NCBI GenBank assembly: GCA_027309085.1
Contig: DAIDDL010000006.1
Span: 1-64,000, forward strand
From: Sulfobacillus sp.
GTDB lineage: Bacteria; Bacillota; Sulfobacillia; Sulfobacillales; Sulfobacillaceae
DNA length: 64,000 bases
Direction: 5' to 3'
In this document: positions 1-64,000 of the stretch, one piece after another
How positions within the stretch are numbered: the stretch's first letter is position 1
How the letters are laid out: the number at the start of each line of letters is the position of its first letter
Position numbers and translations under genes: made by a program
The notes under the pieces: model-generated
Database searches by the model: none
What the model was told of the DNA's origin: nothing
Seen by the model: only the letters and a program-made list of their open reading frames with translations

Positions 1-65
1 GACACCCGCTGGCTATATGCTGGCGGCTTCGGGGCAGGAAGAATCATGAGATCACCAAAGATCAC

Positions 66-593
66 ATGATTTATAGCGAGAAAGTCATCACAGACAAACC
101 CGCCGTGGCCAAGAGAATGCGGAATTTCTTCATCTCTCCCGACCCCGAGTACGAAGACTTCTTGACAATCATAGGAGGCGAAAACTGCATGCACGACAAT
201 CACCCGGAGCAAGTCCATACTGCCGCCACGGGGGCCAAGAGTCAATCCATAAAACCCTTGACCGCGGCGATAAAGGAAACCGCCATTTTGTTCAATATAT
301 CCAGGAGCTATGATCCCCAGGGGGATGCCGAAAGCCTGTACGAGGCCACGCATGAGGCATGGGTTCTCGGAAGCAACCGTACCAAAGCCGAACTGGCCAT
401 TGCCGTATATCATGACACAGTCCAAGAAGTATACCAAATTGACAGTTGGTATCCGCTGCCCCAGGATCCCCGCCGTTGGGGATTTAATGGGAAATTGGCA
501 GAGACAGCCGTGCGCGATCAGTATAGAGGGAAGGCCCTGACTTTTTGGAAGGATACCCGGTCTCAAAATCCTGTGCATTATATAAATATATAG
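66..593 (+). CDS. hypothetical protein
   Basis: 175-aa ORF on the minority strand; C-terminal block QEVYQIDSWYP..RWGFNGKLAE..RDQYRGKAL..SQNPVHYINI looks conserved-family-like but family not identified. Confidence 0.5.
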   Translation: MIYSEKVITDKPAVAKRMRNFFISPDPEYEDFLTIIGGENCMHDNHPEQVHTAATGAKSQSIKPLTAAIKETAILFNISRSYDPQGDAESLYEATHEAWVLGSNRTKAELAIAVYHDTVQEVYQIDSWYPLPQDPRRWGFNGKLAETAVRDQYRGKALTFWKDTRSQNPVHYINI

Positions 594-846
594 TTTTGGA
601 ACCCGGGCCTCCGGGTGGCGCGCTGCGCGCAACCCCTGATCCCAGCCCGACTATTCTTAGCCGAAGGCTGGGGTTTCGTCCGGGGGATGCGGTCACACGG
701 TAAGGGCACACTAGATGCGTCGGGAATTCATCGTCAGTCCGCAGGCTTCTAACAAAAAGGATACCTCGGAACGGCCTTGCGTAGCGCCCCTGCCCACCCG
801 CAAAAACTGCCAGCTGAGGCCCAAGGGCGCTGTGCCGCCGGATCGT

Positions 847-1677
847 TCAGTACAGCGGCCGCCCGGAAGCCAAGGCCATCACCGTATAGAATGCCCGGTA
901 GGCTTCGGGCATGGCAGGGGCAGTGAACTGCACGCTGCGGCCGCCGGTCCGCACTGTTCCGGGACAATACAGCGCACGGTCTGCCATGTCTGTCGTCATC
1001 AGGGTCACTTCCAGTGTGACAGGAGATGAGGTGACATAGGGCGACAGCAGGCCGCCATGCCACTTATCCAGAGCTTCATGCACCCCGGCCCGGAGAAGGC
1101 TCGCCGTTTCCGGGCCGCTTGCGAGTTGCGCGGCCCGCCGGTTGGTTGCGGTTTTGACGGTCACAGCCGTAAGCCAGGGAAGCAGGTGCAAAGCTTCCCC
1201 GCAGACCTTGTCATCACCGCTCACGAATCCGACAGGCACCTGGTAATGGCCAGCCATCGCGGCGTTGATGCCAGTCTCCCCCACTTCCACCCCATTGAGG
1301 CGCACCTGGAATATTTCTCCGGAATAGGTGTGGTCCATCACCGCCTGCGGCGTGCCAGCCATGGCATGATAGCCGACAAAGAAGGCGGCGTCGGCTGCCT
1401 CCACCCCTTGTACCATCGACCACGGCTTAGTGCCTCCTGATATCAGCGTGACCCCTGCGGGCATGCTCCCCCAGGACACATTCATCATCCCGTCGTGGGA
1501 GTCATTGACAATAATGCGGGTCACAGCGGGGTCGTCCTGCAAGGCGCCAATCACGGCAAGGACGTCATGCTCGAGAAAACTGAGCGCCTGCGCGTAGCGC
1601 TGCCCTTGAGGCAACAGCTGGTCACGGTCGACAATCCCGCTGATGCCTTCCATATCCACAGAAATCCATGCGATCAT
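847..1677 (-). CDS. M55 family D-aminopeptidase (DppA-like)
   Basis: MIAWISVDMEGISGIV start, NDSHDGMMN, GYHAMAGT, GINAAMAGHYQVPVGFVSGDD motifs of peptidase family M55. Confidence 0.9.
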   Translation of the reverse strand: MIAWISVDMEGISGIVDRDQLLPQGQRYAQALSFLEHDVLAVIGALQDDPAVTRIIVNDSHDGMMNVSWGSMPAGVTLISGGTKPWSMVQGVEAADAAFFVGYHAMAGTPQAVMDHTYSGEIFQVRLNGVEVGETGINAAMAGHYQVPVGFVSGDDKVCGEALHLLPWLTAVTVKTATNRRAAQLASGPETASLLRAGVHEALDKWHGGLLSPYVTSSPVTLEVTLMTTDMADRALYCPGTVRTGGRSVQFTAPAMPEAYRAFYTVMALASGRPLY

Positions 1678-1680
1678 GTT

Positions 1681-2916
1681 CTACACCCTTCCCTGATCCG
1701 TACTGGATACCCACGGCCAAAAGCCAGTCCTGCCTACCATCTTGTTGTTCCGGTAAAACACGACCCCTTTCAGCCATTCGCGCCGGGATTCATTCCGGGT
1801 GGAAGGCCACTTTAGTTCCACGCCGTCTGCTCTCTTGGACAGTGTCAGCCCGGGGTCAGTCTCGCCTTGCCCGCCTGCGTTCCATCCGGAAAACTCCACG
1901 GTCGGGCCGAAGGAGTACACGACGGCCCGCGCTGACCACAATCCGTCCAGTTTCACCGTAATGCCCACCTGGTCAGTACTCTCGCCGTGGCGCCAGTGGC
2001 TCGCCAGTATGCCTGACTCCCGCCGTAACAGCCTGCTCAGGGACTCGGCCCGTGGCTGGGGCCAGTTGGCCTCCCATTCCACCGGCATGGCCACTTGGCG
2101 CCCGAACACTTCAGTTTTGCGGGCGAACGCCAGTAGAAATGGTTTAATCAGCTCTACCTGACTGTCATAGCAGAGAAGGGACGCCCTCTTGGCTTCCACT
2201 GCCGCCGGGTCATAGCCGAATTCCTCCCACTGTATCCCCGGATAGGAAATCAGGGCAGCCGGCGCCTCCGAGCGCATTTCCGGACGGTAGGCCAAGGGCA
2301 GCGGCCAGCCATTCCAGTGGACCAAATACCCGAGGTGCGCGGCGTGCTGCGCCCACGGCAGCTGGCGGGCACGGCAGGCCATCAGCGCCAGACTGCCAAA
2401 CGCCGAAGTAGCCCAGTGGTCGGGATGCTGGTCCAAAAGGAGCGGGGTGACGACCCAGTCCGGTTGAATGTCGGCCAGAACTTGGCTCAAAATATTGAGA
2501 AGTTCTGCGCCGGCATAGGGTGTGCGGTACGCGGGGGACTCAATATAGGGAACGCTCGTGCATCCTGTGGTCGGGCTGGCAAAGGGCTCAGCCGCATCAT
2601 AATGCAAAAAGAGATAATCCAGGCCCCCGTCGGGGAATCCCAAAAACGTGACATTCTCCGCTGGCACCCCCAATGCTGCCATCGCCCTCAGCGCTTCAAT
2701 CTGCCTCTCATAGCCCAGATGCACATACTCCTCCGGGCTGACGGTGAGGGAGAGGTAGTAGCGCTCCGCATCCTGGACGAAACCGTCTCCCGAGGTCATG
2801 AGCACCACATGCACATCATATCCCTGGCGCACAGCCTGGTGGATAAATCCCGCCGCGCCCAGAGCCTCATCATCCGGATGAGGGGCAAGAACCACCACCC
2901 TCCGCCTGCCCGCCAT
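1681..2916 (-). CDS. PIG-L family deacetylase (LmbE-like)
   Basis: VVVLAPHPDDEALGAAG N-terminal motif and DQHPDHWATS. Confidence 0.88.
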   Translation of the reverse strand: MAGRRRVVVLAPHPDDEALGAAGFIHQAVRQGYDVHVVLMTSGDGFVQDAERYYLSLTVSPEEYVHLGYERQIEALRAMAALGVPAENVTFLGFPDGGLDYLFLHYDAAEPFASPTTGCTSVPYIESPAYRTPYAGAELLNILSQVLADIQPDWVVTPLLLDQHPDHWATSAFGSLALMACRARQLPWAQHAAHLGYLVHWNGWPLPLAYRPEMRSEAPAALISYPGIQWEEFGYDPAAVEAKRASLLCYDSQVELIKPFLLAFARKTEVFGRQVAMPVEWEANWPQPRAESLSRLLRRESGILASHWRHGESTDQVGITVKLDGLWSARAVVYSFGPTVEFSGWNAGGQGETDPGLTLSKRADGVELKWPSTRNESRREWLKGVVFYRNNKMVGRTGFWPWVSSTDQGRV

Positions 2917-2917
2917 C

Positions 2918-3316
2918 TTAACGCCCGTCGATAATCAGGAGCACCTGATTCGCATCCACGGCGCTGCCCTTGTGGACCTTCAAACTAGTCACGCGCCCAG
3001 CCACCGGTGAGGTGACCTCATTTTCCATCTTCATGGCCTCAAGAATCACCAGCACCTGCCCGATTTCCACCAGCCCGCCGTCCTCCACCTTCACGTCCAG
3101 AACGGTGCCGGGCAAAGGCGCCTCAATCACTGTCTCTCCATTTTGCAGCACTGCCGCAGCGGGTTTGCGCACCACTTCCGCGTGCACCACCGGTTGAGGT
3201 GCCGGGACATGCTGTGCTGGCGGCTCCGCTAGAGGAGTCCCCTGCGCCTGAATTTCTTCCGCCTCGACTTCATACACTGTGCCATTCACCCGTATCCGAA
3301 ATTTACGCACCGCCAT
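2918..3316 (-). CDS. biotin carboxyl carrier protein / biotinyl-binding subunit
   Basis: Biotinylation motif EAMKMENEV; Ala/Pro-rich linker; next to carboxyltransferase. Confidence 0.9.
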   Translation of the reverse strand: MAVRKFRIRVNGTVYEVEAEEIQAQGTPLAEPPAQHVPAPQPVVHAEVVRKPAAAVLQNGETVIEAPLPGTVLDVKVEDGGLVEIGQVLVILEAMKMENEVTSPVAGRVTSLKVHKGSAVDANQVLLIIDGR

Positions 3317-3360
3317 ACACTACCTCCTCCAAAATGAAAGCGCGCACTGATGCGGCCTGT

Positions 3361-3507
3361 TTACCAGCCAATCCACCGCCACTCAGACGGCGCTGGCCAC
3401 ACTTCACGGACTTTGATGGAGACTCCGGGCCCCAGGGTCGGGTCTGCCATCAGCACGGCGGCCATAAGGGCCGCGATAATTTCTTCTGACAGTGGTGTTT
3501 CCGGCAT
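3361..3507 (-). CDS. small 48-aa protein, candidate epsilon-type subunit of the acyl-CoA carboxylase
   Basis: ATG preceded by AGGAGGG; MPETPLSEEIIAALMAAVLMADPTLGPGVSIKVREVWPAPSEWRWIGW then TAA; lies between carboxyltransferase and BCCP; below the ORF-track size cutoff. Confidence 0.7.
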   Translation of the reverse strand: MPETPLSEEIIAALMAAVLMADPTLGPGVSIKVREVWPAPSEWRWIGW

Positions 3508-3527
3508 TTCTCACCCTCCTGCGCCCC

Positions 3528-5078
3528 TCAGAGCGGAATATTTCCGTGCCGCTTATGGGGGCGGTCATCCCGCTTATTAGCGAGGGCCATGAGAGCCTGC
3601 GCAATGTGAGCCCGGGTCTGCGACGGCTCGATCACCGAATCCACAAAACCGCGGGCAGCGGCCACGTAGGGATTCGCAAATTCCTCCCGGTACTCATCAG
3701 CCTTAGCCCGGCGCATGGCCGCAGGGTCCTCGGCGGCGCTGATCGCGTCTTTGAATATGATGTTGGCTGCGCCCTCAGGCCCCATCACTGCTATTTCTGC
3801 AGTGGGCCAGGCAAAAACCCAATCCGCGCCTAAAGACCGGCTGCACATCGCCAGGTACGCCCCGCCATAGGCCTTGCGCAAGATCACCGTCACCTTCGGC
3901 ACTGTCGCTTCGGCATAGGCGTACAGCACTTTGGCTCCGTGGCGGATGATGCCGCCAAATTCCTGGGAAGTTCCGGGGAGGTACCCGGGAGTGTCCACAA
4001 ACGTGATCAGGGGAATATTGAAACTGTCGCACAGCCGCACAAAGCGCGCCAGCTTGTCTGAGGCGTTGATATCCATCGTCCCGGCCAAAATGCGGGGCTG
4101 ATTGGCGGCCACCCCGACGGCATGCCCCCCGATGCGCGCGAATCCCACCACCATATTCTCGGCGTATCCCCGCTGCACTTCCAAAAAAGACTGCCGGTCA
4201 ACAGTCGTCTCGATAACCTTTTTCACGTCATAAGGTTTGTTGGAATCCACGGGCACAGCTTGGTTCAAACTGGCTTCGGCCCGGTCCAAGGGATCGCCGG
4301 AATCCATCACCGGCGGCAACTCCCGGTTATTGTTAGGCAGGTAACCCAGAATCTTGCGGACGAGCTGCAACGCTTCCCCATCACTTCCGGCTGACATATG
4401 GGCCACTCCAGACTTCCCAATTTGCGCCGCGGCGCCGCCAATCTGCTCACCGGTCACATTTTCACCGGTCACAGTCTTGATAACCTGGGGGCCGGTAATA
4501 AACATCTGGCCCGTATGCTCCACCATGACGATCAGGTCCGTTAAGGCTGGCGAGTATACCGCGCCGCCCGCGCTCGGCCCCATGATCACTGTAATCTGCG
4601 GGATCACGCCTGACGACCAGGTATTCCGCTTGAAAATTTCCCCGTACCCGGAAAGGGCATCGACCCCCTCCTGAATTCTCGCCCCGCCTGAGTCATTAAG
4701 TCCAATAATGGGCGCTCCCGTTTTCAGAGCGAGATCCTGAAGGCGCACTATTTTCTGGGCATGCATCTCTCCCAAGGACCCTCCCGAGGAGGTGAAGTCC
4801 TGAGAAAAGACGTAGACCAGGCGTCCATCAATGCGGCCCGCGCCCGTGACCACCGCGTCCGCCGGAATTTCCGCCTGGTCCATCCCAAATGCCCGCGACC
4901 GGTGCCGGACATGGGCTCCAATCTCTTCGAACGTGCCCGCATCAAGCAATGCCGCCACCCGCTCGCGGGCGGTCATTTTTCCGAGAGAGTGCTGCCGCGC
5001 AATCCGTGCCGGCCCACCCATTTCCTCGACAGCCGCCTGCCGGCGCTGAAGCTCGTGCAAGGGTTCCTTGTCCACCAA
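3528..5078 (-). CDS. acyl-CoA (propionyl/methylmalonyl-CoA) carboxylase/decarboxylase carboxyltransferase subunit
   Basis: GGPARIARQHSLGKMTARERVAALLD, SGGARIQEGVDALSGYGEIF, GPSAGGAVYSPALTD, GFVDSVIEPSQTR motifs. Confidence 0.92.
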   Translation of the reverse strand: MVDKEPLHELQRRQAAVEEMGGPARIARQHSLGKMTARERVAALLDAGTFEEIGAHVRHRSRAFGMDQAEIPADAVVTGAGRIDGRLVYVFSQDFTSSGGSLGEMHAQKIVRLQDLALKTGAPIIGLNDSGGARIQEGVDALSGYGEIFKRNTWSSGVIPQITVIMGPSAGGAVYSPALTDLIVMVEHTGQMFITGPQVIKTVTGENVTGEQIGGAAAQIGKSGVAHMSAGSDGEALQLVRKILGYLPNNNRELPPVMDSGDPLDRAEASLNQAVPVDSNKPYDVKKVIETTVDRQSFLEVQRGYAENMVVGFARIGGHAVGVAANQPRILAGTMDINASDKLARFVRLCDSFNIPLITFVDTPGYLPGTSQEFGGIIRHGAKVLYAYAEATVPKVTVILRKAYGGAYLAMCSRSLGADWVFAWPTAEIAVMGPEGAANIIFKDAISAAEDPAAMRRAKADEYREEFANPYVAAARGFVDSVIEPSQTRAHIAQALMALANKRDDRPHKRHGNIPL

Positions 5079-5119
5079 AAAGCCTCCTGAAATGGGGGTC
5101 CCTCCCGGGACCCCGCGGT

Positions 5120-6373
5120 TTACTTCAGCCAGCCCCGGTAACGCATAGCCTGGGCGATGCGCTCGACAGCCACCAAGTAGGCCGCCTTGCGCAGCGTAAC
5201 CCCAAAGCGCTCATGCATCGTGTGCATGTCGGCCATGGCCCGCGACATATACTCCTCGAGCCTCTGATTCACTTCCTGCTCGCTCCAGTAGAACCGGGTC
5301 TGATTCTGCACCCACTCAAAGTACGAGACAGTGACCCCGCCGGAGTTTCCCAACACATCCGGAATCACCATGATGCCTTTGTCAAAGAGAATCCGGTCGG
5401 CTTCTGGCGTCGTCGGCCCGTTAGCGCCTTCGCCGACGATGCGGGCGCGGATATTGGGGGCGTTGTCCGCGGTAATCTGGTTTTCCAAAGCAGCCGGAAA
5501 CAGGATATCCACCGGCAGTTCCAGGAGGTCCTCATTGGAAATGGGCTCGGCATGCGGGTATCCGGCCAATCGCCGGTTGACTCTCTTATATTCTAATAGG
5601 TCAGGAATATTTATTCCGTCAGAATTATAAAGGCCCCCGTCCTTGTCGGAAATGGCTACCACACTGGCCCCCATATCAAATGCGATTTCAGAGGCCACAG
5701 AGCCCACATTGCCAAAACCCTGAATAGCAATGCGGCTGGCGCTGAAGTCGATCCCCAGTTCAGTAGCGAGCTGCTTGGTCGCAAATACCAGGCCCCGGCC
5801 CGTCGCGGCGACCCTGCCCTCCGACCCGCCGATGACCAGCGGCTTGCCCGTGATCAAGCCAAATGTATTCTCTCCCCGGATGCGGGAATATTCATCCACC
5901 ATCCATGCCATAATCTGCGGGTTGGTCGATACATCTGGGGCCGGAATGTCCTTGTCAGGCCCGATCACCAAGCTGACGGCGCGGATATATTCCCGGCTGA
6001 GGCGTTCAATCTCTTGTTCCGACAACTGGTCCACATCGCAGGCGATGCCGCCCTTGGCCCCGCCATAAGGGAGTTTGAGCAGAGCGCACTTGACGCTCAT
6101 CCACATGGACAGCGCTTTGACTTCATCCATATTGACGGCCGTGTGGAACCGCAGGCCGCCTTTGGTGGGCCCTAACGCATCGTTGTGCTGCACGCGGTAG
6201 CCGTTGAACACCTGCAAATTGCCATCATCCCGAATAAAAGGGACTGCCACCTCGAATGACCGGAGTGGCTGTTTGAGAATCTCATAAACTGCTGGTTCTA
6301 GTCCGAGGGTATCCACTGCTTCTTTGAACGCCTGTTGTGCCCGCAAGTACGGGTTAAGTGACGAATCCGCCAC
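5120..6373 (-). CDS. gdhA: Glu/Leu/Phe/Val dehydrogenase (glutamate dehydrogenase)
   Basis: GGLRFHTAVNMDEVKALSMWMSVKCALLKLPYGGAKGGIACD, FGNVGS. Confidence 0.93.
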   Translation of the reverse strand: MADSSLNPYLRAQQAFKEAVDTLGLEPAVYEILKQPLRSFEVAVPFIRDDGNLQVFNGYRVQHNDALGPTKGGLRFHTAVNMDEVKALSMWMSVKCALLKLPYGGAKGGIACDVDQLSEQEIERLSREYIRAVSLVIGPDKDIPAPDVSTNPQIMAWMVDEYSRIRGENTFGLITGKPLVIGGSEGRVAATGRGLVFATKQLATELGIDFSASRIAIQGFGNVGSVASEIAFDMGASVVAISDKDGGLYNSDGINIPDLLEYKRVNRRLAGYPHAEPISNEDLLELPVDILFPAALENQITADNAPNIRARIVGEGANGPTTPEADRILFDKGIMVIPDVLGNSGGVTVSYFEWVQNQTRFYWSEQEVNQRLEEYMSRAMADMHTMHERFGVTLRKAAYLVAVERIAQAMRYRGWLK

Positions 6374-6466
6374 TGTTTCCGCCTCCCCAAGTGTGTCTCA
6401 TCGAACCCGGCATGGTCCCGAATTCGCCCGTATTATAGCACACCCCAGAAAGAAAACCGGAATTGT

Positions 6467-6691
6467 TCAGGACTCCTGATATTTTCCGCCGATTCCCGTC
6501 TTAAGGACCTTGATCCGCACGTCATCAGAGATTTTCAGCACCAGCACCTTGTCCTCTACCTGCACCACTGTGCCAATCACACCCCCAACCGTAACCACCT
6601 GGTCACCCTTTTGCAGACTGCTCTGCAGCTTCTGGCGATTTTTCTGGTTTCTCGACTGCTGCATGAACATCCAGACAGTCATTCCAATCAA
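6467..6691 (-). CDS. yajC: preprotein translocase subunit YajC (true start probably further upstream)
   Basis: SLQKGDQVVTVGGVIGTVVQVEDKVLVLKISDDVRIKVLKTGI; open frame continues upstream as TSALYWLFFAVLIGMTVW. Confidence 0.88.
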   Translation of the reverse strand: MIGMTVWMFMQQSRNQKNRQKLQSSLQKGDQVVTVGGVIGTVVQVEDKVLVLKISDDVRIKVLKTGIGGKYQES

Positions 6692-6822
6692 GACTGCGAA
6701 AAATAGCCAGTACAGTGCGCTAGTCCCGTGTGTGTGCGTAACAATCTCCCCATTTCATACCAAATTCTACTGCCCCTATTGTTGCAGATTTGCCACGCCA
6801 TCCGCAAGTGCAAGGGGAGGCT

Positions 6823-7818
6823 TTAGCCCCGTAATTTCTTAGCCCTGCCCGGCGGGCCCGGCACCTTGCCCGGCCGGGGCGAGGGCGCCACACCGAGCGG
6901 CCGCGCGTGGTGGGCCTTGGGGACAATGTTCGAGACGCTCTGCACCATGCCGGCCGGGCCCCGCGGACGCACTGGGGCAGGCCCCGCTGGCGCCAGCCGG
7001 GAGCGGGCCGCAGGCCTTGGGGGATAATGGGGGGCCAGGGGGTGCGCCTGGGCCAGCTTCGCCTTGCGCCCCGGCGGGGCGGCGGGGATGCGGGGGAGGA
7101 CGGGTTCCACCAAAGTAGACAGCGGCGCGGCTTGGGGCAGTGCCGCTGATTCATGCCCTTCCCCGTCCGGATGGCTCTCCCTCCACAAAAGAGACCGCCC
7201 GATGGTGTCAGGGTCAGCGGCTACTTGGTGCAGGGGGTGGGAGCTGATCACAGACAGCACCACCAGCTTGCCGCGCCAGTCTCCGTGCTGACGCAAAAAC
7301 TGCCGCTCGGCAGCCGACACCCGCTCAAACCACTTTTGCTGGCCCCGTCCCCGAAAGGCTGCCGCCAGCACAATGAACGGGTGGCGCAAGGACAGGTAGC
7401 CGTCTGTTTTGGCCTGGGCCGTCAGGTCCGTGACCGCTTGCGCAACAGGCATCCCGTCTACGGGCAGCTGGTCCAACAGTGCCCGGCCCGCAGGATCCTT
7501 GCCGGAGGCCTGAATCACCGCCGGCTGCTTTCCCCCAACCACCAGGCTGATGCTGGGATTGATATCCAGGCTGACCACGGCGCTGGCCCTGGGTCCCGGA
7601 CCCATTCCCAAAAGATTGGCGCAAAGCAGGAGAACCGCAGCGCCCGATATCCACCCCGCAGCGCTTGGGGGCATGGCAGGCACGGAACATTCCTGTCCCA
7701 CAGCCAAATCTCCTGTTGGCATCCTGACCCGCCTGAACTGGCCGCCCGGCAGAAGCAGAGTGGCATGGCGCCTCTCCACCCCGATGACCAGGGCGCGCCC
7801 CTCCCTCGACTTATTCAT
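6823..7818 (-). CDS. rsgI: anti-sigma-I factor RsgI-like membrane protein
   Basis: RsgI-like N-terminus, TM segment, VSLDINPSISLVV motif; overlaps end of sigI. Confidence 0.8.
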   Translation of the reverse strand: MNKSREGRALVIGVERRHATLLLPGGQFRRVRMPTGDLAVGQECSVPAMPPSAAGWISGAAVLLLCANLLGMGPGPRASAVVSLDINPSISLVVGGKQPAVIQASGKDPAGRALLDQLPVDGMPVAQAVTDLTAQAKTDGYLSLRHPFIVLAAAFRGRGQQKWFERVSAAERQFLRQHGDWRGKLVVLSVISSHPLHQVAADPDTIGRSLLWRESHPDGEGHESAALPQAAPLSTLVEPVLPRIPAAPPGRKAKLAQAHPLAPHYPPRPAARSRLAPAGPAPVRPRGPAGMVQSVSNIVPKAHHARPLGVAPSPRPGKVPGPPGRAKKLRG

Positions 7819-8554
7819 CTGATAACCGCTCCCGCACATAAGTCTGCAAATAAGGCAAGTCGGAAAGCAAAATCACCGCGACCGCTATAATATACTTTCG
7901 GTGGCGCTCGACCACTTTGCGGCTGATTCCCGGTTCCCGGCAAAGATCTTTCAGCGGCAGCGCCTTTTTGTCCCATAAATGTTCACGGTAGCGGGGAGTG
8001 CTGGCAATCAGCCGGCTGATCTGTAGCGCCCGCTCGCGGGCGTCTTGGTGCCGGGGGGAGATTTTCGGCAAATCTTCAAAACGGATGGCAAAGCTGTTCA
8101 GCAACTCCCGGAATTCGCTGATTTCCTGAATGCGGGCCTCATTGGACTGCTTGTCCCGCCACCTGATGTGCGCCATCAGGTCGACTTGCGCATGCAGGAG
8201 GTGGCCGGGCTGATCTTCTGTTTCCAGTTCGCTTAGGGGAATCTCCCTCTGTGCTGGCGCCTGACGGCGGAAATAATCGATCAGCCGCCGCTTGATCACC
8301 GTCTGCGCAAACGCCAGAAAACTGCCTTTAGCCCCGTTATAGGAGTCGATGGCTTCGTTGAAGGCCAGCAGCGCGACAGAGATCTCCTCGTCGGCTCCCG
8401 GCTGCAGGTAACGTCCAGCCGACCGGCTGGCAGCTTTCAAAATAAAGGGCATAAACTGCCCGATCAGTTGGTCGCGGGCGGAATGATCTCCGCTTTGGGC
8501 GAGCACGAGAAGCGGCAGAGGGCCGCCGGCCTCGGGTCCAATGCGCAGTCCCAC
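7811..8554 (-). CDS. sigI: RNA polymerase sigma factor SigI
   Basis: LAQSGDHSARDQLI..FLAFAQTVIKRRLIDYFRRQ..IPLSELE; C-terminal HTH GISRKVVERHRKYIIAV; paired with RsgI-like gene. Confidence 0.85.
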   Translation of the reverse strand: MGLRIGPEAGGPLPLLVLAQSGDHSARDQLIGQFMPFILKAASRSAGRYLQPGADEEISVALLAFNEAIDSYNGAKGSFLAFAQTVIKRRLIDYFRRQAPAQREIPLSELETEDQPGHLLHAQVDLMAHIRWRDKQSNEARIQEISEFRELLNSFAIRFEDLPKISPRHQDARERALQISRLIASTPRYREHLWDKKALPLKDLCREPGISRKVVERHRKYIIAVAVILLSDLPYLQTYVRERLSDE

Positions 8555-8590
8555 AGCCTCGCCTCCCTTTTCGAACGGTCTCGGTCGTGT

Positions 8591-9607
8591 TCAGTCGCCC
8601 ATCATGCCGGGAGCCACCGGCAGTCCCAAATGCTGGTACGCCTGGCGGGTGAGCACCCGGCCCCGCGGGGTTCTTTGCAGGAACCCCTGCTGGAGCAGGT
8701 ACGGCTCCACCACATCCTCAATCGTGCCCGCCTCTTCCCCCACTGCCGCCGACAGCGTGTCCAGCCCCACGGGGCCCCCTTGGTAGCGCTGAGCTATGGA
8801 GAGCAGCAGACGCCGGTCGATTTTGTCCAGACCCTGGGGATCCACTTCCAGCAGTTCCAGGGCTTCCACGGCCAGCAATTTCGACACCTGCCCGTCACCG
8901 CGGACCTGGGCATAGTCCCGTATCCGCTTCAGCAGCCGGTTGGCAATCCTCGGAGTTCCGCGGCTCCTGCGCGCTATCTCATGGGCTGCCTCGAGATTCA
9001 TGGGAATTCCCAGCACCTTGGCCGAGCGCCCAACAATTTCCGCTAAGTCGGCAGGATCGTAAAAATCCAGATGCAGCAGCACGCCGAAGCGGTCCCGCAG
9101 GGGTGATGCCAGCATACCCGGACGGGTCGTCGCCCCAACCAGGGTGAAGTGGGGCAGGTCCAGACGCACCGAGCGCGCTCCCGGCCCTTTGCCAAGCACC
9201 AGGTCCAGCGCAAAATCCTCCATGGCCGGATACAAAACCTCTTCCACAGGCCGCGACAGACGGTGGATTTCATCGATAAACAGCACTTCACGGTCATCGA
9301 TATTGGTCAGGATTGAGGCCAGGTCACCGGGACGCTCGATGGCTGGCCCTGACGTGTAGCGGATGCCCACGCCCATCTCGTTGGCAATAATATGGGCCAG
9401 CGTCGTTTTGCCCAGGCCCGGCGGCCCATACAGCAGCACATGGTCCAGCGCTTCCTTGCGCCCCAGGCTGGCCTGAATGAAAATGGACAGTCTCTCCTTC
9501 AGATCATCCTGCCCAATATACTCGCGCAGGCGGTCCGGACGCAGTGTCCGCTCAGTGTCTGCCTCAGGCCCTTGATTGCCGGAGACTACCCGGTCTTGCA
9601 TATCCAC
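8591..9607 (-). CDS. ruvB: Holliday junction DNA helicase RuvB
   Basis: [60 protein letters not shown]. Confidence 0.97.
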
Positions 9608-9709
9608 GCCTGCCTTTCTAAACCTCGTTAACTGTGGTGAGACGGAATCGGTTGGAGGGCTGGCCGATGGTTTCGCGCCGGTGCTTCCAGCTCCTTAGAA
9701 TCCCACCCC

Positions 9710-10297
9710 TTACCGGCGGTCAAGAGCTCGCAGGGCGGTCCGGATCCGGGCAGGCAGGTCGCCTGTGCTGCCGGCTTGGCGGGAGGCTGCATCCGCCTCT
9801 TCAATGGAATAGCCCAGAGCCACCAAAGCCTCCCCCACGTCATCCAGCCCCCTTGGTCTGGGGACTTGAGCATCCTTTTGGGAGCGGCGCGGCTTGTTCT
9901 CCCATTTTCCGGAGAGTTCCAGCAAGATGCGCTGCGCGAGTTTGGCCCCCACCCCTGGCGCGTCTTTGATCGGCTGCCACTGGTCTTGGGCAATCGCATC
10001 CTCAAGCCCGCCCACCCCCAGCACACTCAGCACCGACAGCGCCGTGCGGATGCCCATTCCCCCCACCGCAATCAAATCCAGAAAGGCCTCGCGCTCGTCC
10101 CGGTCCAAGAAACCGATCAGGCGCCAGCTGTCCTCCCGCACCGCCAAGTGGGTGTAAAGGTGCACCTCGGCCCGGACATCCGGAAGCTGCGCCAGGCTGC
10201 TCCGGGACATGTCCACCCGAAATCCTATCCCATGCACTTCGACAATGCAGTCGTCTTCCTCTTTATGCACCACGGTGCCGGTCAGTTCGCTAATCAC
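9710..10297 (-). CDS. ruvA: Holliday junction DNA helicase RuvA
   Basis: VISELTGTVVHKEEDDCIVEVHGIGFRVDMS; HhH region GVGAKLAQRILLEL; GTG start inferred. Confidence 0.95.
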   Translation of the reverse strand: MISELTGTVVHKEEDDCIVEVHGIGFRVDMSRSSLAQLPDVRAEVHLYTHLAVREDSWRLIGFLDRDEREAFLDLIAVGGMGIRTALSVLSVLGVGGLEDAIAQDQWQPIKDAPGVGAKLAQRILLELSGKWENKPRRSQKDAQVPRPRGLDDVGEALVALGYSIEEADAASRQAGSTGDLPARIRTALRALDRR

Positions 10298-10775
10298 GGA
10301 CAGCCTCCTGATACTTGACCCATTCCAGGCCGGTAATGGCAATCGCCAGGGCGTCGGCCACATCATCGGGCTGGGGCACGGCGTCCAGGTGCAAAAGCCG
10401 CGTGACCATCATCTGCACCTGCTTCTTGTCCGCGCGCCCGTAGCCTGCCACCGTCTGCTTAACCTCGGCCGGGGACATTTCCACCAGCGGGATGCCGCTT
10501 TGGCTGAGCGCGAGCAGCACCACACCCCGGGCCTGCCCCACGGCTAGCGCCGTCTTGGAGTTCTGGCCAAAAAATAGTTTCTCCACGGCTCCATATTCGG
10601 GCTGATAGCGGTCAATAATCTCGATGAGCCCTGTATAGATCATCTTGAGCCGCAGCTCCGCTGGCAGATTGGCCTGGGTGACCACCGCCCCATAATCTTG
10701 CGCAGACGGTTCATGACGCACTTTGTCGACGATGCCCCACCCGCAGATGGCTGTACCCGGATCAATTCCTAACAT
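10290..10775 (-). CDS. ruvC: crossover junction endodeoxyribonuclease RuvC
   Basis: MLGIDPGTAICGWGIVD, EKLFFGQNSKTALAVGQARGVVLLA, DDVADALAIAITG; start trimmed from ORF track. Confidence 0.96.
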   Translation of the reverse strand: MLGIDPGTAICGWGIVDKVRHEPSAQDYGAVVTQANLPAELRLKMIYTGLIEIIDRYQPEYGAVEKLFFGQNSKTALAVGQARGVVLLALSQSGIPLVEMSPAEVKQTVAGYGRADKKQVQMMVTRLLHLDAVPQPDDVADALAIAITGLEWVKYQEAVRD

Positions 10776-11044
10776 TCTCACCACGCTGCCCGGTTCAAGG
10801 GTCTGTCCCCTCTCTTTGCTCGTTGAGGCCGGCGCTTTCCAAAGCGCCCTGCCATATACCCCAGGTAAATACCACGCGGACGTCAGGATCTCCTCTTTTT
10901 GGGGAGCCTGGCTGCTTGCGGGTGCGCACCCCTTGCCGGTCAAAAAAATCAGTCCGGCCGCTTGCGGCTCAGGCCTTGGGCGGCGGGGCGAATCCACCAC
11001 TCGCGCCCGCGTCCGCACTTTGGCGCGCCGCAAGACCCGAGGGC

Positions 11045-11794
11045 CTAGGCCTCGTCCACCTCAAAGTTTTCCGGAAACTCTGCGTTGAAAAACACTTTTT
11101 CCACGTCATCATGGTCTTCCAGAAGGTCAATCAGCTCTACCAGCACATGCGCGTCAGCTGCCGTCACTTCCGTCGTCGTTTTCGGCAGGTGCACCAGTTC
11201 CACATCTTCTACCTTGATTCCCTGTTTTTCAAAGGATTCCCGCACTTGATCCAGCACCTCGGGCCCCGTCAGCACCACAAACTCTCCGTCATCCTCCTGG
11301 CGCAGGTCATCCGCGCCTGCCTCAATCGCCACATCGAGCAGTTCTTCTTCAGACTTGTCTGTCTCGGTGATCGTCAGGCGGCCTTTGGGTTCAAACATCC
11401 AGGCGACGCATCCAGACTCGCCCAGCGCCCCGCCGTGGCGGGAGAAAATGTGCCGGACTTCGCCTGCCGTGCGGTTCCGGTTATCCGTCAGAATCTGCAG
11501 GTAAACCGCCACGCCTCCGGGCCCGTAACCCTCATACACCGTTTCCTCATAGTGAACCCCTTCCTCCTGGCCTGTAGCCCGGCGGACAGCCCTGTCAATA
11601 TTGGACTGGGGCAGATTGCTGTCCTTGGCCTTCTGAATGGCCAGGCGCAGGCGGAAATTGGTATCGGGATTGCCCCCGCCCCGCTTGGCAGCCGCCATGA
11701 TCTCTTTCGTCAGCCTGGAGAAAACGGTCCCCTTGACCGCATCCACCTTGGCCTTCTTGCGTTTGATGTTGGCCCACTTCGAATGTCCCGACAT
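11045..11794 (-). CDS. yebC: YebC/PmpR family transcriptional regulator
   Basis: MSGHSKWANIKRKKAKVDAVKGTVFSRLTKEI, YEGYGPGGVAVYLQ. Confidence 0.96.
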   Translation of the reverse strand: MSGHSKWANIKRKKAKVDAVKGTVFSRLTKEIMAAAKRGGGNPDTNFRLRLAIQKAKDSNLPQSNIDRAVRRATGQEEGVHYEETVYEGYGPGGVAVYLQILTDNRNRTAGEVRHIFSRHGGALGESGCVAWMFEPKGRLTITETDKSEEELLDVAIEAGADDLRQEDDGEFVVLTGPEVLDQVRESFEKQGIKVEDVELVHLPKTTTEVTAADAHVLVELIDLLEDHDDVEKVFFNAEFPENFEVDEA

Positions 11795-11830
11795 AAGAAC
11801 CCTCCTTAAACGATTCAAAAAACCCGCGCG

Positions 11831-13537
11831 TCAGTCAAAGTGGCGAGTAATCGGCATGCGCCGGTCGCGCCCAAAGGCCCGCGGTGTCACCTTGATGCCT
11901 ACGGGAGCCTGGCGCCGTTTGTATTCGTTGCGGTTGACCAGTCTGACGGCCAGTTCCACAAAATTCCGGTCCAGGTGTTTCGCAATAAGTGCATCCGGCG
12001 GCAAATCATCTTCAATGTACCCTTCCAATATCTGATCCAATATATCATATGGCGGCAGACTGTCCTCGTCCTTTTGGTCTGGCCGCAATTCCGCGCTGGG
12101 CGGCTTGGTCAGCACATTGGCGGGAATTCTCTCGGCGTCTCGGTTCACCCAGCGCGACAAGCGGAACACCTGCGTCTTCAGCACGTCTTTCAGCACCGCG
12201 AATCCCCCGGCCATATCGCCATACAGTGTGCTGTATCCCGTAGCCATTTCGCTCTTGTTGCCGGTCGTCAACACCAGCCACCCAAATTTGTTAGACATGG
12301 CCATCAGCAGTGTCCCCCGGATGCGCGCCTGCAGATTTTCCTCGGTGAGGTCGAGAGGCCGGTCCTTGAACACGGTGCGCAGCTCCTCTAAGAAGGAGTC
12401 CATCATGGGCCGGATAGGCAGTTCCTCAGTGGAGATGCCCAGGTTCCGCGCGAGCCCCAACGCGTCCACGCGGCTCTCGTTGGAAGTGATGGAAGACGGC
12501 ATCAAGACACCGTGCACCCGGTCTGGACCCAGAGCGTCCACGGCTATGGCCGCAGTCAGCGCCGAGTCAATCCCCCCGGACAGCCCTATCACCACGTCCC
12601 GGAACCGGTTCTTGCCGACATAGTCCGCCACACCCAGCACCAGAGCCCGGTAGAGCTCCTCATCGTCTCCCAGCGCCGGGGTGAGGCCCGGCGCGTAGAC
12701 AGGAGCCCCTTCGCGGCCTAAAGGCGCGGTAGGGACTACCCCCAAATCTTCGCCCGCCGGCCCCAGCCGCCAGCGCGGGTCGATAAATCGGCGGTGCTGG
12801 CTCGGCGCATTTTGCAGGGTGACGGTCAAAACCTCCTCGCGGAATGCGGCAGCGCGGGCCAGCACCTGGCCGTCTGGGCCAAATACCGCACTCTGCCCGT
12901 CGAACACCAGTTCATCTTGCGCACCGACCAGATTCGTCCACAGAAGATATGACGCGACATCATCCGCGCGGGTAGCCAGCATCCGCTCCCGGGCCGCGCG
13001 CTTGCCCCGTGAATAGGGCGAGGCGCTGATATTGATCAGCAAATTGGCGCCGTGGCGGGCTTGGTCAAGATATGGCCCGTCAGGGTACCAGAGGTCCTCG
13101 CAGATGGAGACCCCCAGGGACCAGCTTCCGGCCTGGACAATCTCGGTGGTGCGGCCCGGAGTAAAATACCGGGCCTCATCAAACACCCCGTAATTGGGCA
13201 GGTACTGCTTTGGCACCCGGGTCACAAAGCTGCCGTCCGAGGCTACCACGGCGGCGTTGAACAGCCCCCCATCGGCATAGGCGTATCCGAAAATCGCCAT
13301 CAGCCCCTGGGACTGTTCAATCATATTGTCACAGGCTCTCTGCAGATCCGCCAGAAAGTCGGCCCGGAACAGCAAGTCCTCCGGCGGGTAGCCCGCCAGG
13401 GCCAGCTCCGGGAACACGATCACATCGATCTGATCCTGGCGGGCCCGGTCCATAGCCCCCAGCATAGACTGCAGATTGCCCTCAACGTCTCCCACCACAC
13501 TGTTCATTTGAACAAGGCGGACATTAAGCTGAGTCAT
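11831..13537 (-). CDS. nadE: glutamine-dependent NAD+ synthase
   Basis: N-terminal nitrilase domain (FPELALAGYPPEDLL) and C-terminal VIGLSGGIDSALTAAIAVDALG. Confidence 0.95.
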   Translation of the reverse strand: MTQLNVRLVQMNSVVGDVEGNLQSMLGAMDRARQDQIDVIVFPELALAGYPPEDLLFRADFLADLQRACDNMIEQSQGLMAIFGYAYADGGLFNAAVVASDGSFVTRVPKQYLPNYGVFDEARYFTPGRTTEIVQAGSWSLGVSICEDLWYPDGPYLDQARHGANLLINISASPYSRGKRAARERMLATRADDVASYLLWTNLVGAQDELVFDGQSAVFGPDGQVLARAAAFREEVLTVTLQNAPSQHRRFIDPRWRLGPAGEDLGVVPTAPLGREGAPVYAPGLTPALGDDEELYRALVLGVADYVGKNRFRDVVIGLSGGIDSALTAAIAVDALGPDRVHGVLMPSSITSNESRVDALGLARNLGISTEELPIRPMMDSFLEELRTVFKDRPLDLTEENLQARIRGTLLMAMSNKFGWLVLTTGNKSEMATGYSTLYGDMAGGFAVLKDVLKTQVFRLSRWVNRDAERIPANVLTKPPSAELRPDQKDEDSLPPYDILDQILEGYIEDDLPPDALIAKHLDRNFVELAVRLVNRNEYKRRQAPVGIKVTPRAFGRDRRMPITRHFD

Positions 13538-13874
13538 GCGATCCCTCCATTGACGCTAAAGTGAGCAAGAAGCCTGTTAAGGCCAAGCCGATATTGACCG
13601 TGGCGCGGCCCACATCCGGGCCCGTGGCGATAACCAGGTCGGGCAGCGGCCCGCTCAAGAGGCGGATGCGCACATCGCCCGTCTGCTCCTGGTCTCCGGA
13701 CTGGGCCGTTGCAATGCCCGCCGCGGCCAGGTAGCGCGCGGCGAGAAGGCGCCACGACAGGGGCCCTGAAATCAGCACCCGGTGGGACACCAAGCGAACC
13801 TGACCGTCGTATCCAATGTCGTCGACTAAAATTTGACGGGAAAACTTTTCGAGCGTGCGGTTGTCAAGATCCAT
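13524..13874 (-). CDS. degenerate ThiF/MoeB N-terminal-like protein
   Basis: RTLEKFSRQILVDDIGYDGQVRLVSHRVLISGPLSWRLLAARYLAAAGIATAQ resembles E1-like N-terminus with altered nucleotide-binding loop. Confidence 0.6.
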   Translation of the reverse strand: MDLDNRTLEKFSRQILVDDIGYDGQVRLVSHRVLISGPLSWRLLAARYLAAAGIATAQSGDQEQTGDVRIRLLSGPLPDLVIATGPDVGRATVNIGLALTGFLLTLASMEGSHDSA

Positions 13875-14499
13875 GCGCGCACCTCACCGCCTTCATGCCG
13901 ATTTTCCGCACCGTCTGCCTGGCCCCGTCCACCAAAAACAGTCCCTGCGGCCACCGGGCAGGGTCCCCCATATTCTCGCGGTACTCCTGCCACAGCAGCA
14001 GCGACTGCCCCGCCACGGCCAGAGTCAGCGGCCCCAGCACCCCTGCCTCAAAACAGCGCGGACCTTGCTGCAAAGACCCAAACAAGCAGTACAGGCATTG
14101 GGTTTCAGGGGACAAAAACGCCGCCATGCCCTCTGTGCGCAGGGCGGACGCAAAAATCCAGGGCCTTCCGGATATGAAAGACCAACGCTGGATGGTCCGG
14201 CGCGCTTCCCAATTGTCCGACGCGTCAAACACGGCGTCCGCATTCCCCAAAAGGGCGGCGCTGTTGCGGGGGGTGAGGCGGTGGGCATAGGCGGTGATGC
14301 GCTCCGGGCTGTAGTCTTGCAGGCGGTCTGCCTTGTACCGGCCGACGTCTTGTTCCTCGAACCAGGGCTGCCGGGGCAGATTGGACAGGTCAATAATATC
14401 GGGATCCATTACCCGCAGTTCAGAGATGGCAGGATCTTCGAGCAATTGCATAATTAGAGGCGACCCAATCGCCCCGCAGCCGACTACCGCCACTTTCAC
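13864..14499 (-). CDS. ThiF/MoeB/HesA family E1-like adenylyltransferase
   Basis: VAVVGCGAIGSPLIMQLLE..MDPDIIDLSNLPRQPWF..DASDNWEARRTI; CLYCLFG. Confidence 0.85.
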   Translation of the reverse strand: MKVAVVGCGAIGSPLIMQLLEDPAISELRVMDPDIIDLSNLPRQPWFEEQDVGRYKADRLQDYSPERITAYAHRLTPRNSAALLGNADAVFDASDNWEARRTIQRWSFISGRPWIFASALRTEGMAAFLSPETQCLYCLFGSLQQGPRCFEAGVLGPLTLAVAGQSLLLWQEYRENMGDPARWPQGLFLVDGARQTVRKIGMKAVRCAHGS

Positions 14500-14534
14500 C
14501 GGTGTGCGCCCCCCTTTCCCGCCTGGCCGTCATC

Positions 14535-15263
14535 TCATGGGCCCATAAGGGCCCGGAGATCCCCTTTGGCTGGCGCCGTCCATAAATCAATCGTATTCTC
14601 AATGTAGCGGGATGTGCGGACAAATGTTTCGTCCGACGATTTCCACACGGGCAGGGGCAGCAAGGCGGGAAACCCGACGATGAAGGCGGACAGGCCCGGC
14701 ACCACATCCAGCCCGTCACTCCAGGCTTGGCGCGCTTCCGTCAGGCGTCCCTGCAAGAAGTAAGACAGCCCCAAACTGTAAAAAGCTTCCGGGTAGCGGG
14801 CAAGACTCTCCTGGAAAAATTCGGCGGCATCTTTAGGCCGGCCTGTCCGCAGCCCGAGCAGACCCAGCAGGTAATACCCGTCCCCGCCCAGTGCTTTGGC
14901 ATCCCATGCCACCAGTTCCTCCAGGGGCTCTTGCGCCTCGTCCCAGCGTTCCTGCCTGAACAGGGTCACCCCTAAATGGTAAAGCGCCCGCAGATATGGG
15001 CGGATGCTCGCATCATCCCAGCTGGTGTGCCGCTTATTCCGGGGCAGGTCCTGCTCCGCCTGGGCGAGGGCCATCTGAAACAGTTCCTGGGCCTGTTCGA
15101 GCTCACCCCAGGACAGATAGACCTGACCCAGCCCATTCAGTGAATCGGCACGGTAAGGGTCCAGTTCCAGAGCCCGCCGAAAGTGAATCTCCGCGTTCTC
15201 CAGTTCCCCATGCTCCATGTCCTTCCATCCCAGCCGCTCCTCTTCTCTGGCTGCCATGCGCAT
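14535..15263 (-). CDS. tetratricopeptide repeat protein
   Basis: Multiple TPR motifs (GELENAEIHFRRALELDPYRADSLNGLGQVYLSWGELEQAQELFQMAL). Confidence 0.85.
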   Translation of the reverse strand: MRMAAREEERLGWKDMEHGELENAEIHFRRALELDPYRADSLNGLGQVYLSWGELEQAQELFQMALAQAEQDLPRNKRHTSWDDASIRPYLRALYHLGVTLFRQERWDEAQEPLEELVAWDAKALGGDGYYLLGLLGLRTGRPKDAAEFFQESLARYPEAFYSLGLSYFLQGRLTEARQAWSDGLDVVPGLSAFIVGFPALLPLPVWKSSDETFVRTSRYIENTIDLWTAPAKGDLRALMGP

Positions 15264-15269
15264 CGCTCC

Positions 15270-16463
15270 TTAAACTGTCAGCCGGTAGTAGCGGCGCCTG
15301 CCGATACGTAGCCACGAACCGGCCCGCACCTCCACCGTATCAGTGACAGCCACTCGTATCCCATCGATAAAGACCGCACCCTGCTGCAAAAGCCGGCGCG
15401 CCTCCTGCTTGCTCGGAACATCCGGCATCCATGCTACGCACTCGATAGCCGAAGTTTTCCACGGATCCTGCAAAATGGCCACCAGGGGCATGTCGTCTGG
15501 CACCTGGTGCTCACGGAATCTCCGGTTGAAACTGGCCTGCGCGTCGTTGGCTGGCGCGTCCCCCCAAAACCTCGCAACCAGCCGCAGGGCCAGGTCCGCT
15601 TTGACATCCCGCGGGTTTTGTGTTTGCACCCGCTCATCCCATGCCCCCCGGTCTTCCCCTAACAGCAGCATGGCCCACCGGCTGATCAGGGTGTCCGGGA
15701 TGGACATAATCTTGCCGTACATCTCTTCCGGCGCCTCACTGATCCCCACGTAATTGCCCAGGCTCTTGCCCATGCGCCGCACCCCGTCGGTCCCCTCAAG
15801 GATCGGCAGGAAAACGCCCACTTCCGGCTCGAGGCCGTAGGCTTCCTGGATTTGCCGCGCCGTCATGATATTGAAGCGCTGATCGGTGCCTCCGAGCTCC
15901 ACGTCGGCTTCTAACGCCACCGAATCGTACCCCTGCATCAGCGGGTAGAGCAGCTCATGAAAATGAATGGGAACATGTTCGGTAAACCGGTGGTGAAAGT
16001 CATCGCGCTCGAGAAGTCGGGCCACCGTAATCTGCCCCATGAGCTGAATCGTGTCAGCCAGCTGCATCGGTTCCAGCCACTCGCTGTTGTACCGCAGAAT
16101 CAAGCGGTCCGCATCCAGAATTTTGCGGGCCTGGTCAATATATGTCGCGGCGAAGGCTTTTACCTCGTCAGCCCCGAGCTGCTTGCGGGTGGCCGCCCGG
16201 TCGGTGGGGTCGCCTATCCGCCCGGTCATATCGCCAATCAAAAATACCACCCGGTGACCCAGTTCCTGGAATTGGCGGAGTTTTTCGATCACCACGGTAT
16301 GGCCCAGGTGAATGTCCGGGGCGGTGGGGTCCACGCCCAACTTTACCGTCAGGGGACGCCCTTCCCGCGCGGATCTTTCCAGCTTGTCTTTCAGCAGCGC
16401 CGGGCTCACGACATCATCTGTCCCGCTCATCAGCCATTCCAGCTGTTTGTGAATGTCCAGCAA
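15270..16463 (-). CDS. tyrS: tyrosyl-tRNA synthetase
   Basis: KLGVDPTAPDIHLGHTVVIEKLRQFQELGH, KSLGN signature, C-terminal S4-like domain. Confidence 0.96.
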   Translation of the reverse strand: MLDIHKQLEWLMSGTDDVVSPALLKDKLERSAREGRPLTVKLGVDPTAPDIHLGHTVVIEKLRQFQELGHRVVFLIGDMTGRIGDPTDRAATRKQLGADEVKAFAATYIDQARKILDADRLILRYNSEWLEPMQLADTIQLMGQITVARLLERDDFHHRFTEHVPIHFHELLYPLMQGYDSVALEADVELGGTDQRFNIMTARQIQEAYGLEPEVGVFLPILEGTDGVRRMGKSLGNYVGISEAPEEMYGKIMSIPDTLISRWAMLLLGEDRGAWDERVQTQNPRDVKADLALRLVARFWGDAPANDAQASFNRRFREHQVPDDMPLVAILQDPWKTSAIECVAWMPDVPSKQEARRLLQQGAVFIDGIRVAVTDTVEVRAGSWLRIGRRRYYRLTV

Positions 16464-16526
16464 CCCTAGTCCTCCCCATTATTCTGCCGAGAGTATATCA
16501 TATTCGCAAATCGGTGCGAAAGCCGC

Positions 16527-18896
16527 CTAGTCCGGGTCGCCCAGAGTGGCGACCGTGACGCCGTCGCCGCCTTCCCCCCGCTCGCCCAGGCGGAACTGGC
16601 TGACACGGGGGTCCGCCTTGAGCATTTCCCCCACCGCCCGGCGCAGCACCCCTGTCCCTTTGCCGTGGATGATCCGCACCTGGAACGCCCCCGCCAACAC
16701 CGCGTTGTCCAGATATTTGTCGACCACGTCCAGCATCTCCTCGACATTCATTCCGCGGACATCGCACTCGACCGGCAGTTGCTGCGCCTTGATGGCCAGG
16801 TGTCCGCCAGAAGACCTCCTAGCCCCGGCGGCTGGCCTTTGGGGCCGGGATGCGCGCTCCAGATCGTCAACGGGAAGCTTCACGCGCAAGGCGCCCACTT
16901 CCACCAGAGCCACCTTCCCATTGACCTCAAGGACATGCCCCAGCCCCTCAAAGTCCCTGACTTGGACGTAGTCCCCCGCGGCCAGGTGGAGGTCCGCCGG
17001 GTTTTTGAGGGGCTCCAGATCTTTGGGGAGGATCCCGCGCCGGCGCCAGGTGTCCCGCAGCGCCTCCACAGCCCGCGCCTGGTCCGGACCCTGCTGCCGG
17101 CGCACATCCGTGATGGCTTCCATCATCTCCTCATGGAGGACGTCAAGCTCTTTGTGCCACTGCTCCCTCGTGCGGCGCAGTTCTTTTTCACTAGTTTCCA
17201 GCCACCGGCGCCTCTCCTGCTCGAATGCCAGTGTCTTCTCCTGCAAAGCCTGAGCCTGGTCCTGGACTTGCTGCCTGGCTTCCCGCAGCTCCATTTGCAG
17301 GTGGTTGGCCTGGTCTATCACGTCCGCCAGGGTGGTGCCTTCCTCGTCCATCAGGGCGCGGGCCTGGTCTATCACACTGCGCAGCATCCCCAGCCTCTCG
17401 GCGATATACAGGGCATGCGAGCTTCCGGGCTGGCCCATGATCAGGTGGTATGTGGGAGTCAGTGTCTCCCGGTCAAATGCCACCTGGGCATTCTCCACAT
17501 CAGGAAGCCGGAATCCCAGCAGCTTGAGACGGCTGTAATGGGTGGTGACAACTGCATAGGCCCGGATTTCCCGCAAGCGGTAGATCATGGCCTCCGCCAG
17601 CGCCGACCCTTCATCCGGGTCGGTTCCAGCCCCCAGCTCGTCGACCAGGCACAGCGTCTTCTCGTCAGCGAACTCCATCATGGGGATAAGGCGGGCCATG
17701 TGGCTTGAAAAGGTGGAGAGATTCTGCTCAATGCTCTGCTCGTCGCCGATGTCGACCCAGATGCGGTCAAACCAGGGCACGGCCGTCCCCGCGCGGCAGG
17801 GCACCATCATCCCGGCCAGCGCCAGACTGACGACGAGTCCCGCCGTCTTCAGCGCCACCGTCTTGCCTCCAGTATTGGGGCCGGTGATAATGAGAATGTG
17901 GCGGGACTCCTCCAAGGACAGATTCAACGGCACCGGGTCCTCAATCAGCGGGTGGCGCGCATCTTGCAGGCGCAGGTCCGGGCCTCCCATCAGGGGCAGG
18001 ACCGACTGGGTCTTCTGGCCGTAACGCACCACTCCCAGCAATTCGTCAAGCCATCCCACCGTCTGCTCAACCGCGCCGCACTCAGCAGCTGAGGCGCCTA
18101 CCGCCCGCGACAGTTCCGCCAGCAGGCGGCGGATCTCGTCGTCTTCCTGATTGCGCAGCTCCGTCAGCTGGTTTTGCTTCTGCACAACCGGCATGGGTTC
18201 CACGAACACTGTCTGCCCACTCGACGAGCGGTCATGCACAATGCCCGGCACCTGGTTGCGGAACATGGCCTTGACCGGAACCACCCGCCGGCCGAAACGG
18301 ATGGTGACCACCGGATCTTGTATGAATTCCGCCCAGTGTCCAGAGTGAATAATGCCGTCGAGCAGCCGGTCAATTTCCCCTTCCGACTGGCGGATCTCCC
18401 GCCGGATATGGTGCAAGGCCGGGCTGGCGCTGTCCCGCACCTCGCCGTGCTCGTCCAGCACCCGCGAGATGGCCTGGGCCACCCCCGCCAGGCTGGGCAT
18501 TTGCGACAGCGCCCGGTCCAAGAGCGGGTAATCCTCAGGGTTCACCCACTCTCTGGCCGATTCCGCCACCCTGAGCGTCGCGGCGATGCCTGTGAGTTCC
18601 TCCGTCGTCAGCATCCCGCCTTTGCCGGCCCGCCTGGCGGGCTCCGCAATGGATACCGCCCCGCGCAGGGAGACGGCCATTCTTTCCCCGTCGCGCAGAA
18701 GCCGCAGCACTTCTTTGAGACTCTCGTGCCGTTTTTGCATGGCTGTTTCGCCCTTGACATACCCGGCTTGAAGAATGCGCTCCCGACCCATAGGGGTGTC
18801 AGCCAACTCTGCTATCCGCTGGAGCACGGCGGGAAACTGGACCAAGTCGAGACTGATCCGCAACCGGCTCTCCGCTATCGTATCTACCGTGTTCAC
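16527..18896 (-). CDS. mutS2: endonuclease MutS2
   Basis: ITGPNTGGKTVALKTAGL, DELGAGTDPDEGSALAEA, C-terminal Smr domain (ECDVRGMNVEEML..IIHGKGTGVLR). Confidence 0.96.
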   Translation of the reverse strand: MNTVDTIAESRLRISLDLVQFPAVLQRIAELADTPMGRERILQAGYVKGETAMQKRHESLKEVLRLLRDGERMAVSLRGAVSIAEPARRAGKGGMLTTEELTGIAATLRVAESAREWVNPEDYPLLDRALSQMPSLAGVAQAISRVLDEHGEVRDSASPALHHIRREIRQSEGEIDRLLDGIIHSGHWAEFIQDPVVTIRFGRRVVPVKAMFRNQVPGIVHDRSSSGQTVFVEPMPVVQKQNQLTELRNQEDDEIRRLLAELSRAVGASAAECGAVEQTVGWLDELLGVVRYGQKTQSVLPLMGGPDLRLQDARHPLIEDPVPLNLSLEESRHILIITGPNTGGKTVALKTAGLVVSLALAGMMVPCRAGTAVPWFDRIWVDIGDEQSIEQNLSTFSSHMARLIPMMEFADEKTLCLVDELGAGTDPDEGSALAEAMIYRLREIRAYAVVTTHYSRLKLLGFRLPDVENAQVAFDRETLTPTYHLIMGQPGSSHALYIAERLGMLRSVIDQARALMDEEGTTLADVIDQANHLQMELREARQQVQDQAQALQEKTLAFEQERRRWLETSEKELRRTREQWHKELDVLHEEMMEAITDVRRQQGPDQARAVEALRDTWRRRGILPKDLEPLKNPADLHLAAGDYVQVRDFEGLGHVLEVNGKVALVEVGALRVKLPVDDLERASRPQRPAAGARRSSGGHLAIKAQQLPVECDVRGMNVEEMLDVVDKYLDNAVLAGAFQVRIIHGKGTGVLRRAVGEMLKADPRVSQFRLGERGEGGDGVTVATLGDPD

Positions 18897-19048
18897 TAGG
18901 CTCTCCCCATCTTCGGGCGACGTTCTTCCCCTGGCATAGTTTTTCCGCGCACGTCTTGGTTCCGGACACAAAGTCCGGCACCCCAGCGTTGCCGCCGGCA
19001 TGCCGGACTGCGCTGATATAGAGACCTTCTGATTATAACACCCGAAAA

Positions 19049-19074
19049 AGCCACTGCGCCGGGGCGCAGTGGCT
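19049..19074 (-). terminator. rho-independent terminator after zapA
   Basis: AGCCACTGCGC...GCGCAGTGGCT followed by T-run on the minus strand. Confidence 0.8.
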
Positions 19075-19087
19075 GACTTCAGACCCG

Positions 19088-19372
19088 TTACGGCGTGCCG
19101 TTTTTAGCGGGGCGGCTGGTGCGCCACTGCTCTTGCATAGCCTTGACCAGCTCTTCATTTTGCTCCTGGAGATGGTAGAGATCCTCGGCCATATTCAGCA
19201 GGGCCAGCACCGCCAGCCGTGAAATTCCCAGATGGGGATTTTTGGCGGCCACAACCCGGAGACGGCCATCAACATGGTGCGCGAGTGCCTGAATCACATC
19301 TTTGGGCAGATCTCCTTTGAGCTGGTACTCCTCACCATAAATCATCACGGTCGTCCGAACGGGTTCTGCCAC
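19088..19372 (-). CDS. zapA: cell division protein ZapA
   Basis: VRTTVMIYGEEYQLKGDLPKDVIQALAHHVDGRLR..LAVLALLNMAEDLYHLQ. Confidence 0.88.
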   Translation of the reverse strand: MAEPVRTTVMIYGEEYQLKGDLPKDVIQALAHHVDGRLRVVAAKNPHLGISRLAVLALLNMAEDLYHLQEQNEELVKAMQEQWRTSRPAKNGTP

Positions 19373-19453
19373 GCTGCCGCCCCCTTGTCGTCTTTACTAC
19401 TATTGTTCGAGACCTTGCAACGTTTTTCCTGCTAATCCCTGAAAAAAATCAGA

Positions 19454-21796
19454 TTATTGTCGGATGCTGACGCCTAAGGGGGCCATGGCGTCCAATATCT
19501 GCTGCATGGCCCCATCTACTTCGGCATCGGTCAGGGTGGCGTCATCCGGCTGAAATACAAAGCGGAGGGTCCATGACTGCCCGAATTCCCCGCTGTAGCG
19601 GTCAATTGGCGCGACTGAGCGCAATCCCGGGAGCGGGAGAGCTTTTACAGCCTGTACGAGAGACTGGTACGCAACCAGTGCCGGCACCACCACGGACAGG
19701 TCGCGCACAACCTCCGGGAACCGCACGGGGCGTTCCATGCGGGGGGCCTCCCGCACCGCGGGCGCGGCCCCCACCCGCATCACCCACACGCCAAGCCTCT
19801 TGGCATGGTAGCGCTGGGCGATGCGGGGGCGCACCTCTCCCAAATATCCGCACACCTCCCCCCTGGGGCTCCAGATCTCCAGCGTGCGGCCGGGATGGAG
19901 GTATTCTGGCGCCTGGTCTGTCTGCCGCCATGTCAGTCCCATGCCGCAGCGCACATTGACCTGTTCCAACACCCCTTTCAGGTCGAGCACATGGGGCGTG
20001 TCGGGGTGGGGATAGCCGGGAAAGTCTTCCAGTGTCTCTACCACGGCCAGCTCATTCGCTTCCAGGGGAGTGTCCCCGTCCGCCCCGTACACCGGCGCCA
20101 GCTCAAACAGGCGCAGGGGCAGGCTGCGTCTGGACCGGTTAGTCTCGACAACTTCGAGCAGACCCGGCAGAAGAGATTGGCGCAAGGTGCGCTCCTCATC
20201 CCGCAGAGGGTTCTTTACCACAACCGCTTCCCCTCCCAGATTCACTTCCGCACGGGCCACCCGCTCTGGCGATGTGAAAGACCGGGTCACCACTTCCCAG
20301 TACCCTGCCTCCGCTACCGTATTCTTAATGAGTTCCCGGTAAGCTTCCCCTTCCTCGCGCCGTCCGGGAACGGCCGGGGCCGAGAAGACGGTGGGCGCAA
20401 TGGTGTCAATACCATACAGCCGCGCCACTTCTTCAGCCAGGTCATGGCTGCCGTTGACGTCATGGCGGTCATGGGGAATCAACACGTCCCCAGACGCCGT
20501 GATCCCAAACCCGAGACGCTCCAGCCCCGCCTGAATTTTCTTGTCGTCCCACTCCACTCCCAGCAGCTTCCGAATTTTGCCGGGCTCAAAAGGAATTTGC
20601 CGTGCTGCTTCCATGTGCCCCAGAAGCTGGCTGGCCTGGGTGGATTCATACAGTCCCGCCTCTCCCAGCAGACCGCGGTAGCGCGCGGGCGCGAGAAATA
20701 CCGCCAGCGGGTCCGTGCCCTTGCCAAAATGCAGCGCGGCATCGGAATAAATCTGGTGGCGGCGCATGGTCTGGAAAATCAGTGACGGCTGGAAGTGGGC
20801 CGACTCCAGCATGACATGCGCCGTCTGTGCTGAAATAGCAGACCGGACCCCTCCCATGACTCCGGCCAGGGCCAGCGGGCCCTGGTCATCCGCAATCACC
20901 AGGTCCTCTGCAGTGAGCATTCTCTGCTGGCCGTCCAGTGTGAGCAGCTCTTCGCCGGGCCGGGCCCGGCGCACTTGGATCAGTCCCTGAACCTTGTCCC
21001 CATCAAAGGCATGCAGGGGCTGTCCCATGTCCCACAGCAAGAAATTGGTAAGGTCCACGGCCGGGAAAATGATGCGCTGGCCAATGGCCCGGAGCAAGGT
21101 CTGCATCCATAGCGGGGTGACGTCTTGAGGGCGGATTTGGTAAGACACCAGACCGTACAGCGGGCAGTCCTGAGCATCCTCCCTAAGCGCCAGGGAATCC
21201 TGGCCATAGGCAAAGGGAGGGTCCCACTGCGGCCTGGGCAACGAGAATCCCGCCGCCAGTTCCCGGGCGAGCGCCTGCATGCTCTGTCCAAACACCGCCA
21301 GATTGGGTGTGAGTTCCAACTCAAATACTGTGTCCCAGCCGCCGATAGCATCGAGGAACCGTGTGCCCACCGCTTCTGGGCCCTGCCAGATCCACAAGTC
21401 CTGCGGGCCTTGGACGTAACCCAGTTCACTGGCGGACAGCAGCATGCCCGGGGACAGCACCCCGCGCATGCTCACCGCTTCGAGGACGCGTCCGTCAACC
21501 AGTTCCGTGCCAACCGGGGCATACCACACATGGTCGCCGGGCATGCCATTGGAAGCCCCCGTCACAACGTCCACGCGGCTGCCGTCCCCGCGGGTCACGG
21601 TCACAATCGACAGGTGGTCGGCATCCGGGTGCTTGACCCGGTGAGTCACCTCTACCAATTCCACCGGCTCGTACCACCGGCCCCAGGGCTCTGCCGAGGC
21701 GACTTCCCATCCCATCTGCGTCAACTTTTCCGCGACCTGCGAGGGCTCCGGCAGACCCGGCACATACCGTGCAATCCAATTGTAACTGGCCTTCAT
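19454..21796 (-). CDS. pheT: phenylalanyl-tRNA synthetase beta subunit
   Basis: MKASYNWIARYVPGL; B3/B4, B5 and C-terminal FDX-ACB-like region; downstream of pheS. Confidence 0.95.
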   Translation of the reverse strand: MKASYNWIARYVPGLPEPSQVAEKLTQMGWEVASAEPWGRWYEPVELVEVTHRVKHPDADHLSIVTVTRGDGSRVDVVTGASNGMPGDHVWYAPVGTELVDGRVLEAVSMRGVLSPGMLLSASELGYVQGPQDLWIWQGPEAVGTRFLDAIGGWDTVFELELTPNLAVFGQSMQALARELAAGFSLPRPQWDPPFAYGQDSLALREDAQDCPLYGLVSYQIRPQDVTPLWMQTLLRAIGQRIIFPAVDLTNFLLWDMGQPLHAFDGDKVQGLIQVRRARPGEELLTLDGQQRMLTAEDLVIADDQGPLALAGVMGGVRSAISAQTAHVMLESAHFQPSLIFQTMRRHQIYSDAALHFGKGTDPLAVFLAPARYRGLLGEAGLYESTQASQLLGHMEAARQIPFEPGKIRKLLGVEWDDKKIQAGLERLGFGITASGDVLIPHDRHDVNGSHDLAEEVARLYGIDTIAPTVFSAPAVPGRREEGEAYRELIKNTVAEAGYWEVVTRSFTSPERVARAEVNLGGEAVVVKNPLRDEERTLRQSLLPGLLEVVETNRSRRSLPLRLFELAPVYGADGDTPLEANELAVVETLEDFPGYPHPDTPHVLDLKGVLEQVNVRCGMGLTWRQTDQAPEYLHPGRTLEIWSPRGEVCGYLGEVRPRIAQRYHAKRLGVWVMRVGAAPAVREAPRMERPVRFPEVVRDLSVVVPALVAYQSLVQAVKALPLPGLRSVAPIDRYSGEFGQSWTLRFVFQPDDATLTDAEVDGAMQQILDAMAPLGVSIRQ

Positions 21797-22851
21797 AGAC
21801 TGGCCCTCCCTATATAAGACTGGAACTGCGAGAGAAACTGCATGTCGTTTTGGTACAGCAGACGCAAATCGTCAATCCCGAACAGGCGCATGGCCAGACG
21901 CTCTATCCCCAGGCCGAAGGCAAATCCCGTGACCTCGTCCGGATTGTACCCGCCGTTGCGCAAGACCTCAGGATGCACCATCCCTGATCCCAAAATCTCC
22001 ACCCAGCCCGTCCCCTTGCATACCCGGCAGCCCGCCCCCTGGCACGCCGCGCAGGTAACGTCCATCTCCACGGACGGTTCGGTAAAGGGAAAGTAGGATG
22101 GCCGGAAGCGGGTCGCAATGTTCGCGCCCAAAAGTTCGAGCGCCATAGCGGTCAAGGTGCCTTTAAGGTCGGCCAGGGTGATTCCCCGGTCGATTACCAG
22201 ACCTTCAACCTGGAAGAACATCGGCACGTGGGTCGCATCATCATCGCGCCGGAACACCCGCCCCGGCGCGATAACTTTGACCGGGAGCGCTCCTTGGGCC
22301 TTTTGCATGGCGCGGATCTGCACCGGCGACGTGTGAGTGCGCAGCACCCGGTTCGGAAAGTTGGTGAAGAAAGAGTCCTGCATATCGCGGGCAGGGTGAT
22401 TGGCGGGGATGTTCAGAGCCTCAAAATTGTACCATTCCTCTTCAATCTCCGGCCCGTACTCCAGGGAGAATCCCATGCGCAAGAACACGTCCTCAATCAG
22501 CCGGCGCACCCGCGTGGTGGGGTGCAACAGCCCTGCCCGCGGCCATGAGCCCGGGAGGGTCATGTCAATTTTCTCCTGCCGGAGCTGCTGGGTTTCCTGG
22601 GCCAACTCCAGCGCCTGCTGCCTGTTCCCTATCGTGTCGAGGGCTTCTTGACGCAGGGCGTTGAGCCGCTGCCCTTGCACCCGCCTGTCCTCCAGGGACA
22701 GTTTGGACAACTCTTTCATTGCCTGCGAAATCGTGCCGCGCCGCCCCAGCCAGCGGTTGCGGATTTCCTGAATGGCCTCGGGCGCCTGGGCTTCTGCTGT
22801 CTGCTGCCTGATTTCCGCCATCCACTGGTCGTAAAGATTATCCGGTGTCAT
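21793..22851 (-). CDS. pheS: phenylalanyl-tRNA synthetase alpha subunit
   Basis: HPTTRVRRLIEDVFLRMGFSLEYGPEIEEEWYNFEALNIPANHPARDMQDSF. Confidence 0.96.
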   Translation of the reverse strand: MTPDNLYDQWMAEIRQQTAEAQAPEAIQEIRNRWLGRRGTISQAMKELSKLSLEDRRVQGQRLNALRQEALDTIGNRQQALELAQETQQLRQEKIDMTLPGSWPRAGLLHPTTRVRRLIEDVFLRMGFSLEYGPEIEEEWYNFEALNIPANHPARDMQDSFFTNFPNRVLRTHTSPVQIRAMQKAQGALPVKVIAPGRVFRRDDDATHVPMFFQVEGLVIDRGITLADLKGTLTAMALELLGANIATRFRPSYFPFTEPSVEMDVTCAACQGAGCRVCKGTGWVEILGSGMVHPEVLRNGGYNPDEVTGFAFGLGIERLAMRLFGIDDLRLLYQNDMQFLSQFQSYIGRASL

Positions 22852-22867
22852 TTCGCCTTCCCCTTTC

Positions 22868-23095
22868 CCATAAAAAAACCACGTCCCCCCAAGGGCGAAC
22901 GTGTTCGCGGTACCACCTTTATTCGACACTGACCGTGTCCTTTACAGCGCATAACGGCGCTAGCCGGCAGACCTTACCCCATTCCCTGTTCAGGCCCGCA
23001 CTCCCCAGCGAATATGGGCTGCCCGCAGCTCCGGCTCCCACCCTTCCCGGATTCTCTGTCCTGCAGACTGTAGCCCACACGTTCTGGATCATCAT
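22868..23095 (-). promoter_or_regulatory. T-box leader (tRNA-Phe responsive, inferred) upstream of pheS
   Basis: Minus strand AAGGTGGTACCGCGAACACG T-box motif followed by terminator-like stem and TTTTTTT before pheS; 5' boundary approximate. Confidence 0.88.
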
Positions 23096-23109
23096 TTGTA
23101 GATTTTGGA

Positions 23110-23952
23110 TTATTGTATCATAAGAGGCGGGGCGCACAAAACTCCCGCGCGGCGCCGCGCCGATGACGCCTGAAAAGCTAAAATCGAGCCCGCCACTGCC
23201 ACATTGAGCGACTCGGCCGAAGCCACCATGGGAATCGTGACCTGCAGGGAATGGGCAACCAGCTCGCTAGGCAGTCCCCCGCCTTCATTGCCCAAAACCA
23301 CCGCCACCGAATTCGTCCAGCGGACATCCGCATAATCCATCCCCCCGTGGGCGACAGCGGTCACCATCTGCACCCCCATCGCCTCCAACTCGCTGGCCCA
23401 CTCGTCCCCAAGCGGCACGACTGGGAGTTTGAAGACGCTTCCCGCTGACGACCGCAGGGCCTTAGGGTTGAACGCATCGACCGTGCCCTTGGTCAGTCCC
23501 ACCATATGGGCCCCTGCCGCCTGGAAACTGCGGATCAGCGTGCCCAGATTGCCGGGATCCTGAATTTCATGCGCCACCCCAATCAGCAGCGGCGCATCTT
23601 GGGGCACAGGCCACCCGGCCGGCCACCGGGGGGCGTGGGCGACAGCCACAATGCCCTGATGCGTCTGCACTGCTGACAAGTCATCCAGGATGCGGTCCGT
23701 GACGTACACCATGCGGGTCCTAGCAGCCTGCAGCCGGGCTAGGAGACTGCGTCCAGGCACCTGCGACGCCATGCGCTGCCCATAAAGAACGAGGTGGATG
23801 AGAACTCCCGCATCCACCGCGTCTGCTACCATGTGAAACCCTTCCAAGACCGCCTGCTGCTGCTTCTCGCGAAACGTCCGGCTAGCGAGAAGCCGCCGCA
23901 CAGTGCGCACGGACTTGTTGTCCAGAGAATCGAGTGGCTGGATAACCGCCAT
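23110..23952 (-). CDS. TrmH/SpoU family RNA 2'-O-methyltransferase
   Basis: GVAHEIQDPGNLGTLIRSFQAAGAHMV, VVLGNEGGGLPSELVA. Confidence 0.92.
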   Translation of the reverse strand: MAVIQPLDSLDNKSVRTVRRLLASRTFREKQQQAVLEGFHMVADAVDAGVLIHLVLYGQRMASQVPGRSLLARLQAARTRMVYVTDRILDDLSAVQTHQGIVAVAHAPRWPAGWPVPQDAPLLIGVAHEIQDPGNLGTLIRSFQAAGAHMVGLTKGTVDAFNPKALRSSAGSVFKLPVVPLGDEWASELEAMGVQMVTAVAHGGMDYADVRWTNSVAVVLGNEGGGLPSELVAHSLQVTIPMVASAESLNVAVAGSILAFQASSARRRAGVLCAPPLMIQ

Positions 23953-23954
23953 GA

Positions 23955-24308
23955 TTACAACTGTTCTTTCGCCTTGGACACCAGGACTTTAAAGCTGTCC
24001 ATGTCGCGCACGGCCATATCCGCCAAAATTTTGCGGTCAAGCCCAATGCCGGCACGGTGCAAGCCATTGATCAGTTTGCTGTAAGACAAGCCGTTCAGAC
24101 GCGCTGCAGCATTGATGCGCGCAATCCAGAGACGCCGGAAATCACCTTTCCGCTTTTTGCGGTGCTGGTAAGCGTACCATAGTGAATGCATTACGGCTTC
24201 ATTAGCTGGCTTGAAATGACGGGAACGTGCGCCCCGGTATCCTCTCGCCAGTTTTAAAATCTTCTTGTGACGGCGATGTCTCACCATCCCGTGTTTTACG
24301 CGAGCCAT
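23955..24308 (-). CDS. rplT: 50S ribosomal protein L20
   Basis: [43 protein letters not shown]. Confidence 0.98.
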
Positions 24309-24349
24309 TTTTCAAACCCCTCCACGACAATTAGTTTACCCAGGCACGG

Positions 24350-24550
24350 TTACTTGCCGTTGGGCAACAGGCGCTTTGCACGGTGGTAATCCGCATGAGA
24401 CAGCAGGACGCCCTCGCGCAGCTGGCGCCTCTGAGACGGCGACTTGTGCTCGAGAAGATGACTCTTGCCGGCGCGGCGGCGCGCTATTTTTCCCTTCCCG
24501 GTAATCATGAGGCGTTTGGCGGCTCCACGATGTGTCTTCATCTTCGGCAT
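24350..24550 (-). CDS. rpmI: 50S ribosomal protein L35
   Basis: MPKMKTHRGAAKRLMITGKGKIARRRAGKSHLLEHKS. Confidence 0.98.
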   Translation of the reverse strand: MPKMKTHRGAAKRLMITGKGKIARRRAGKSHLLEHKSPSQRRQLREGVLLSHADYHRAKRLLPNGK

Positions 24551-24553
24551 GCG

Positions 24554-25066
24554 TTACACTCCCTTTTTCGGCGCTAGAATCATAATCATGCTGCGGCCCT
24601 CTACACGAGGAGGTCTCTCAACCATGCCTACGTCGTTGACCAATTCAGCCAGTTTGCTCAAGGTCGTCTGTCCCAATCCCGCATGGACTATTTCCCGTCC
24701 GCGAAACATCATGGTGCATTTGACTTTGTCCCCGTCCGACAAAAATCGGTGGGCACTTTTCACCTTCACGTCGAAGTCATGGTCCTCAATGTTGGGGCGT
24801 ATTTTTAACTCCTTCACACTGACGATTTTCTGCTTTTTGCGGGATTCCCTTTCCCGTTTGGCCTGCTCATATTTATACTTCCCATAATCCATGAGCCGGC
24901 ACACCGGGGGACGGGCAGTGGGAGATACCTCCACGAGATCAAGATGGCGCTCCTCAGCCAACACTAGTGCCTCGCGCAGAGAGACGACTCCAAGTTGTTC
25001 AGCCTCGTCTCCTACCAAACGCACGTCGCGTGCTCGGATCTCATTGTTAATCCTGAGATCTTTGAT
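24554..25066 (-). CDS. infC: translation initiation factor IF-3 with a non-canonical ATC start
   Basis: IF-3 core plus upstream in-frame ATC-AAA-GAT-CTC-AGG-ATT-AAC-AAT-GAG-ATC encoding (M)KDLRINNEIRARDVRLVG; AAGGAGGG SD 9 nt before ATC; ORF track began at the internal GTG 25024. Confidence 0.92.
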   Translation of the reverse strand: MKDLRINNEIRARDVRLVGDEAEQLGVVSLREALVLAEERHLDLVEVSPTARPPVCRLMDYGKYKYEQAKRERESRKKQKIVSVKELKIRPNIEDHDFDVKVKSAHRFLSDGDKVKCTMMFRGREIVHAGLGQTTLSKLAELVNDVGMVERPPRVEGRSMIMILAPKKGV

Positions 25067-25260
25067 GGTCTTTGTCCCTCCTTCGACTGTCTTATCTCTA
25101 TTCCTTGAAGAATTCCAAACAAAAAAGGGCGGATCAATCCGCCCAATAACAGAAACTACGTTCCATCAACCCTTTTGGTCCGCACCGGAGGGTGAGAAGC
25201 TCTTGCTCCTGCTTTGTTCGGCATATGCAAGTTCATTGTAACGGAAAACCGCATAGGCCG
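25067..25260 (-). promoter_or_regulatory. infC-rpmI-rplT leader with intrinsic terminator (attenuator)
   Basis: Minus strand GGGCGGATTGATCCGCCCTTTTTT (25121-25144) between thrS stop and infC SD; L20-leader type regulation is inference. Confidence 0.75.
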
Positions 25261-25280
25261 TCAATCATTTTGTGCGGTCG

Positions 25281-27179
25281 CTAATCCAGCGGCATCTGGG
25301 CCTGCTCCACCAGCTCGTCGAGGTACTCCGGCCATGCTTTGGCGCCAATGTCTCCATCTTCCCGCGTCCTCACTGATACCGTGTGGTTCTCAAGATCGCG
25401 CCCGCCCACAATCAGCATGCGCGGGATCTTGTTCACCTGGGCTTCCCGAATCTTGTAGCCCATCTTCTGGTTGCGCGCGTCCACTTCGACCCGTATCCCG
25501 CGGCGGCGCAGCTTCGTGGCGATTTCCTGGGCATAGGCCCCCTGCTGGTCCGTGATCGGAATCACCATGACCTGGACTGGCGCCAGCCACAGCGGGAAAG
25601 CTCCACCGTAGTGCTCCACCAAAATTCCCAGAAACCTCTCCACTGACCCCATGATCGCCCGGTGGATCATGACCGGCCGCTTATTGCTCCCGTCCTGGTC
25701 GGCATAGGTCAAATCGAACTTCTCGGGGAGCTGAAAATCCAGTTGAACGGTCGCCAGCTGCCAGTGTCTGCCCAGCGAGTCGATAACAGAAATATCGAGC
25801 TTGGGCCCGTAGAAAGCGCCGTCGCCAGGATTGACCTGATACTTGATGGAGCGTTCATGCAAGACCTCTTCCAGGTCGTGCTCCGCCTTGTTCCACAATT
25901 CGAGCGACCCCATATAGTCATCGGGACGGGTCGAGAATACCACCTCGTAAGGCAGTCCAAAGGCTCTGAACACCACATCCACCAAATCCAGCACACCCAG
26001 AATTTCTTGGGTGATCTGGTCCTCGCGCACAAACAGGTGGGCGTCGTCCTGGTGGAATCCCCGCACCCTCATCAGCCCGTGCAGCGTCCCTGACCGCTCG
26101 AAGCGCGAGACGGGTCCGTATTCCGCATAGCGGATGGGCAAGTCCCGGTAGGAGCGGATCGCGTCCTTGAACAACAGCGCATGTCCCGGACAGTTCATAG
26201 GTTTGGCACCCAGAACCTCATCGTCGCGCTCCATCAGGAACATGTTGTCGCGGTAGTGGTCCCAGTGACCGGAACGCTGCCACAGCCCTATGCGGTATAT
26301 CCAAGGAGTCGAGACTTCCTGGTATCCCCGCTCCGTCTGCAGACTGCGGGAGAATTCCTCCAGAGTCCGGTACAGCTGATAGCCTTTCGGGTGCCAGAAG
26401 GCAAACCCGGGCGCTTCTTCCCGGAAGCTGAATAAATCCAGCTGCGGGCCCAGCCGGCGGTGATCGCGCAGCTTCACCTCTTCAAGACGGGCGAGGTACT
26501 GCTCCAGATCCGCCTCAGAAGGAAATGATGTCCCGTAAATTCTGGTCATCATCGGGTTCTTCTCGTCTCCTCGCCAATAGGCGCCTGAAACATTGGTCAG
26601 CTTGATAGCCTGGATCATACCGGTGCGGGGCACATGCGGTCCCGCGCATAAGTCCACAAACTCTCCCTGGCGGTACGCCGTAATCGGCATGCCCTCTGGA
26701 ATACGGGCAATAATCTGCAGCTTGAAATCTTCGTGGCGGTCCCCGAACAGGGCCAAAGCCTCGTCACGATTCAGTTCCAGACGGTCTATAGGTAGATCTT
26801 CGCGCACAATCTGACGCATCATCTCTTCAATCGTCCCCAAGTCGGTCTCCGTCAGAGGCCTGGGCAGCGAAATGTCATAGTAGAACCCGTCATCCAGCGC
26901 CGGTCCAGTGCCCAGCTTGGCTTCCGGCCACAATCTCTTCACCGCTTGAGCCATCAAGTGGGCGCTGGAATGGCGGAACACTTTCTGACCGCTGCTGTCG
27001 CCAAAGGTCAGCCACTGCAACTGCCCGCCATGGCTCAGAGGCCGCTTCAAATCCACGACGTCCCCGTCTATCCATGCCGCGAGAGCCTCTTGCGGCATAT
27101 CCTCATAAAAATCCATCGGGCGCACGCCCGGACTTTTTACCACTAACTCGCCGTGCACCTCAATTGCCAGATCGTCCAT
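25281..27179 (-). CDS. thrS: threonyl-tRNA synthetase
   Basis: MNCPGHALLFKDAIRSYRDLPIRYAEYG..RSGTLHGLMRVRGFHQDDAHLF. Confidence 0.97.
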   Translation of the reverse strand: MDDLAIEVHGELVVKSPGVRPMDFYEDMPQEALAAWIDGDVVDLKRPLSHGGQLQWLTFGDSSGQKVFRHSSAHLMAQAVKRLWPEAKLGTGPALDDGFYYDISLPRPLTETDLGTIEEMMRQIVREDLPIDRLELNRDEALALFGDRHEDFKLQIIARIPEGMPITAYRQGEFVDLCAGPHVPRTGMIQAIKLTNVSGAYWRGDEKNPMMTRIYGTSFPSEADLEQYLARLEEVKLRDHRRLGPQLDLFSFREEAPGFAFWHPKGYQLYRTLEEFSRSLQTERGYQEVSTPWIYRIGLWQRSGHWDHYRDNMFLMERDDEVLGAKPMNCPGHALLFKDAIRSYRDLPIRYAEYGPVSRFERSGTLHGLMRVRGFHQDDAHLFVREDQITQEILGVLDLVDVVFRAFGLPYEVVFSTRPDDYMGSLELWNKAEHDLEEVLHERSIKYQVNPGDGAFYGPKLDISVIDSLGRHWQLATVQLDFQLPEKFDLTYADQDGSNKRPVMIHRAIMGSVERFLGILVEHYGGAFPLWLAPVQVMVIPITDQQGAYAQEIATKLRRRGIRVEVDARNQKMGYKIREAQVNKIPRMLIVGGRDLENHTVSVRTREDGDIGAKAWPEYLDELVEQAQMPLD

Positions 27180-27194
27180 TGCTCGCTGCCTCCC

Positions 27195-27480
27195 CAATAA
27201 AAAACGCCCCCCACATCTGGGGGACGGAATAATCCGCGGTTCCACCGCCATTGGCAGAAAACTGCCCGACTTTTCTGCGCGGTACCGGGCGCTCCCGCCA
27301 GCTTCACCGCTTCCGGCTCGCTAGTCGCTCCAAGCTGGTCCAGCTCCCGCGTGACTGAGGCGCCTTTCAGACGGGGACGCCTCTCTCTGCGCAGAATACG
27401 GAAACTGTCGTCTCTTCATCGCCAATCCTTACTATGGGTTAACCTTACCGAAAGCAACCCATGCTGTCAAGGCACTGCCT
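27195..27480 (-). promoter_or_regulatory. T-box leader (tRNA-Thr responsive, inferred) upstream of thrS, with promoter
   Basis: Minus strand GGCGGTGGAACCGCGG T-box motif; terminator CCCCCAGATGTGGGGGGCGTTTTTTATT; promoter TTGACA-N17-TAAGGT at 27442-27470. Confidence 0.88.
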
Positions 27481-27722
27481 GTTCCGGACATGCTTGTTCT
27501 GAGCTTCGCCTCCTGAGAAACGGGTGACCGCAATGGGAGCGATGCACACACCGAGAAGAGTCCCCGTTCTCAAGGACTCTCCCCTCTCCGGAGGGAGACA
27601 AAGGTCAGACGCATGGCGGATGTCTATATTTGATTAGGAAATGTGGCAACTGCTGATACCACGACACATTAAACCCCATTGAGGCGCGGGGAATGGCTTT
27701 CTGCCCATGGCCTCCGGCCGAG

Positions 27723-28502
27723 TCAGAGCTGCCGGCCAGCGGCAGCCTTCACCCGTCCTTCAAAAATCGCGCAGAGCATGGCTTGCAGGTCCGGCGCCAT
27801 CTCCCCGTGCAGAACGACCTCTTCCGGCGCCAGAAGCACCAGCGCGCTCACCACCAGTTCTTGCCGGGTGTCTTCGCCGTCGTCCAGATCTTCAGACAAC
27901 GCCTCGATAATCTCCTGGCCGACATCCACCCCGTCGGCATTGGCAATGTTGACCTCATTGTGCCAGCAGCGGACGTGCAGCACATCAGACTGGGGACTCT
28001 GCTGGCGAACATAATCCTTTAAAAATCCTATAAACTGCCGGTATTCCTGTTCCGCAAAGTATTCGTCAATCGCCTGTCCGGCCAGGTCTATCAAGGCCGT
28101 ACGGACGTCACTCAGGGCAAAATCCTCAACGCCCTCAATCACCAAGCTGTCATGGGCCCATAACAACACCGTTAAACTCGCCGCCATGGCATCCATTCGC
28201 TCCTGCGCAGCCCGCTGGCCCTCTCCTTGCAGCAGCGCCATCACCCGGTCCAGCATCAAGCGCCTCTCGGACCGGCTCAGATATGCGTACTGCTGCCGGA
28301 AAATCCTCATCAGCCAGGCATCATAGTGCTGGCTGATGACCTTAGCCACCGCGCGGGCCATCACATACGCTTCCTGGCTGCTGCAGCCTCCCATGTCGCA
28401 CTGAGCCCACCACATTTTAGACTGTTGAACAAATTCCACCGGGGCCGCGAGAAAATCGTCGATCCGGGGGATAAACTCCTGACTCCCAATGCGCCACTGC
28501 AC
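27723..28502 (-). CDS. ytxC: putative sporulation protein YtxC
   Basis: Position upstream of thrS plus weak YtxC-like features (YRQFIGFLKDYVRQQSPQSDVLHVRCWHNEVNIANADG); GTG start after GGGAGGTGAT. Confidence 0.65.
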   Translation of the reverse strand: MQWRIGSQEFIPRIDDFLAAPVEFVQQSKMWWAQCDMGGCSSQEAYVMARAVAKVISQHYDAWLMRIFRQQYAYLSRSERRLMLDRVMALLQGEGQRAAQERMDAMAASLTVLLWAHDSLVIEGVEDFALSDVRTALIDLAGQAIDEYFAEQEYRQFIGFLKDYVRQQSPQSDVLHVRCWHNEVNIANADGVDVGQEIIEALSEDLDDGEDTRQELVVSALVLLAPEEVVLHGEMAPDLQAMLCAIFEGRVKAAAGRQL

Positions 28503-28852
28503 TGCCGTATCACCTCCCAATGATGGTCCCGGAGCGGCTGGCCACCCTTTCCCCCACACCGGGAAGACAGAAACGCGGCCGCCCTTTACGATTTTTTCAC
28601 TCAGACTGCGGCCTCCCTTATATATTGCTAGTATATTCCAGAATTCCTATGGCTATTCATTGAGGACAAAGCTTATAGGCCACCGCCAGCAATCATGCCA
28701 TGATCCTGCACGCTAGACAGTCATGCTCTGACTTTGCCGGTCTTCTATCGCTTGGCGATCTGTCCATTTCTAATCAAATTGGCGACGTGGATGTCAAACA
28801 TAAGCACCGCCGGGCGTTCATTTTCGAGACAGGCGCCATAACCCCCCCCCAA

Positions 28853-28889
28853 TAAAAAAAGAGCCCTCACGAGCATCTAATCAGGACTC
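28853..28889 (-). terminator. intrinsic terminator adjoining tRNA-like remnant
   Basis: Minus strand GAGTCCT...AGGGCTC followed by TTTTTTTATT. Confidence 0.7.
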
Positions 28890-28919
28890 AAATCTCTGAA
28901 CCTCTCGGATGTCAAAAGA
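28882..28919 (-). pseudogene. degenerate partial copy of tRNA-Val(GAC) (anticodon-to-T-arm portion)
   Basis: About 31 of 38 positions match 31134-31171 of intact tRNA-Val, same orientation. Confidence 0.6.
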
Positions 28920-29243
28920 CCCGTGCGGTGTTTCTAGCGTTATCTACAGCATCTAAAATTCTCGGAATCCGGCTCCCTGTCGGCCATTATACGGGCTGGT
29001 AATTAGGCCGCGCTTCCCATAACGTGGCGCTTCTCATAATCTCGTCCATCCATCGCGTAAGATATGGCCCAAACTTTGGGCGCAGCCCTCGGCGGAGACC
29101 TTCCGGCGCCGGCAGGCACCGTATCGCAATGCGGAGTGTCAAGGCGATTATGTAAGGAACGGAGTTATGGAAAGAAGCGGCACCAAACCGACTCACTCCG
29201 CGAGGTACCGCTCGCTTTCTTTGCATAATGCTCAGCGCATTCT

Positions 29244-29895
29244 CTACGACGTGGTAGCGCATAACCGATCGAGCCATGGCAGCAGTCCCTGATCTTCGGT
29301 CCAGGACACTCCCGGGGATGGAATCCCCGGGAATTGAGCGGACTCAACGGCTTGGCGTCGTCGCTCCACATCCACTCGGGCATAAATTTGGGTCGTCGAT
29401 ACGTCCGCATGGCCCAGCAGATCGCGAATGTAAATTAAATTGACTCCCACCTGTAAGAGATGAACGGCCTTGGAGTGCCGGAGCACATGCGGCGTCACCG
29501 ATTCCGGGAATCCTCCGATGCCCTGGGCTTGGGCGCGCTGCACATATTTTTGAAGAATGTAGGTGATGCCCACCCGTGTAAAGGGCCTATGCTGGGCATT
29601 ATAAAAGACGGGGTGGTCCATCTGTTCACCGCGTCGAAGACCACGGCCGGCGTCTCTAATCGGATATCGCGGACCACCACATCGATCCACTCTTGCACCC
29701 GGGTGCCCGTATCATACAGGAAGGCGAGCAGGGTCGCATCCCGGCGCCCTTTAGCCGTGGTCCGGTCCGGTTGCGGATACGGCACCAACGGCTGTGCGGT
29801 TTTTTTTCACGGAATGGTCAGGAGGTGTTGCACGGTCTCCAAGAATTCCGGGGCCTCGTACGAGACCCACCGGAAGAATGCCCGCAAAGTGAATC
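29244..29895 (-). pseudogene. truncated, frameshifted tyrosine recombinase (XerC/D-like)
   Basis: Fragments in several frames: LRAFFRWVSYEAPEFLETVQHLLTIP / [31 protein letters not shown] / [67 protein letters not shown]. Confidence 0.85.
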
Positions 29896-30422
29896 CTTAC
29901 AAGGATTCGTGGACCAACGGCTGAGCCGACGATTGTGGAATTCTTTCCACAACCGTCGCGCCCGTCAATGCGCTGAACACTTCCGGCACGATTGCGGAGG
30001 TGTTGGGGATGGAGCCAGGTCTGTATATCGCAGGGGGAGGTCGTCCCCGGGGGGGATCCTTACAAGGATTCGTGGGCTGGGTAACGCCTAAGACACTTCC
30101 GGAATTTTTTCCGGAAGTGTCTTGCTTTCTGTGCCCCGCATTTTGCCATCTGCGCAAACAACAACAGCCCGCTTGTCCAAGGCGGGCTAGAAGATGGAAA
30201 ACATTTATACAAGCATATTCATTATCGCTCGGTCTGCGCCCGCTGTTCAGCTCTCCGCCATAGTTTTTTTGTGTGGGGGCGGTGACTTGGGGTGTATCCG
30301 AGCAAACGAAGCCTTGCAAGGATTCACGGGCCGGGAGTCCCCACCCAGTGCAGAGCGCCCCGGCACCCAGACGCACCATAGCCCGCCTCTGAAGAGACGG
30401 GCTATAATGGCGGTGAGGGTAC

Positions 30423-30457
30423 GCCCCTTGGGTGACCTCCGAAAGGAGGTGAGGGGC
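30423..30457 (+). promoter_or_regulatory. two-tier hairpin sequestering a Shine-Dalgarno
   Basis: Outer stem GCCCCT/AGGGGC, inner stem ACCTCC-GAAA-GGAGGT, 2 nt before ATG at 30460. Confidence 0.75.
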
Positions 30458-30459
30458 TT

Positions 30460-30555
30460 ATGCACATTCAGATGACGATAACGCTGGCGAGTGCTATCAA
30501 GTTGTATCTGATGTGGCGTATCTCACGGCGTCATCTTGACCGACACCACAGATAA
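30460..30555 (+). CDS. candidate 31-aa peptide (type I toxin-like or leader peptide)
   Basis: MHIQMTITLASAIKLYLMWRISRRHLDRHHR; hydrophobic segment then basic tail; SD GGAGG 10-15 nt upstream. Confidence 0.45.
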   Translation: MHIQMTITLASAIKLYLMWRISRRHLDRHHR

Positions 30556-31089
30556 CGGCCCTCACTTCCCGCCCCTGTTTACGCAAGGGCGGGTCTTGCT
30601 TATAATATACGCCCATGCGGTGGACTATGCAAAGAGGCTGGTGGCTTATCGGCGTGTCTCCGGGCAAACGAAGTTTTGCAAGGATTCGCGGGCCGGGAAG
30701 ACGGGACTGGCGACCTGCTAGTGAACGCCCCGCCACTGGGGGAGGATAGCTTGTGGAATTATTGCCACAAGCTATTGGCGGGTGAAGCCTTGCAAGGATC
30801 CATTTGCCCGGAAGACCAGACTGTTGTTCGCGAGGTCTTTGACCGCCCTTCGTGGGGATGGTTGGGGATGGCCGCTGTGGGTAACTGTGGCACAACGAGA
30901 AACTGTCCCATGATGTGCAGTTCCGTTGTGGAGAAACCCGTGGCGCCCCCGAAAAAATTTTTCTCGTGGCGGTTCCGGTTTTTTCTACGCCGCGTAACGC
31001 GTTGACCGCTTCCGTATCGTTCTGTACGCGGGTTCGCAGGGATGAAAGTGGGATGACGGCGAGTTTGAGGCCGGCGCAAAAGTAAAAAA

Positions 31090-31110
31090 CCCCTGAAAAT
31101 AACTCAGGGC
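31090..31110 (-). terminator. intrinsic terminator of the Gly-Cys-Val tRNA cluster
   Basis: Minus strand CCCTGAGTTATTTTCAGGGG followed by TTTTTT. Confidence 0.8.
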
Positions 31111-31121
31111 TTCGAAATTTA

Positions 31122-31199
31122 TGGTGGGCGGTACAGGACTCGAACCTGTGAACCTCTCGCATGTCAAGCGAGCGCTCTAACCAACTGAGCTAACCACCC
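31122..31199 (-). tRNA. tRNA-Val(GAC)
   Basis: Cloverleaf with anticodon loop TTGACAT, GGTTCGAGTCC T-arm, encoded CCA. Confidence 0.95.
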
Positions 31200-31208
31200 A
31201 CGTCAAAT

Positions 31209-31283
<75 letters not shown>

Positions 31284-31303
31284 TTATAATCAAGGCGGCA
31301 GAA

Positions 31304-31378
31304 TGGAGCGGAAGACGGGATTTGAACCCGCGACCCTTGCCTTGGCAAGGCAATGCTCTACCACTGAGCTACTTCCGC
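31304..31378 (-). tRNA. tRNA-Gly(GCC)
   Basis: Cloverleaf, anticodon loop TTGCCAA, encoded CCA. Confidence 0.95.
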
Positions 31379-31454
31379 ATCACGCTCTGCTAGTATAACA
31401 ACTTCTATCGCGTTGTGCAAGGGTATGTAACGGGGCCGCTAATATTTTATCCGC

Positions 31455-32297
31455 TTAGTACTGGTAAAAGCCGCGACCGTTTTTCTTCCCCAGCCTTCCC
31501 GCGCGCACCAGCCGGCGCAACACCTGGGGGGCGGCAAAACGGTCGTCATGAAATTCGTCATACAAATAATCCATGACTTCCAGGTCCACGTCCAGACCTG
31601 TGAAATCCGCCAGCGTCAAAGGCCCCATCGGATGATTGAGTCCGAGCTGCACGGCTTTGTCAATGTCTTCCTTGCTCGCGACGCCTTCTTCGAGAATGCG
31701 CATCGCTTCAATAAACAGCGGCATCAATATGCGGTTGACGACAAATCCCGGCGTATCCTTCTGCACGACGACGGTTTCTTTCCCCAATATCCGCGATATT
31801 TCCTGAACGTAAATGACCGTCTCATCACTGGTGTCCTCTCCGCGCACCAGCTCGACGAGCTTCATGACAGGCGCCGGGTTGAAAAAATGCATTCCGAGGA
31901 ACTGCGACGGCCGGCTGGTGGAGCGGCTCAATTCGGTAATCGAGAACGATGACGTATTGGTGGCGAGAATGGCTTCGGGACGGACAATGGCGTCCAGTGC
32001 CCGGAAGACAGATTTTTTGACGTCCATCACTTCCACGACGGCTTCGATAACCAGCTCCGCCTCATGAAAATCCTCCAGCGGAGCGTCCATCAAGCGGTCC
32101 ATCGCGTCTTCCACCGCCCCGGCCACTATTTGCCCCCGCGCCGCAGAACGGTTCAAGCGGCCCGCAATCCTGTCTTTGGCCCGGAGCACCGCCCCCGGCT
32201 GTGAATCGTGCATGAGCACTTTAAAACCGCTCAGGGCCGCCAGCTGGCTGATTCCTGACCCCATTGTGCCGGCCCCCACCACTCCAATAGTCTGCAT
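31455..32297 (-). CDS. 3-hydroxybutyryl-CoA dehydrogenase
   Basis: IGVVGAGTMGSGISQLAALSGF, HFFNPAPVMKLVELV, DTPGFVVNRILMP. Confidence 0.94.
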   Translation of the reverse strand: MQTIGVVGAGTMGSGISQLAALSGFKVLMHDSQPGAVLRAKDRIAGRLNRSAARGQIVAGAVEDAMDRLMDAPLEDFHEAELVIEAVVEVMDVKKSVFRALDAIVRPEAILATNTSSFSITELSRSTSRPSQFLGMHFFNPAPVMKLVELVRGEDTSDETVIYVQEISRILGKETVVVQKDTPGFVVNRILMPLFIEAMRILEEGVASKEDIDKAVQLGLNHPMGPLTLADFTGLDVDLEVMDYLYDEFHDDRFAAPQVLRRLVRAGRLGKKNGRGFYQY

Positions 32298-32314
32298 AGA
32301 TAAGCCTCCTCCAG

Positions 32315-33094
32315 TTAATAGCCCAAAATGTGAAACCCGCTATCCACAAACAAAATATGGCCCGTAATGTGCTTCGCCCAGTCTGACGACAGAAAAACGG
32401 CGGCATTGCCCACATCTTCAGTGGAAATGTTTTCCGGAATCGGCGCCCGGTCCTCGGTATTGTGCAAGGCTGCTGTAATACCCTTTACCCCTGCTGCGGC
32501 CAGAGTCTTCACGGGTCCCGCGGATATGGCATTCACCCGGATATGGTCCCGCCCGAGGTCGAAGGCGAGGTAGCGCACAGACGATTCCAGCGCGGCCTTG
32601 GCCACCCCCATCACATTGTAATTCGGCAGAACCCGCGTCGATCCTTGATAGGTCATCGCGACAATGCTGGCCTCTTTGGCTTTCAGCATCGAGGGGTATA
32701 AGGCGCGGGTCAATTCGGTCAGTGAATAAGAGCTGACGGACTGCGCCAGGGTGTATCCCTCCCGGGACGTGTTTAAAAATCTCCCCTCCAGGTCCGCGCG
32801 GTTGGCATAAGCAATGGAATGCACCAAAGAGTGCACCCCGCTCGGCGCCAACTTGTCCAAACTCTCGGTGAATTCCGCCATGAGGTCATCATTCATCACA
32901 TCCAGTAAGACCGTCTTGGCTGGTCTTTGCAAGTCTTCGATTAACTTGTCCAAATTTTCCTTCAAGCGGTCGTTCTGGTAGGTGAGGATCAATTCTGCCC
33001 CTTCACGCTCAAAAGCCCGGGCTATTCCCCAGGCGATACTCCGCTTATTGGCAATCCCTGTCACGACTGCCACTTTCCCATCCATTAGTCCCAA
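32315..33094 (-). CDS. fabI: enoyl-ACP reductase FabI
   Basis: GLMDGKVAVVTGIANKRSIAWGIARAFEREGAELILTYQ; SSYSLTELTRAL; LSSDWAKHITGHILFVDSGFH. Confidence 0.94.
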   Translation of the reverse strand: MGLMDGKVAVVTGIANKRSIAWGIARAFEREGAELILTYQNDRLKENLDKLIEDLQRPAKTVLLDVMNDDLMAEFTESLDKLAPSGVHSLVHSIAYANRADLEGRFLNTSREGYTLAQSVSSYSLTELTRALYPSMLKAKEASIVAMTYQGSTRVLPNYNVMGVAKAALESSVRYLAFDLGRDHIRVNAISAGPVKTLAAAGVKGITAALHNTEDRAPIPENISTEDVGNAAVFLSSDWAKHITGHILFVDSGFHILGY

Positions 33095-33137
33095 TGTTTC
33101 TCCCCCAGGCTGTTCCGATTTTTGCCATCATCATACC

Positions 33138-34154
33138 TCATCGGCGACTTTCGGGCCATACTGCCGGGTTCAGGAGATCCGCCGGGGCCTTCCCTTCCGC
33201 AAGCGACCGGATATTGGTCCAGGCCCGGCGGGCCATGGCGCGCCGCGTCTCGACCGTGGCCGATCCGATATGGGGCAAAAGGACTACCCCGGGCAATCCC
33301 AATAAGGGGGAATCTGGCGACAGCGGCTCCTGTTCGAATACATCCAGCCCCGCTCCCGCAATGCGGTGTTCCGCGATGGCCAGGACCAGCGCCGACTCAT
33401 CCACGACCGGGCCCCGGGCGGTATTGATCACCACGGCGTTACGGCGCATCCTGGCAAGAGCGCTGGCATCCAGCATGTGGTAGGTAGAAGGTGACAAGGG
33501 CACATGCAGGGAAATAATGTCGGACTCCGCAGTGACTGTTTCCCAATCCACCTGGTGGACGCCATCGGGCAAGTCGGGCACGGTACGCCGGCTATAGACC
33601 TGCACGGCCATCCCAAAAGCCTGGGCGCGCCGCAGCACCGCGCCAGCTATCCGCCCAAATCCGATCAGCCCCAGGGTTTTCCCATAGAGTTCAGCGCCGA
33701 GAAAGCCATCGGGGGACCACCCCGTCCACAGACCCTGGCGCAAGTCGTCCTCGGCGGAGCGCATCCGGCGCAGCACCACCAGCATCAAGGCCATGGCCAG
33801 CTCCGCCGTGGACTCGGTCAGCACATCCGGGGTATTGGTCGCCAGAATTCCTTGGGCAGTGAGCGCCGGTAAATCCAGATTGTCGTAGCCCACCGCCATG
33901 TTGCTGACAATTCGCAGATGCGGGGCCTGGTCCAGGAATTCCTGGTCTATCCTTTCCGTCAGCATGCATAAGACCGCGTCGGCCTCATGGACCCATTTGA
34001 GCAAAATGGCGCGCGGAATTGTTCCCTCGCCGCGCCAGTGAGCCACGGTCATTTCAGGACGCTCCCGGCTGATCTGCTCCCGCACCTCCGCATCGATCCG
34101 GCCGGTTATCACCAAATGCACAGAAATATTCCTCCCCTCACCGCATTCTCTCAC
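33138..34154 (-). CDS. D-isomer 2-hydroxyacid dehydrogenase (glyoxylate/hydroxypyruvate reductase-like)
   Basis: VSNMAVGYDNLDLPALTAQGILATNTPDVLTESTAELAM, LGLIGFGRIAGAV, LLPHIGSATVETR. Confidence 0.92.
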   Translation of the reverse strand: MRECGEGRNISVHLVITGRIDAEVREQISRERPEMTVAHWRGEGTIPRAILLKWVHEADAVLCMLTERIDQEFLDQAPHLRIVSNMAVGYDNLDLPALTAQGILATNTPDVLTESTAELAMALMLVVLRRMRSAEDDLRQGLWTGWSPDGFLGAELYGKTLGLIGFGRIAGAVLRRAQAFGMAVQVYSRRTVPDLPDGVHQVDWETVTAESDIISLHVPLSPSTYHMLDASALARMRRNAVVINTARGPVVDESALVLAIAEHRIAGAGLDVFEQEPLSPDSPLLGLPGVVLLPHIGSATVETRRAMARRAWTNIRSLAEGKAPADLLNPAVWPESRR

Positions 34155-34300
34155 CGTTCAGCCCTTAATTGCCGCAAAGAGCTCCTACCCCGTACATTAC
34201 CACAGGCTCTTGGAGGACTGTGCGGGGTACGGGGAGAAATGTCGTGAGAGAAATTCTCAGAAGGGGGCCGGGACCGTATGGGAGACAAATTTTCACAAGA

Positions 34301-35011
34301 TCAGTGGTATGAGGCAGGGCGCGCAGTCAGGACATAGACTTTATGAAACTGGATGCCGTACCGGGAGACTTGAGAGGCGGGTTCTTGAAAGAACAAGTCA
34401 ATATGGTCCCCGATAATGGCGGACCCCGTGTCTACGGCCCGCGCTGGGCCGTACCCGTCGATGTACAGATAAGTCCCCAGAGGAATAATGTTCGGGTCCA
34501 CCGCCACGTCTCCCGGATGCAGAGGCAGCCCATCCCAGGCCGCCACCGCACCCGACGGCCCGTTCATGGAATACTGGCCGTTATAAGCCGTCGTCAGGAC
34601 AGAGAAGACGCGGTCATAGGTATAAGAGACGCCGCCAATGGAGATAGCGTGCACGGGAGCGGTGCCTAGCGCCACCACCTGCTCCACAGGCGCACTCACC
34701 ACCGTTGTCACGGACCCCACACAAAATTCTGTGCCGGGCCGCCCCGGTTGCAGCAACAACGTCTGGCCTTGCGGCAGCGTGCTGTCCGCCACGGTTTTCA
34801 CCGGATACGGGATCGTGGCGAAATGCAAAGATTCCTCCGCAAATCCGTGGGAGGACCACGGCCACTGGGCCATCCGGTTGGGCGGCGCCGTGCTTGCCTG
34901 CACGGGGGCACCGGGTACCGCGCCTGCCAGGATCAGGCTCTGGGCAATCACGCCTGCGGCCACCGCCCATTTCATGCGCACCACCCCCCCTTCATTTGCG
35001 ATCATTTTCAA
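34301..35011 (-). CDS. 3D domain-containing secreted protein
   Basis: Signal-like N-terminus; C-terminal LTTAYN...GDVAVDPNIIPLGTYLYIDGYGPARAVDTGSAIIGDHIDLFF. Confidence 0.88.
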   Translation of the reverse strand: MKMIANEGGVVRMKWAVAAGVIAQSLILAGAVPGAPVQASTAPPNRMAQWPWSSHGFAEESLHFATIPYPVKTVADSTLPQGQTLLLQPGRPGTEFCVGSVTTVVSAPVEQVVALGTAPVHAISIGGVSYTYDRVFSVLTTAYNGQYSMNGPSGAVAAWDGLPLHPGDVAVDPNIIPLGTYLYIDGYGPARAVDTGSAIIGDHIDLFFQEPASQVSRYGIQFHKVYVLTARPASYH

Positions 35012-35308
35012 TTGCGATCATTAGAATTCCCCGGAGCCCGTATTTCATGCTCTGCCGCACTCTGAAAGCCGCGCCATCAGGAAAAACACCCGGTGACCCA
35101 GCGGGTTGGCCCGGATGGCTAGACATCTCCAAACGTTTGTTCCACAATAAGATTGTAGGGATGGAGCAGTCCGAATCGGTGCCCAGGGTTAGGTGGCGGG
35201 AGATTTCATTTGAGACCTACCTACGCCTTAAGAAGTGTGCTGCGCGGTCATGAGGGCTCTATGGGCCAAAGCTGTCCTATTGGCAACAGGAGGAGTGCCG
35301 GCAGAAAT

Positions 35309-35327
35309 CCCGGAAAGAAATTCCGGG
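35309..35327 (-). repeat. hairpin resembling the AATTNTT-loop hairpins of the 30-kb island
   Basis: Minus strand CCCGG-AATTTCTTT-CCGGG. Confidence 0.5.
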
Positions 35328-35370
35328 GCGGGTTTCACCCGTCCTATACGATACGGGCTGATTGAGGCGC

Positions 35371-35401
35371 AAAAATAAAATAACCCCGCATTCGTAGCGG
35401 G
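35371..35401 (-). terminator. intrinsic terminator of tRNA-Asp/Phe cassette 1
   Basis: Minus strand CCCGCTACGAATGCGGGG then TTATTTTATTTTT. Confidence 0.8.
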
Positions 35402-35414
35402 ACTGCGTTTTTAA

Positions 35415-35490
<76 letters not shown>

Positions 35491-35494
35491 GTTA

Positions 35495-35572
35495 TGGCGG
35501 AGGCGACGGGATTCGAACCCGTGGTCTCATGCGTGACAGGCATGCGTGTTGGGCCAACTACACCACGCCTCC
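35495..35572 (-). tRNA. tRNA-Asp(GTC), copy 1
   Basis: Cloverleaf, anticodon loop CTGTCAC, encoded CCA. Confidence 0.94.
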
Positions 35573-35743
35573 GCTTCAACTTTTTAATTATCCTAAAATT
35601 ATCGGCATTTGTCAAGCTATATTTCAATATCCATGCGGTTGGTATAGTCCGCTCCGGAAGCAATATTTCCAACCTGCCCAAACTTCTGAGGGCAATAGGG
35701 ATTCGATTCCTCTGAGTCAGTTCCCCTACGATTGACACTGCCA

Positions 35744-35911
35744 CTAGGGAGCCTCAGCCGCATCCATATATGAGAGCGGGTCAATCGCCGGAATGTCGAA
35801 CATGGGCTCCGCACACGCCCCAGCTTCCCCCAATAGGCGCGGCACCGGGGGGAAAACCTCAGTGCGCCCGGTGAAGTCCAAGGTTCGCTCTCGCTCCCTA
35901 TTATATTTCAT
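35744..35911 (-). CDS. hypothetical 55-aa protein between the duplicated tRNA cassettes
   Basis: ATG start at 35911: MKYNRERERTLDFTGRTEVFPPVPRLLGEAGACAEPMFDIPAIDPLSYMDAAEAP; weak RBS. Confidence 0.35.
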   Translation of the reverse strand: MKYNRERERTLDFTGRTEVFPPVPRLLGEAGACAEPMFDIPAIDPLSYMDAAEAP

Positions 35912-35940
35912 TGGCCACGGGCCTTCCCGCGTCACAAAAA

Positions 35941-35968
35941 AGAAAAAACCCTGCATCGGTTTGCAGGG
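35941..35968 (-). terminator. intrinsic terminator of tRNA cassette 2
   Basis: Minus strand CCCTGCAAACCGATGCAGGG then TTTTTTCTTTTTT. Confidence 0.8.
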
Positions 35969-35982
35969 TCTAAAATTTTTTA

Positions 35983-36058
<76 letters not shown>

Positions 36059-36063
36059 ATATA

Positions 36064-36141
36064 TGGCGGAGGCGACGGGATTCGAACCCGTGGTCTCATG
36101 CGTGACAGGCATGCGTGTTGGGCCAACTACACCACGCCTCC
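36064..36141 (-). tRNA. tRNA-Asp(GTC), copy 2
   Basis: Same sequence as copy 1. Confidence 0.94.
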
Positions 36142-36158
36142 GCTGGCTCTTACGCGAC

Positions 36159-36233
36159 TGGTAGGCGGAACAGGTCTCGAACCTGTGACCCCCTGCGTGT
36201 AAAGCAGGTGCTCTACCGCTGAGCTATCCGCCC
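36159..36233 (-). tRNA. tRNA-Val(TAC)
   Basis: Cloverleaf, anticodon loop TTTACAC, encoded CCA. Confidence 0.93.
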
Positions 36234-36313
36234 GCTCCCGTAAGAAGCGTTTTTTATTATACATGCCGGGCCAGAGAATTGCAACACCCAATATCCTTTC
36301 CTGTGCGTCGCCG

Positions 36314-37348
36314 TTACGAGGCGCCGTTCACCCACCAGGCGTAAGTCCCCATGTGGGAGCCGCCGGGAACAGTCACCAGCACCCAGTGCTCGCCCACGAA
36401 TCCCAATAGATGGTACTCCGCCACATTTTCAAAAGGCATCCGGATATCCAGAGCCCGGTGGCGTCCATACAGCATCAAGTGCCAAATCCCCTGATTGGTC
36501 TGGCCTAAAGTCGCCGCCATGTCGCCTTGGCTGGAAAACCGCGGCAGCCCCACCCACTTGACGTGGGACGGCAGAGGGTACTGGGCCGTATGGCCAGAGT
36601 GCCACAGGACCACATGGGTGGAAGACAGTCCCAATGCCGTGGCATGGTGGCGGGAAACCCGCACGTGACTGAGGTGCGGCAGCGGTACCAGGCCGTGCCC
36701 CTGCCACAGCACCGACCCGTCTGCCAGCGCCGCCACGACAGTCTGGTCGCGGGTCACGCCAAAATTCACGATATCTTGGGCGGATTGCGGAATAATCGCG
36801 GGGGACAGCCTATTATCGCGATTCCACATATAAATGCCCCAGCCGCCGGCTCCTTGACTCAACACGGCTGCGCTTTCGGCGTCAGCAGCCCACACGACCT
36901 GATCCGTTTTCCGCAGAGTGCCGCTCACCGTCCGCATGGGGGAAATCACGGGCTGGGTAAAGTACAGGCGCTGGGTGCCGCTGTCAATCCACAGCGCACT
37001 GGACCCATTGGGTGCAGGATACAAGGCCCCGCCGATTCCTAGCAGAGCGCGCCTTCCGGACGTCATGGCTACACGCCAAACTCCTGCGCCCGAGGGCTCT
37101 GGGACATCTTCCCAGGACAGAGGCTGGGGCGGCTCCGCGGCAATATGAATGCCCGTCGCTGTCAGCTTCATGGATGTCTGAGGAGTGACCAGGTAAAACT
37201 GGCCATTTTGTTCTGCCAGGCCGCCAGGGCTGGCACTGACCGTCAGCCAGCTTGAGGTCTGGACCTGGTGGGATGCGGGAACCTTGGCAATGTATATCTG
37301 CAGCACTGCAAACATTAAAAGCAGAAAAACCGAAACGGGACGTTTCAT
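36314..37348 (-). CDS. hypothetical exported protein
   Basis: MKRPVSVFLLLMFAVLQIYIAKVPAS signal-like N-terminus; no recognised domain. Confidence 0.6.
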   Translation of the reverse strand: MKRPVSVFLLLMFAVLQIYIAKVPASHQVQTSSWLTVSASPGGLAEQNGQFYLVTPQTSMKLTATGIHIAAEPPQPLSWEDVPEPSGAGVWRVAMTSGRRALLGIGGALYPAPNGSSALWIDSGTQRLYFTQPVISPMRTVSGTLRKTDQVVWAADAESAAVLSQGAGGWGIYMWNRDNRLSPAIIPQSAQDIVNFGVTRDQTVVAALADGSVLWQGHGLVPLPHLSHVRVSRHHATALGLSSTHVVLWHSGHTAQYPLPSHVKWVGLPRFSSQGDMAATLGQTNQGIWHLMLYGRHRALDIRMPFENVAEYHLLGFVGEHWVLVTVPGGSHMGTYAWWVNGAS

Positions 37349-37415
37349 AGGGATATTCCTCCTTGGCGCCTTCTCCATATCCCTATGCCCGTCCCACTGT
37401 TTTATGCGGTGTGAT

Positions 37416-38393
37416 CTATTGCTGAGCTTTGACCGTTTTAATCTCTTCGGTCAACCGCGGCACTACCTGGAATAAATCGCCTACGATGCCGTAGTTGGCG
37501 ACTTTGAAAATGGGAGCTTCAGGATCACTATTAATCGCGACAATGTACTTGGATCCCGAGATACCGGCCAGGTGCTGGATAGCTCCTGAGATCCCCACGG
37601 CAAAATATACAGTCGGGCTGACCACTTTGCCTGTCTGTCCAATATGGTAGGAATGCGGCACCCAGCCTTCGTCAGCAACGGGTCTGGAAGACCCCACCGC
37701 GGCGCCCAGAGCCTGCGCCATGTCATCGAGCAGCTTAAAGTTCTCGGGCGCCTTGATGCCCCGGCCGCCCGACACGATGATATCCGCCTCGGTCAGTTCC
37801 AAAACCCCGCCCTGTGCCTCATTGCGTTCTACAACCACGGCCTGGAATGCTGCGCTGTCCACAGCCGGGGCAATATTCAAAATCTCCGGAGTGGCCGGCG
37901 CAGGCACCGCCGCATTGACATTGGGACGCAGGGAGAACATCTGCACGGGAGTGTTGACCGTGACCTCCGCCAGCGCCTTGCCCGCATAAACAGGACGCAC
38001 GGCCTTGACCCGGCCGTCCTCCCCGGCTTCCAGGTGCAGGCAATCCGTGGCCAGCCCGGCCTTGAGCACCCCGGCCAGGCGCGCCGACAAGTCTTTGCCC
38101 CAGGCCGTAGCGGGGAACAGAATCACATCGGGACCAAGCTCCGGCACCGCCTCGGCAATAGCCGCCGCAAACCCGTCAGAGCTATACCGCGCATACGCAT
38201 CCCCGTCCCAGAACAACACCTGTTCTGCGCCGTATTCGGCCAATTTGGCCAGGGTGTTCCGGGCGTCTTTGCCGAACGTCAGGGCCGTGACGGGACCGTC
38301 CCCAAGTGAACGGGCCACAGTCAGCATTTCCAGAACGACGTGGCGAATTTCGCCATTATTTTGATCGAAGATCACAAGCACGCCTTTAGCCAT
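37416..38393 (-). CDS. etfA: electron transfer flavoprotein alpha subunit
   Basis: [72 protein letters not shown]. Confidence 0.96.
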
Positions 38394-38405
38394 GATGAAT
38401 CCCTC

Positions 38406-39173
38406 CTATAAAACTTTTGCCTCGCTGTGCAGCAGGCGGACCAGCTCTTTAGCGGTTTCTTCCGGCTCCCCGCTGAGAATCGTGGGTTCCGGACGTTCGG
38501 GCGGCGCAAACAGACGGTTCACGGTCACCCGGGGATCGAGCGCCAGGGATAGGGAGTCCATGCTGACTCTGCGCACTTCTTTTTTCTTGGCCTTCATGAT
38601 ATTCGGCAATGTCGGATACCGGGGCTCGTTCAGCCCCCGCTGAGCCGTCACGACGGCAGGATAAGGCAGTTCCACAATTTCGGTGGCGCCTTCCAATTCC
38701 CTTTCCGCCCGCAGCCGGTGTCCGGCTTCATCCACCTCTAGTTTCAGCACCACCGTCACCTGCGGCAGACCCAGATTCGCCGCAATCATCGGGCCCACCT
38801 GGGCGGAATCATCATCCACCGCCTGTTTGCCGGTGAGAATCAAGTCAAATCCTTCCTCGCCGCAGACGGCCGCGAGCGCTGTGGCCGCCGCAGCCGGGTC
38901 GACGGCCGCGTCTGTGCTGATGACCACAGCCCGGTCAGCTCCCATCGCCAGCGACTGGCGCACCGCCTCTTCCACCCGGCTGGGGCCTAAGGCCACAATC
39001 ACCACTTCCCCGCCCTGCTTCTCTTTAATCCGCAGCGCTTCTTCGATGGCAAATTCATCATAAGGATTAATGACCCACTTAATCCCGTCCTCCTGAATCC
39101 CCTGCCCGTCGGCTCGAATTTGAATCTTGGTTGCCGTATCCGGGACCTGTTTAACCGTCACCAAAATTTTCAT
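38406..39173 (-). CDS. etfB: electron transfer flavoprotein beta subunit
   Basis: MKILVTVKQVPDTATKIQ, NPYDEFAIEEALRIKE, GKQAVDDDSAQVGPMIAANLGLPQ. Confidence 0.96.
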   Translation of the reverse strand: MKILVTVKQVPDTATKIQIRADGQGIQEDGIKWVINPYDEFAIEEALRIKEKQGGEVVIVALGPSRVEEAVRQSLAMGADRAVVISTDAAVDPAAAATALAAVCGEEGFDLILTGKQAVDDDSAQVGPMIAANLGLPQVTVVLKLEVDEAGHRLRAERELEGATEIVELPYPAVVTAQRGLNEPRYPTLPNIMKAKKKEVRRVSMDSLSLALDPRVTVNRLFAPPERPEPTILSGEPEETAKELVRLLHSEAKVL

Positions 39174-39198
39174 CTAGTTGCGCGGGAAACCCCGGCGT

Positions 39199-39629
39199 TC
39201 AGGCCGGGAGGGATAGCGCGGCAGACGCCGGCTGCCCTCTTCCCGCTCCTCCTTTCGTTTGTAGAGCGATTTGTGTCCACGCATACCCATAGCCATCTGC
39301 CCGTTGAATGAGGGCACAGAAGCGATGGGAGATCCCTTGAACGAGTCTTAAAGTCGTTTGGATGTTGAAGCGACCGCTAGCCCGTATCGCGACACGTCCC
39401 ACGTAACTCCCGAATTTCTGGCCTGTCGTGACGACGACTCTCACCAGGTCTCCCGTCTGAAATCCAAAGGCCCGCTTGATCGGGTGAGATACCCCCGCGG
39501 AAAGCCCTGCTTCGTGAGGCGCGTGCGTTGATAACGGCCCCGTCCCGTCGCGGTGACGCGGAGCACAGGCTGAGACCAGATGTCAAGGACATCAACATGT
39601 CCCACGCAGGCGGCATCCAGACAGTGACT
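39199..39629 (-). pseudogene. iscB: IscB remnant: RuvC-III and C-terminal region only, one frameshift
   Basis: HCLDAACVG..VLRVTATGRGRYQRTRLTKQGFPRGYL / frameshift / IKRAFGFQTGDLVRVVVTTGQKFGSYVGRVAIRASGRFNIQT..VQGISHRFCALIQRADGYGYAW. Confidence 0.8.
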
Positions 39630-39903
39630 TTCTCCTTCCCCCTTACGGGGCTTGTGGCGCGAGCCTCGCGGCCCGGCTCCCCTCGGGAATGTCTGCAACC
39701 GGCTCTCACCTTACGGTGACGACGGAAACCTTCGGCGCTTTCCCTTTCGCCCACATGAGTCCCGCCTTCCAGTGTCCGGGACTGAGGAAGCATCCTGGAG
39801 TGGGTCGGGGCGACCTGCTGCAAACAGAGCAGATTGACGACAGCTTTCCCTGGTCAACCCAGCCTGTGTTCACAAGCTCCGCCCTTCAGGGCGGGGTAGT
39901 TGA
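39630..39903 (-). ncRNA. candidate IscB-associated omega RNA / HEARO RNA
   Basis: GTCAACTACCCCGCCCTGAAGGGCGGAGCTTG 5' hairpin, then CCAGGATGCTTCCTCAGTCCCGGACACTGGAAGGCGGGACTCATGTGGGCGAAAG..GGTTTCCGTCGTCACCGTAAGGTGAGAGCCGG..GCCCCGTAAGGGG immediately 5' of the IscB remnant. Confidence 0.7.
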
Positions 39904-39948
39904 CGGCATTCTCTCCCTTTTGCTCCCCTTGTAGTCACCCTGCCAGCC

Positions 39949-41331
39949 TTAAAGGGTCTCTTGAAGGGCCATCACTATAGTATCAATCAACAGAGATTCT
40001 TGACTAGGGAAAATTGTGCGCAGATCAAAAATTACAGATCCGTGGCTTATGCGGGCAATCACGGGCGGGTTGCCCAAACGCAGCCGCTGTTCGAGGCGCT
40101 GGGCGCCGTGAGCGTCTTCCGGGGTAATCCGGAGCACGCAGGAGGGAATTTGCGTGCCGGGCATAGACCCGCCCCCAATCTGCGCAAATCCTGGAGCAGT
40201 GTCGACCGCCACAGGAGCCAGAACACGCCCGCGCACTCTGGCGGCCAGTTCGGCCGCCCGCTCCTGCACAGAGTCCAGCGTCTCCGACATCATTTTCCAC
40301 AGGGGCAATTCCTGCGACCGCCCCTCCAGGTACCAGCGGATTGTCCATTCCAATGCGGTCAAGGTCATTTTGTCTACCCGCACCGCCCGGGCCAGGGGAT
40401 ATTTCTTCAACCGGTCGATGATAGGGGCTTTTCCCACAATAATTCCTGCCTGCGGCCCGCCTAACAGCTTGTCCCCGGAAAAGGTCACAATGTCTACCCC
40501 AGCTTGCACCACTTCCCTGACACTGGGTTCCACCACCCCATCCAGACGGAGTGGGTCAATGACTCCGCTGCCCAAATCTTCCATAACGGGAAGGCCTTTC
40601 TCGCGGCCAATTTTCACGAGCTCCGCCGTCGAGAGTCCCTCGGTGAAGCCGACAACCCGGAAGTTGGACTGGTGCACCTTGAGGAGCAGGCCCGTCTCCA
40701 GGTTGATGGCGCCGGTGTAGTCCCGCGCGTGTGTCTTGTTGGTGGCGCCCACTTCGCGCAGCACGGCCCCCGACAGAGCCATCACCTCGGGAATGCGGAA
40801 TGACCCCCCGATCTCCACCAGCTCTCCGCGCGACACAATCACTTCGCGGCCGCGGGCCAGAGCTGACAAGGCCATCAGCACCGCGGCAGCATTGTTGTTC
40901 ACCACCATCGCGGCCTCTGCTCCCACCAATTCCGCCAGCACGCGCGCGACGTGGTCATGGCGGGATCCCCGGTGTCCAGACTCCACATCGTACTCCAGGG
41001 TAGAGTACTGGGTGGACACCCGGCTGACGGCCTCCATGATTTCGGCGGGAAGGGGCGACCGGCCCAAGTTGGTATGGATCATCACCCCGGTCGCATTAAT
41101 GACAGGCACCAGGCTCGGCAGAGCCAGCTGGCGGGCCTCAGCCAAGACCTGCTCCACGACAGCGGCCAGTGGCGGCGGGGTCTCTCCCCGTCCGGCTTGG
41201 TCCCGCAAATCCAGGAGGGTGCGCTCAATGGCGCGCTGAATCCAGTAGCCTGCCACGGGAAGCGGTGAGGGCATGGATTGCCATATTTTTTGTACGGCGG
41301 GGATTTTTCTGCGGATATCCGGCCCTTGCAT
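39949..41331 (-). CDS. selA: L-seryl-tRNA(Sec) selenium transferase SelA
   Basis: LVPVINATGVMIHTNLGRSPLPAEIMEAV, NNNAAAVLMALSALARGREVIVSRGELVEIGGSFRIPEVM, TFSGDKLLGGPQAGIIVGK. Confidence 0.95.
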   Translation of the reverse strand: MQGPDIRRKIPAVQKIWQSMPSPLPVAGYWIQRAIERTLLDLRDQAGRGETPPPLAAVVEQVLAEARQLALPSLVPVINATGVMIHTNLGRSPLPAEIMEAVSRVSTQYSTLEYDVESGHRGSRHDHVARVLAELVGAEAAMVVNNNAAAVLMALSALARGREVIVSRGELVEIGGSFRIPEVMALSGAVLREVGATNKTHARDYTGAINLETGLLLKVHQSNFRVVGFTEGLSTAELVKIGREKGLPVMEDLGSGVIDPLRLDGVVEPSVREVVQAGVDIVTFSGDKLLGGPQAGIIVGKAPIIDRLKKYPLARAVRVDKMTLTALEWTIRWYLEGRSQELPLWKMMSETLDSVQERAAELAARVRGRVLAPVAVDTAPGFAQIGGGSMPGTQIPSCVLRITPEDAHGAQRLEQRLRLGNPPVIARISHGSVIFDLRTIFPSQESLLIDTIVMALQETL

Positions 41332-41385
41332 GATTACTGCAACACTCCTAAGACAGGGCCACACGGTTGTGGCCCTGTTTGTCAG

Positions 41386-41562
41386 TTAATGCTTCCTGCT
41401 GTCTTGGTTCACAGACGGCGGCGCGGCTGGGCCAATGAGGCCCAGAGACGAGTCGATCACCACATAGCCTTGCGAGTCGAATAGATCATCGGCGTTCATG
41501 TCGTACAGCAACACGGCTTCATTGCGCACCCGTGCGGGTCCGCGCCGGGAAACGGCTTCCAT
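41386..41562 (-). CDS. hypothetical 58-aa protein
   Basis: Strong SD GGAGGGG; MEAVSRRGPARVRNEAVLLYDMNADDLFDSQGYVVIDSSLGLIGPAAPPSVNQDSRKH; below ORF-track cutoff. Confidence 0.6.
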   Translation of the reverse strand: MEAVSRRGPARVRNEAVLLYDMNADDLFDSQGYVVIDSSLGLIGPAAPPSVNQDSRKH

Positions 41563-41631
41563 AAAACCCCTCCTCTCGCACTCCCAAAAAGGACGGCATA
41601 AGTCCCAACCCTATTGTACCCCTGAGACCAC

Positions 41632-42618
41632 CTAGCCTACTATGGGTTCTTGAGCCCAGCGGGCCACCTCTGGAGCAAAGTAGGTGATGATCATATCGGC
41701 GCCCGCCCGCTTGATGCTGAGCAGCGCCTCTTCCACCACCCTGCGCTCATCCAGCCACCCCATTTGCGATGCGGCTCGGATCATGGAGAATTCTCCCGAT
41801 ACCTGGTAGGCTGCCACTGGCACTGTCACCCGCTGCTTGACGTCGGCGAGGACATCAAGGTACGGCAAGGCGGGTTTGACGATCACCATGTCCGCCCCTT
41901 CGTCCAAATCCAGCAATACTTCTTTGAGGGCTTCACGCCGGTTGGCAGGGTCCATTTGGTAGGCACGGCGGTCGCCAAAACTGGGAGTGTTCTCAGCGGC
42001 TTCCCGAAATGGTCCGTAGAATCCCGACGCATATTTCGCCGCGTAGGACATAATCGGAATCTGTTCAAATCCCGCGCCATCCAGGGCCTTGCGGATTGCT
42101 GCCACGCGCCCGTCCATCATGTCCGACGGCGCCACGACCGTGGCGCCAGCCCGGGCCTGGACCACTGCGGTTCGGGCCAGCACATCGATCGTGGCGTCGT
42201 TGTCCACGCTGTCGCCCTTAAGAAGACCGCAGTGTCCATGGTCGGTGTACTCGCACAAACACAGATCCGCAATGAGCACCGCCTGCGGCAGCCGCTCCCG
42301 CACCGCCTGGAGCGCCCGCTGCACGATGCCGTCGGGGCTGTAGGCTTCCGATCCCCCGGCATCTTTGTGCGACGGAATGCCGAAAAACAAAAATGACCGG
42401 ACTCCCAGCCCGTATACCTCCTCAAGGTGGTCGCACAAAGTGTCCACGGACCACTGGTAGATGCCGGGCATAGACGTAATCGCCTCGCGACGGCCCTCCC
42501 CCGGGCGCACAAATACGGGATAAATCAATTGGTCCACACGGACGTGGGTTTCACGCACCAAGGCTCTCAGAACTTCTGTCTGGCGAAGCCTCCGTGGCCG
42601 CTCAACAGGAAACATCAT
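41632..42618 (-). CDS. hemB: delta-aminolevulinic acid dehydratase
   Basis: [70 protein letters not shown]. Confidence 0.97.
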
Positions 42619-43949
42619 GCATCCCCCCTGGAAAATTTTTTCATCATAAAGTGCAATAGTTCATCCACCATGGCATCCATCGACGGGCGGTCGGCTTCGG
42701 CGCTGACCGGGATCCCGTAATGGGTCAGCGTGCGGCTGGTCAAGGGCCCGATGCTGACGGCCACGGTGTCACGGATAGCCGGACGCAAGTCCGGATTTTG
42801 CTCCATCAGATGCTCGACAGCGGACGAGGCCGTATAAAACACCGCCCCGACTGCTCTTTGGGCGAAAAGTTCAGCCACTGGCGGGGCCAGCGGCAAGGGC
42901 TGATTGCGGTACATCTGGACCTTGGTAATTAAAGCGCCCTGCTGTGCCAGGAAGTCCTCCAGGTAGCTGCGGTTCAGGTTGCCCCCCGGAAGCAATATGC
43001 CCTGGCCCAGCACGGGAAAGCTGGCAAAGCGCTCAGCCAGTCCCTCCTGACTGTACTCCTGGTCCGGCATGACCGTGGGGTACACTCCGAAGTCCTGGAC
43101 CGCGGCGGCTGTCTGGGGACCGACTACGGCCACCTGGGCCCGCAACCGCCGGATGTCAATGCCGACGCGCCGAAGTGACTGAAAGAAGCGGGTCACCGCT
43201 TCCTGACTGGTGAAGATCACCCACTCATAGCGGTCCAAATGTGACAGCGCCTCGTCCACCGCATCCCATGACAGCGGGTCGGCAATTTGGGAAACAGGAG
43301 CTGTATAGACTTCCGCACCGTATGCGCGCAAACGGCTCTGAGGACGCTCTGCTGCAGAGCCAGCCCGGAGAAAAACCACCTTGTGCCCCGACAGAGGGCG
43401 GCTGGAAAACCAGAAATGAGGAAGCAAAGGGGGGGCATCCACGGTCATGCGGCCGTTCCCCGCCGCTTCTTCGCCCTCGGTCCACCGCCCTTCAGCACCC
43501 AGCACCCACCGCACCCGGGGGTCCGGCTTCCCTGGCCCCTCAATGTAGATGGCCGGGGGCACTCCCGCGCTGACGGCCACCGGTTCCGCAATACAAAAGC
43601 CGTCCACATCCATTGCGGCGGTCACACTCCATATGCCGGGCACGATGCCTCCCAACTGGACCTCTTCTCGCGCCCACCTGACCCATTTTGCCATCAGCGG
43701 GTGGTGCGAGGGCGATTCGGGCACCAGCACGGCAACATCCTGCTGGCGCCCGGCCCAGTGCTTCAGCCGCTCCAGTGCCCCAGCGCTGTCCGTTCGCTCC
43801 ATCCGCGCTGCCCACGGCCAGTCTCCCGTACGCAGCGCCTCGCCTACCACCAGCGCCACATCGACTCGCTGCAAAATGTCCCAGGCTTCTTTGGCCATCC
43901 ACCCCGGATAGGACGGCCCCGCGCCGATAAAGTACACGCGCGGCGTCAT
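42615..43949 (-). CDS. hemD: uroporphyrinogen-III synthase with degenerate N-terminal SUMT-like (CobA-like) domain
   Basis: N-terminal [31 protein letters not shown]-terminal HemD features ([42 protein letters not shown]). Confidence 0.88.
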
Positions 43950-44902
43950 GACGGGTCTCCCGAGAGCAGGGTGAGGGCCCCTTGCGCGATGAGTTTCCGC
44001 CCGACGGCTTCGCCCAGCTTCTCCGGGTCAACGCTATCCCCTTCCCCGTCCTCGATAATAATCGTCTGCCCCGCAATATCCCCAACTTTTCCGCGCAGGC
44101 GGAGGCGTCCAGGACCAGCCGATTCAGCGTAGGCGCCAAACGGTATCTGGCAACCCCCTCCCAATTCCGCCAGACAGGCGCGCTCGGCTCGAGCCGCCTG
44201 CTCGGCCCTCTGGTTGTTCAAAGGGGCGAGCAGTTCCAAGACCCGGCCGTTGTCCTTGCGCACTTCTGCCGCTAAAATGCCCTGTCCGGGACTGGGCACG
44301 CAAAGCCAGGGATCGAGGTAGCTGGCAATCAAGTCCTGCCACTGCAAGCGGTGCACTCCAGCCGCTGCCAAAATCAGCCCATCCCATCCCTGCGCCCGCC
44401 ATTTTTCTACACGTGTCTGCAAGTTGCCGCGGACCGGCACAATTTCCAGATCAGGCCGCAAGGCGCTGAGAAACGCCTTGCGGCGCAAGCTGGACGTACC
44501 GATGACCGCACCTTGGGGCAGAGTCTCCCATGATGTCCCGGCTGCGATAAGCACGTCTCGCGGGTCTTCCGGCAGCAAATAGGCGCCAATCGCCAAGTCT
44601 GGCATCAGCGCCGTGGGAAGGTCTTTCAGAGAATGCACCGCCATGTCAATCGCGCCCGACAGCAGGGCGTTTTCGAGCTCCGTGGTGAATAGTCCCTTAT
44701 CGCCGATGGCATCTAAAGCCCGGTCCAAAATTTTGTCTCCCTTGGTCTCAAAGAGCACCAGTTCGCAGTCCACACCCGCTTCCGCAATGAGGCGGACCAC
44801 TAGTTCGGCCTGAGATGTGGCCAGCGTGCTGGCGCGCGACCCGACTTTGAGCATCTCCCCAATCCTTCTTTCCCATCTTTCTCTTTCCCGCGCCCTATCC
44901 AT
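43946..44902 (-). CDS. hemC: porphobilinogen deaminase
   Basis: VGSRASTLATSQAELVV, AVHSLKDLPT, AERACLAELGGGCQIPFGAYA. Confidence 0.97.
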   Translation of the reverse strand: MDRARERERWERRIGEMLKVGSRASTLATSQAELVVRLIAEAGVDCELVLFETKGDKILDRALDAIGDKGLFTTELENALLSGAIDMAVHSLKDLPTALMPDLAIGAYLLPEDPRDVLIAAGTSWETLPQGAVIGTSSLRRKAFLSALRPDLEIVPVRGNLQTRVEKWRAQGWDGLILAAAGVHRLQWQDLIASYLDPWLCVPSPGQGILAAEVRKDNGRVLELLAPLNNQRAEQAARAERACLAELGGGCQIPFGAYAESAGPGRLRLRGKVGDIAGQTIIIEDGEGDSVDPEKLGEAVGRKLIAQGALTLLSGDPS

Positions 44903-45695
44903 TGTAAAGCGAAAATCCGTGAATCATCAGGCCCATGGCAAAGATGTTGGCCAGCACCAGCAAAAAAGCCGTCATCGTGTACACCGCCGCGCGGTGGCCC
45001 TGCCACCCCCAAATCCGCAGTGCGCCGTACACGGCATAGACGGCCCAGACCAGGTCAATGCCCACATCATGGACCACCCAAGGCCACACCTGCCTGGATG
45101 TCATCTTGCCCCACCATGCCGCCAACCCCATCGCCAGGGTGAGCAGGATCAAACCTGCCACTGCCAGGCGCGCGCTCACCACATCCATCACGTCGAGCGG
45201 TGGCAGTTGGTAATAGAAGAGCCGCACTCTTTTGCGCTTGAGCTCACGCTCTTTTTCTGAATACATAATACTAAAAACCGCAGCCAGCAAAAACGCCACG
45301 CAGGCCAGCATCAGCAGTTCCAGGGAAGCCGCAGGCACATTCCCGCCAGGAGCCAGCTCACGGCTCCGCGGCAATGCCTGGCCCCCCAACCATACCACAA
45401 CCGCCACCGGCATCAAAAACCCGCCCAGCGGCCACTCTGGCCGCACCCGCTGATAGGCGGCAAATGCTGTGACCGCCAGCCAGGTAAAGCCGGCGACCCA
45501 TTCGTAAGGGGTGGAAGTCGGCCAGACGTTCAAAACAAGGGCCTCCCTCGCCAGCCAAATGGTTTGAGAGACCCAGCCTAAAACAAAACTATAAAACGCC
45601 CAGTGTTTCCACCTGCCGTTATATAACGCGGCCACAAACGCTACTGCGGCCATAAAATATCCTAAAAATGTCCCTGCTACCAGCGTTGCCTCCAC
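44895..45695 (-). CDS. hemX: HemX/CcsA-family cytochrome c assembly-like membrane protein
   Basis: Multi-TM protein between hemA and hemC with PTSTPYEWVAGFTWL and WxxxxxDVGIDLVWAVYAVYG features. Confidence 0.78.
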   Translation of the reverse strand: MEATLVAGTFLGYFMAAVAFVAALYNGRWKHWAFYSFVLGWVSQTIWLAREALVLNVWPTSTPYEWVAGFTWLAVTAFAAYQRVRPEWPLGGFLMPVAVVVWLGGQALPRSRELAPGGNVPAASLELLMLACVAFLLAAVFSIMYSEKERELKRKRVRLFYYQLPPLDVMDVVSARLAVAGLILLTLAMGLAAWWGKMTSRQVWPWVVHDVGIDLVWAVYAVYGALRIWGWQGHRAAVYTMTAFLLVLANIFAMGLMIHGFSLYNG

Positions 45696-45710
45696 GTCCC
45701 CGCCCCGGCT

Positions 45711-47030
45711 TTACCGCTCTGGTTCGAGCGCGATGTCCGGGACCTTCACTGCAGGAGCTTCCGTGGACTCCGTCAATTTGAACAGTTCCCGGACGGCGTC
45801 AATCTGGTCCTGCTTGTCGCCTTCCGCTGCCCACGACCGCATGGTCACCATGGCGTCATTGAGAAACTTGTTCAAAATGAGGCGGGTTGTATCCGCCACG
45901 ACAGCTTTTTCGGTGGCGGACAGGTTGCCCAGACGGTTCATCGCCTTTTCCAGTTCTGCAACCCGAATCGCATCGGCTTTGGAGCGCAGCTGCCGGATGA
46001 CAGGCCCCACTTCCGATGCCGCCAGCTCCTCTTTCAAGGCTAGGATCTCCTCCTGAATAATCTTCTCGACTTTCCCCGCCTCTTTCTGACGGTGGGCTAA
46101 ATTGGCTTGAACCACAGCTTCGACGTCATCGACATCATAGAGAAACATGCCAGATCCGAGTTTGGCGATAGCGGGGTCCATGTTGCGGGGCACCGACAGG
46201 TCAAAAAGGAACCGCAAGCGCTGGCTCTGTCCCCGGATCGCTGTCCGCACCATCTGGTCCGTCAGGAGGAATTCGGGCGCGTTGGTGGCCGTCACGACAA
46301 TGTCGGCCGTGCGCATCAGCTGCGGCACCTGCTCCATCCCCGCGTACTCTGATCCCAGCTCCTCCGCGAGTTCCTGGGCTTTTGGCACTGTCCGGTTTAC
46401 CAGCGTCAAATTCCCTACCCCGGAGCCCATCAGATGGCGGGCCACCAGCGTTCCCATTTCGCCCGAACCGATGACAACCGCCCGGGTCCGGTGCAAGTCG
46501 CCAAACACCTTGCGCGCGAGCTCGACCACGGCATGCCCCATCGAGAGGGCATTCTGGCTGATGCCCGTTTCGGCATGAGCCCGCTTGCCGACGGTGAGAG
46601 TAGAGCGGAACAAGCGGTGCAGGGCCCGGGCCGTCCCGTAGCGCTGGGACACTTCATAGGCCGCTTTGACCTGTCCCAGAATCTGCGTCTCCCCCAAGAC
46701 CATCGAATCGAGACCGGCCGCCACCCGGAACAGATGGTCAAAGGCCCGGTCATCGGCATACCAAAATACGGCGTCAGAAAACTCTCCACGCTCAACCCCA
46801 ACAATATTGCCCCACCACTGCACAATGGCGGCATAAGGCACACTGCCCGCCACATAGATTTCTGTGCGGTTGCACGTAGACAGAATTACCACACCTTGAT
46901 TATCGCGCAACTCCTCCACACGTTGATAGGCCTGCGCAATAAGATCGGGAGTGAGCCCGACCCGCGCACGTATCTTCAACGATGCAGTTTTATGATTGAT
47001 CCCCACAACCTGTATCTGCATCCAAGCCAC
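45711..47030 (-). CDS. hemA: glutamyl-tRNA reductase
   Basis: GINHKTASLKIRARV, STCNRTEIYVAG, AAGLDSMVLGETQILGQVKAAYE, VIGSGEMG. Confidence 0.97.
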   Translation of the reverse strand: MAWMQIQVVGINHKTASLKIRARVGLTPDLIAQAYQRVEELRDNQGVVILSTCNRTEIYVAGSVPYAAIVQWWGNIVGVERGEFSDAVFWYADDRAFDHLFRVAAGLDSMVLGETQILGQVKAAYEVSQRYGTARALHRLFRSTLTVGKRAHAETGISQNALSMGHAVVELARKVFGDLHRTRAVVIGSGEMGTLVARHLMGSGVGNLTLVNRTVPKAQELAEELGSEYAGMEQVPQLMRTADIVVTATNAPEFLLTDQMVRTAIRGQSQRLRFLFDLSVPRNMDPAIAKLGSGMFLYDVDDVEAVVQANLAHRQKEAGKVEKIIQEEILALKEELAASEVGPVIRQLRSKADAIRVAELEKAMNRLGNLSATEKAVVADTTRLILNKFLNDAMVTMRSWAAEGDKQDQIDAVRELFKLTESTEAPAVKVPDIALEPER

Positions 47031-47241
47031 CTCAAGTCTAGCGTGACCGCATTATGACAAAGCTATGTGCCGATCACTTCTGCAGATATCATAACACGTG
47101 GACTCTTCTGCAAAGCCCAGTGCAAGCGGGAAATTGAAAAAAAGTTTAACAGAAGCATAGGTAATATCAAGCATTTGCTTTACTTAACGTCCATACGGCC
47201 CGCCATCCCTGGCCGTTTGGACCATATTTGAGAGGCCCTCT

Positions 47242-47451
47242 TTACTTTTGCAGGGTGAAGGCCTCTTCCAGGGTGAGCCCCAGGATCAAAGTTCCCGCGA
47301 TGAATTTGGCGCCGGGACGTCGCTTCCCCCCAAGCACACGATTTACATAAGAATACGCCAGATCCATGTGGGAAGCGAGGTCTCTCTCCGACCATCCTTG
47401 CTGTTCCATAAAAGTTCTGAACACCGGTACGTTGACAGTTAATGTGGCCAC
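47242..47451 (-). CDS. small XRE-like HTH protein
   Basis: FRTFMEQQGWSERDLASHMDLAYSYVNRVLGGKRRPGAKFIAGTLILG. Confidence 0.75.
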   Translation of the reverse strand: MATLTVNVPVFRTFMEQQGWSERDLASHMDLAYSYVNRVLGGKRRPGAKFIAGTLILGLTLEEAFTLQK

Positions 47452-47480
47452 ACAGACCCCTCTTTACCTTTTTGGCAAAA

Positions 47481-47545
47481 TCATAGACCACTTTTGCTAT
47501 TTTGGCAATTTTCCCGGCGCACGGGCACCGGTTGCCTATAGGCAA
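47481..47545. promoter_or_regulatory. candidate operator cluster between divergent XRE regulators
   Basis: Perfect palindrome TTGCCTATAGGCAA (47532-47545) plus two TTTTGGCAA half-sites. Confidence 0.6.
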
Positions 47546-47591
47546 TTAATTGGGTAGGATTAATCTACAGACTGATGTAAGGGGGCTTGTG

Positions 47592-47954
47592 ATGCGTTTC
47601 GGACAATTTCTGCGAGGACAGCGACAGGCCCGCCACTTGTCACTCATGCAGTTAGCCGACCTCACCCAGACCAGTTCATCCTATCTGTCCCGAATCGAGA
47701 GGGATTTGCGAAAGCCGCCCAGCCCCGCCATTCTCCGGCGCCTGGCTGAGGCCTTGGGGATCTCCTACGAACAGCTTATGGAACACGCCGGATATCTCAC
47801 CACCCGTCTTCATGAAGACGCCATGCCTTATGGAATCAAGCCTGATGACTGGAAAGAAGCCGTGGCCACCCTCTCCGATGACGACTGGGCAGACGTCTGG
47901 GCGCTGATACAAAATAAAGTGGCCCGGCGTAAACAGGGCCACTCATCTCGCTGA
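47592..47954 (+). CDS. XRE family transcriptional regulator
   Basis: MRFGQFLRGQRQARHLSLMQLADLTQTSSSYLSRIERDLRKPPSPAILRRLAEALGISYEQLM. Confidence 0.9.
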   Translation: MRFGQFLRGQRQARHLSLMQLADLTQTSSSYLSRIERDLRKPPSPAILRRLAEALGISYEQLMEHAGYLTTRLHEDAMPYGIKPDDWKEAVATLSDDDWADVWALIQNKVARRKQGHSSR

Positions 47955-47970
47955 CTCTTGGTCTATCCCT

Positions 47971-48846
47971 TTACTTTGACGGCAGCATGCCGCGCACAGC
48001 CTCCGCCACTTGCCACGGCATGGTGACCACTTCGGCGCCATGGGCCCGCAAAGCCTTTTCCTTGCTCTCCAGCGTGCCTTTGCCCCGTTCGATGATAGCT
48101 CCGGCATGTCCCATGCGCTTGCCTGCGGGAGCCGCGCGGCCAGCCAGATATGCCACCACCGGTTTGCCCAGGGTTTCCAGGTACTCGGCCGCTTCCTCCT
48201 CGGCGCTCCCGCCAATTTCCCCAACCATCACCACGCAAGTGGTAGCCGGATCGTTGCGGAAGTGCTCGAGAACGGTGATGAATGTCTGGCCGACCACAGG
48301 GTCCCCGCCCATTCCGACGACGGTGGACTGGCCAAGATTGGCATTGGTAAGGCTGAACGCTATTTCATAGCTCAGGGTTCCCGAGCGGGCGACTACGCCC
48401 ACGGGTCCGGAACGGTAAATATGGTTGGGCATAATGCCCATTTTCGTCTGTTCGCCAGGGGAGATGATGCCAAACGTGTTGGGGCCGATAACGGTGACTC
48501 CCAGTGCTTTTGCCCGGGCCACAATGTCAATCGAGTCCTGAACCGGGATATGCTCAGGAATCATGACCACCAGGCGGATGCCGTTCTCCATGGCTTCAAA
48601 TGCGGCATCCTTGGCGAAGGGCGCCGGCACAAACACAATCGATGCATCCGCCCCGGTCGCCGTTACGGCCTCATGCACGGTGTCGAAGACAGGAACCCCT
48701 TCAATCTGCTGCCCGCCCTTGGTCGGGGAGATGCCCCCTACCACCTGCGAGCCGTACGCCAGCATCTGGCGGGTATGGAACCGGCCCTGATTGCCGGTGA
48801 TTCCCTGAACAATGATCCGGCTGTCACGGTTTAACAATATCGACAT
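47971..48846 (-). CDS. sucD: succinyl-CoA synthetase alpha subunit
   Basis: MSILLNRDSRIIVQGITGNQGRFHTRQMLAYG, GHAGAII. Confidence 0.97.
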   Translation of the reverse strand: MSILLNRDSRIIVQGITGNQGRFHTRQMLAYGSQVVGGISPTKGGQQIEGVPVFDTVHEAVTATGADASIVFVPAPFAKDAAFEAMENGIRLVVMIPEHIPVQDSIDIVARAKALGVTVIGPNTFGIISPGEQTKMGIMPNHIYRSGPVGVVARSGTLSYEIAFSLTNANLGQSTVVGMGGDPVVGQTFITVLEHFRNDPATTCVVMVGEIGGSAEEEAAEYLETLGKPVVAYLAGRAAPAGKRMGHAGAIIERGKGTLESKEKALRAHGAEVVTMPWQVAEAVRGMLPSK

Positions 48847-49958
48847 TACAGAGCCTCCTTTGCGAGGCGGACGGCTTGCTCTGCCGCTTCAGCCATTTCC
48901 GAGTACGCCTCGATGCCCGCCGCTTTGAGCAGCGCCACGCCCTCTTGTTCGTTGGTGCCAACCAGGCGCACCACCAGAGGAACAGGAATTCCGCTGGTTT
49001 TCTTTACTTGCAAAATTGCTGCGGCCACATCATCACACCGCGTAATGCCGCCGAATATGTTCACCAGAATGGCCTTCGGCTTCATGGAGACCAAGACATC
49101 CAGGGCCTCGGCCGTCGGCCCCACCGAAGCGCCGCCGCCTGCATCCAGGAAGTTGGCCGGGCGTCCGCCAAAATACTGGATCGCATCCAAAGTGGCCATA
49201 GCCATGCCCGCTCCGTTAGCCATGACCGCAATGTCCCCGTCAAGCTCGACGTAGGCCAGGCCGATTTCATGCACTTTGCGCTCCAGGGCCGAGCCTTCAT
49301 CAACAATGGTGGTGTCAGGGTGCCTGTACAGCGCGCTGTCATCCAAGTTCAAACGCGCGTCAGCCGCGACCAAGTGCCCGTCCACCACAGCCAGAGGGTT
49401 GATTTCCACCAGTTCGGCGTCCTTTTCCCGGTAAATCCGGTAAAGCTTGACCACCAGGTCGGCGAACTCTTTAAAAATCGTGCCTTCCAAGCCTAAGGCC
49501 GATGCCACCTCGCGGCCGAAATACGGCAGAACTCCCACCTCTGGATCAACATAGGCCTTCACAATCTGGTCATCAGCCACATCCTCGATTTCCACTCCGC
49601 CCGCTAAAGAGGCCATCACGAGAGGCCTTTTGGCATTGCGGTCCGTGGTCACGGAGATATACAGCTCCCGCTCAATCGCAAGCTTGGTCTCCGCATATAA
49701 ACGGTCCACCCGGTAACCCTTCAGGTCCATGCCAATCATGGCCTTAGCCACGTCATAGCCTTCCTGCTGGGTTTGGGCAAAACGGATGCCTCCTGCCTTG
49801 CCGCGCCCCCCTACCAGAACCTGCGCCTTCAGCGCCACAGGCCCCAGGCTGGCTACGGCCTGCGCCCCTTCTTCAGGCGTGCTGACGAGCTGCCCCGCCG
49901 GGATGGGAATCCCGTAGGCCTTCAACGCGCCTTTAGCCAGATACTCATATTGTTTCAT
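48846..49958 (-). CDS. sucC: succinyl-CoA synthetase beta subunit
   Basis: ATP-grasp; QVLVGGRGKAGGIRFA, ANFLDAGGGAS, NIFGGITRCDDVA. Confidence 0.97.
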   Translation of the reverse strand: MKQYEYLAKGALKAYGIPIPAGQLVSTPEEGAQAVASLGPVALKAQVLVGGRGKAGGIRFAQTQQEGYDVAKAMIGMDLKGYRVDRLYAETKLAIERELYISVTTDRNAKRPLVMASLAGGVEIEDVADDQIVKAYVDPEVGVLPYFGREVASALGLEGTIFKEFADLVVKLYRIYREKDAELVEINPLAVVDGHLVAADARLNLDDSALYRHPDTTIVDEGSALERKVHEIGLAYVELDGDIAVMANGAGMAMATLDAIQYFGGRPANFLDAGGGASVGPTAEALDVLVSMKPKAILVNIFGGITRCDDVAAAILQVKKTSGIPVPLVVRLVGTNEQEGVALLKAAGIEAYSEMAEAAEQAVRLAKEAL

Positions 49959-50186
49959 TCGGATTCCTCCCCTTCCAGAATCTTGTCTTCAATGGCGCTC
50001 AACCTGACCAGAATCCATGTCCATGTTGTTGGCAGCCCCCGTGTCCCGCACCATGGGCTGCGGCAGGCAATCGCCGGCGGCTACCCGCCGGCCCACCGCC
50101 TGACCCACACGTCTAAATCCCACGACATTGCCGAACTGGCCGGGAAAGTCGCTGCGCCCGGTGCAAGCCCTTGCCGGTCTCCGGGT

Positions 50187-51116
50187 CTAGTAGTTAAGCA
50201 TGGACAGAGGCTTGCGCACTGAAGCCACGGACTTGGCAAACGCCGCCCGCTCGCTGTCGGTGAATTCCACCTCGAGAACCTTTTCAATGCCGTTTCCGCC
50301 AACGATGGCCGGCACTCCCACGAAGATATCATGCTCTCCATACTCGCCGTCGAGATAGCTGATGACAGGAATCACGCGCCGCTCATCTTTCAGCATAGCC
50401 TGCACCATCTCAGCCAAGGAGGATGCCGGAGCATAAAATGCGGAGATCTTCATGAGGTTGAGAACCTCACCGCCGCCTGTGCGGGTCCTCTGCACGATTT
50501 TCTCGATCGTGTCTGCGGGGAGGAGCTTTTCAATGGGAATTCCGGCCACAGACGAGTACCGCACTAAGGGCACCATGTCATCCCCGTGCCCGCCCATCAC
50601 AAACGCCGTGACATCTTTCGGGGACACATTCAGGGCATCCGCCAGGAACGTGCGGAAACGTGCGGAGTCAAGCACGCCCGCCTGCCCGATCACGCGGTGG
50701 TAGGGAAACCCGCTGGCCTTCTGCGCCACGTACGCCATCACGTCGGCGGGGTTGCTCAGCACCACCAGCAGCGCTTCCGGCGAGAGCTTGGCGGCCTTTT
50801 CGACGACCTGGTAGACAATATCCGCATTGACTTTCAACAGGTCATCACGGCTCATGCCCGGCTTGCGGGGCATGCCTGCCGTGACCACAATCACGTCGGA
50901 GTCCCGGGTGGCCTCGTAGCTGTTCGACCCGGAGACTTTGAGGCTGAAGCGCTCAATCGGCCCGGCTTCCCAAATATCCAGCGCCTTGCCTTCGGGAATG
51001 CCCTCGGCGACGTCCACCAGGACAATGTCACCCATTTCTTTGAGCGCCATCACATGCGCGGTGGTCGCTCCTGTCGCGCCTGCGCCAATGACGGTGATCT
51101 TCTTTCTCTTAAACAT
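50187..51116 (-). CDS. mdh: malate dehydrogenase
   Basis: MFKRKKITVIGAGATGATTAHVMA, VTAGMPRKPGMSRDDLL, VLSNPADVMAYVA, VMGGHGDDMVPLVRYSSV. Confidence 0.95.
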   Translation of the reverse strand: MFKRKKITVIGAGATGATTAHVMALKEMGDIVLVDVAEGIPEGKALDIWEAGPIERFSLKVSGSNSYEATRDSDVIVVTAGMPRKPGMSRDDLLKVNADIVYQVVEKAAKLSPEALLVVLSNPADVMAYVAQKASGFPYHRVIGQAGVLDSARFRTFLADALNVSPKDVTAFVMGGHGDDMVPLVRYSSVAGIPIEKLLPADTIEKIVQRTRTGGGEVLNLMKISAFYAPASSLAEMVQAMLKDERRVIPVISYLDGEYGEHDIFVGVPAIVGGNGIEKVLEVEFTDSERAAFAKSVASVRKPLSMLNY

Positions 51117-51141
51117 GTCTCTCACCCCTTGATGTGTGTTT

Positions 51142-52362
51142 TTAGTGAAAACGGCTGATAATGGCGTCCGCAAACTGTGAGGTCTTGAGTTCGGTGGCCC
51201 CGTCCAGCTGACGCGCCAGGTCATAGGTGACGGTCTTTGCCTGAATCGTCTGTTCCAGCCCAGCCACGATGGAGGCGGCGGCTTCGTTCCAGTCCAAGTG
51301 CTCCAGCATCATGACAGCCGACAGAATCAGGGAACTGGGGTTCACCTTGTCCAGGTTGGCGTATTTGGGTGCGGTGCCGTGGGTGGCCTCAAAGATCGCA
51401 ATCTCGTCGGACATATTGTTTCCGGGCGCCATGCCCACGCCGCCGACCTGGGCTGCCAGATCGTCTGACAGATAGTCGCCGTTCAAATTGGGTGTGGCGA
51501 TTACGTCGAATTCCTTGGGCCTCAGCAACACTTGCTGGAAGGTGATGTCAGCAATGCGGTCTTTCAGCACAATCTTGCCTTCGGGCTGCTTGCCCCCATA
51601 CTGGCTGTACAGAATGTCTTCCGTAATAACCTGCTCAGGAAACTCCCTGGCAGCAAGCTGATACCCATAATCCCGGAATGCGCCTTCGGTGAACTTCATA
51701 ATGTTGCCTTTGTGCATCAAGGTCACAGACCGGCGGTGGTGATTGATCGCATACTGAATAGCGCTGCGGATAAGCCTCTCGCTGCCGAACTGGGTCATCG
51801 GCTTAATGCCAATGCCTGCGGACTCATCAATATGTTTGGTGGTTTCCTTGTTGATGAAGGCAATGATCTTCTTCGCTTCCTCAGATCCCGCCGGCCACTC
51901 AATTCCTGCGTAGACGTCTTCGGTATTTTCACGGAAAATCACCATATCGACCCATTCCGGATGCAACACTGGCGAGGGCACTCCTGGGATGTAGCGGACG
52001 GGGCGCACGCAGGCATACAAATCCAGTTCCTGGCGCAGAGTCACATTCAAACTGCGAATGCCCCCGCCCACCGGAGTGGTCAGAGGCCCTTTGATGCCCA
52101 CTTTATATTCCCGAAACATCTCCAGAGTCTTGGCGGGAAGCCACTCCCCCACCTGTTCATGAGCTTTTTCTCCCGCAAGCACTTCCACCCAGTGAATCTG
52201 GCGCTTTCCAGCATAAGATGCCTTTACCGCCGCGTCTACAACCCGCACGGTTGCCTTCCAAATGTCCGGCCCAATTCCATCGCCCTCGATATACGGGATA
52301 ATGGGATCATTCGGCACGGTGATTTTGCCATTGTGATAGACAATGGCGTGACCTTGTTCCAT
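51142..52362 (-). CDS. icd: isocitrate dehydrogenase (NADP)
   Basis: [70 protein letters not shown]. Confidence 0.96.
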
Positions 52363-52438
52363 CGGTCCTCTCCCCTTCCTTGATTGCCCTATTATGATGG
52401 CATAAATTGCGCCAGGGACTCAAGGATCGTTGATAAGT

Positions 52439-52630
52439 TTAACAAGCGTCACTGTTTTGAATTGTGCTGTGCGGAAGGTCCTGCGGTCCCGGTCCGCAGG
52501 ACCGCTGCAGCCGGCACGTCTGGCAGGGACCGCCCCACGCGGATGGCACAGGCGTTCCGCACCGCGGGCACCGGCCCACCGTAGGCTGTAGCGCGTATCC
52601 GCACTCTACACAACTTCGCAACCTGCCCAT
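52439..52630 (-). CDS. small zinc-ribbon/Cys-rich protein downstream of feoB
   Basis: MGRLRSCVECGYALQPTVGRCPRCGTPVPSAWGGPCQTCRLQRSCG; CxxC pairs; GGAGGGGG SD upstream. Confidence 0.65.
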   Translation of the reverse strand: MGRLRSCVECGYALQPTVGRCPRCGTPVPSAWGGPCQTCRLQRSCGPGPQDLPHSTIQNSDAC

Positions 52631-52672
52631 TTTTACCTTGCCCCCTCCCCAACTATGTTATGCCGGGACTTC

Positions 52673-54472
52673 TCAAAGAGGACCGAAGCGGGCAACCAGC
52701 CCACCCACTGCTAGGGCCATAACGATCGACCCCATCCAGATGAACGAGCCCGTGCGCATTCCCCGCTCCTTTAAGATCACCAGTGTCGAAGCTAGACATG
52801 GCACAAACAGCGTCAGGGTGACGGCACCCGTCAATATCTGGTGGGGAGTCAAACCCAGCTGGTAGAAACCCGCAGCCCCAAAGTCGCGCCGGATGAAACC
52901 CAGCACGAATGGCTGCACCGCTTGCGCCGGCAGCCCCAGCCAATACCGCATGACAGGCGCCATGACGCGGTCGAGCCACGGCAGAAAACCGCAGATGTCA
53001 CCCAGTTCCACCAGCCCTGAACCCAAAATGAACAGGGGCCCCGCCTCCCGCAGAAACTCACCCACTTTCGTCTGGGTCTTCCACATCACGTTCGCCAGAC
53101 TGGGCACGGCCAGACGGGGCAGGTCAAGCAGCAAAGGGGCGGGCTTGCCGGGCAGGGTGCGGTCCAAAGCCGAACCCACGGCCACGAACAGTCCTGTGAT
53201 GATGAGGACATAGGTGAGGGCGTACGTCCAGCCCACACCGCTCAGCAGCCCGATAATGACACCCATCTGCGCTGAACAGGGTATCGTCCACGCCAAGAGA
53301 ATGGTGGCGATGCTGCGCTCCCTTTGCGTGTCGAGCACGCGGGTGGTCAAAGTGGCCATGGTCACGCAGCCAAATCCCAATACCAAGGGGATCACCGCGC
53401 GGCCATTCAGTCCCATGCGCAGGAACCACCGGTCCAGAACGGTCGCCAGGCGGGGCAGATAGCCGCTGTCTTCGAGCACTGCCAACAGCAGGTAAAAAGC
53501 CGTCACCAGCGGCAGCAAGAGCGCCACAATGTACAAAAGTCCTGCCGACAAGATCCCGTACTGGCCCATCAGCAGGCGATATGGAACCGACGACTGGGGC
53601 ACAAGCACCCGCACCCCCGCCCCGATAAACGGCACAACCCACTGCATCATCACAGCCTGCAAAAAATTTACCACCGTGTTCGCCACCACAATTCCCACAA
53701 AGTAATAAACCAGCGCAGAGAGAAGCACGGCGCTGGCCAGTCCTCCCCAGGGATTCAGCAAAAACCGGTCCAAGCCGTTCTGCCACACGCTGTCCCCCTT
53801 CCCGGCGCTGAAGACCTGGGCCGCCAAGGCGTCCGCACGGCTGCGGCGCTCGATATACCGCCTCTCCCGCTCTCCCGGGATTTCCCTGGTCCCTGCCAGG
53901 CGCGCGGCGCTCCGGTCTTCTTCGTGCCACAGCAGGGCCTCGAGACCGGAAAATCCCCAACTTGCTGGCACCTGCCAGTCTTTCTGCAGTGGGTGGGCCG
54001 CCACGGGGGCGGCCAACAGACTTTTGAGAACAGAAATATTGCTGCCCTGAATGGCCGAAAGGCCCACCACCGGGACAGCAAGTTTTTCTTCGAGCAACGC
54101 AGTGCTGACCGATGCGCCCTCCCTGGCCACAGCATCCATCATGTTCACCGCGATAATGACGCGGAACCCGGCGTCAATAAGCTGCAGGGTCAGAAACAAA
54201 TCCCGGCTGAGTCTGGTGCCGTCCACGACATTGATGACCAGGTCTGCATCGGCCAGGGATTCTACGGTAATCCGCTCCTCCTCTGTCAGGCGGCTCAGTC
54301 CATAAACGCCTGGAGTATCCACAATCCGGTCATCTCCCACAGCCGCCTCGAATATCTGCACCGTGCTGCCCGGAAAGTTGGAGACTTCCACGTAGCGTCC
54401 CGTGAGTTTTTGAAACACCACAGATTTTCCGACGTTGGGGTTGCCCACCAGGACAATTTTTCGGCTCGGCAT
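52673..54472 (-). CDS. feoB: FeoB family ferrous iron transporter (short, about 599 aa)
   Basis: IVLVGNPNVGKSVVFQKLTG, NFPGSTVQI, VDTPGVYGLS, VNVVDGTRLSRDLFLTLQL; gate-type TM core LVLGFGCVTMATLTTRVLDTQRERSIATILL. Confidence 0.92.
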   Translation of the reverse strand: MPSRKIVLVGNPNVGKSVVFQKLTGRYVEVSNFPGSTVQIFEAAVGDDRIVDTPGVYGLSRLTEEERITVESLADADLVINVVDGTRLSRDLFLTLQLIDAGFRVIIAVNMMDAVAREGASVSTALLEEKLAVPVVGLSAIQGSNISVLKSLLAAPVAAHPLQKDWQVPASWGFSGLEALLWHEEDRSAARLAGTREIPGERERRYIERRSRADALAAQVFSAGKGDSVWQNGLDRFLLNPWGGLASAVLLSALVYYFVGIVVANTVVNFLQAVMMQWVVPFIGAGVRVLVPQSSVPYRLLMGQYGILSAGLLYIVALLLPLVTAFYLLLAVLEDSGYLPRLATVLDRWFLRMGLNGRAVIPLVLGFGCVTMATLTTRVLDTQRERSIATILLAWTIPCSAQMGVIIGLLSGVGWTYALTYVLIITGLFVAVGSALDRTLPGKPAPLLLDLPRLAVPSLANVMWKTQTKVGEFLREAGPLFILGSGLVELGDICGFLPWLDRVMAPVMRYWLGLPAQAVQPFVLGFIRRDFGAAGFYQLGLTPHQILTGAVTLTLFVPCLASTLVILKERGMRTGSFIWMGSIVMALAVGGLVARFGPL

Positions 54473-54529
54473 AGGTTTGTCCCTCCTAGGACACACTATG
54501 ACCAAAATATGGAAGGAAGAACGGGCGGC

Positions 54530-54859
54530 ATGACAGAAATTAGAACGGACTGGGAGGTGCCGGTCCGTGCGATTAAGAAGTTATGGGACACCTGCTCGGC
54601 GACAGCCGGACGCGATCCGCAGAGCATTGACTTGGCATGGCAGTCGAGAGCCTATGTCGTGCACGCATGGAGAGGAGAAGCGCTCATTGACACAGCGCGG
54701 GTCATCTCCGACCGCAGCTTTTTTGCCGCCGTCTGCGACGGTGTGTGCACCCCAGACTGCCCGTCCCACATGCAAAGAGATCTGGCAGCAAAGGCTGCAG
54801 AGCGTCTTTTGCGAAGGGGGATGACGGTCGTTGTGCTAACGCCCGCCAAGAAACCCTAA
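54530..54859 (+). CDS. hypothetical protein
   Basis: 109-aa ORF MTEIRTDWEVPVRAIKKLW..; divergent from feoB; possible weak GNAT-like C-terminal half. Confidence 0.5.
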   Translation: MTEIRTDWEVPVRAIKKLWDTCSATAGRDPQSIDLAWQSRAYVVHAWRGEALIDTARVISDRSFFAAVCDGVCTPDCPSHMQRDLAAKAAERLLRRGMTVVVLTPAKKP

Positions 54860-54922
54860 ACGCACTGCAGGCTCTATCTTTTCAGGGCACGGCTATACTC
54901 TTCACTGGTCACATTTGACGAA

Positions 54923-55500
54923 TTATGAAGCGGATTTGAACATTTGAAACTTGAGCGTTAAGAGACTATCCAGTTTCAGTCTATGGTGGTCACCGGCACG
55001 GTTCAAGCAGTCGCTCATAACCTTTTTGACCGGGGCGAAGGTCGCGTAACACCGTCCGTGCCAACACTCGGCTTTGACAAATTTCCCGCACCGTTCGATT
55101 AGGTTGAGGTGGGGCGAATAGGTCGGCAACCAGAGGAGGGTGACGTGGAGGCGTTCCACCTCCGCCATCACGAAGGCGTTGCGTTGATAGCAAGCGTTAT
55201 CCAGCACGACCGTAATGGGTAAATTCGTAAATTTCTTAGCGAGAGCTCCGACCAATGTGGCGAGACTTTCACTATTCATGTCGGGGTCACTGGTCCGCGG
55301 TAATGATCTCGTGAGTGATGGCATGGAGCGCCCCTAACACAACGTCCGGAGGGTGCATGGGAAGAAGATACGCGTCGGACACCACAGATGACCAGCCACA
55401 CCCCCAACACACAAGGCGCCGAGTCGACAAAAAATCCCGGGCTTTCTCTAAGAAGACGGGGGTGAGTCAGCAAAATGGCGTGACATTGGATGTAGGGTTA
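54923..55500 (-). pseudogene. IS630-family transposase remnant with frameshifts/stop
   Basis: C-terminal NLPITVVLDNACYQRNAFV..LLWLPTYSPHLNLIERCGKFVKAECWHGRCY (DDE region); upstream pieces FVDSAPCVLGVWLVI and PMHPPDVVLGALHAITHEIITADQ-stop in other frames. Confidence 0.85.
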
Positions 55501-55590
55501 TTGCCCGATCTCGAGGCCATTGACACCGCCCTGCCTTGTCACAAATTTCCATGCCCTTCCATATAGTGCTCGTGAAAGGAGGATTCAACG

Positions 55591-56022
55591 ATGGAAAAGA
55601 CCGTCGCACCCGCGTCTGACGCGAGCTTCATTCACGATATTCAGGAGTCCATCCAAGATGAGCTGTCAGACGTAACCTTTTACGCCGGCATCGCCAACGA
55701 GAGTCCCGATGAAATCTCGCGCTTGATTATTACGAGTATCGTCGGAGACGAATACGCGCACGCCCGCACCCAGGCCGCGCTGTTACACCAGGTGAATCCC
55801 GAAAGCGCCGGGGCACCTCCGGTCCCCCCGCCACCCAATACGGGGTACCGCGAGGATATCTTGGTCGCCATTGCGGGCGAGGAGAGTGCAGTCGCACGGT
55901 ATGCCTTTTTGGCGTCCGAGGCCCCTACCTTAACCATCCGGTATATCCTGACCTCGATTTTGGGGGATGAATATGGGCACATTCGGACCTGGTATGCACT
56001 GCTACAAAACCTCGACGGATAA
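55591..56022 (+). CDS. ferritin-like/rubrerythrin-like protein with internal duplication
   Basis: Two repeats: DIQESIQDELSDVTFYAGIA..IITSIVGDEYAHARTQAALL and DILVAIAGEESAVARYAFLA..ILTSILGDEYGHIRTWYALL; strong SD AAAGGAGG. Confidence 0.75.
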   Translation: MEKTVAPASDASFIHDIQESIQDELSDVTFYAGIANESPDEISRLIITSIVGDEYAHARTQAALLHQVNPESAGAPPVPPPPNTGYREDILVAIAGEESAVARYAFLASEAPTLTIRYILTSILGDEYGHIRTWYALLQNLDG

Positions 56023-56056
56023 GCCGGGTATCGTCCGGTTCGGGAACGACCAGAAC

Positions 56057-56110
56057 ACACCCACAACCGCCGCAGCGGGCCATCACGCCCGCTGCGGCGG
56101 TTGTGGGTGT
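56057..56110. terminator. 24-bp perfect inverted repeat, likely terminator-like hairpin
   Basis: ACACCCACAACCGCCGCAGCGGGC-CATCAC-GCCCGCTGCGGCGGTTGTGGGTGT; no U-tract. Confidence 0.7.
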
Positions 56111-56477
56111 AGCCGATGACTCTAAGGCCCCTCCTCGGGGGTTTCCAACCCTGACCTGCCGCCACGATGCCGTGGCTACCGGTCCTCTCCCGCAATTTGT
56201 GGGTCCTGAGCGGAGTAAATTTCGAAAGCGGCCTTGTTCTTAAGCGGCGTCAACCTGCTGCTGTTTACAGAGCTTCTGGCGCATATACCAGCCGCACCGA
56301 GTACCTTGTCGCCTATAACGTTGCCATGGGCGCCGTGGCTTTCGCTGCTCCGGAATTCGGCCTCTTCGTCCCGGTGCACTGGCACATGGCCTGTTATCCC
56401 TGTTCGGGCCACTTTTTTGCGGTCGGCCTTGGCCTCAGAAGCCCCTGGTTCCGCCGCCCCCTCCTGTTTTCCCTCCC

Positions 56478-58472
56478 TTAGGAGGAGATCACCGGGAGAA
56501 CCGCATCCGCCAATATCTCAGAGAAGTCCCGCACCTTGACCCCATCCTCCTCACCCAGCGACTGCACACCGTCCTTCAGCATCGTCAGGCAGAATGGACA
56601 GGCTGTGGCCACTGTGGTCGCCCCGGTGGATACCGCTTCTTGCGCGCGGTTCTGATTGATGCGCTGGCCCTCTTTCTCCTCCAGCCACATTCGCCCGCCC
56701 CCGGCGCCGCAACAGAAACTCTGCTCCCGCGAGCGGTCCATTTCCACCAGTTCGACTCCGGGCACCGATTTCAGCACATCACGGGGCGCATCGAAAATTC
56801 CATTATACCGTCCCAGGTAGCACGAATCGTGATAGGTCAGCGTCTCTTCCAGATGTGTCTGCGGCACCAGTTTTCCTTCGGAGACCAAATCCGAGAGATA
56901 TTCCGCATGATGCTTCACCTCGTAGTGGCCCCCGAACTCCGGATACTCATTCTTGATAGTGTTGAAGCAGTGGGGACAGGTGGTGAGAATAATCTCAGGA
57001 CTGACCGCATTGAGATTTTCAATATTTTCCGTGGCCAGCGACTGGAACAGATACTCATTGCCCAGACGCCGCGCGGAATCCCCAGTGCACTTCTCCAGTG
57101 CCCCCAAGACCCCTACGTCGACTCCGGCTTCCTTCAAGAGACGCACCGTCGCCTCCGCAACTTTCCGCGCCCGGTCATCATAGGTGGCGGCACACCCCAT
57201 CCAGTACAGCACCTTGGGATTGTCACCCCGGCTCACGTCCTTGATTCCCATCGCCTGGGCGAACTCCTGGCGGGGATCCGGGCCTAGGCCCCAGGGATTG
57301 CCCTGGGTTTCCATATTGCGAAACACATTTTGAGCTTCAGCCGGCATTTCACCTTGGGTGAGCACCATATGCTGGCGCATCCCCACAATCTTGACCACAT
57401 GCTCGTCGAGGACGGGACACGCCTGCACGCAGGCGCCGCAAGTAGTGCAGGCCCACAGGTCGTCTTGGAGAATAGCGCCGCCCGCCAGCGGCAGTTCCAC
57501 ACGTTCCTGCTCTTCGGCCGTCCGTGACGCCACGCTTTTTTCCAGCAGCGGGCCCACCTCTTCCAGCTGCTGTCTCAGGGTGACAATGATACTCTTGGGA
57601 GACAGGTGCTTGCCGGTCTGGTTGGCTGGACACTGCTCTGTGCACCGTCCGCACTGGACGCAGGCATACGTATCCAGCAGATCTTTCCAGGTCAGGTCAT
57701 TGACCTGTCCGATCCCGAAGCTCTCGGCCGTTTCATCCTCAAAGTTCAGCGCCGGCAAGCGGCCCTTCGGCTCGAGATTTCGGTAATAGATATTAAAGGG
57801 CGCCACCAGCAGGTGGAAATGCTTGGAATAGGGAAGGTAGACGAGAAACCCCAGAAGCACCAGGGCATTGACCCAAATCGAAATCGTCAGTCCCGTGTGG
57901 TCAGCACCCGCACCAAACTGCCGGAACCACCCGGCCAGCTCACTTCCCAGAGGGGCATAGCTGCCATGAGGGGCGAGGGCCAGCTGAAAGCCCTCGATGC
58001 TCAGTTGTGCCAGAATGATCAAGGCAATCAGAATCAGCACCAGCCCGGCATCCCAGTTCCGAACCAGGCGCGGAGTATTCGCGACATAGCGCTTGTATGC
58101 GGCCATCACCACCGCAATCAGCACCAGCACGGCCACAATGTCAAACGCCGTGTCAATAACCGTGCCAGTCACGCCCCCGGGCGACCCGACCCCGGGAAAG
58201 AGCCCATCAAGAAAGAAAATGGCGGTTTCGACCGACACCACAAAAAATCCGTAAAACATCAGCACATGCATGGTGCCCGAGAAACGGTCATTCAACACCC
58301 GGTGCTGGCCAAATACCTCCTTGCCCACACCGGCCCATCTCTTCGAAGCCTGTCCACCGCGGCTTTCAGGCTGTCCAAGGTGCACCAGTTCCAGCTTTTC
58401 CTGCACCAGCAGCCCGAACCACAGCAAGGCCAATGCTACGAGCGCGATAAAAAATATATGATTAACCGTCAT
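56478..58472 (-). CDS. membrane-associated (Fe-S)-binding heterodisulfide reductase-related protein (FadF-like)
   Basis: N-terminal TM domain; two 4Fe-4S motifs (CVQCGRCTEQCP, CTTCGACVQACP); CCG-type motifs CCGAGGGRMW. Confidence 0.9.
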   Translation of the reverse strand: MTVNHIFFIALVALALLWFGLLVQEKLELVHLGQPESRGGQASKRWAGVGKEVFGQHRVLNDRFSGTMHVLMFYGFFVVSVETAIFFLDGLFPGVGSPGGVTGTVIDTAFDIVAVLVLIAVVMAAYKRYVANTPRLVRNWDAGLVLILIALIILAQLSIEGFQLALAPHGSYAPLGSELAGWFRQFGAGADHTGLTISIWVNALVLLGFLVYLPYSKHFHLLVAPFNIYYRNLEPKGRLPALNFEDETAESFGIGQVNDLTWKDLLDTYACVQCGRCTEQCPANQTGKHLSPKSIIVTLRQQLEEVGPLLEKSVASRTAEEQERVELPLAGGAILQDDLWACTTCGACVQACPVLDEHVVKIVGMRQHMVLTQGEMPAEAQNVFRNMETQGNPWGLGPDPRQEFAQAMGIKDVSRGDNPKVLYWMGCAATYDDRARKVAEATVRLLKEAGVDVGVLGALEKCTGDSARRLGNEYLFQSLATENIENLNAVSPEIILTTCPHCFNTIKNEYPEFGGHYEVKHHAEYLSDLVSEGKLVPQTHLEETLTYHDSCYLGRYNGIFDAPRDVLKSVPGVELVEMDRSREQSFCCGAGGGRMWLEEKEGQRINQNRAQEAVSTGATTVATACPFCLTMLKDGVQSLGEEDGVKVRDFSEILADAVLPVISS

Positions 58473-58549
58473 GTTGCACGTCCTCCTCAAGAGGTGTCTC
58501 ATCTAATTTTACCACGATCGTAAATGTTGTTGTATACAAATATTGATCA

Positions 58550-58777
58550 TTAAAAATCTTGGGCTGGAATGACCACCACACTCCGGGCCAGCGCCCGCCC
58601 GAGTGCGATTTTGCTGGCCCCGACGCCAATGATCACCGGACCGCGGGACAGCTGCTGCACGACCGTCACCACCGCCCCCGGCACTATTCCGAGCCGGATC
58701 GCCTGAAGCCGGCTGGATTCCAGCAAAATATCCACAATGCGCACTGGCTCACCGGCCCTTGCCTCGTCCAAGGTCAC
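58550..58777 (-). CDS. feoA: FeoA domain protein
   Basis: VRIVDILLESSRLQAIRLGIVPGAVVTVVQQLSRGPVIIGVGASKIALGRALARSVVV. Confidence 0.85.
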   Translation of the reverse strand: MTLDEARAGEPVRIVDILLESSRLQAIRLGIVPGAVVTVVQQLSRGPVIIGVGASKIALGRALARSVVVIPAQDF

Positions 58778-59529
58778 GGTGTGCCTTGAGAGCCCGGAGG
58801 GCCGGTGGAGGGCTCGACGGAAACTTCGGGGGACTTGTAGGCCAAGCGGGCCACGATGGCCGACACTTCGTAGACGAGATAGATGGGAATCGCCATCAGT
58901 GTCATGGACAGCGCATCAGGCGGGGCCAGAATGGCGGCAATAAAGAATGCCATGAGGATGGCATAGCGGCGGTAGCGGGTAAACATGCGCGGCTGAACCA
59001 GTCCTAAGTGGGCCAGCACCCCAGACACCAGAGGCAGTTCCGCCACAATTCCAAAGGGCACGGACAAGTCAATAATAAAGCTCAGCAGGCTGCCCAGCCG
59101 CCACAGCGGCTGGATGCCGTGGCCCGTGAATGACAGCATCACCTTGAGCACAATAGGCACGAAAAAGAAGTATCCCGCTGCCGTTCCCAACAGAAAGAGC
59201 CCCAGTCCCGGGCCAACCACAACCCCGACCACATGGCGCTCTGCCTGGGTCAGTCCCGGTAAAATAAAGGAAGCCACTTCATAGAGAATGAGAGGCGACG
59301 TCAGGATGAGCGCCATGGCAAAATCCAGCTTGATCAGCGCAAAGAACGCCTCAGTGACTCCCGTTACAATGACGTGGTGCACGGGGGTATGCCGGATAAT
59401 CCAGTGCAGCACTGGGCGCGTAAAGAAAAATCCTACCAGAAAGACAACCGCAACCGCTCCTAAAATGACAAAGAGTCGGTTGCGCAATTCCGTGAGGTGT
59501 TCCGTTAATGTCATTTCCCTATCGTTCAT
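58774..59529 (-). CDS. tatC: twin-arginine translocase subunit TatC
   Basis: LTEHLTELRNRLFVI; PLILYEVASFILPGLTQAERHVV; AILAPPDALSMTLMAIPIYLVYEVS. Confidence 0.96.
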   Translation of the reverse strand: MNDREMTLTEHLTELRNRLFVILGAVAVVFLVGFFFTRPVLHWIIRHTPVHHVIVTGVTEAFFALIKLDFAMALILTSPLILYEVASFILPGLTQAERHVVGVVVGPGLGLFLLGTAAGYFFFVPIVLKVMLSFTGHGIQPLWRLGSLLSFIIDLSVPFGIVAELPLVSGVLAHLGLVQPRMFTRYRRYAILMAFFIAAILAPPDALSMTLMAIPIYLVYEVSAIVARLAYKSPEVSVEPSTGPPGSQGTP

Positions 59530-59549
59530 GGCCTCTCCTCTACCCGGGA

Positions 59550-60218
59550 TTAATGAGGATCCACCAGCCCGCGCCGTATGGCATAGGCAGCGGCCTGCAC
59601 CCGGTTTTCAAAGTGCAGTTTCTGCAAGATGTTGCGGAGGTGGTTTTTTACAGTATTCTCGGAGATAAAGAGGCGGCTCGCGATATCGCGGTTGGAGAAC
59701 CCCTCTCCCACCAGCTTCAGCACTTCCAGTTCCCTGGCCGTCAGCTGCGTCTGCTGGCGCTCCACATCGTGCGACGAAAACGCGCGGATAATCTTCAGCG
59801 CCACGTCGCCGGAGATCGAGGCCTCGCCCCGGATCTGAGCTGACAACTCCTCTAGAAACTGTTCAGGGTCCAAATGTTTGAGCAAATAGCCCTGGGCCCC
59901 TGCTTTCACCGCTTCAAAAAGCAGGTCGTTCTCGTCGCTGGCGGTCAATACCACAATCTTCACATAGGGCATTTGCTCTTTAATCACGCGGGTGGCTTCA
60001 AGGCCCCCGCCGCCTGGCATATTGATATCCATCAGGATCAGGTCCGGCATCAGCTCTTCAGCCAGCCTCACCGCTTCCTCACCTGTTTCCGCTTGGCCCA
60101 CCACTTCCAGGTCCGGGCGGCTCGACAGCAGAGACGCCATCCCTGAGCGAAACAGGGCGTGATCATCCACCAGCATTACTCTTGCCTTTTCCACCAACTT
60201 CTCCTCCTTTGTCGCCAT
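59550..60218 (-). CDS. NarL/LuxR-family response regulator
   Basis: VMLVDDHALFRSGMASLLSSRPDLEVVGQAETGEEAV; LTARELEVLKLVGEGFSNRDIASRLFISENTVKNHL. Confidence 0.95.
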   Translation of the reverse strand: MATKEEKLVEKARVMLVDDHALFRSGMASLLSSRPDLEVVGQAETGEEAVRLAEELMPDLILMDINMPGGGGLEATRVIKEQMPYVKIVVLTASDENDLLFEAVKAGAQGYLLKHLDPEQFLEELSAQIRGEASISGDVALKIIRAFSSHDVERQQTQLTARELEVLKLVGEGFSNRDIASRLFISENTVKNHLRNILQKLHFENRVQAAAYAIRRGLVDPH

Positions 60219-61074
60219 CCAACTGATACGATATCGTAACGGTCGTTCCTTGTCCAGGGAGGGACTGGATCGAGACCCTGCCCCCAAACGTCTGCGCCCG
60301 CTCCTGCATGATTCCCAGGCCGAAATGGTGGGCAGGATGGTCTTTGTTCACGACAAATCCTTTGCCGTCATCCTGCACAGTCACTTGGACCACATCACCG
60401 TGCATATCCGCCCGGATGTCCACGTGGCGGGCTTCTGCGTGCTTGCGCACATTGGCCAGCGATTCCTGGATAATCCGCAGAATCTGCACGGACGCCATAT
60501 CGCTCCACGGCACCCCGTCATTGGGCAGAGCCTCTACATCCACCGCTATTTGGCTCCCCTCGTCGAAATCGGTGGCCAAGGTCCGCACGGCAGACCAGAA
60601 TCCCTCATCCAGACGCTTCCCGGCACGCAGGTCGTACAGCGATTGCCGGACCTCCGAATAGGATTTGTTCACCGCTGCCCGAATATCCTCCAGTTCGCCC
60701 TTTAGCTCGTCGGTGCGGTTCGCCTCGAGCAGGGTCTTCGCCTGGTACACCTTCAAGTTGATGACTGCCAAGCTCTGCGCCAAGCCGTCGTGCATCTCCC
60801 GGGCCAGACGTTCGCGCTCTTGCAAAGACAGCATAGCGTCCTGGTACTGGCGCCGTTCCCGCTCAATCTTCTCAATGACGCCAAACACGTACGAGGAAAA
60901 TCCGGCAGCCCCCACCAAGGTCACCGCTACTGCGACAAGGCTGACCCCAACAGGAGGCAGAATTTGGCGCAGGTAATAAAATCTTACCGTCTCGGCGATG
61001 GCAACAAAGAGGGTGGGTCCGACAGTCGTAAGCAATTTCAGCCTACGGTATCTCCGGTGGTCATTGTAACCCAT
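60163..61074 (-). CDS. sensor histidine kinase (HisKA_3/DegS-like)
   Basis: ERLAREMHDGLAQSLAVINLKV; VTVQDDGKGF; GLGIMQERAQTFGGRVSIQS. Confidence 0.94.
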   Translation of the reverse strand: MGYNDHRRYRRLKLLTTVGPTLFVAIAETVRFYYLRQILPPVGVSLVAVAVTLVGAAGFSSYVFGVIEKIERERRQYQDAMLSLQERERLAREMHDGLAQSLAVINLKVYQAKTLLEANRTDELKGELEDIRAAVNKSYSEVRQSLYDLRAGKRLDEGFWSAVRTLATDFDEGSQIAVDVEALPNDGVPWSDMASVQILRIIQESLANVRKHAEARHVDIRADMHGDVVQVTVQDDGKGFVVNKDHPAHHFGLGIMQERAQTFGGRVSIQSLPGQGTTVTISYQLDGDKGGEVGGKGKSNAGG

Positions 61075-61201
61075 GTCCTTCCCTCCTGCCGCACTATCTC
61101 CTCTTAACCCTACCATATATTTTACCTAGGCAATAAAAATTTCAGTAAAGCAAGCCCGTAGATCCTTGGAATGAGTTCCAATAGCCTAGTCTTTCTTGGC
61201 T

Positions 61202-61999
61202 TCAGTCGTCAGCGGCGTGGCGGTGCCGCCAAAAGTACCGGCATTCTCGGAGCACCCGCTCGGGCTGGTCCAGCAAGGCTAGGTGCCCGCACCGGGGGAG
61301 GACCTTGATTTCGCTGTGAGGGACCAATTGCCGCACCTGTTCGGCCTGGGCCGGGGAGGTGCGGGCATCACGCGCCCCCACCATGATCAGGGTGGGGACC
61401 CCCACCTCTGGATAGACGGCCTCATTCGACTCCGTATAGATTGCCGCCATCGCCTGCAAGTAATTTTCCACATCGGCGCCGGCCAGTTCTGCAGCCAGGT
61501 TGTCCCGGACCTCGTCCATGGCATATTCTGTCAGAGTGCTGCGGGCATATTCAGCGGCAAACTGTGCCATTCCGGTGGCATAGAGCTGGGCGCGGCGGTC
61601 CGGCACATCCTGGCCCTGCCCCACAAACCCAGGCGTCGCCCCAATCAGCGCCAGAGACAGCACCTGCTGGGCAGGGTTTGCCGCTGCGGCGCGCGCCATC
61701 ACCCAAGTGCCCAGCGACACCCCCAGCAAATGCGCCGGAAGTCCCACCTCTCCTAAAATGTCCAGGGCATCGCCCACCCAGCTGGCCATAACAGGAGCAA
61801 AATCCCGGTTGTCGCCCGTCCCCCGGGGATCCCACGTCACCATGACGAATTCACGGGACAGCGCCGGAACCATGCGGTGGAAGAGGAACCGCCCGAGTCC
61901 CAAACTCGGATGGCACAGCACTGCCTGATCTCCCTTGCCACAGACGTAGTAGGTAATTCCCCCGGAAGTCCGCATCCGCTCCATCCTTTCGAAAGGCAT
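61202..61999 (-). CDS. alpha/beta fold hydrolase
   Basis: VLCHPSLGLGRFLFHRMVPAL..WDPRGTGDN..LLGVSLGTWVMARAA..LPRCGHLALLDQPERV. Confidence 0.92.
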   Translation of the reverse strand: MPFERMERMRTSGGITYYVCGKGDQAVLCHPSLGLGRFLFHRMVPALSREFVMVTWDPRGTGDNRDFAPVMASWVGDALDILGEVGLPAHLLGVSLGTWVMARAAAANPAQQVLSLALIGATPGFVGQGQDVPDRRAQLYATGMAQFAAEYARSTLTEYAMDEVRDNLAAELAGADVENYLQAMAAIYTESNEAVYPEVGVPTLIMVGARDARTSPAQAEQVRQLVPHSEIKVLPRCGHLALLDQPERVLRECRYFWRHRHAADD

Positions 62000-62001
62000 C
62001 T

Positions 62002-62655
62002 TCAAAGCCTGTCCTCACCACTGAGCCACCGGCAGGCCTGCCGGTAGTCACTGGGCGTATCAACGTCCCAGGCGGGATTGGGCCGCCCGTTCACCTCGAT
62101 GTCCACCGTGCAGAATCCTGACACCGCGAGCAGATCTCGAAGCCCCCGGTCCCCTTCCAACCGGAAGGCCCAAGAGACGGCTTCCCGGTCCAGAAGGACC
62201 GGATGCCCTACCTGGCCATTGTAGACCGGCCTGAGGGCATGGCACCCCTTCTCCCGCTGCCTGAAGGCCGCAACGGCCGCCGCAATGTCAGAGGCGGTGA
62301 CAAAAGGCTGGTCGGCCAGAAACACCGCAGCGCACGCCGTGGGCCAGCCTTGTGCAACAGCGTCCAGGCCCAGTTTGAGCGAGTGGGACAGGCCCTGCTC
62401 GGGTGCGGCATTCTCCACTGCCACCCCCCCGGAATAAGCCGGCACGGCACCCTGGTGAACCAGTACCAGGGGGAGGCGCGCCTGCCGGGCGATGCAGTCG
62501 GCCACACTCGACAGCATCGTCGAACCGTTCCACGGCAGAAGCTGCTTGCCGCGCCCCATCCGTGAGGAAAGACCCGCGGCTAAGAGCACAGCCACCACAG
62601 GGGTTGAATCCGCGCGCTGCTCCGCCCGGGGATTTTTGGTTGTGCTCATCGCCAC
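62002..62655 (-). CDS. MobA/MocA-like nucleotidyltransferase (molybdenum cofactor cytidylyltransferase family)
   Basis: VVAVLLAAGLSSRMGRGKQLLPWNGSTML; VFLADQPFVTASDIAA; GHPVLLDR. Confidence 0.9.
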   Translation of the reverse strand: MAMSTTKNPRAEQRADSTPVVAVLLAAGLSSRMGRGKQLLPWNGSTMLSSVADCIARQARLPLVLVHQGAVPAYSGGVAVENAAPEQGLSHSLKLGLDAVAQGWPTACAAVFLADQPFVTASDIAAAVAAFRQREKGCHALRPVYNGQVGHPVLLDREAVSWAFRLEGDRGLRDLLAVSGFCTVDIEVNGRPNPAWDVDTPSDYRQACRWLSGEDRL

Positions 62656-62693
62656 CGATCTTCCCTCCGATAATTATTCTGGCTCGCCAGCGC

Positions 62694-63146
62694 TTACCCG
62701 TCAATTTTCCGGGCACGCTTGGAGATTTCTCCAAAGAACTGCCCCAAAATCACACTGGATGCCCCCGACAGCACCTTTTGGGCTACTCCTGACGATGGGC
62801 CTCCGAATTGTCCTTCTCCTTCATAGTGTAGATCCGTTTGCCGTCCATTTCCACTAGCAGTCAGGGTAACGGTCAGGTCCATCGAAATGGTCCCCCCCGG
62901 CCCCTGCCCGTTCAGCGCCAAATGATAGGCCTTGGGGGGCACAAGATGGTCCAGCTGCATGGTGCCGGCATATTTCCCTTTGAATCCGGGCACCCCCATC
63001 TCCATTTCCACCGCATAGACCCCCGGCGACTGCAGTGTCATGCGTTTGAGCCCTGGCATGGCTCCGGTCAAGATATCCGGGTCCATCAGCAGGGCGAATG
63101 TCGTCTCGGCACTGGCATCGATAGACTTATGGCTGTCAATCTGCAT
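62694..63146 (-). CDS. coxG: CoxG-like SRPBCC protein (CO dehydrogenase subunit G family)
   Basis: IDASAETTFALLMDPDILTGAMPGLKRM..VPGFKGKYAGTMQL..GQFFGEISKRARK. Confidence 0.88.
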   Translation of the reverse strand: MQIDSHKSIDASAETTFALLMDPDILTGAMPGLKRMTLQSPGVYAVEMEMGVPGFKGKYAGTMQLDHLVPPKAYHLALNGQGPGGTISMDLTVTLTASGNGRQTDLHYEGEGQFGGPSSGVAQKVLSGASSVILGQFFGEISKRARKIDG

Positions 63147-63313
63147 GGTCGCTCCCCCTAAGCAGGAAATAGGCCGCCCGGACGCTTGGTCCCGCCGGCA
63201 CGGCACTTTCACATATATATTCTGCAGGGGCGGGAGATAGTGCCTGGCGATTTGCTACATTTTTTAGTCGCGCACGCCCGGCCGAGATCCGCTCTGTCAG
63301 GTGTGCGCGTAAC

Positions 63314-63661
63314 ATGGTAGCATTACCAGTGTCGACTAGACTCAGGAAAGAGGGGCTCAAGCGCTTGAAACTGTTTGATATCGAGCAAAAATTCGAAGAC
63401 CGCGTCGAAGCGTTTATGGAGCCGCGCATTGAACGCTGGTTCCGCAAGTTTCTCGACTCCCCCGCAGGGGAAGACTTGATTTCCGGGATTCTGGCTGATG
63501 TGATGGTGTCCTGGATGCGCCCGGGATCCTCAGAAGGGCATAGCTACTTGGAAGGCATTGTGCTGGACCTTGTGGGCCGCCTGAAGGACAACCCCGAATT
63601 CCGCACGCGGCTTCTCGCCACGCTGACACTAAAGGACCCCTCTGGCGCCGGTCCTTCCTGA
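63314..63661 (+). CDS. hypothetical protein
   Basis: 115-aa ORF between two minus-strand genes; no recognised domain. Confidence 0.45.
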   Translation: MVALPVSTRLRKEGLKRLKLFDIEQKFEDRVEAFMEPRIERWFRKFLDSPAGEDLISGILADVMVSWMRPGSSEGHSYLEGIVLDLVGRLKDNPEFRTRLLATLTLKDPSGAGPS

Positions 63662-63682
63662 CGGAGCGGCGGCTGGGCGGAC

Positions 63683-63997
63683 CTAGGCTTGCCGCTTGCT
63701 GGGCGACCGGAGGTATTTCTTCATCAGCGTCTCCCGGTCCATCATCAAGAGGACCGGATGGAGACGCAGAAAACGTCTGAATGTGCTCCACCCATCCGAA
63801 TGGTAGATCGCCATCAGGAAAATCAGGTAAAACCACATAGTCCACTTGCGGGGGCCCGAGACCGGCACCCGGTCAAATCCCAGTTTTTCGATGGCGCTGG
63901 AGGCGTCCAAGAGGGTAATGCCGCCAATGACCGTAATATCTCCGTATTTATGATTCCCTTCCACAAACTGGGCCAAATCGCTCAGAGACCGCAGCAC
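63683..63997 (-). CDS. hypothetical protein (start may lie beyond window end)
   Basis: 104-aa ORF reaching the window edge, one TM-like segment WTMWFYLIFLMAIY. Confidence 0.5.
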   Translation of the reverse strand: MLRSLSDLAQFVEGNHKYGDITVIGGITLLDASSAIEKLGFDRVPVSGPRKWTMWFYLIFLMAIYHSDGWSTFRRFLRLHPVLLMMDRETLMKKYLRSPSKRQA

Positions 63998-64000
63998 AGC

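Follow-up and report, generated by a model that had tools for sequence, protein, structure and literature searches.

What keeps a set of hairpins self-complementary while the sequences of their stems differ? Three hairpins in the window, i.e. the whole Sulfobacillus sp. stretch of 64,000 nucleotides that was analysed, raise this question. They lie in a non-coding stretch of about 1.2 kb on the 3' side of a tRNA-Val cluster and adjoin a broken tyrosine-integrase gene. Save for a possible open reading frame of 31 aa, this stretch is without coding sequence. Its features are:

28987-29788, minus strand: broken tyrosine integrase gene, a relic in two or three frames (Phage_integrase, PF00589)
29891-29908, no strand assigned: second palindromic repeat GAATCCTTACAAGGATTC, copy 1
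30054-30071, 30308-30325, 30670-30687 and 30784-30801: further window copies of the second palindromic repeat
29926-29959, plus strand: hairpin h1, CGACGaTTGTGGAA-TTCT-TTCCACAAcCGTCG, 13 of 14 pairs, found from the sequence
30090-30123, plus strand: hairpin h2, AAGACACTTCCGGAA-TTTT-TTCCGGAAGTGTCTT, perfect 15-bp arms
30746-30775, plus strand: hairpin h3, ATAGCTTGTGG-AATTATTG-CCACAAGCTAT
31026-31112, minus strand: conserved post-tRNA block, the terminator of the tRNA cluster followed by CATCCC(C)AC-type repeats, with similar blocks 3' of other tRNAs
31122-31378, minus strand: tRNA-Gly, tRNA-Cys and tRNA-Val cluster (ARAGORN, Rfam), its 3' side toward the hairpins

The hairpins had been proposed in a sequence-only reading of the window; they are real, and their letters were found where it had placed them. 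All three are inverted repeats around TTNT, h3 reading ATAGCTTGTGGAA-TTAT-TGCCACAAGCTAT from the centre outward with one A.G pair. Folding as single-stranded DNA gave z-scores against shuffled sequences of -6.4 for h1, -9.1 for h2 and -6.9 for h3. The boundaries between stem and loop had to be redrawn. The stem of h1, which had been started at 29933, is longer, with 29927-29958 pairing at 13 of 14 positions around TTCT (one A.C mismatch). The AA and TT that had been assigned to the loop pair with each other in two of the three hairpins, leaving a 4-nt loop (TTCT, TTTT), while the third has A.G there. The hairpins are better described as inverted repeats with arms of 11-15 bp, usually a 4-nt centre, and the core STTNNGSMA-N4-TKSCNNAAS. 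Conservation is not confined to the loop; it extends to TT/AA seven and eight pairs out and to G-C at pair 4, and the 4-nt centre itself varies (TTCT, TTTT and TTAT here; AAAA, AATT, GATC and CATG elsewhere). A suggested fourth copy on the minus strand at 35309-35327 is exact in its letters, but with a 7-bp stem, a 5-nt loop, a z-score of -3.0, no conserved outer TT/AA and no covariance-model match at E<=5 we did not count it. The 12-mer GGAATTNTTKCC is present three times in the window against 0.08 copies expected from dinucleotide shuffles. The bare 12-mer is not diagnostic, with 16 copies in the genome (reversed control 0), and it was rejected as a family marker on its own because 11 of the 13 copies outside the window have stems of at most 3 bp.

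The surroundings of the hairpins point to integration beside tRNA genes. PF00589 matched the integrase relic at 29244-29690 (E 2.1e-15) and, in another frame, at 29495-29788 (E 0.007); no PF00589 match was found in 28987-29277. A paralogous stretch on contig C84 of the same genome (G000) adjoins a 3' fragment of tRNA-Lys and an integrase gene, which is split into two open reading frames and carries an Arm-DNA-bind domain. The tRNA-Lys fragment is flanked on both sides by CATCC(C/A)CAC-type direct repeats. We take the CATCCC(C)AC-type repeats to be putative integrase arm sites; read in this way, they would place the hairpins at integration sites of mobile elements. Post-tRNA blocks like that at 31026-31112 also follow tRNAs on contigs C81, C84, C91, C77, C82 and C139 (88k). 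C84 carries two hairpins, a copy of h3 (ATAGCTTATGG-CATTATTG-CCACAAGCTAT) and another whose stem is new but whose centre is again TTAT. We show that the five copies of this genome are divided between two paralogous non-coding stretches, both of which lie 3' of tRNA sequence and adjoin integrase sequence. Several whole hairpins differ between the window and the C84 stretch. These differences had suggested a long structured RNA on the tRNA side, an idea that was dropped because wobble pairs are lacking in the wider family and Rfam gave no match. BLASTN of the hairpin region against phage and plasmid records gave no match.

Several other repeats were seen in the same neighbourhood. The second palindromic repeat GAAKCCTTRCAAGGATTC also occurs at C139:88134 and 88352, on C84, at C91:42579 and at C81:57654, and across the genome its good matches are almost confined to the first 1.3 kb or so on the 3' side of tRNA genes. 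The conserved block that follows the tRNA terminator and contains repeats of CATCCCCAC and AACCAGCG was seen at tRNAs on C139 (31k, 88k), C91, C81, C77, C82, C84, C172 and C66 and is common to unrelated tRNA genes; these repeats are possibly the arm sites of an integrase family. Positions 30369-30600 form a multi-copy element that is also present in relatives. It has a perfect Shine-Dalgarno sequence inside the hairpin ACCTCC-GAAA-GGAGGT (30435-30450) and a 31-aa open reading frame at 30460-30555, MHIQMTITLASAIKLYLMWRISRRHLDRHHR, which has no Pfam match; the element looks like a type I toxin-type locus. Elsewhere in the window a tRNA-Phe/tRNA-Asp pair is duplicated at 35415-36141 with 568-bp spacing and identical tRNA-Asp copies, and a HEARO RNA scores above its gathering score at 39671-39904 on the minus strand.

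We built a covariance model (R1) from the five hairpins of this genome only, three from the window and two from C84. They align without gaps, and all have complementary arms with the core A-M-S-G-NN-T-T outward from the 4-nt centre. Mismatches are restricted to pair 2 in h3 (A.G), pair 9 in h1 (A.C) and pair 6 in the C84 copy of h3 (A.C). Nine of the 13 pairs change on both sides and none is a wobble pair; since both-sided changes are expected in any set of hairpins, independent tests are needed. The score of h1 (42.9 bits) is high by construction, h1 being part of the training set. In 61 genomes R1 found few strong matches (G035, G026, G027, G001 and G032). That in G035 is intergenic, and that in G026 lies on a plasmid-like contig, close to iteron-like repeats and to two genes, one of the DUF927 primase type and one ParM-like. 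Those in G001 and G027 fall in an element with a VirD4/TraG-type gene, where similar palindromes form an array; the array is intergenic and holds about eight copies of TTCCGG(C)AA-N-TTCCGG(G)AA, as noted at L113 7610-8060 (G001:C79) and at L112 (G027:C66). In G032, and in the genome studied here on contig C55, the match is inside a gene with ParB_N and Dam methyltransferase domains. An intergenic reading of the C55 copy was ruled out by this position.

Is the ParB-like gene a coincidence? Exact-pattern scans of viral and genome collections returned, among the matches listed, mostly chance or unrelated hairpins. Among the viral matches listed, ParB-like genes hosted most of those whose complementary arms were longest (at least seven such contigs), which is only a lead since these contigs were picked by the palindrome pattern itself. 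An excess of full-arm matches among the viral contigs listed is likewise no more than a lead. The C55 ParB gene as a single-protein query against viral contigs found nothing. An unbiased set was obtained with an alignment of six ParB-like modules (A3): 80 viral loci were collected, with similarity of the protein as the sole criterion. When R1 was run on 67 viral loci chosen in this way (334 kb), it gave 61 matches at E<1 in about 40 of the 67, all of them at the linker between ParB_N and the helix-turn-helix, and none elsewhere at this threshold. Perfect linker palindromes with arms of at least 8 bp are present in 35 of 63 non-redundant ParB-like genes, compared with two of 63 in an upstream control from the same genes that was slightly longer (240 nt) than the linker window (204 nt). 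Against synonymous shuffling 31 of the 63 reach p<=0.005, and palindromes with a 4-nt centre and arms of at least 9 bp number 34 in 16 kb of linker versus nine in 317 kb elsewhere. Many of the 63 genes are without a clear palindrome, and none was seen in short-linker ParB-like genes from Pseudomonas-type plasmids.

The 71 distinct linker palindromes give the core STTNNGSMA-N4-TKSCNNAAS, in which NN and the outer positions are free but matched; 31 of them have the full core, and arms in the family are 11-15 bp, up to 21. The 8-bp half-site TTCCGGAA of h2 is also the half-site of many phage linker palindromes. Among named complete records, the Streptomyces caniferus plasmid NZ_CP108074 carries a linker palindrome and Corynebacterium phage phi16 a weaker one. 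The ParB-like proteins end in Dam, MT-A70, N6_N4_Mtase or DUF4326 domains, and neighbouring genes match O-like initiator, primase, DNA helicase, ParM-like and ParB-like families. A second copy of a gene's own palindrome was not found within a few kb around the gene. In the open-access PMC literature we found no description of this pattern, and the DNA-level signal inside phage ParB-like genes appears to be undescribed there.

It could be argued that the window hairpins resemble the linker palindromes by chance. The only clear ParB-like gene of this genome is the one on C55, none lies near the window or C84 copies, and no ParB-like remnant was found in the window or the C84 stretch. Furthermore, chance produces short palindromes such as TTCCGGAA repeatedly, and the core matches listed from databases include terminators and unrelated genes. 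We nevertheless consider a chance likeness quite unlikely: all five hairpins fit the six defined positions A, M, S, G and TT, for which we estimate about 1 in 1000 per random hairpin, every R1 match at E<1 in the 334 kb is at a linker, and perfect palindromes that lack the core (L405, L411) are not matched by it.

With homologues at hand, the claim that the stems differ but remain complementary proves right and general. Trained on the window and C84 copies, R1 brings in more homologues whose pairs have changed in a compensatory way; the covariation is real, and its range goes far beyond what the window by itself could reveal. Since the helix centre was chosen for maximal pairing, the percentage of paired positions is not evidence, and we rely on comparison of relatives. 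We compared 78 pairs of genes whose ParB_N parts are at least 75% identical in DNA. Where a pair position had changed, the change was compensated in 270 cases, one-sided in 35 and uncompensated on both sides in 23, counts that are not independent as the gene pairs share sequences. In the A5 family, whose proteins are 80-90% identical, all changes are compensated: the arms CCAGCTTCTTGCC-gatc-, CCAGCTTGTGGCC-gatc-, CCAGCTTTTGGCC-aatt-, CCAGCCTTTGTCA-aatt- and CCAGCCTCTTGCC-catg- document an almost complete change of the palindrome, while the helix-turn-helix hardly changes. Between L161 and L240 (protein 92% identical) TTCCGG has become TTGTGG with the matching change opposite; these are the half-sites of h2 and of h1/h3, respectively. 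These comparisons show that, judged from sequence, the linker palindrome stays self-complementary while changing very fast.

Such a pattern could also arise if short palindromic cassettes, of a kind with Rickettsia palindromic elements, were inserted or swapped whole, in frame in the tolerant linkers of ParB-like genes and freely in non-coding tRNA-side islands. Palindromes do differ between close genes, where hardly any one-sided intermediates are seen; hairpins are either there in full or missing in full when the window is compared with C84; and the linker starts HGGTAPGK, TSTGGxxPQL, RTDL and RGGQGGVLL recur across distant ParB-like proteins. Among these starts, TAPGK was noted in L366, L396, L381, L383 and L401, and TSTGG in L374, L405 and L417. 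The exchange of cassettes is however unlikely, if still worth serious attention, given that the arms share too little sequence for copies of one element, that position and usually codon phase are constant, and that L161/L240, L405/L406 and L395/L423 show a few paired substitutions instead of replacement. Hairpin-templated repair that copies one arm onto the other would keep the repeat perfect without any selection for symmetry, and the rarity of one-sided changes and a symmetry that runs through the centre (GATC, AATT, CATG) agree with it. It does not account for the constant position between two domains, for a spacing of 4 nt or for the conserved A, G and TT, and the loops of other palindromes in these contigs vary in size; we regard this mutational effect as distinctly improbable.

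The hairpins had been attributed to a selected RNA or single-stranded DNA structure. An RNA hairpin in a transcript, e.g. an RNase III site, a regulator or a terminator-like element, would account for the strong stems, and a loose terminator scan flagged h2 (30090-30123), only with the tail CTTTCTGTGC; h1 and h3 were not flagged. The three hairpins are poor matches to intrinsic terminators: the G+C-rich stem followed by a T run is not seen, a proper T tract is absent, and many homologues are inside open reading frames. Rfam 15 over 28000-31150 gave no match, even at E<=5, save the tRNA end and sub-threshold noise. On the ParB-like coding strand G.T accounts for four and A.C for 11 of 799 pairs, i.e. 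there is no wobble excess. The palindrome occurs in coding genes in both orientations, being reversed in L173/L366 (PEFFPE instead of PEKIPE), and the centres are themselves palindromic in 19 of 71 cases (about four expected). With no excess of G.T over A.C, free orientation and often palindromic centres, the symmetry looks like a feature of DNA, a dyad rather than an RNA hairpin, and the RNA reading is very improbable. Low wobble and palindromic centres fit a duplex dyad or an extruded cruciform. Nor is one peptide maintained: the linker often reads [PV][EQ]KI[PA][EQ], while PEFFPE, LEENFPQ, LPQLIGE and LLADRQEA are encoded by equally perfect palindromes. As far as the aligned letters tell, this shows a palindrome constrained as DNA rather than as peptide or RNA, and the ParB-linker pattern points to a function at the level of DNA.

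What could this function be? The palindrome pattern is solid; the mechanism we infer. Our tentative preference, held with somewhat less than even confidence, is that the hairpins are dyad-symmetric DNA sites of mobile elements, putatively cis-acting in replication or partition, which in this genome were left at tRNA integration sites. The palindrome would be the cis-acting site of the element's replication/partition module, placed inside the module's own gene, a reading favoured by the replication and partition genes in its neighbourhood. A dimer may read the symmetric duplex or the extruded hairpin, with few bases read directly, and the window copies would be sites or remnants of elements once integrated at the tRNA. 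Because no ParB-like gene lies near them, shared form is all that links the window copies to such elements. The strongest objection to a cis-acting site is that the helix-turn-helix is nearly constant while the palindrome changes. In the A5 family this means that ordinary sequence-specific binding by that domain is no explanation; the palindrome may be recognised by its structure more than by its letters, it may be read by a different protein, or it may be swapped or rewritten whole. A related and more doubtful possibility is that the linker palindromes and the free-standing ones are DNA elements in which only symmetry counts, serving as a fast-changing identity mark (incompatibility, self/non-self, superinfection type) or being rewritten by hairpin-copying.

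Phages commonly encode ParB-like/methyltransferase proteins. Should the palindrome serve in replication or partition, phages and plasmids of many lineages would gain a recognisable cis-element, and the finding of their origins or centromeres would become testable. If it is an identity mark, it would reveal a fast-evolving incompatibility or self-recognition system. As the putative integrated relics in the window keep palindromic sites outside the gene, such palindromes could mark past integration beside tRNA genes.

A comparison with known systems reveals partial likenesses. One such system is parS, the centromere site of ParB proteins, found e.g. inside Bacillus subtilis spo0J. Like parS, the linker palindrome is a palindromic DNA site that can sit inside a parB gene, and its host genes encode a ParB N-terminal domain and a helix-turn-helix. 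However, parS has a conserved sequence that lacks a 4-nt spacer, whereas the arms here are hypervariable beside a near-constant helix-turn-helix and second copies were not found nearby. A conserved half-site read by the helix-turn-helix is not what we see, as the A5 arms vary almost completely. The ori-lambda origin has several iterons and an A+T-rich region. It lies within gene O of lambdoid phages (PMC6022878). The likeness would be a cis-acting site inside a gene of the replication module, and several ParB-like genes here adjoin O-like, primase or helicase genes; the difference is a single palindrome in a ParB-like gene, to which a DNA methyltransferase is in many cases fused. REP/RAYT and the ends of IS200/IS605 also provide hairpins in the non-coding DNA of mobile elements; there the stem sequence is conserved, while the arms here vary. 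Target hairpins of DGRs and integron attC sites are alike in keeping structure while stem sequence varies; attC sites have R/L boxes and extrahelical bases, and DGRs have VR/TR repeats and a reverse transcriptase, none of which was noticed here. Rickettsia palindromic elements share the in-frame position within protein-coding genes, and related copies of them are spread over many genes; the palindromes described here differ in forming one class of site with free arm sequence and a fixed 4-nt centre.

Follow-up and report, generated by a model that had tools for sequence, protein, structure and literature searches.

IscB, the ancestor of Cas9, is carried by mobile elements (ISC, OMEGA) together with a HEARO/omega RNA (RF02033), and terminal hairpins are the defining ends of elements of the IS200/IS605 type. 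HEARO insertion sites reportedly read ATGA or GTGA, and stand-alone omega RNAs are said to occur in Ktedonobacter. To our knowledge, it is poorly explained how IscB elements are maintained in compact genomes while sparing the genes that they enter. The locus described here lies in a stretch of 64,000 nucleotides from a Sulfobacillus sp. contig (DAIDDL010000006.1), the whole of which we refer to as the window. It shares with the described systems the RNA scaffold, the end hairpins, a guide in the 5' flank, an NTGA-type flank and iscB relatives, but here the nuclease has been deleted.

Several other systems offer points of comparison. For IsrB, the reported TAMs are NTGA, NTG or NTGG (PMC9581776), and the flank of the elements studied here is likewise ATGA or GTGA; however, the TAM of IsrB is described as necessary for cleavage, whereas the presumed TAM here falls on the start codons of host genes. 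According to the same paper, the PLMP domain of IsrB is similar to the IF3 N-terminal domain and makes contact with the omega-RNA SD, which is possibly a further link between IscB-type elements and translation starts. The experimental precedent for split ribosome-binding sites (RBSs) comes from T4 genes 25 and 38, in which the SD lies too far from the AUG and a hairpin cuts the spacing from 27 to 11 nt and from 22 to 5 nt, respectively (PMC3014915). The present locus would resemble IStrons in that an IS element carries an RNA device that makes its insertion harmless, but the IStron device is a self-splicing group I intron (PMC4227781), whereas an Rfam scan of the window element matched no intron family. 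Start-codon targeting or an element-borne RBS finds no mention for IscB/HEARO in the literature searched, a partial selection to which the original HEARO, ISC and OMEGA papers do not belong.

A gutted IscB element between selA and etfB

The element occupies 731 bp of the minus strand and is internally deleted (Table 1). Its limits were set by alignment with the 5' ends found at the 13 HEARO loci and with about 25 3' ends of other copies: the 5' ends of all HEARO-bearing copies start with GTCA and are preceded by unrelated flanks, while the 3' ends read GGTTTCCCGCGCAANTGG and are followed by ATGA. The element has the features of the IS200/IS605 type (ISC), with subterminal hairpins at both ends, a conserved flanking tetranucleotide and no target duplication at the insertion. 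Neither promoters nor terminators were found inside the window element. A preliminary description of this locus had recognized an IscB-type element with both end hairpins kept, as the alignments bear out. The limits that it gave, 39183-39903, identified the right locus but not the exact ends, of which 39904 lies one base and 39174 nine bases further out. What it overlooked is the main feature, namely, the insertion between the RBS and the start codon of etfB together with an element-borne RBS.

Table 1. Features of the selA-etfB locus in window coordinates, with strand and basis of assignment
Feature	Position	Strand	Basis
IscB/HEARO element, 731 bp	39174..39904	-	ends by alignment of sister 5' and 3' ends; empty site in 7/7 congeners
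5'-end hairpin CCCCGCCCTGAAGGGCGGAGC	39876..39896	-	sequence; equivalent hairpin in sister copies
3'-end hairpin CCCGGCCTGAACGCCGGGG	39190..39208	-	sequence; counterpart in nearly all copies
Omega/HEARO RNA scaffold	39671..39904	-	Rfam RF02033, 94.3 bits, full model 1-211
Presumed 20-nt guide (5' flank)	39905..39924	-	directly 5' of HEARO start; contains displaced etfB SD
Displaced etfB SD AAGGGAG, inside guide	39913-39919	-	same SD in relatives' empty sites
Deletion junction near 39625 (2-nt microhomology CA; 963 bp missing compared with C118)	39624..39627	-	three-way alignment with C118 and C84
iscB remnant: RuvC-III motif HCLDAACVG and WED/TI C-terminal region	39199..39628	-	ORFs 39441-39698 and 39199-39444; alignment
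Element-borne SD AAAGGAGGA, 75 nt upstream of etfB ATG	39247..39255	-	anti-SD duplex -11.6 kcal/mol; conserved in 24/25 genus copies and other phyla
Looped-out structure, stem GCGGGAA (39240-39246) / TTCCCGC (39182-39188)	39182..39246	-	MFE folds; constant looped spacing; cross-phylum covariation
ATGA, presumed TAM and etfB start codon	39170..39173	-	ATGA at copies' 3' flank; 7 relatives share the start codon
selA, upstream host gene on the same strand	39949..41364	-	TIGR00474 selA, 546 bits
etfB, host gene downstream	38406..39173	-	NCBIfam and Pfam matches
etfA, after etfB	37416-38393	-	NCBIfam and Pfam matches

The omega RNA is complete up to the former start of iscB, with one pair broken in an internal stem. 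The covariance-model search that the preliminary description had proposed as a check matched RF02033 over its full length and above the gathering score of 83 (E 5.5e-18). The element as such is far beyond a chance resemblance, with 28 places in the same genome similar to it. Most of the nuclease, by contrast with this scaffold, has been lost. The preliminary description had noted that RuvC-I/II, the bridge helix and HNH are missing and that the remainder is frameshifted; alignment with C118, the best-matching full-length sister (98% identical), agrees and adds the PLMP domain to the losses, the window copy showing a single gap of about 963 bp that opens shortly upstream of the iscB ATG and closes at HCLDAACVG. 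The remnant has two frameshifts, one near 39480 and the second within the terminal hairpin, and the frame at 39199-39444 stops at a TGA inside the hairpin loop; no ORF of the window copy combines RuvC I-III, a bridge helix and HNH.

Intact iscB genes are present elsewhere in the genome, among the 13 HEARO loci; this search, and that for matching ends, had likewise been suggested beforehand. The gene is uninterrupted and close to full length in C84, C87, C139:96354 and C83, the IscB of C109b is without about 20 residues before RTK, and iscB is partly deleted in C96, C150 and C119. C118 itself has an in-frame TGA in iscB. Breakpoints differ in every damaged copy, and no deletion type was found twice. 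C84 and C87 belong to the subfamily of the window copy (77% identical), and C84, whose omega RNA is about 84% identical to that of the window, encodes the nearest intact IscB. A second subfamily, composed of C139b (at 95-98 kb of C139), C83 and C109b (L048, L049, L050), precedes GTGA, and the C83 element lies before a prephenate dehydrogenase gene with a GTG start. In C96 (L045) and C150 (L042) the internally deleted iscB still has an open frame, which stops at the flanking ATGA, and C118:25736-27404 (L041) is missing one of the terminal hairpins, with no ATGA next to its 3' end. Elsewhere in the window, eight tRNA genes form two clusters on the minus strand (31125-36233).

The insertion point and the start codons of host genes

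The selA-etfB site is empty in 7 of 7 congeneric genomes, in which the spacer is short and a strong SD stands 8-9 nt before ATGA (for example, AAGGGAGAGATAGCG followed by ATGAAAATT in G007). In the window, the element separates the etfB SD from the etfB start codon: the native SD (AAAAGGGAGAGAATGCC) now lies beyond the element, within the presumed guide, while ATGA provides the start codon of etfB. The preliminary description was right to place the guide in the flank 5' of the element. A displaced SD is found in the guide of 7 of 9 copies of this genome, and across phyla it is modestly enriched (42% vs 17%).

Sister copies show the same layout. Among the genus copies, 23 of 25 3' ends are followed by an ORF that begins at the flanking ATG and is at least 140 aa long, against a background of 14.5% of the ATGA in the window (P about 1e-17, a value that is too small because the copies are related). 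The products of xth, rpe, aroQ, proC and trpF fit their family profiles from the first few residues of the protein, and the starts after these element ends are, judging from the profiles, bona fide N-termini. The layout extends to other phyla as well: among 37 loci of other genera with a HEARO match, mainly from Proteobacteria and Nitrospirae, 31 of the 33 ends that could be located lie before an ORF of 100 aa or more. Two IscB elements (L133 and L170), in MAGs assigned to two different phyla and labelled Chitinophaga and Leptospirillum, both sit at the xth start codon (xth encodes exodeoxyribonuclease III). A start-codon rule for all HEARO was considered and rejected; several distant loci of the phylum deviate, and the rule is followed in part. 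We presume that these IscBs use ATGA as their TAM, an assignment supported by the NTGA-type TAMs published for IsrB (PMC9581776). The start-codon position could also reflect mere survivorship of NTGA insertions.

A further feature of the flanking tetranucleotide concerns IscB itself. In C84 and C87 the IscB frame continues across the terminal hairpin, and its stop codon is the TGA within the flanking ATGA; the same holds, with ATGA (or TGATG), for relatives in Acidithiobacillus, Paraburkholderia and other taxa; in C118, from which the TAM has been lost, the frame continues into the flank. Overlaps of the ATGA or TGATG type mediate termination-reinitiation (PMC6728339). The intact IscBs of the subfamily are alike in overlapping the host gene by ATGA or TGATG, but differ from the described cases in that the target site supplies the stop codon. 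The window copy has lost this stop-start overlap.

The element 3' end as a putative split ribosome-binding site

Where a site is filled, the element end takes up the canonical SD window of the host gene and has no SD there (median -2.2 kcal/mol to the anti-SD), whereas the element SD, AAAGGAG(G), is strong (median -8.7 kcal/mol) and lies 53-77 nt upstream. For the window copy, the SD at the 3' end, AAAGGAGG, stands 75 nt from the ATG in linear distance and 10 nt from it with the terminal stem-loop looped out. In contrast to T4 genes 25 and 38 (PMC3014915), the split RBS would be carried by a mobile element to any gene that it enters. The 5' arm of the stem, GCGGGAA, adjoins the element SD and the 3' arm, TTCCCGC, stops about 8 nt short of the ATG. 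Between the arms, hairpin length differs by about 24 nt from copy to copy, but with the hairpin looped out the spacing falls within 7-11 nt, with a mode of 10, in 23 of 24 measured genus copies, the 24th being one with a mis-assigned arm.

The outer stem hardly differs among copies of the genus, and covariation there is uninformative; the evidence for covariation of the stem comes from comparison between clades, that is, from other phyla. There the arms change together (GCGGGA/TCCCGC, GCGAGA/TCTCGC, GCGTGA/TCACGC), and the variable stem position is Watson-Crick in 55 of 68 ends (37 G:C, 10 A:T and 8 T:A), compared with a mean of 29 and a maximum of 42 in shuffles. An SD stands before the 5' arm in most of these 68 ends. 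With a distant SD, an intervening stem and a looped-out spacing of 7-11 nt as opposed to a linear one of 53-77 nt, the 3' end of the element reads as a putative built-in split RBS resembling that of T4 gene 25.

Proposed mechanism and alternatives

A decayed IscB/omega-RNA transposon sits between the etfB SD and its ATGA, and we consider it quite likely, from the arrangement of these features, that the host gene is served by the split RBS of the element. In the proposed mechanism, ATGA would double as TAM and start codon, and insertion would push the native SD to the 5' side of the element; because the displaced SD thereby becomes part of the omega-RNA guide, the guide would target the empty allele. 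The host gene, deprived of its SD, would be translated from the element SD; by folding, the terminal stem-loop would leave about 10 nt between this SD and the ATG, which would make it a split or "accommodated" RBS. Where a copy of the subfamily is intact and its IscB ends on the TGA of ATGA, translation may additionally be coupled by termination-reinitiation, and in the window copy the split RBS alone would remain for etfB. Given an element with no promoter or terminator, the omega RNA would be made by read-through within the selA-etfB-etfA transcript, and it could serve an IscB encoded elsewhere.

The broader proposition, which we hold to be likely, is that a widespread IscB/HEARO clade specializes in the invasion of translation starts: the start codon doubles as the TAM, the SD passes into the guide, the host receives a split RBS (plus an ATGA overlap if IscB is intact) and the remnant is kept as an RBS after loss of the nuclease. 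If true, landing on a start codon with an RBS of its own would be the translational counterpart of the splicing trick of IStrons, the NTGA-like TAM would be explained and the source of omega-RNA guides would be predicted. For the window locus, it would account for how a gutted IscB copy can persist harmlessly in an operon.

Three other readings bear on different parts of this proposal. One is that the element is simply dead, the hairpin being kept for transposition and the SD-like AAAGGAGG for IscB coding, with translation of etfB weakened or otherwise driven. Such hairpins do define the ends of IS200/IS605-type elements, their additional role in transposition could alone conserve the hairpin, and the IscB reading frame covers part of the SD. 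However, the element SD is kept even where the IscB tail reads through it in another frame (TKGGAG vs EKEDAG, that is, KGG vs KED) and in iscB-less remnants before rpe (C66), aroQ (C150b) and yqeK-rsfS (C117b), the looped-out spacing is constant, and the stem and the adjacent SD covary across phyla; we regard a dead element as improbable. Less probable still is a nonautonomous element, as the preliminary description had suggested, here taken to be MITE/PATE-like and mobilized in trans by a Y1 transposase. Both ends are intact and the genome has five Y1 tnpA genes, but the deletion occurs in no second copy, the several copies with one shared internal deletion that characterize MITEs and PATEs were not found, and a search around the five tnpA loci gave no match to the ends of the window element. 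A mobilized derivative would show a repeated deletion type, and for this reason a nonautonomous element is so far unsupported; we think it very unlikely.

A third reading builds on the suggestion of the preliminary description that an orphan guide RNA could be used by an IscB in trans: the window omega RNA would still be functional, the IscB of C84, C87 or another copy would use it to cut the empty selA-etfB allele, and the gutted element would home by recombination repair. Such trans use is possible, if unproven, because the 13 HEARO loci of the genome include intact iscB genes; moreover, the window scaffold is complete up to the iscB start, both element ends are intact, and in the empty allele the guide is followed by ATGA. 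Against it, the IscB of the sister C118 carries a TGA, the omega RNA that accompanies the intact IscB of C84 shares only about 84% identity with that of the window, a pair is broken in one stem of the latter, and each deletion type is unique. Retention of the omega RNA was considered as a sign of selection and rejected, since a random 963-bp deletion would spare it about 60% of the time. Comparison of the guide with genomic targets, proposed in the preliminary description, gave four sites elsewhere in the genome with 2-3 mismatches, 0 of which are followed by NTGA. We view a functional orphan guide as rather doubtful, and the window omega RNA is probably without a strong selected role.

The putative split RBS is also pertinent to the short remnants of such elements. 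Solo 3' ends lie directly before rpe (L025, C66), aroQ (L027, C150:26758) and yqeK-rsfS (L024, C117:120766), each with the SD and the stem kept. In the MFE fold of the short remnants C66 and C150b the SD is paired with CCCUCC instead. From their position and retained motifs, the solo 3' ends before rpe, aroQ and yqeK-rsfS are possibly domesticated ribosome-binding sites.
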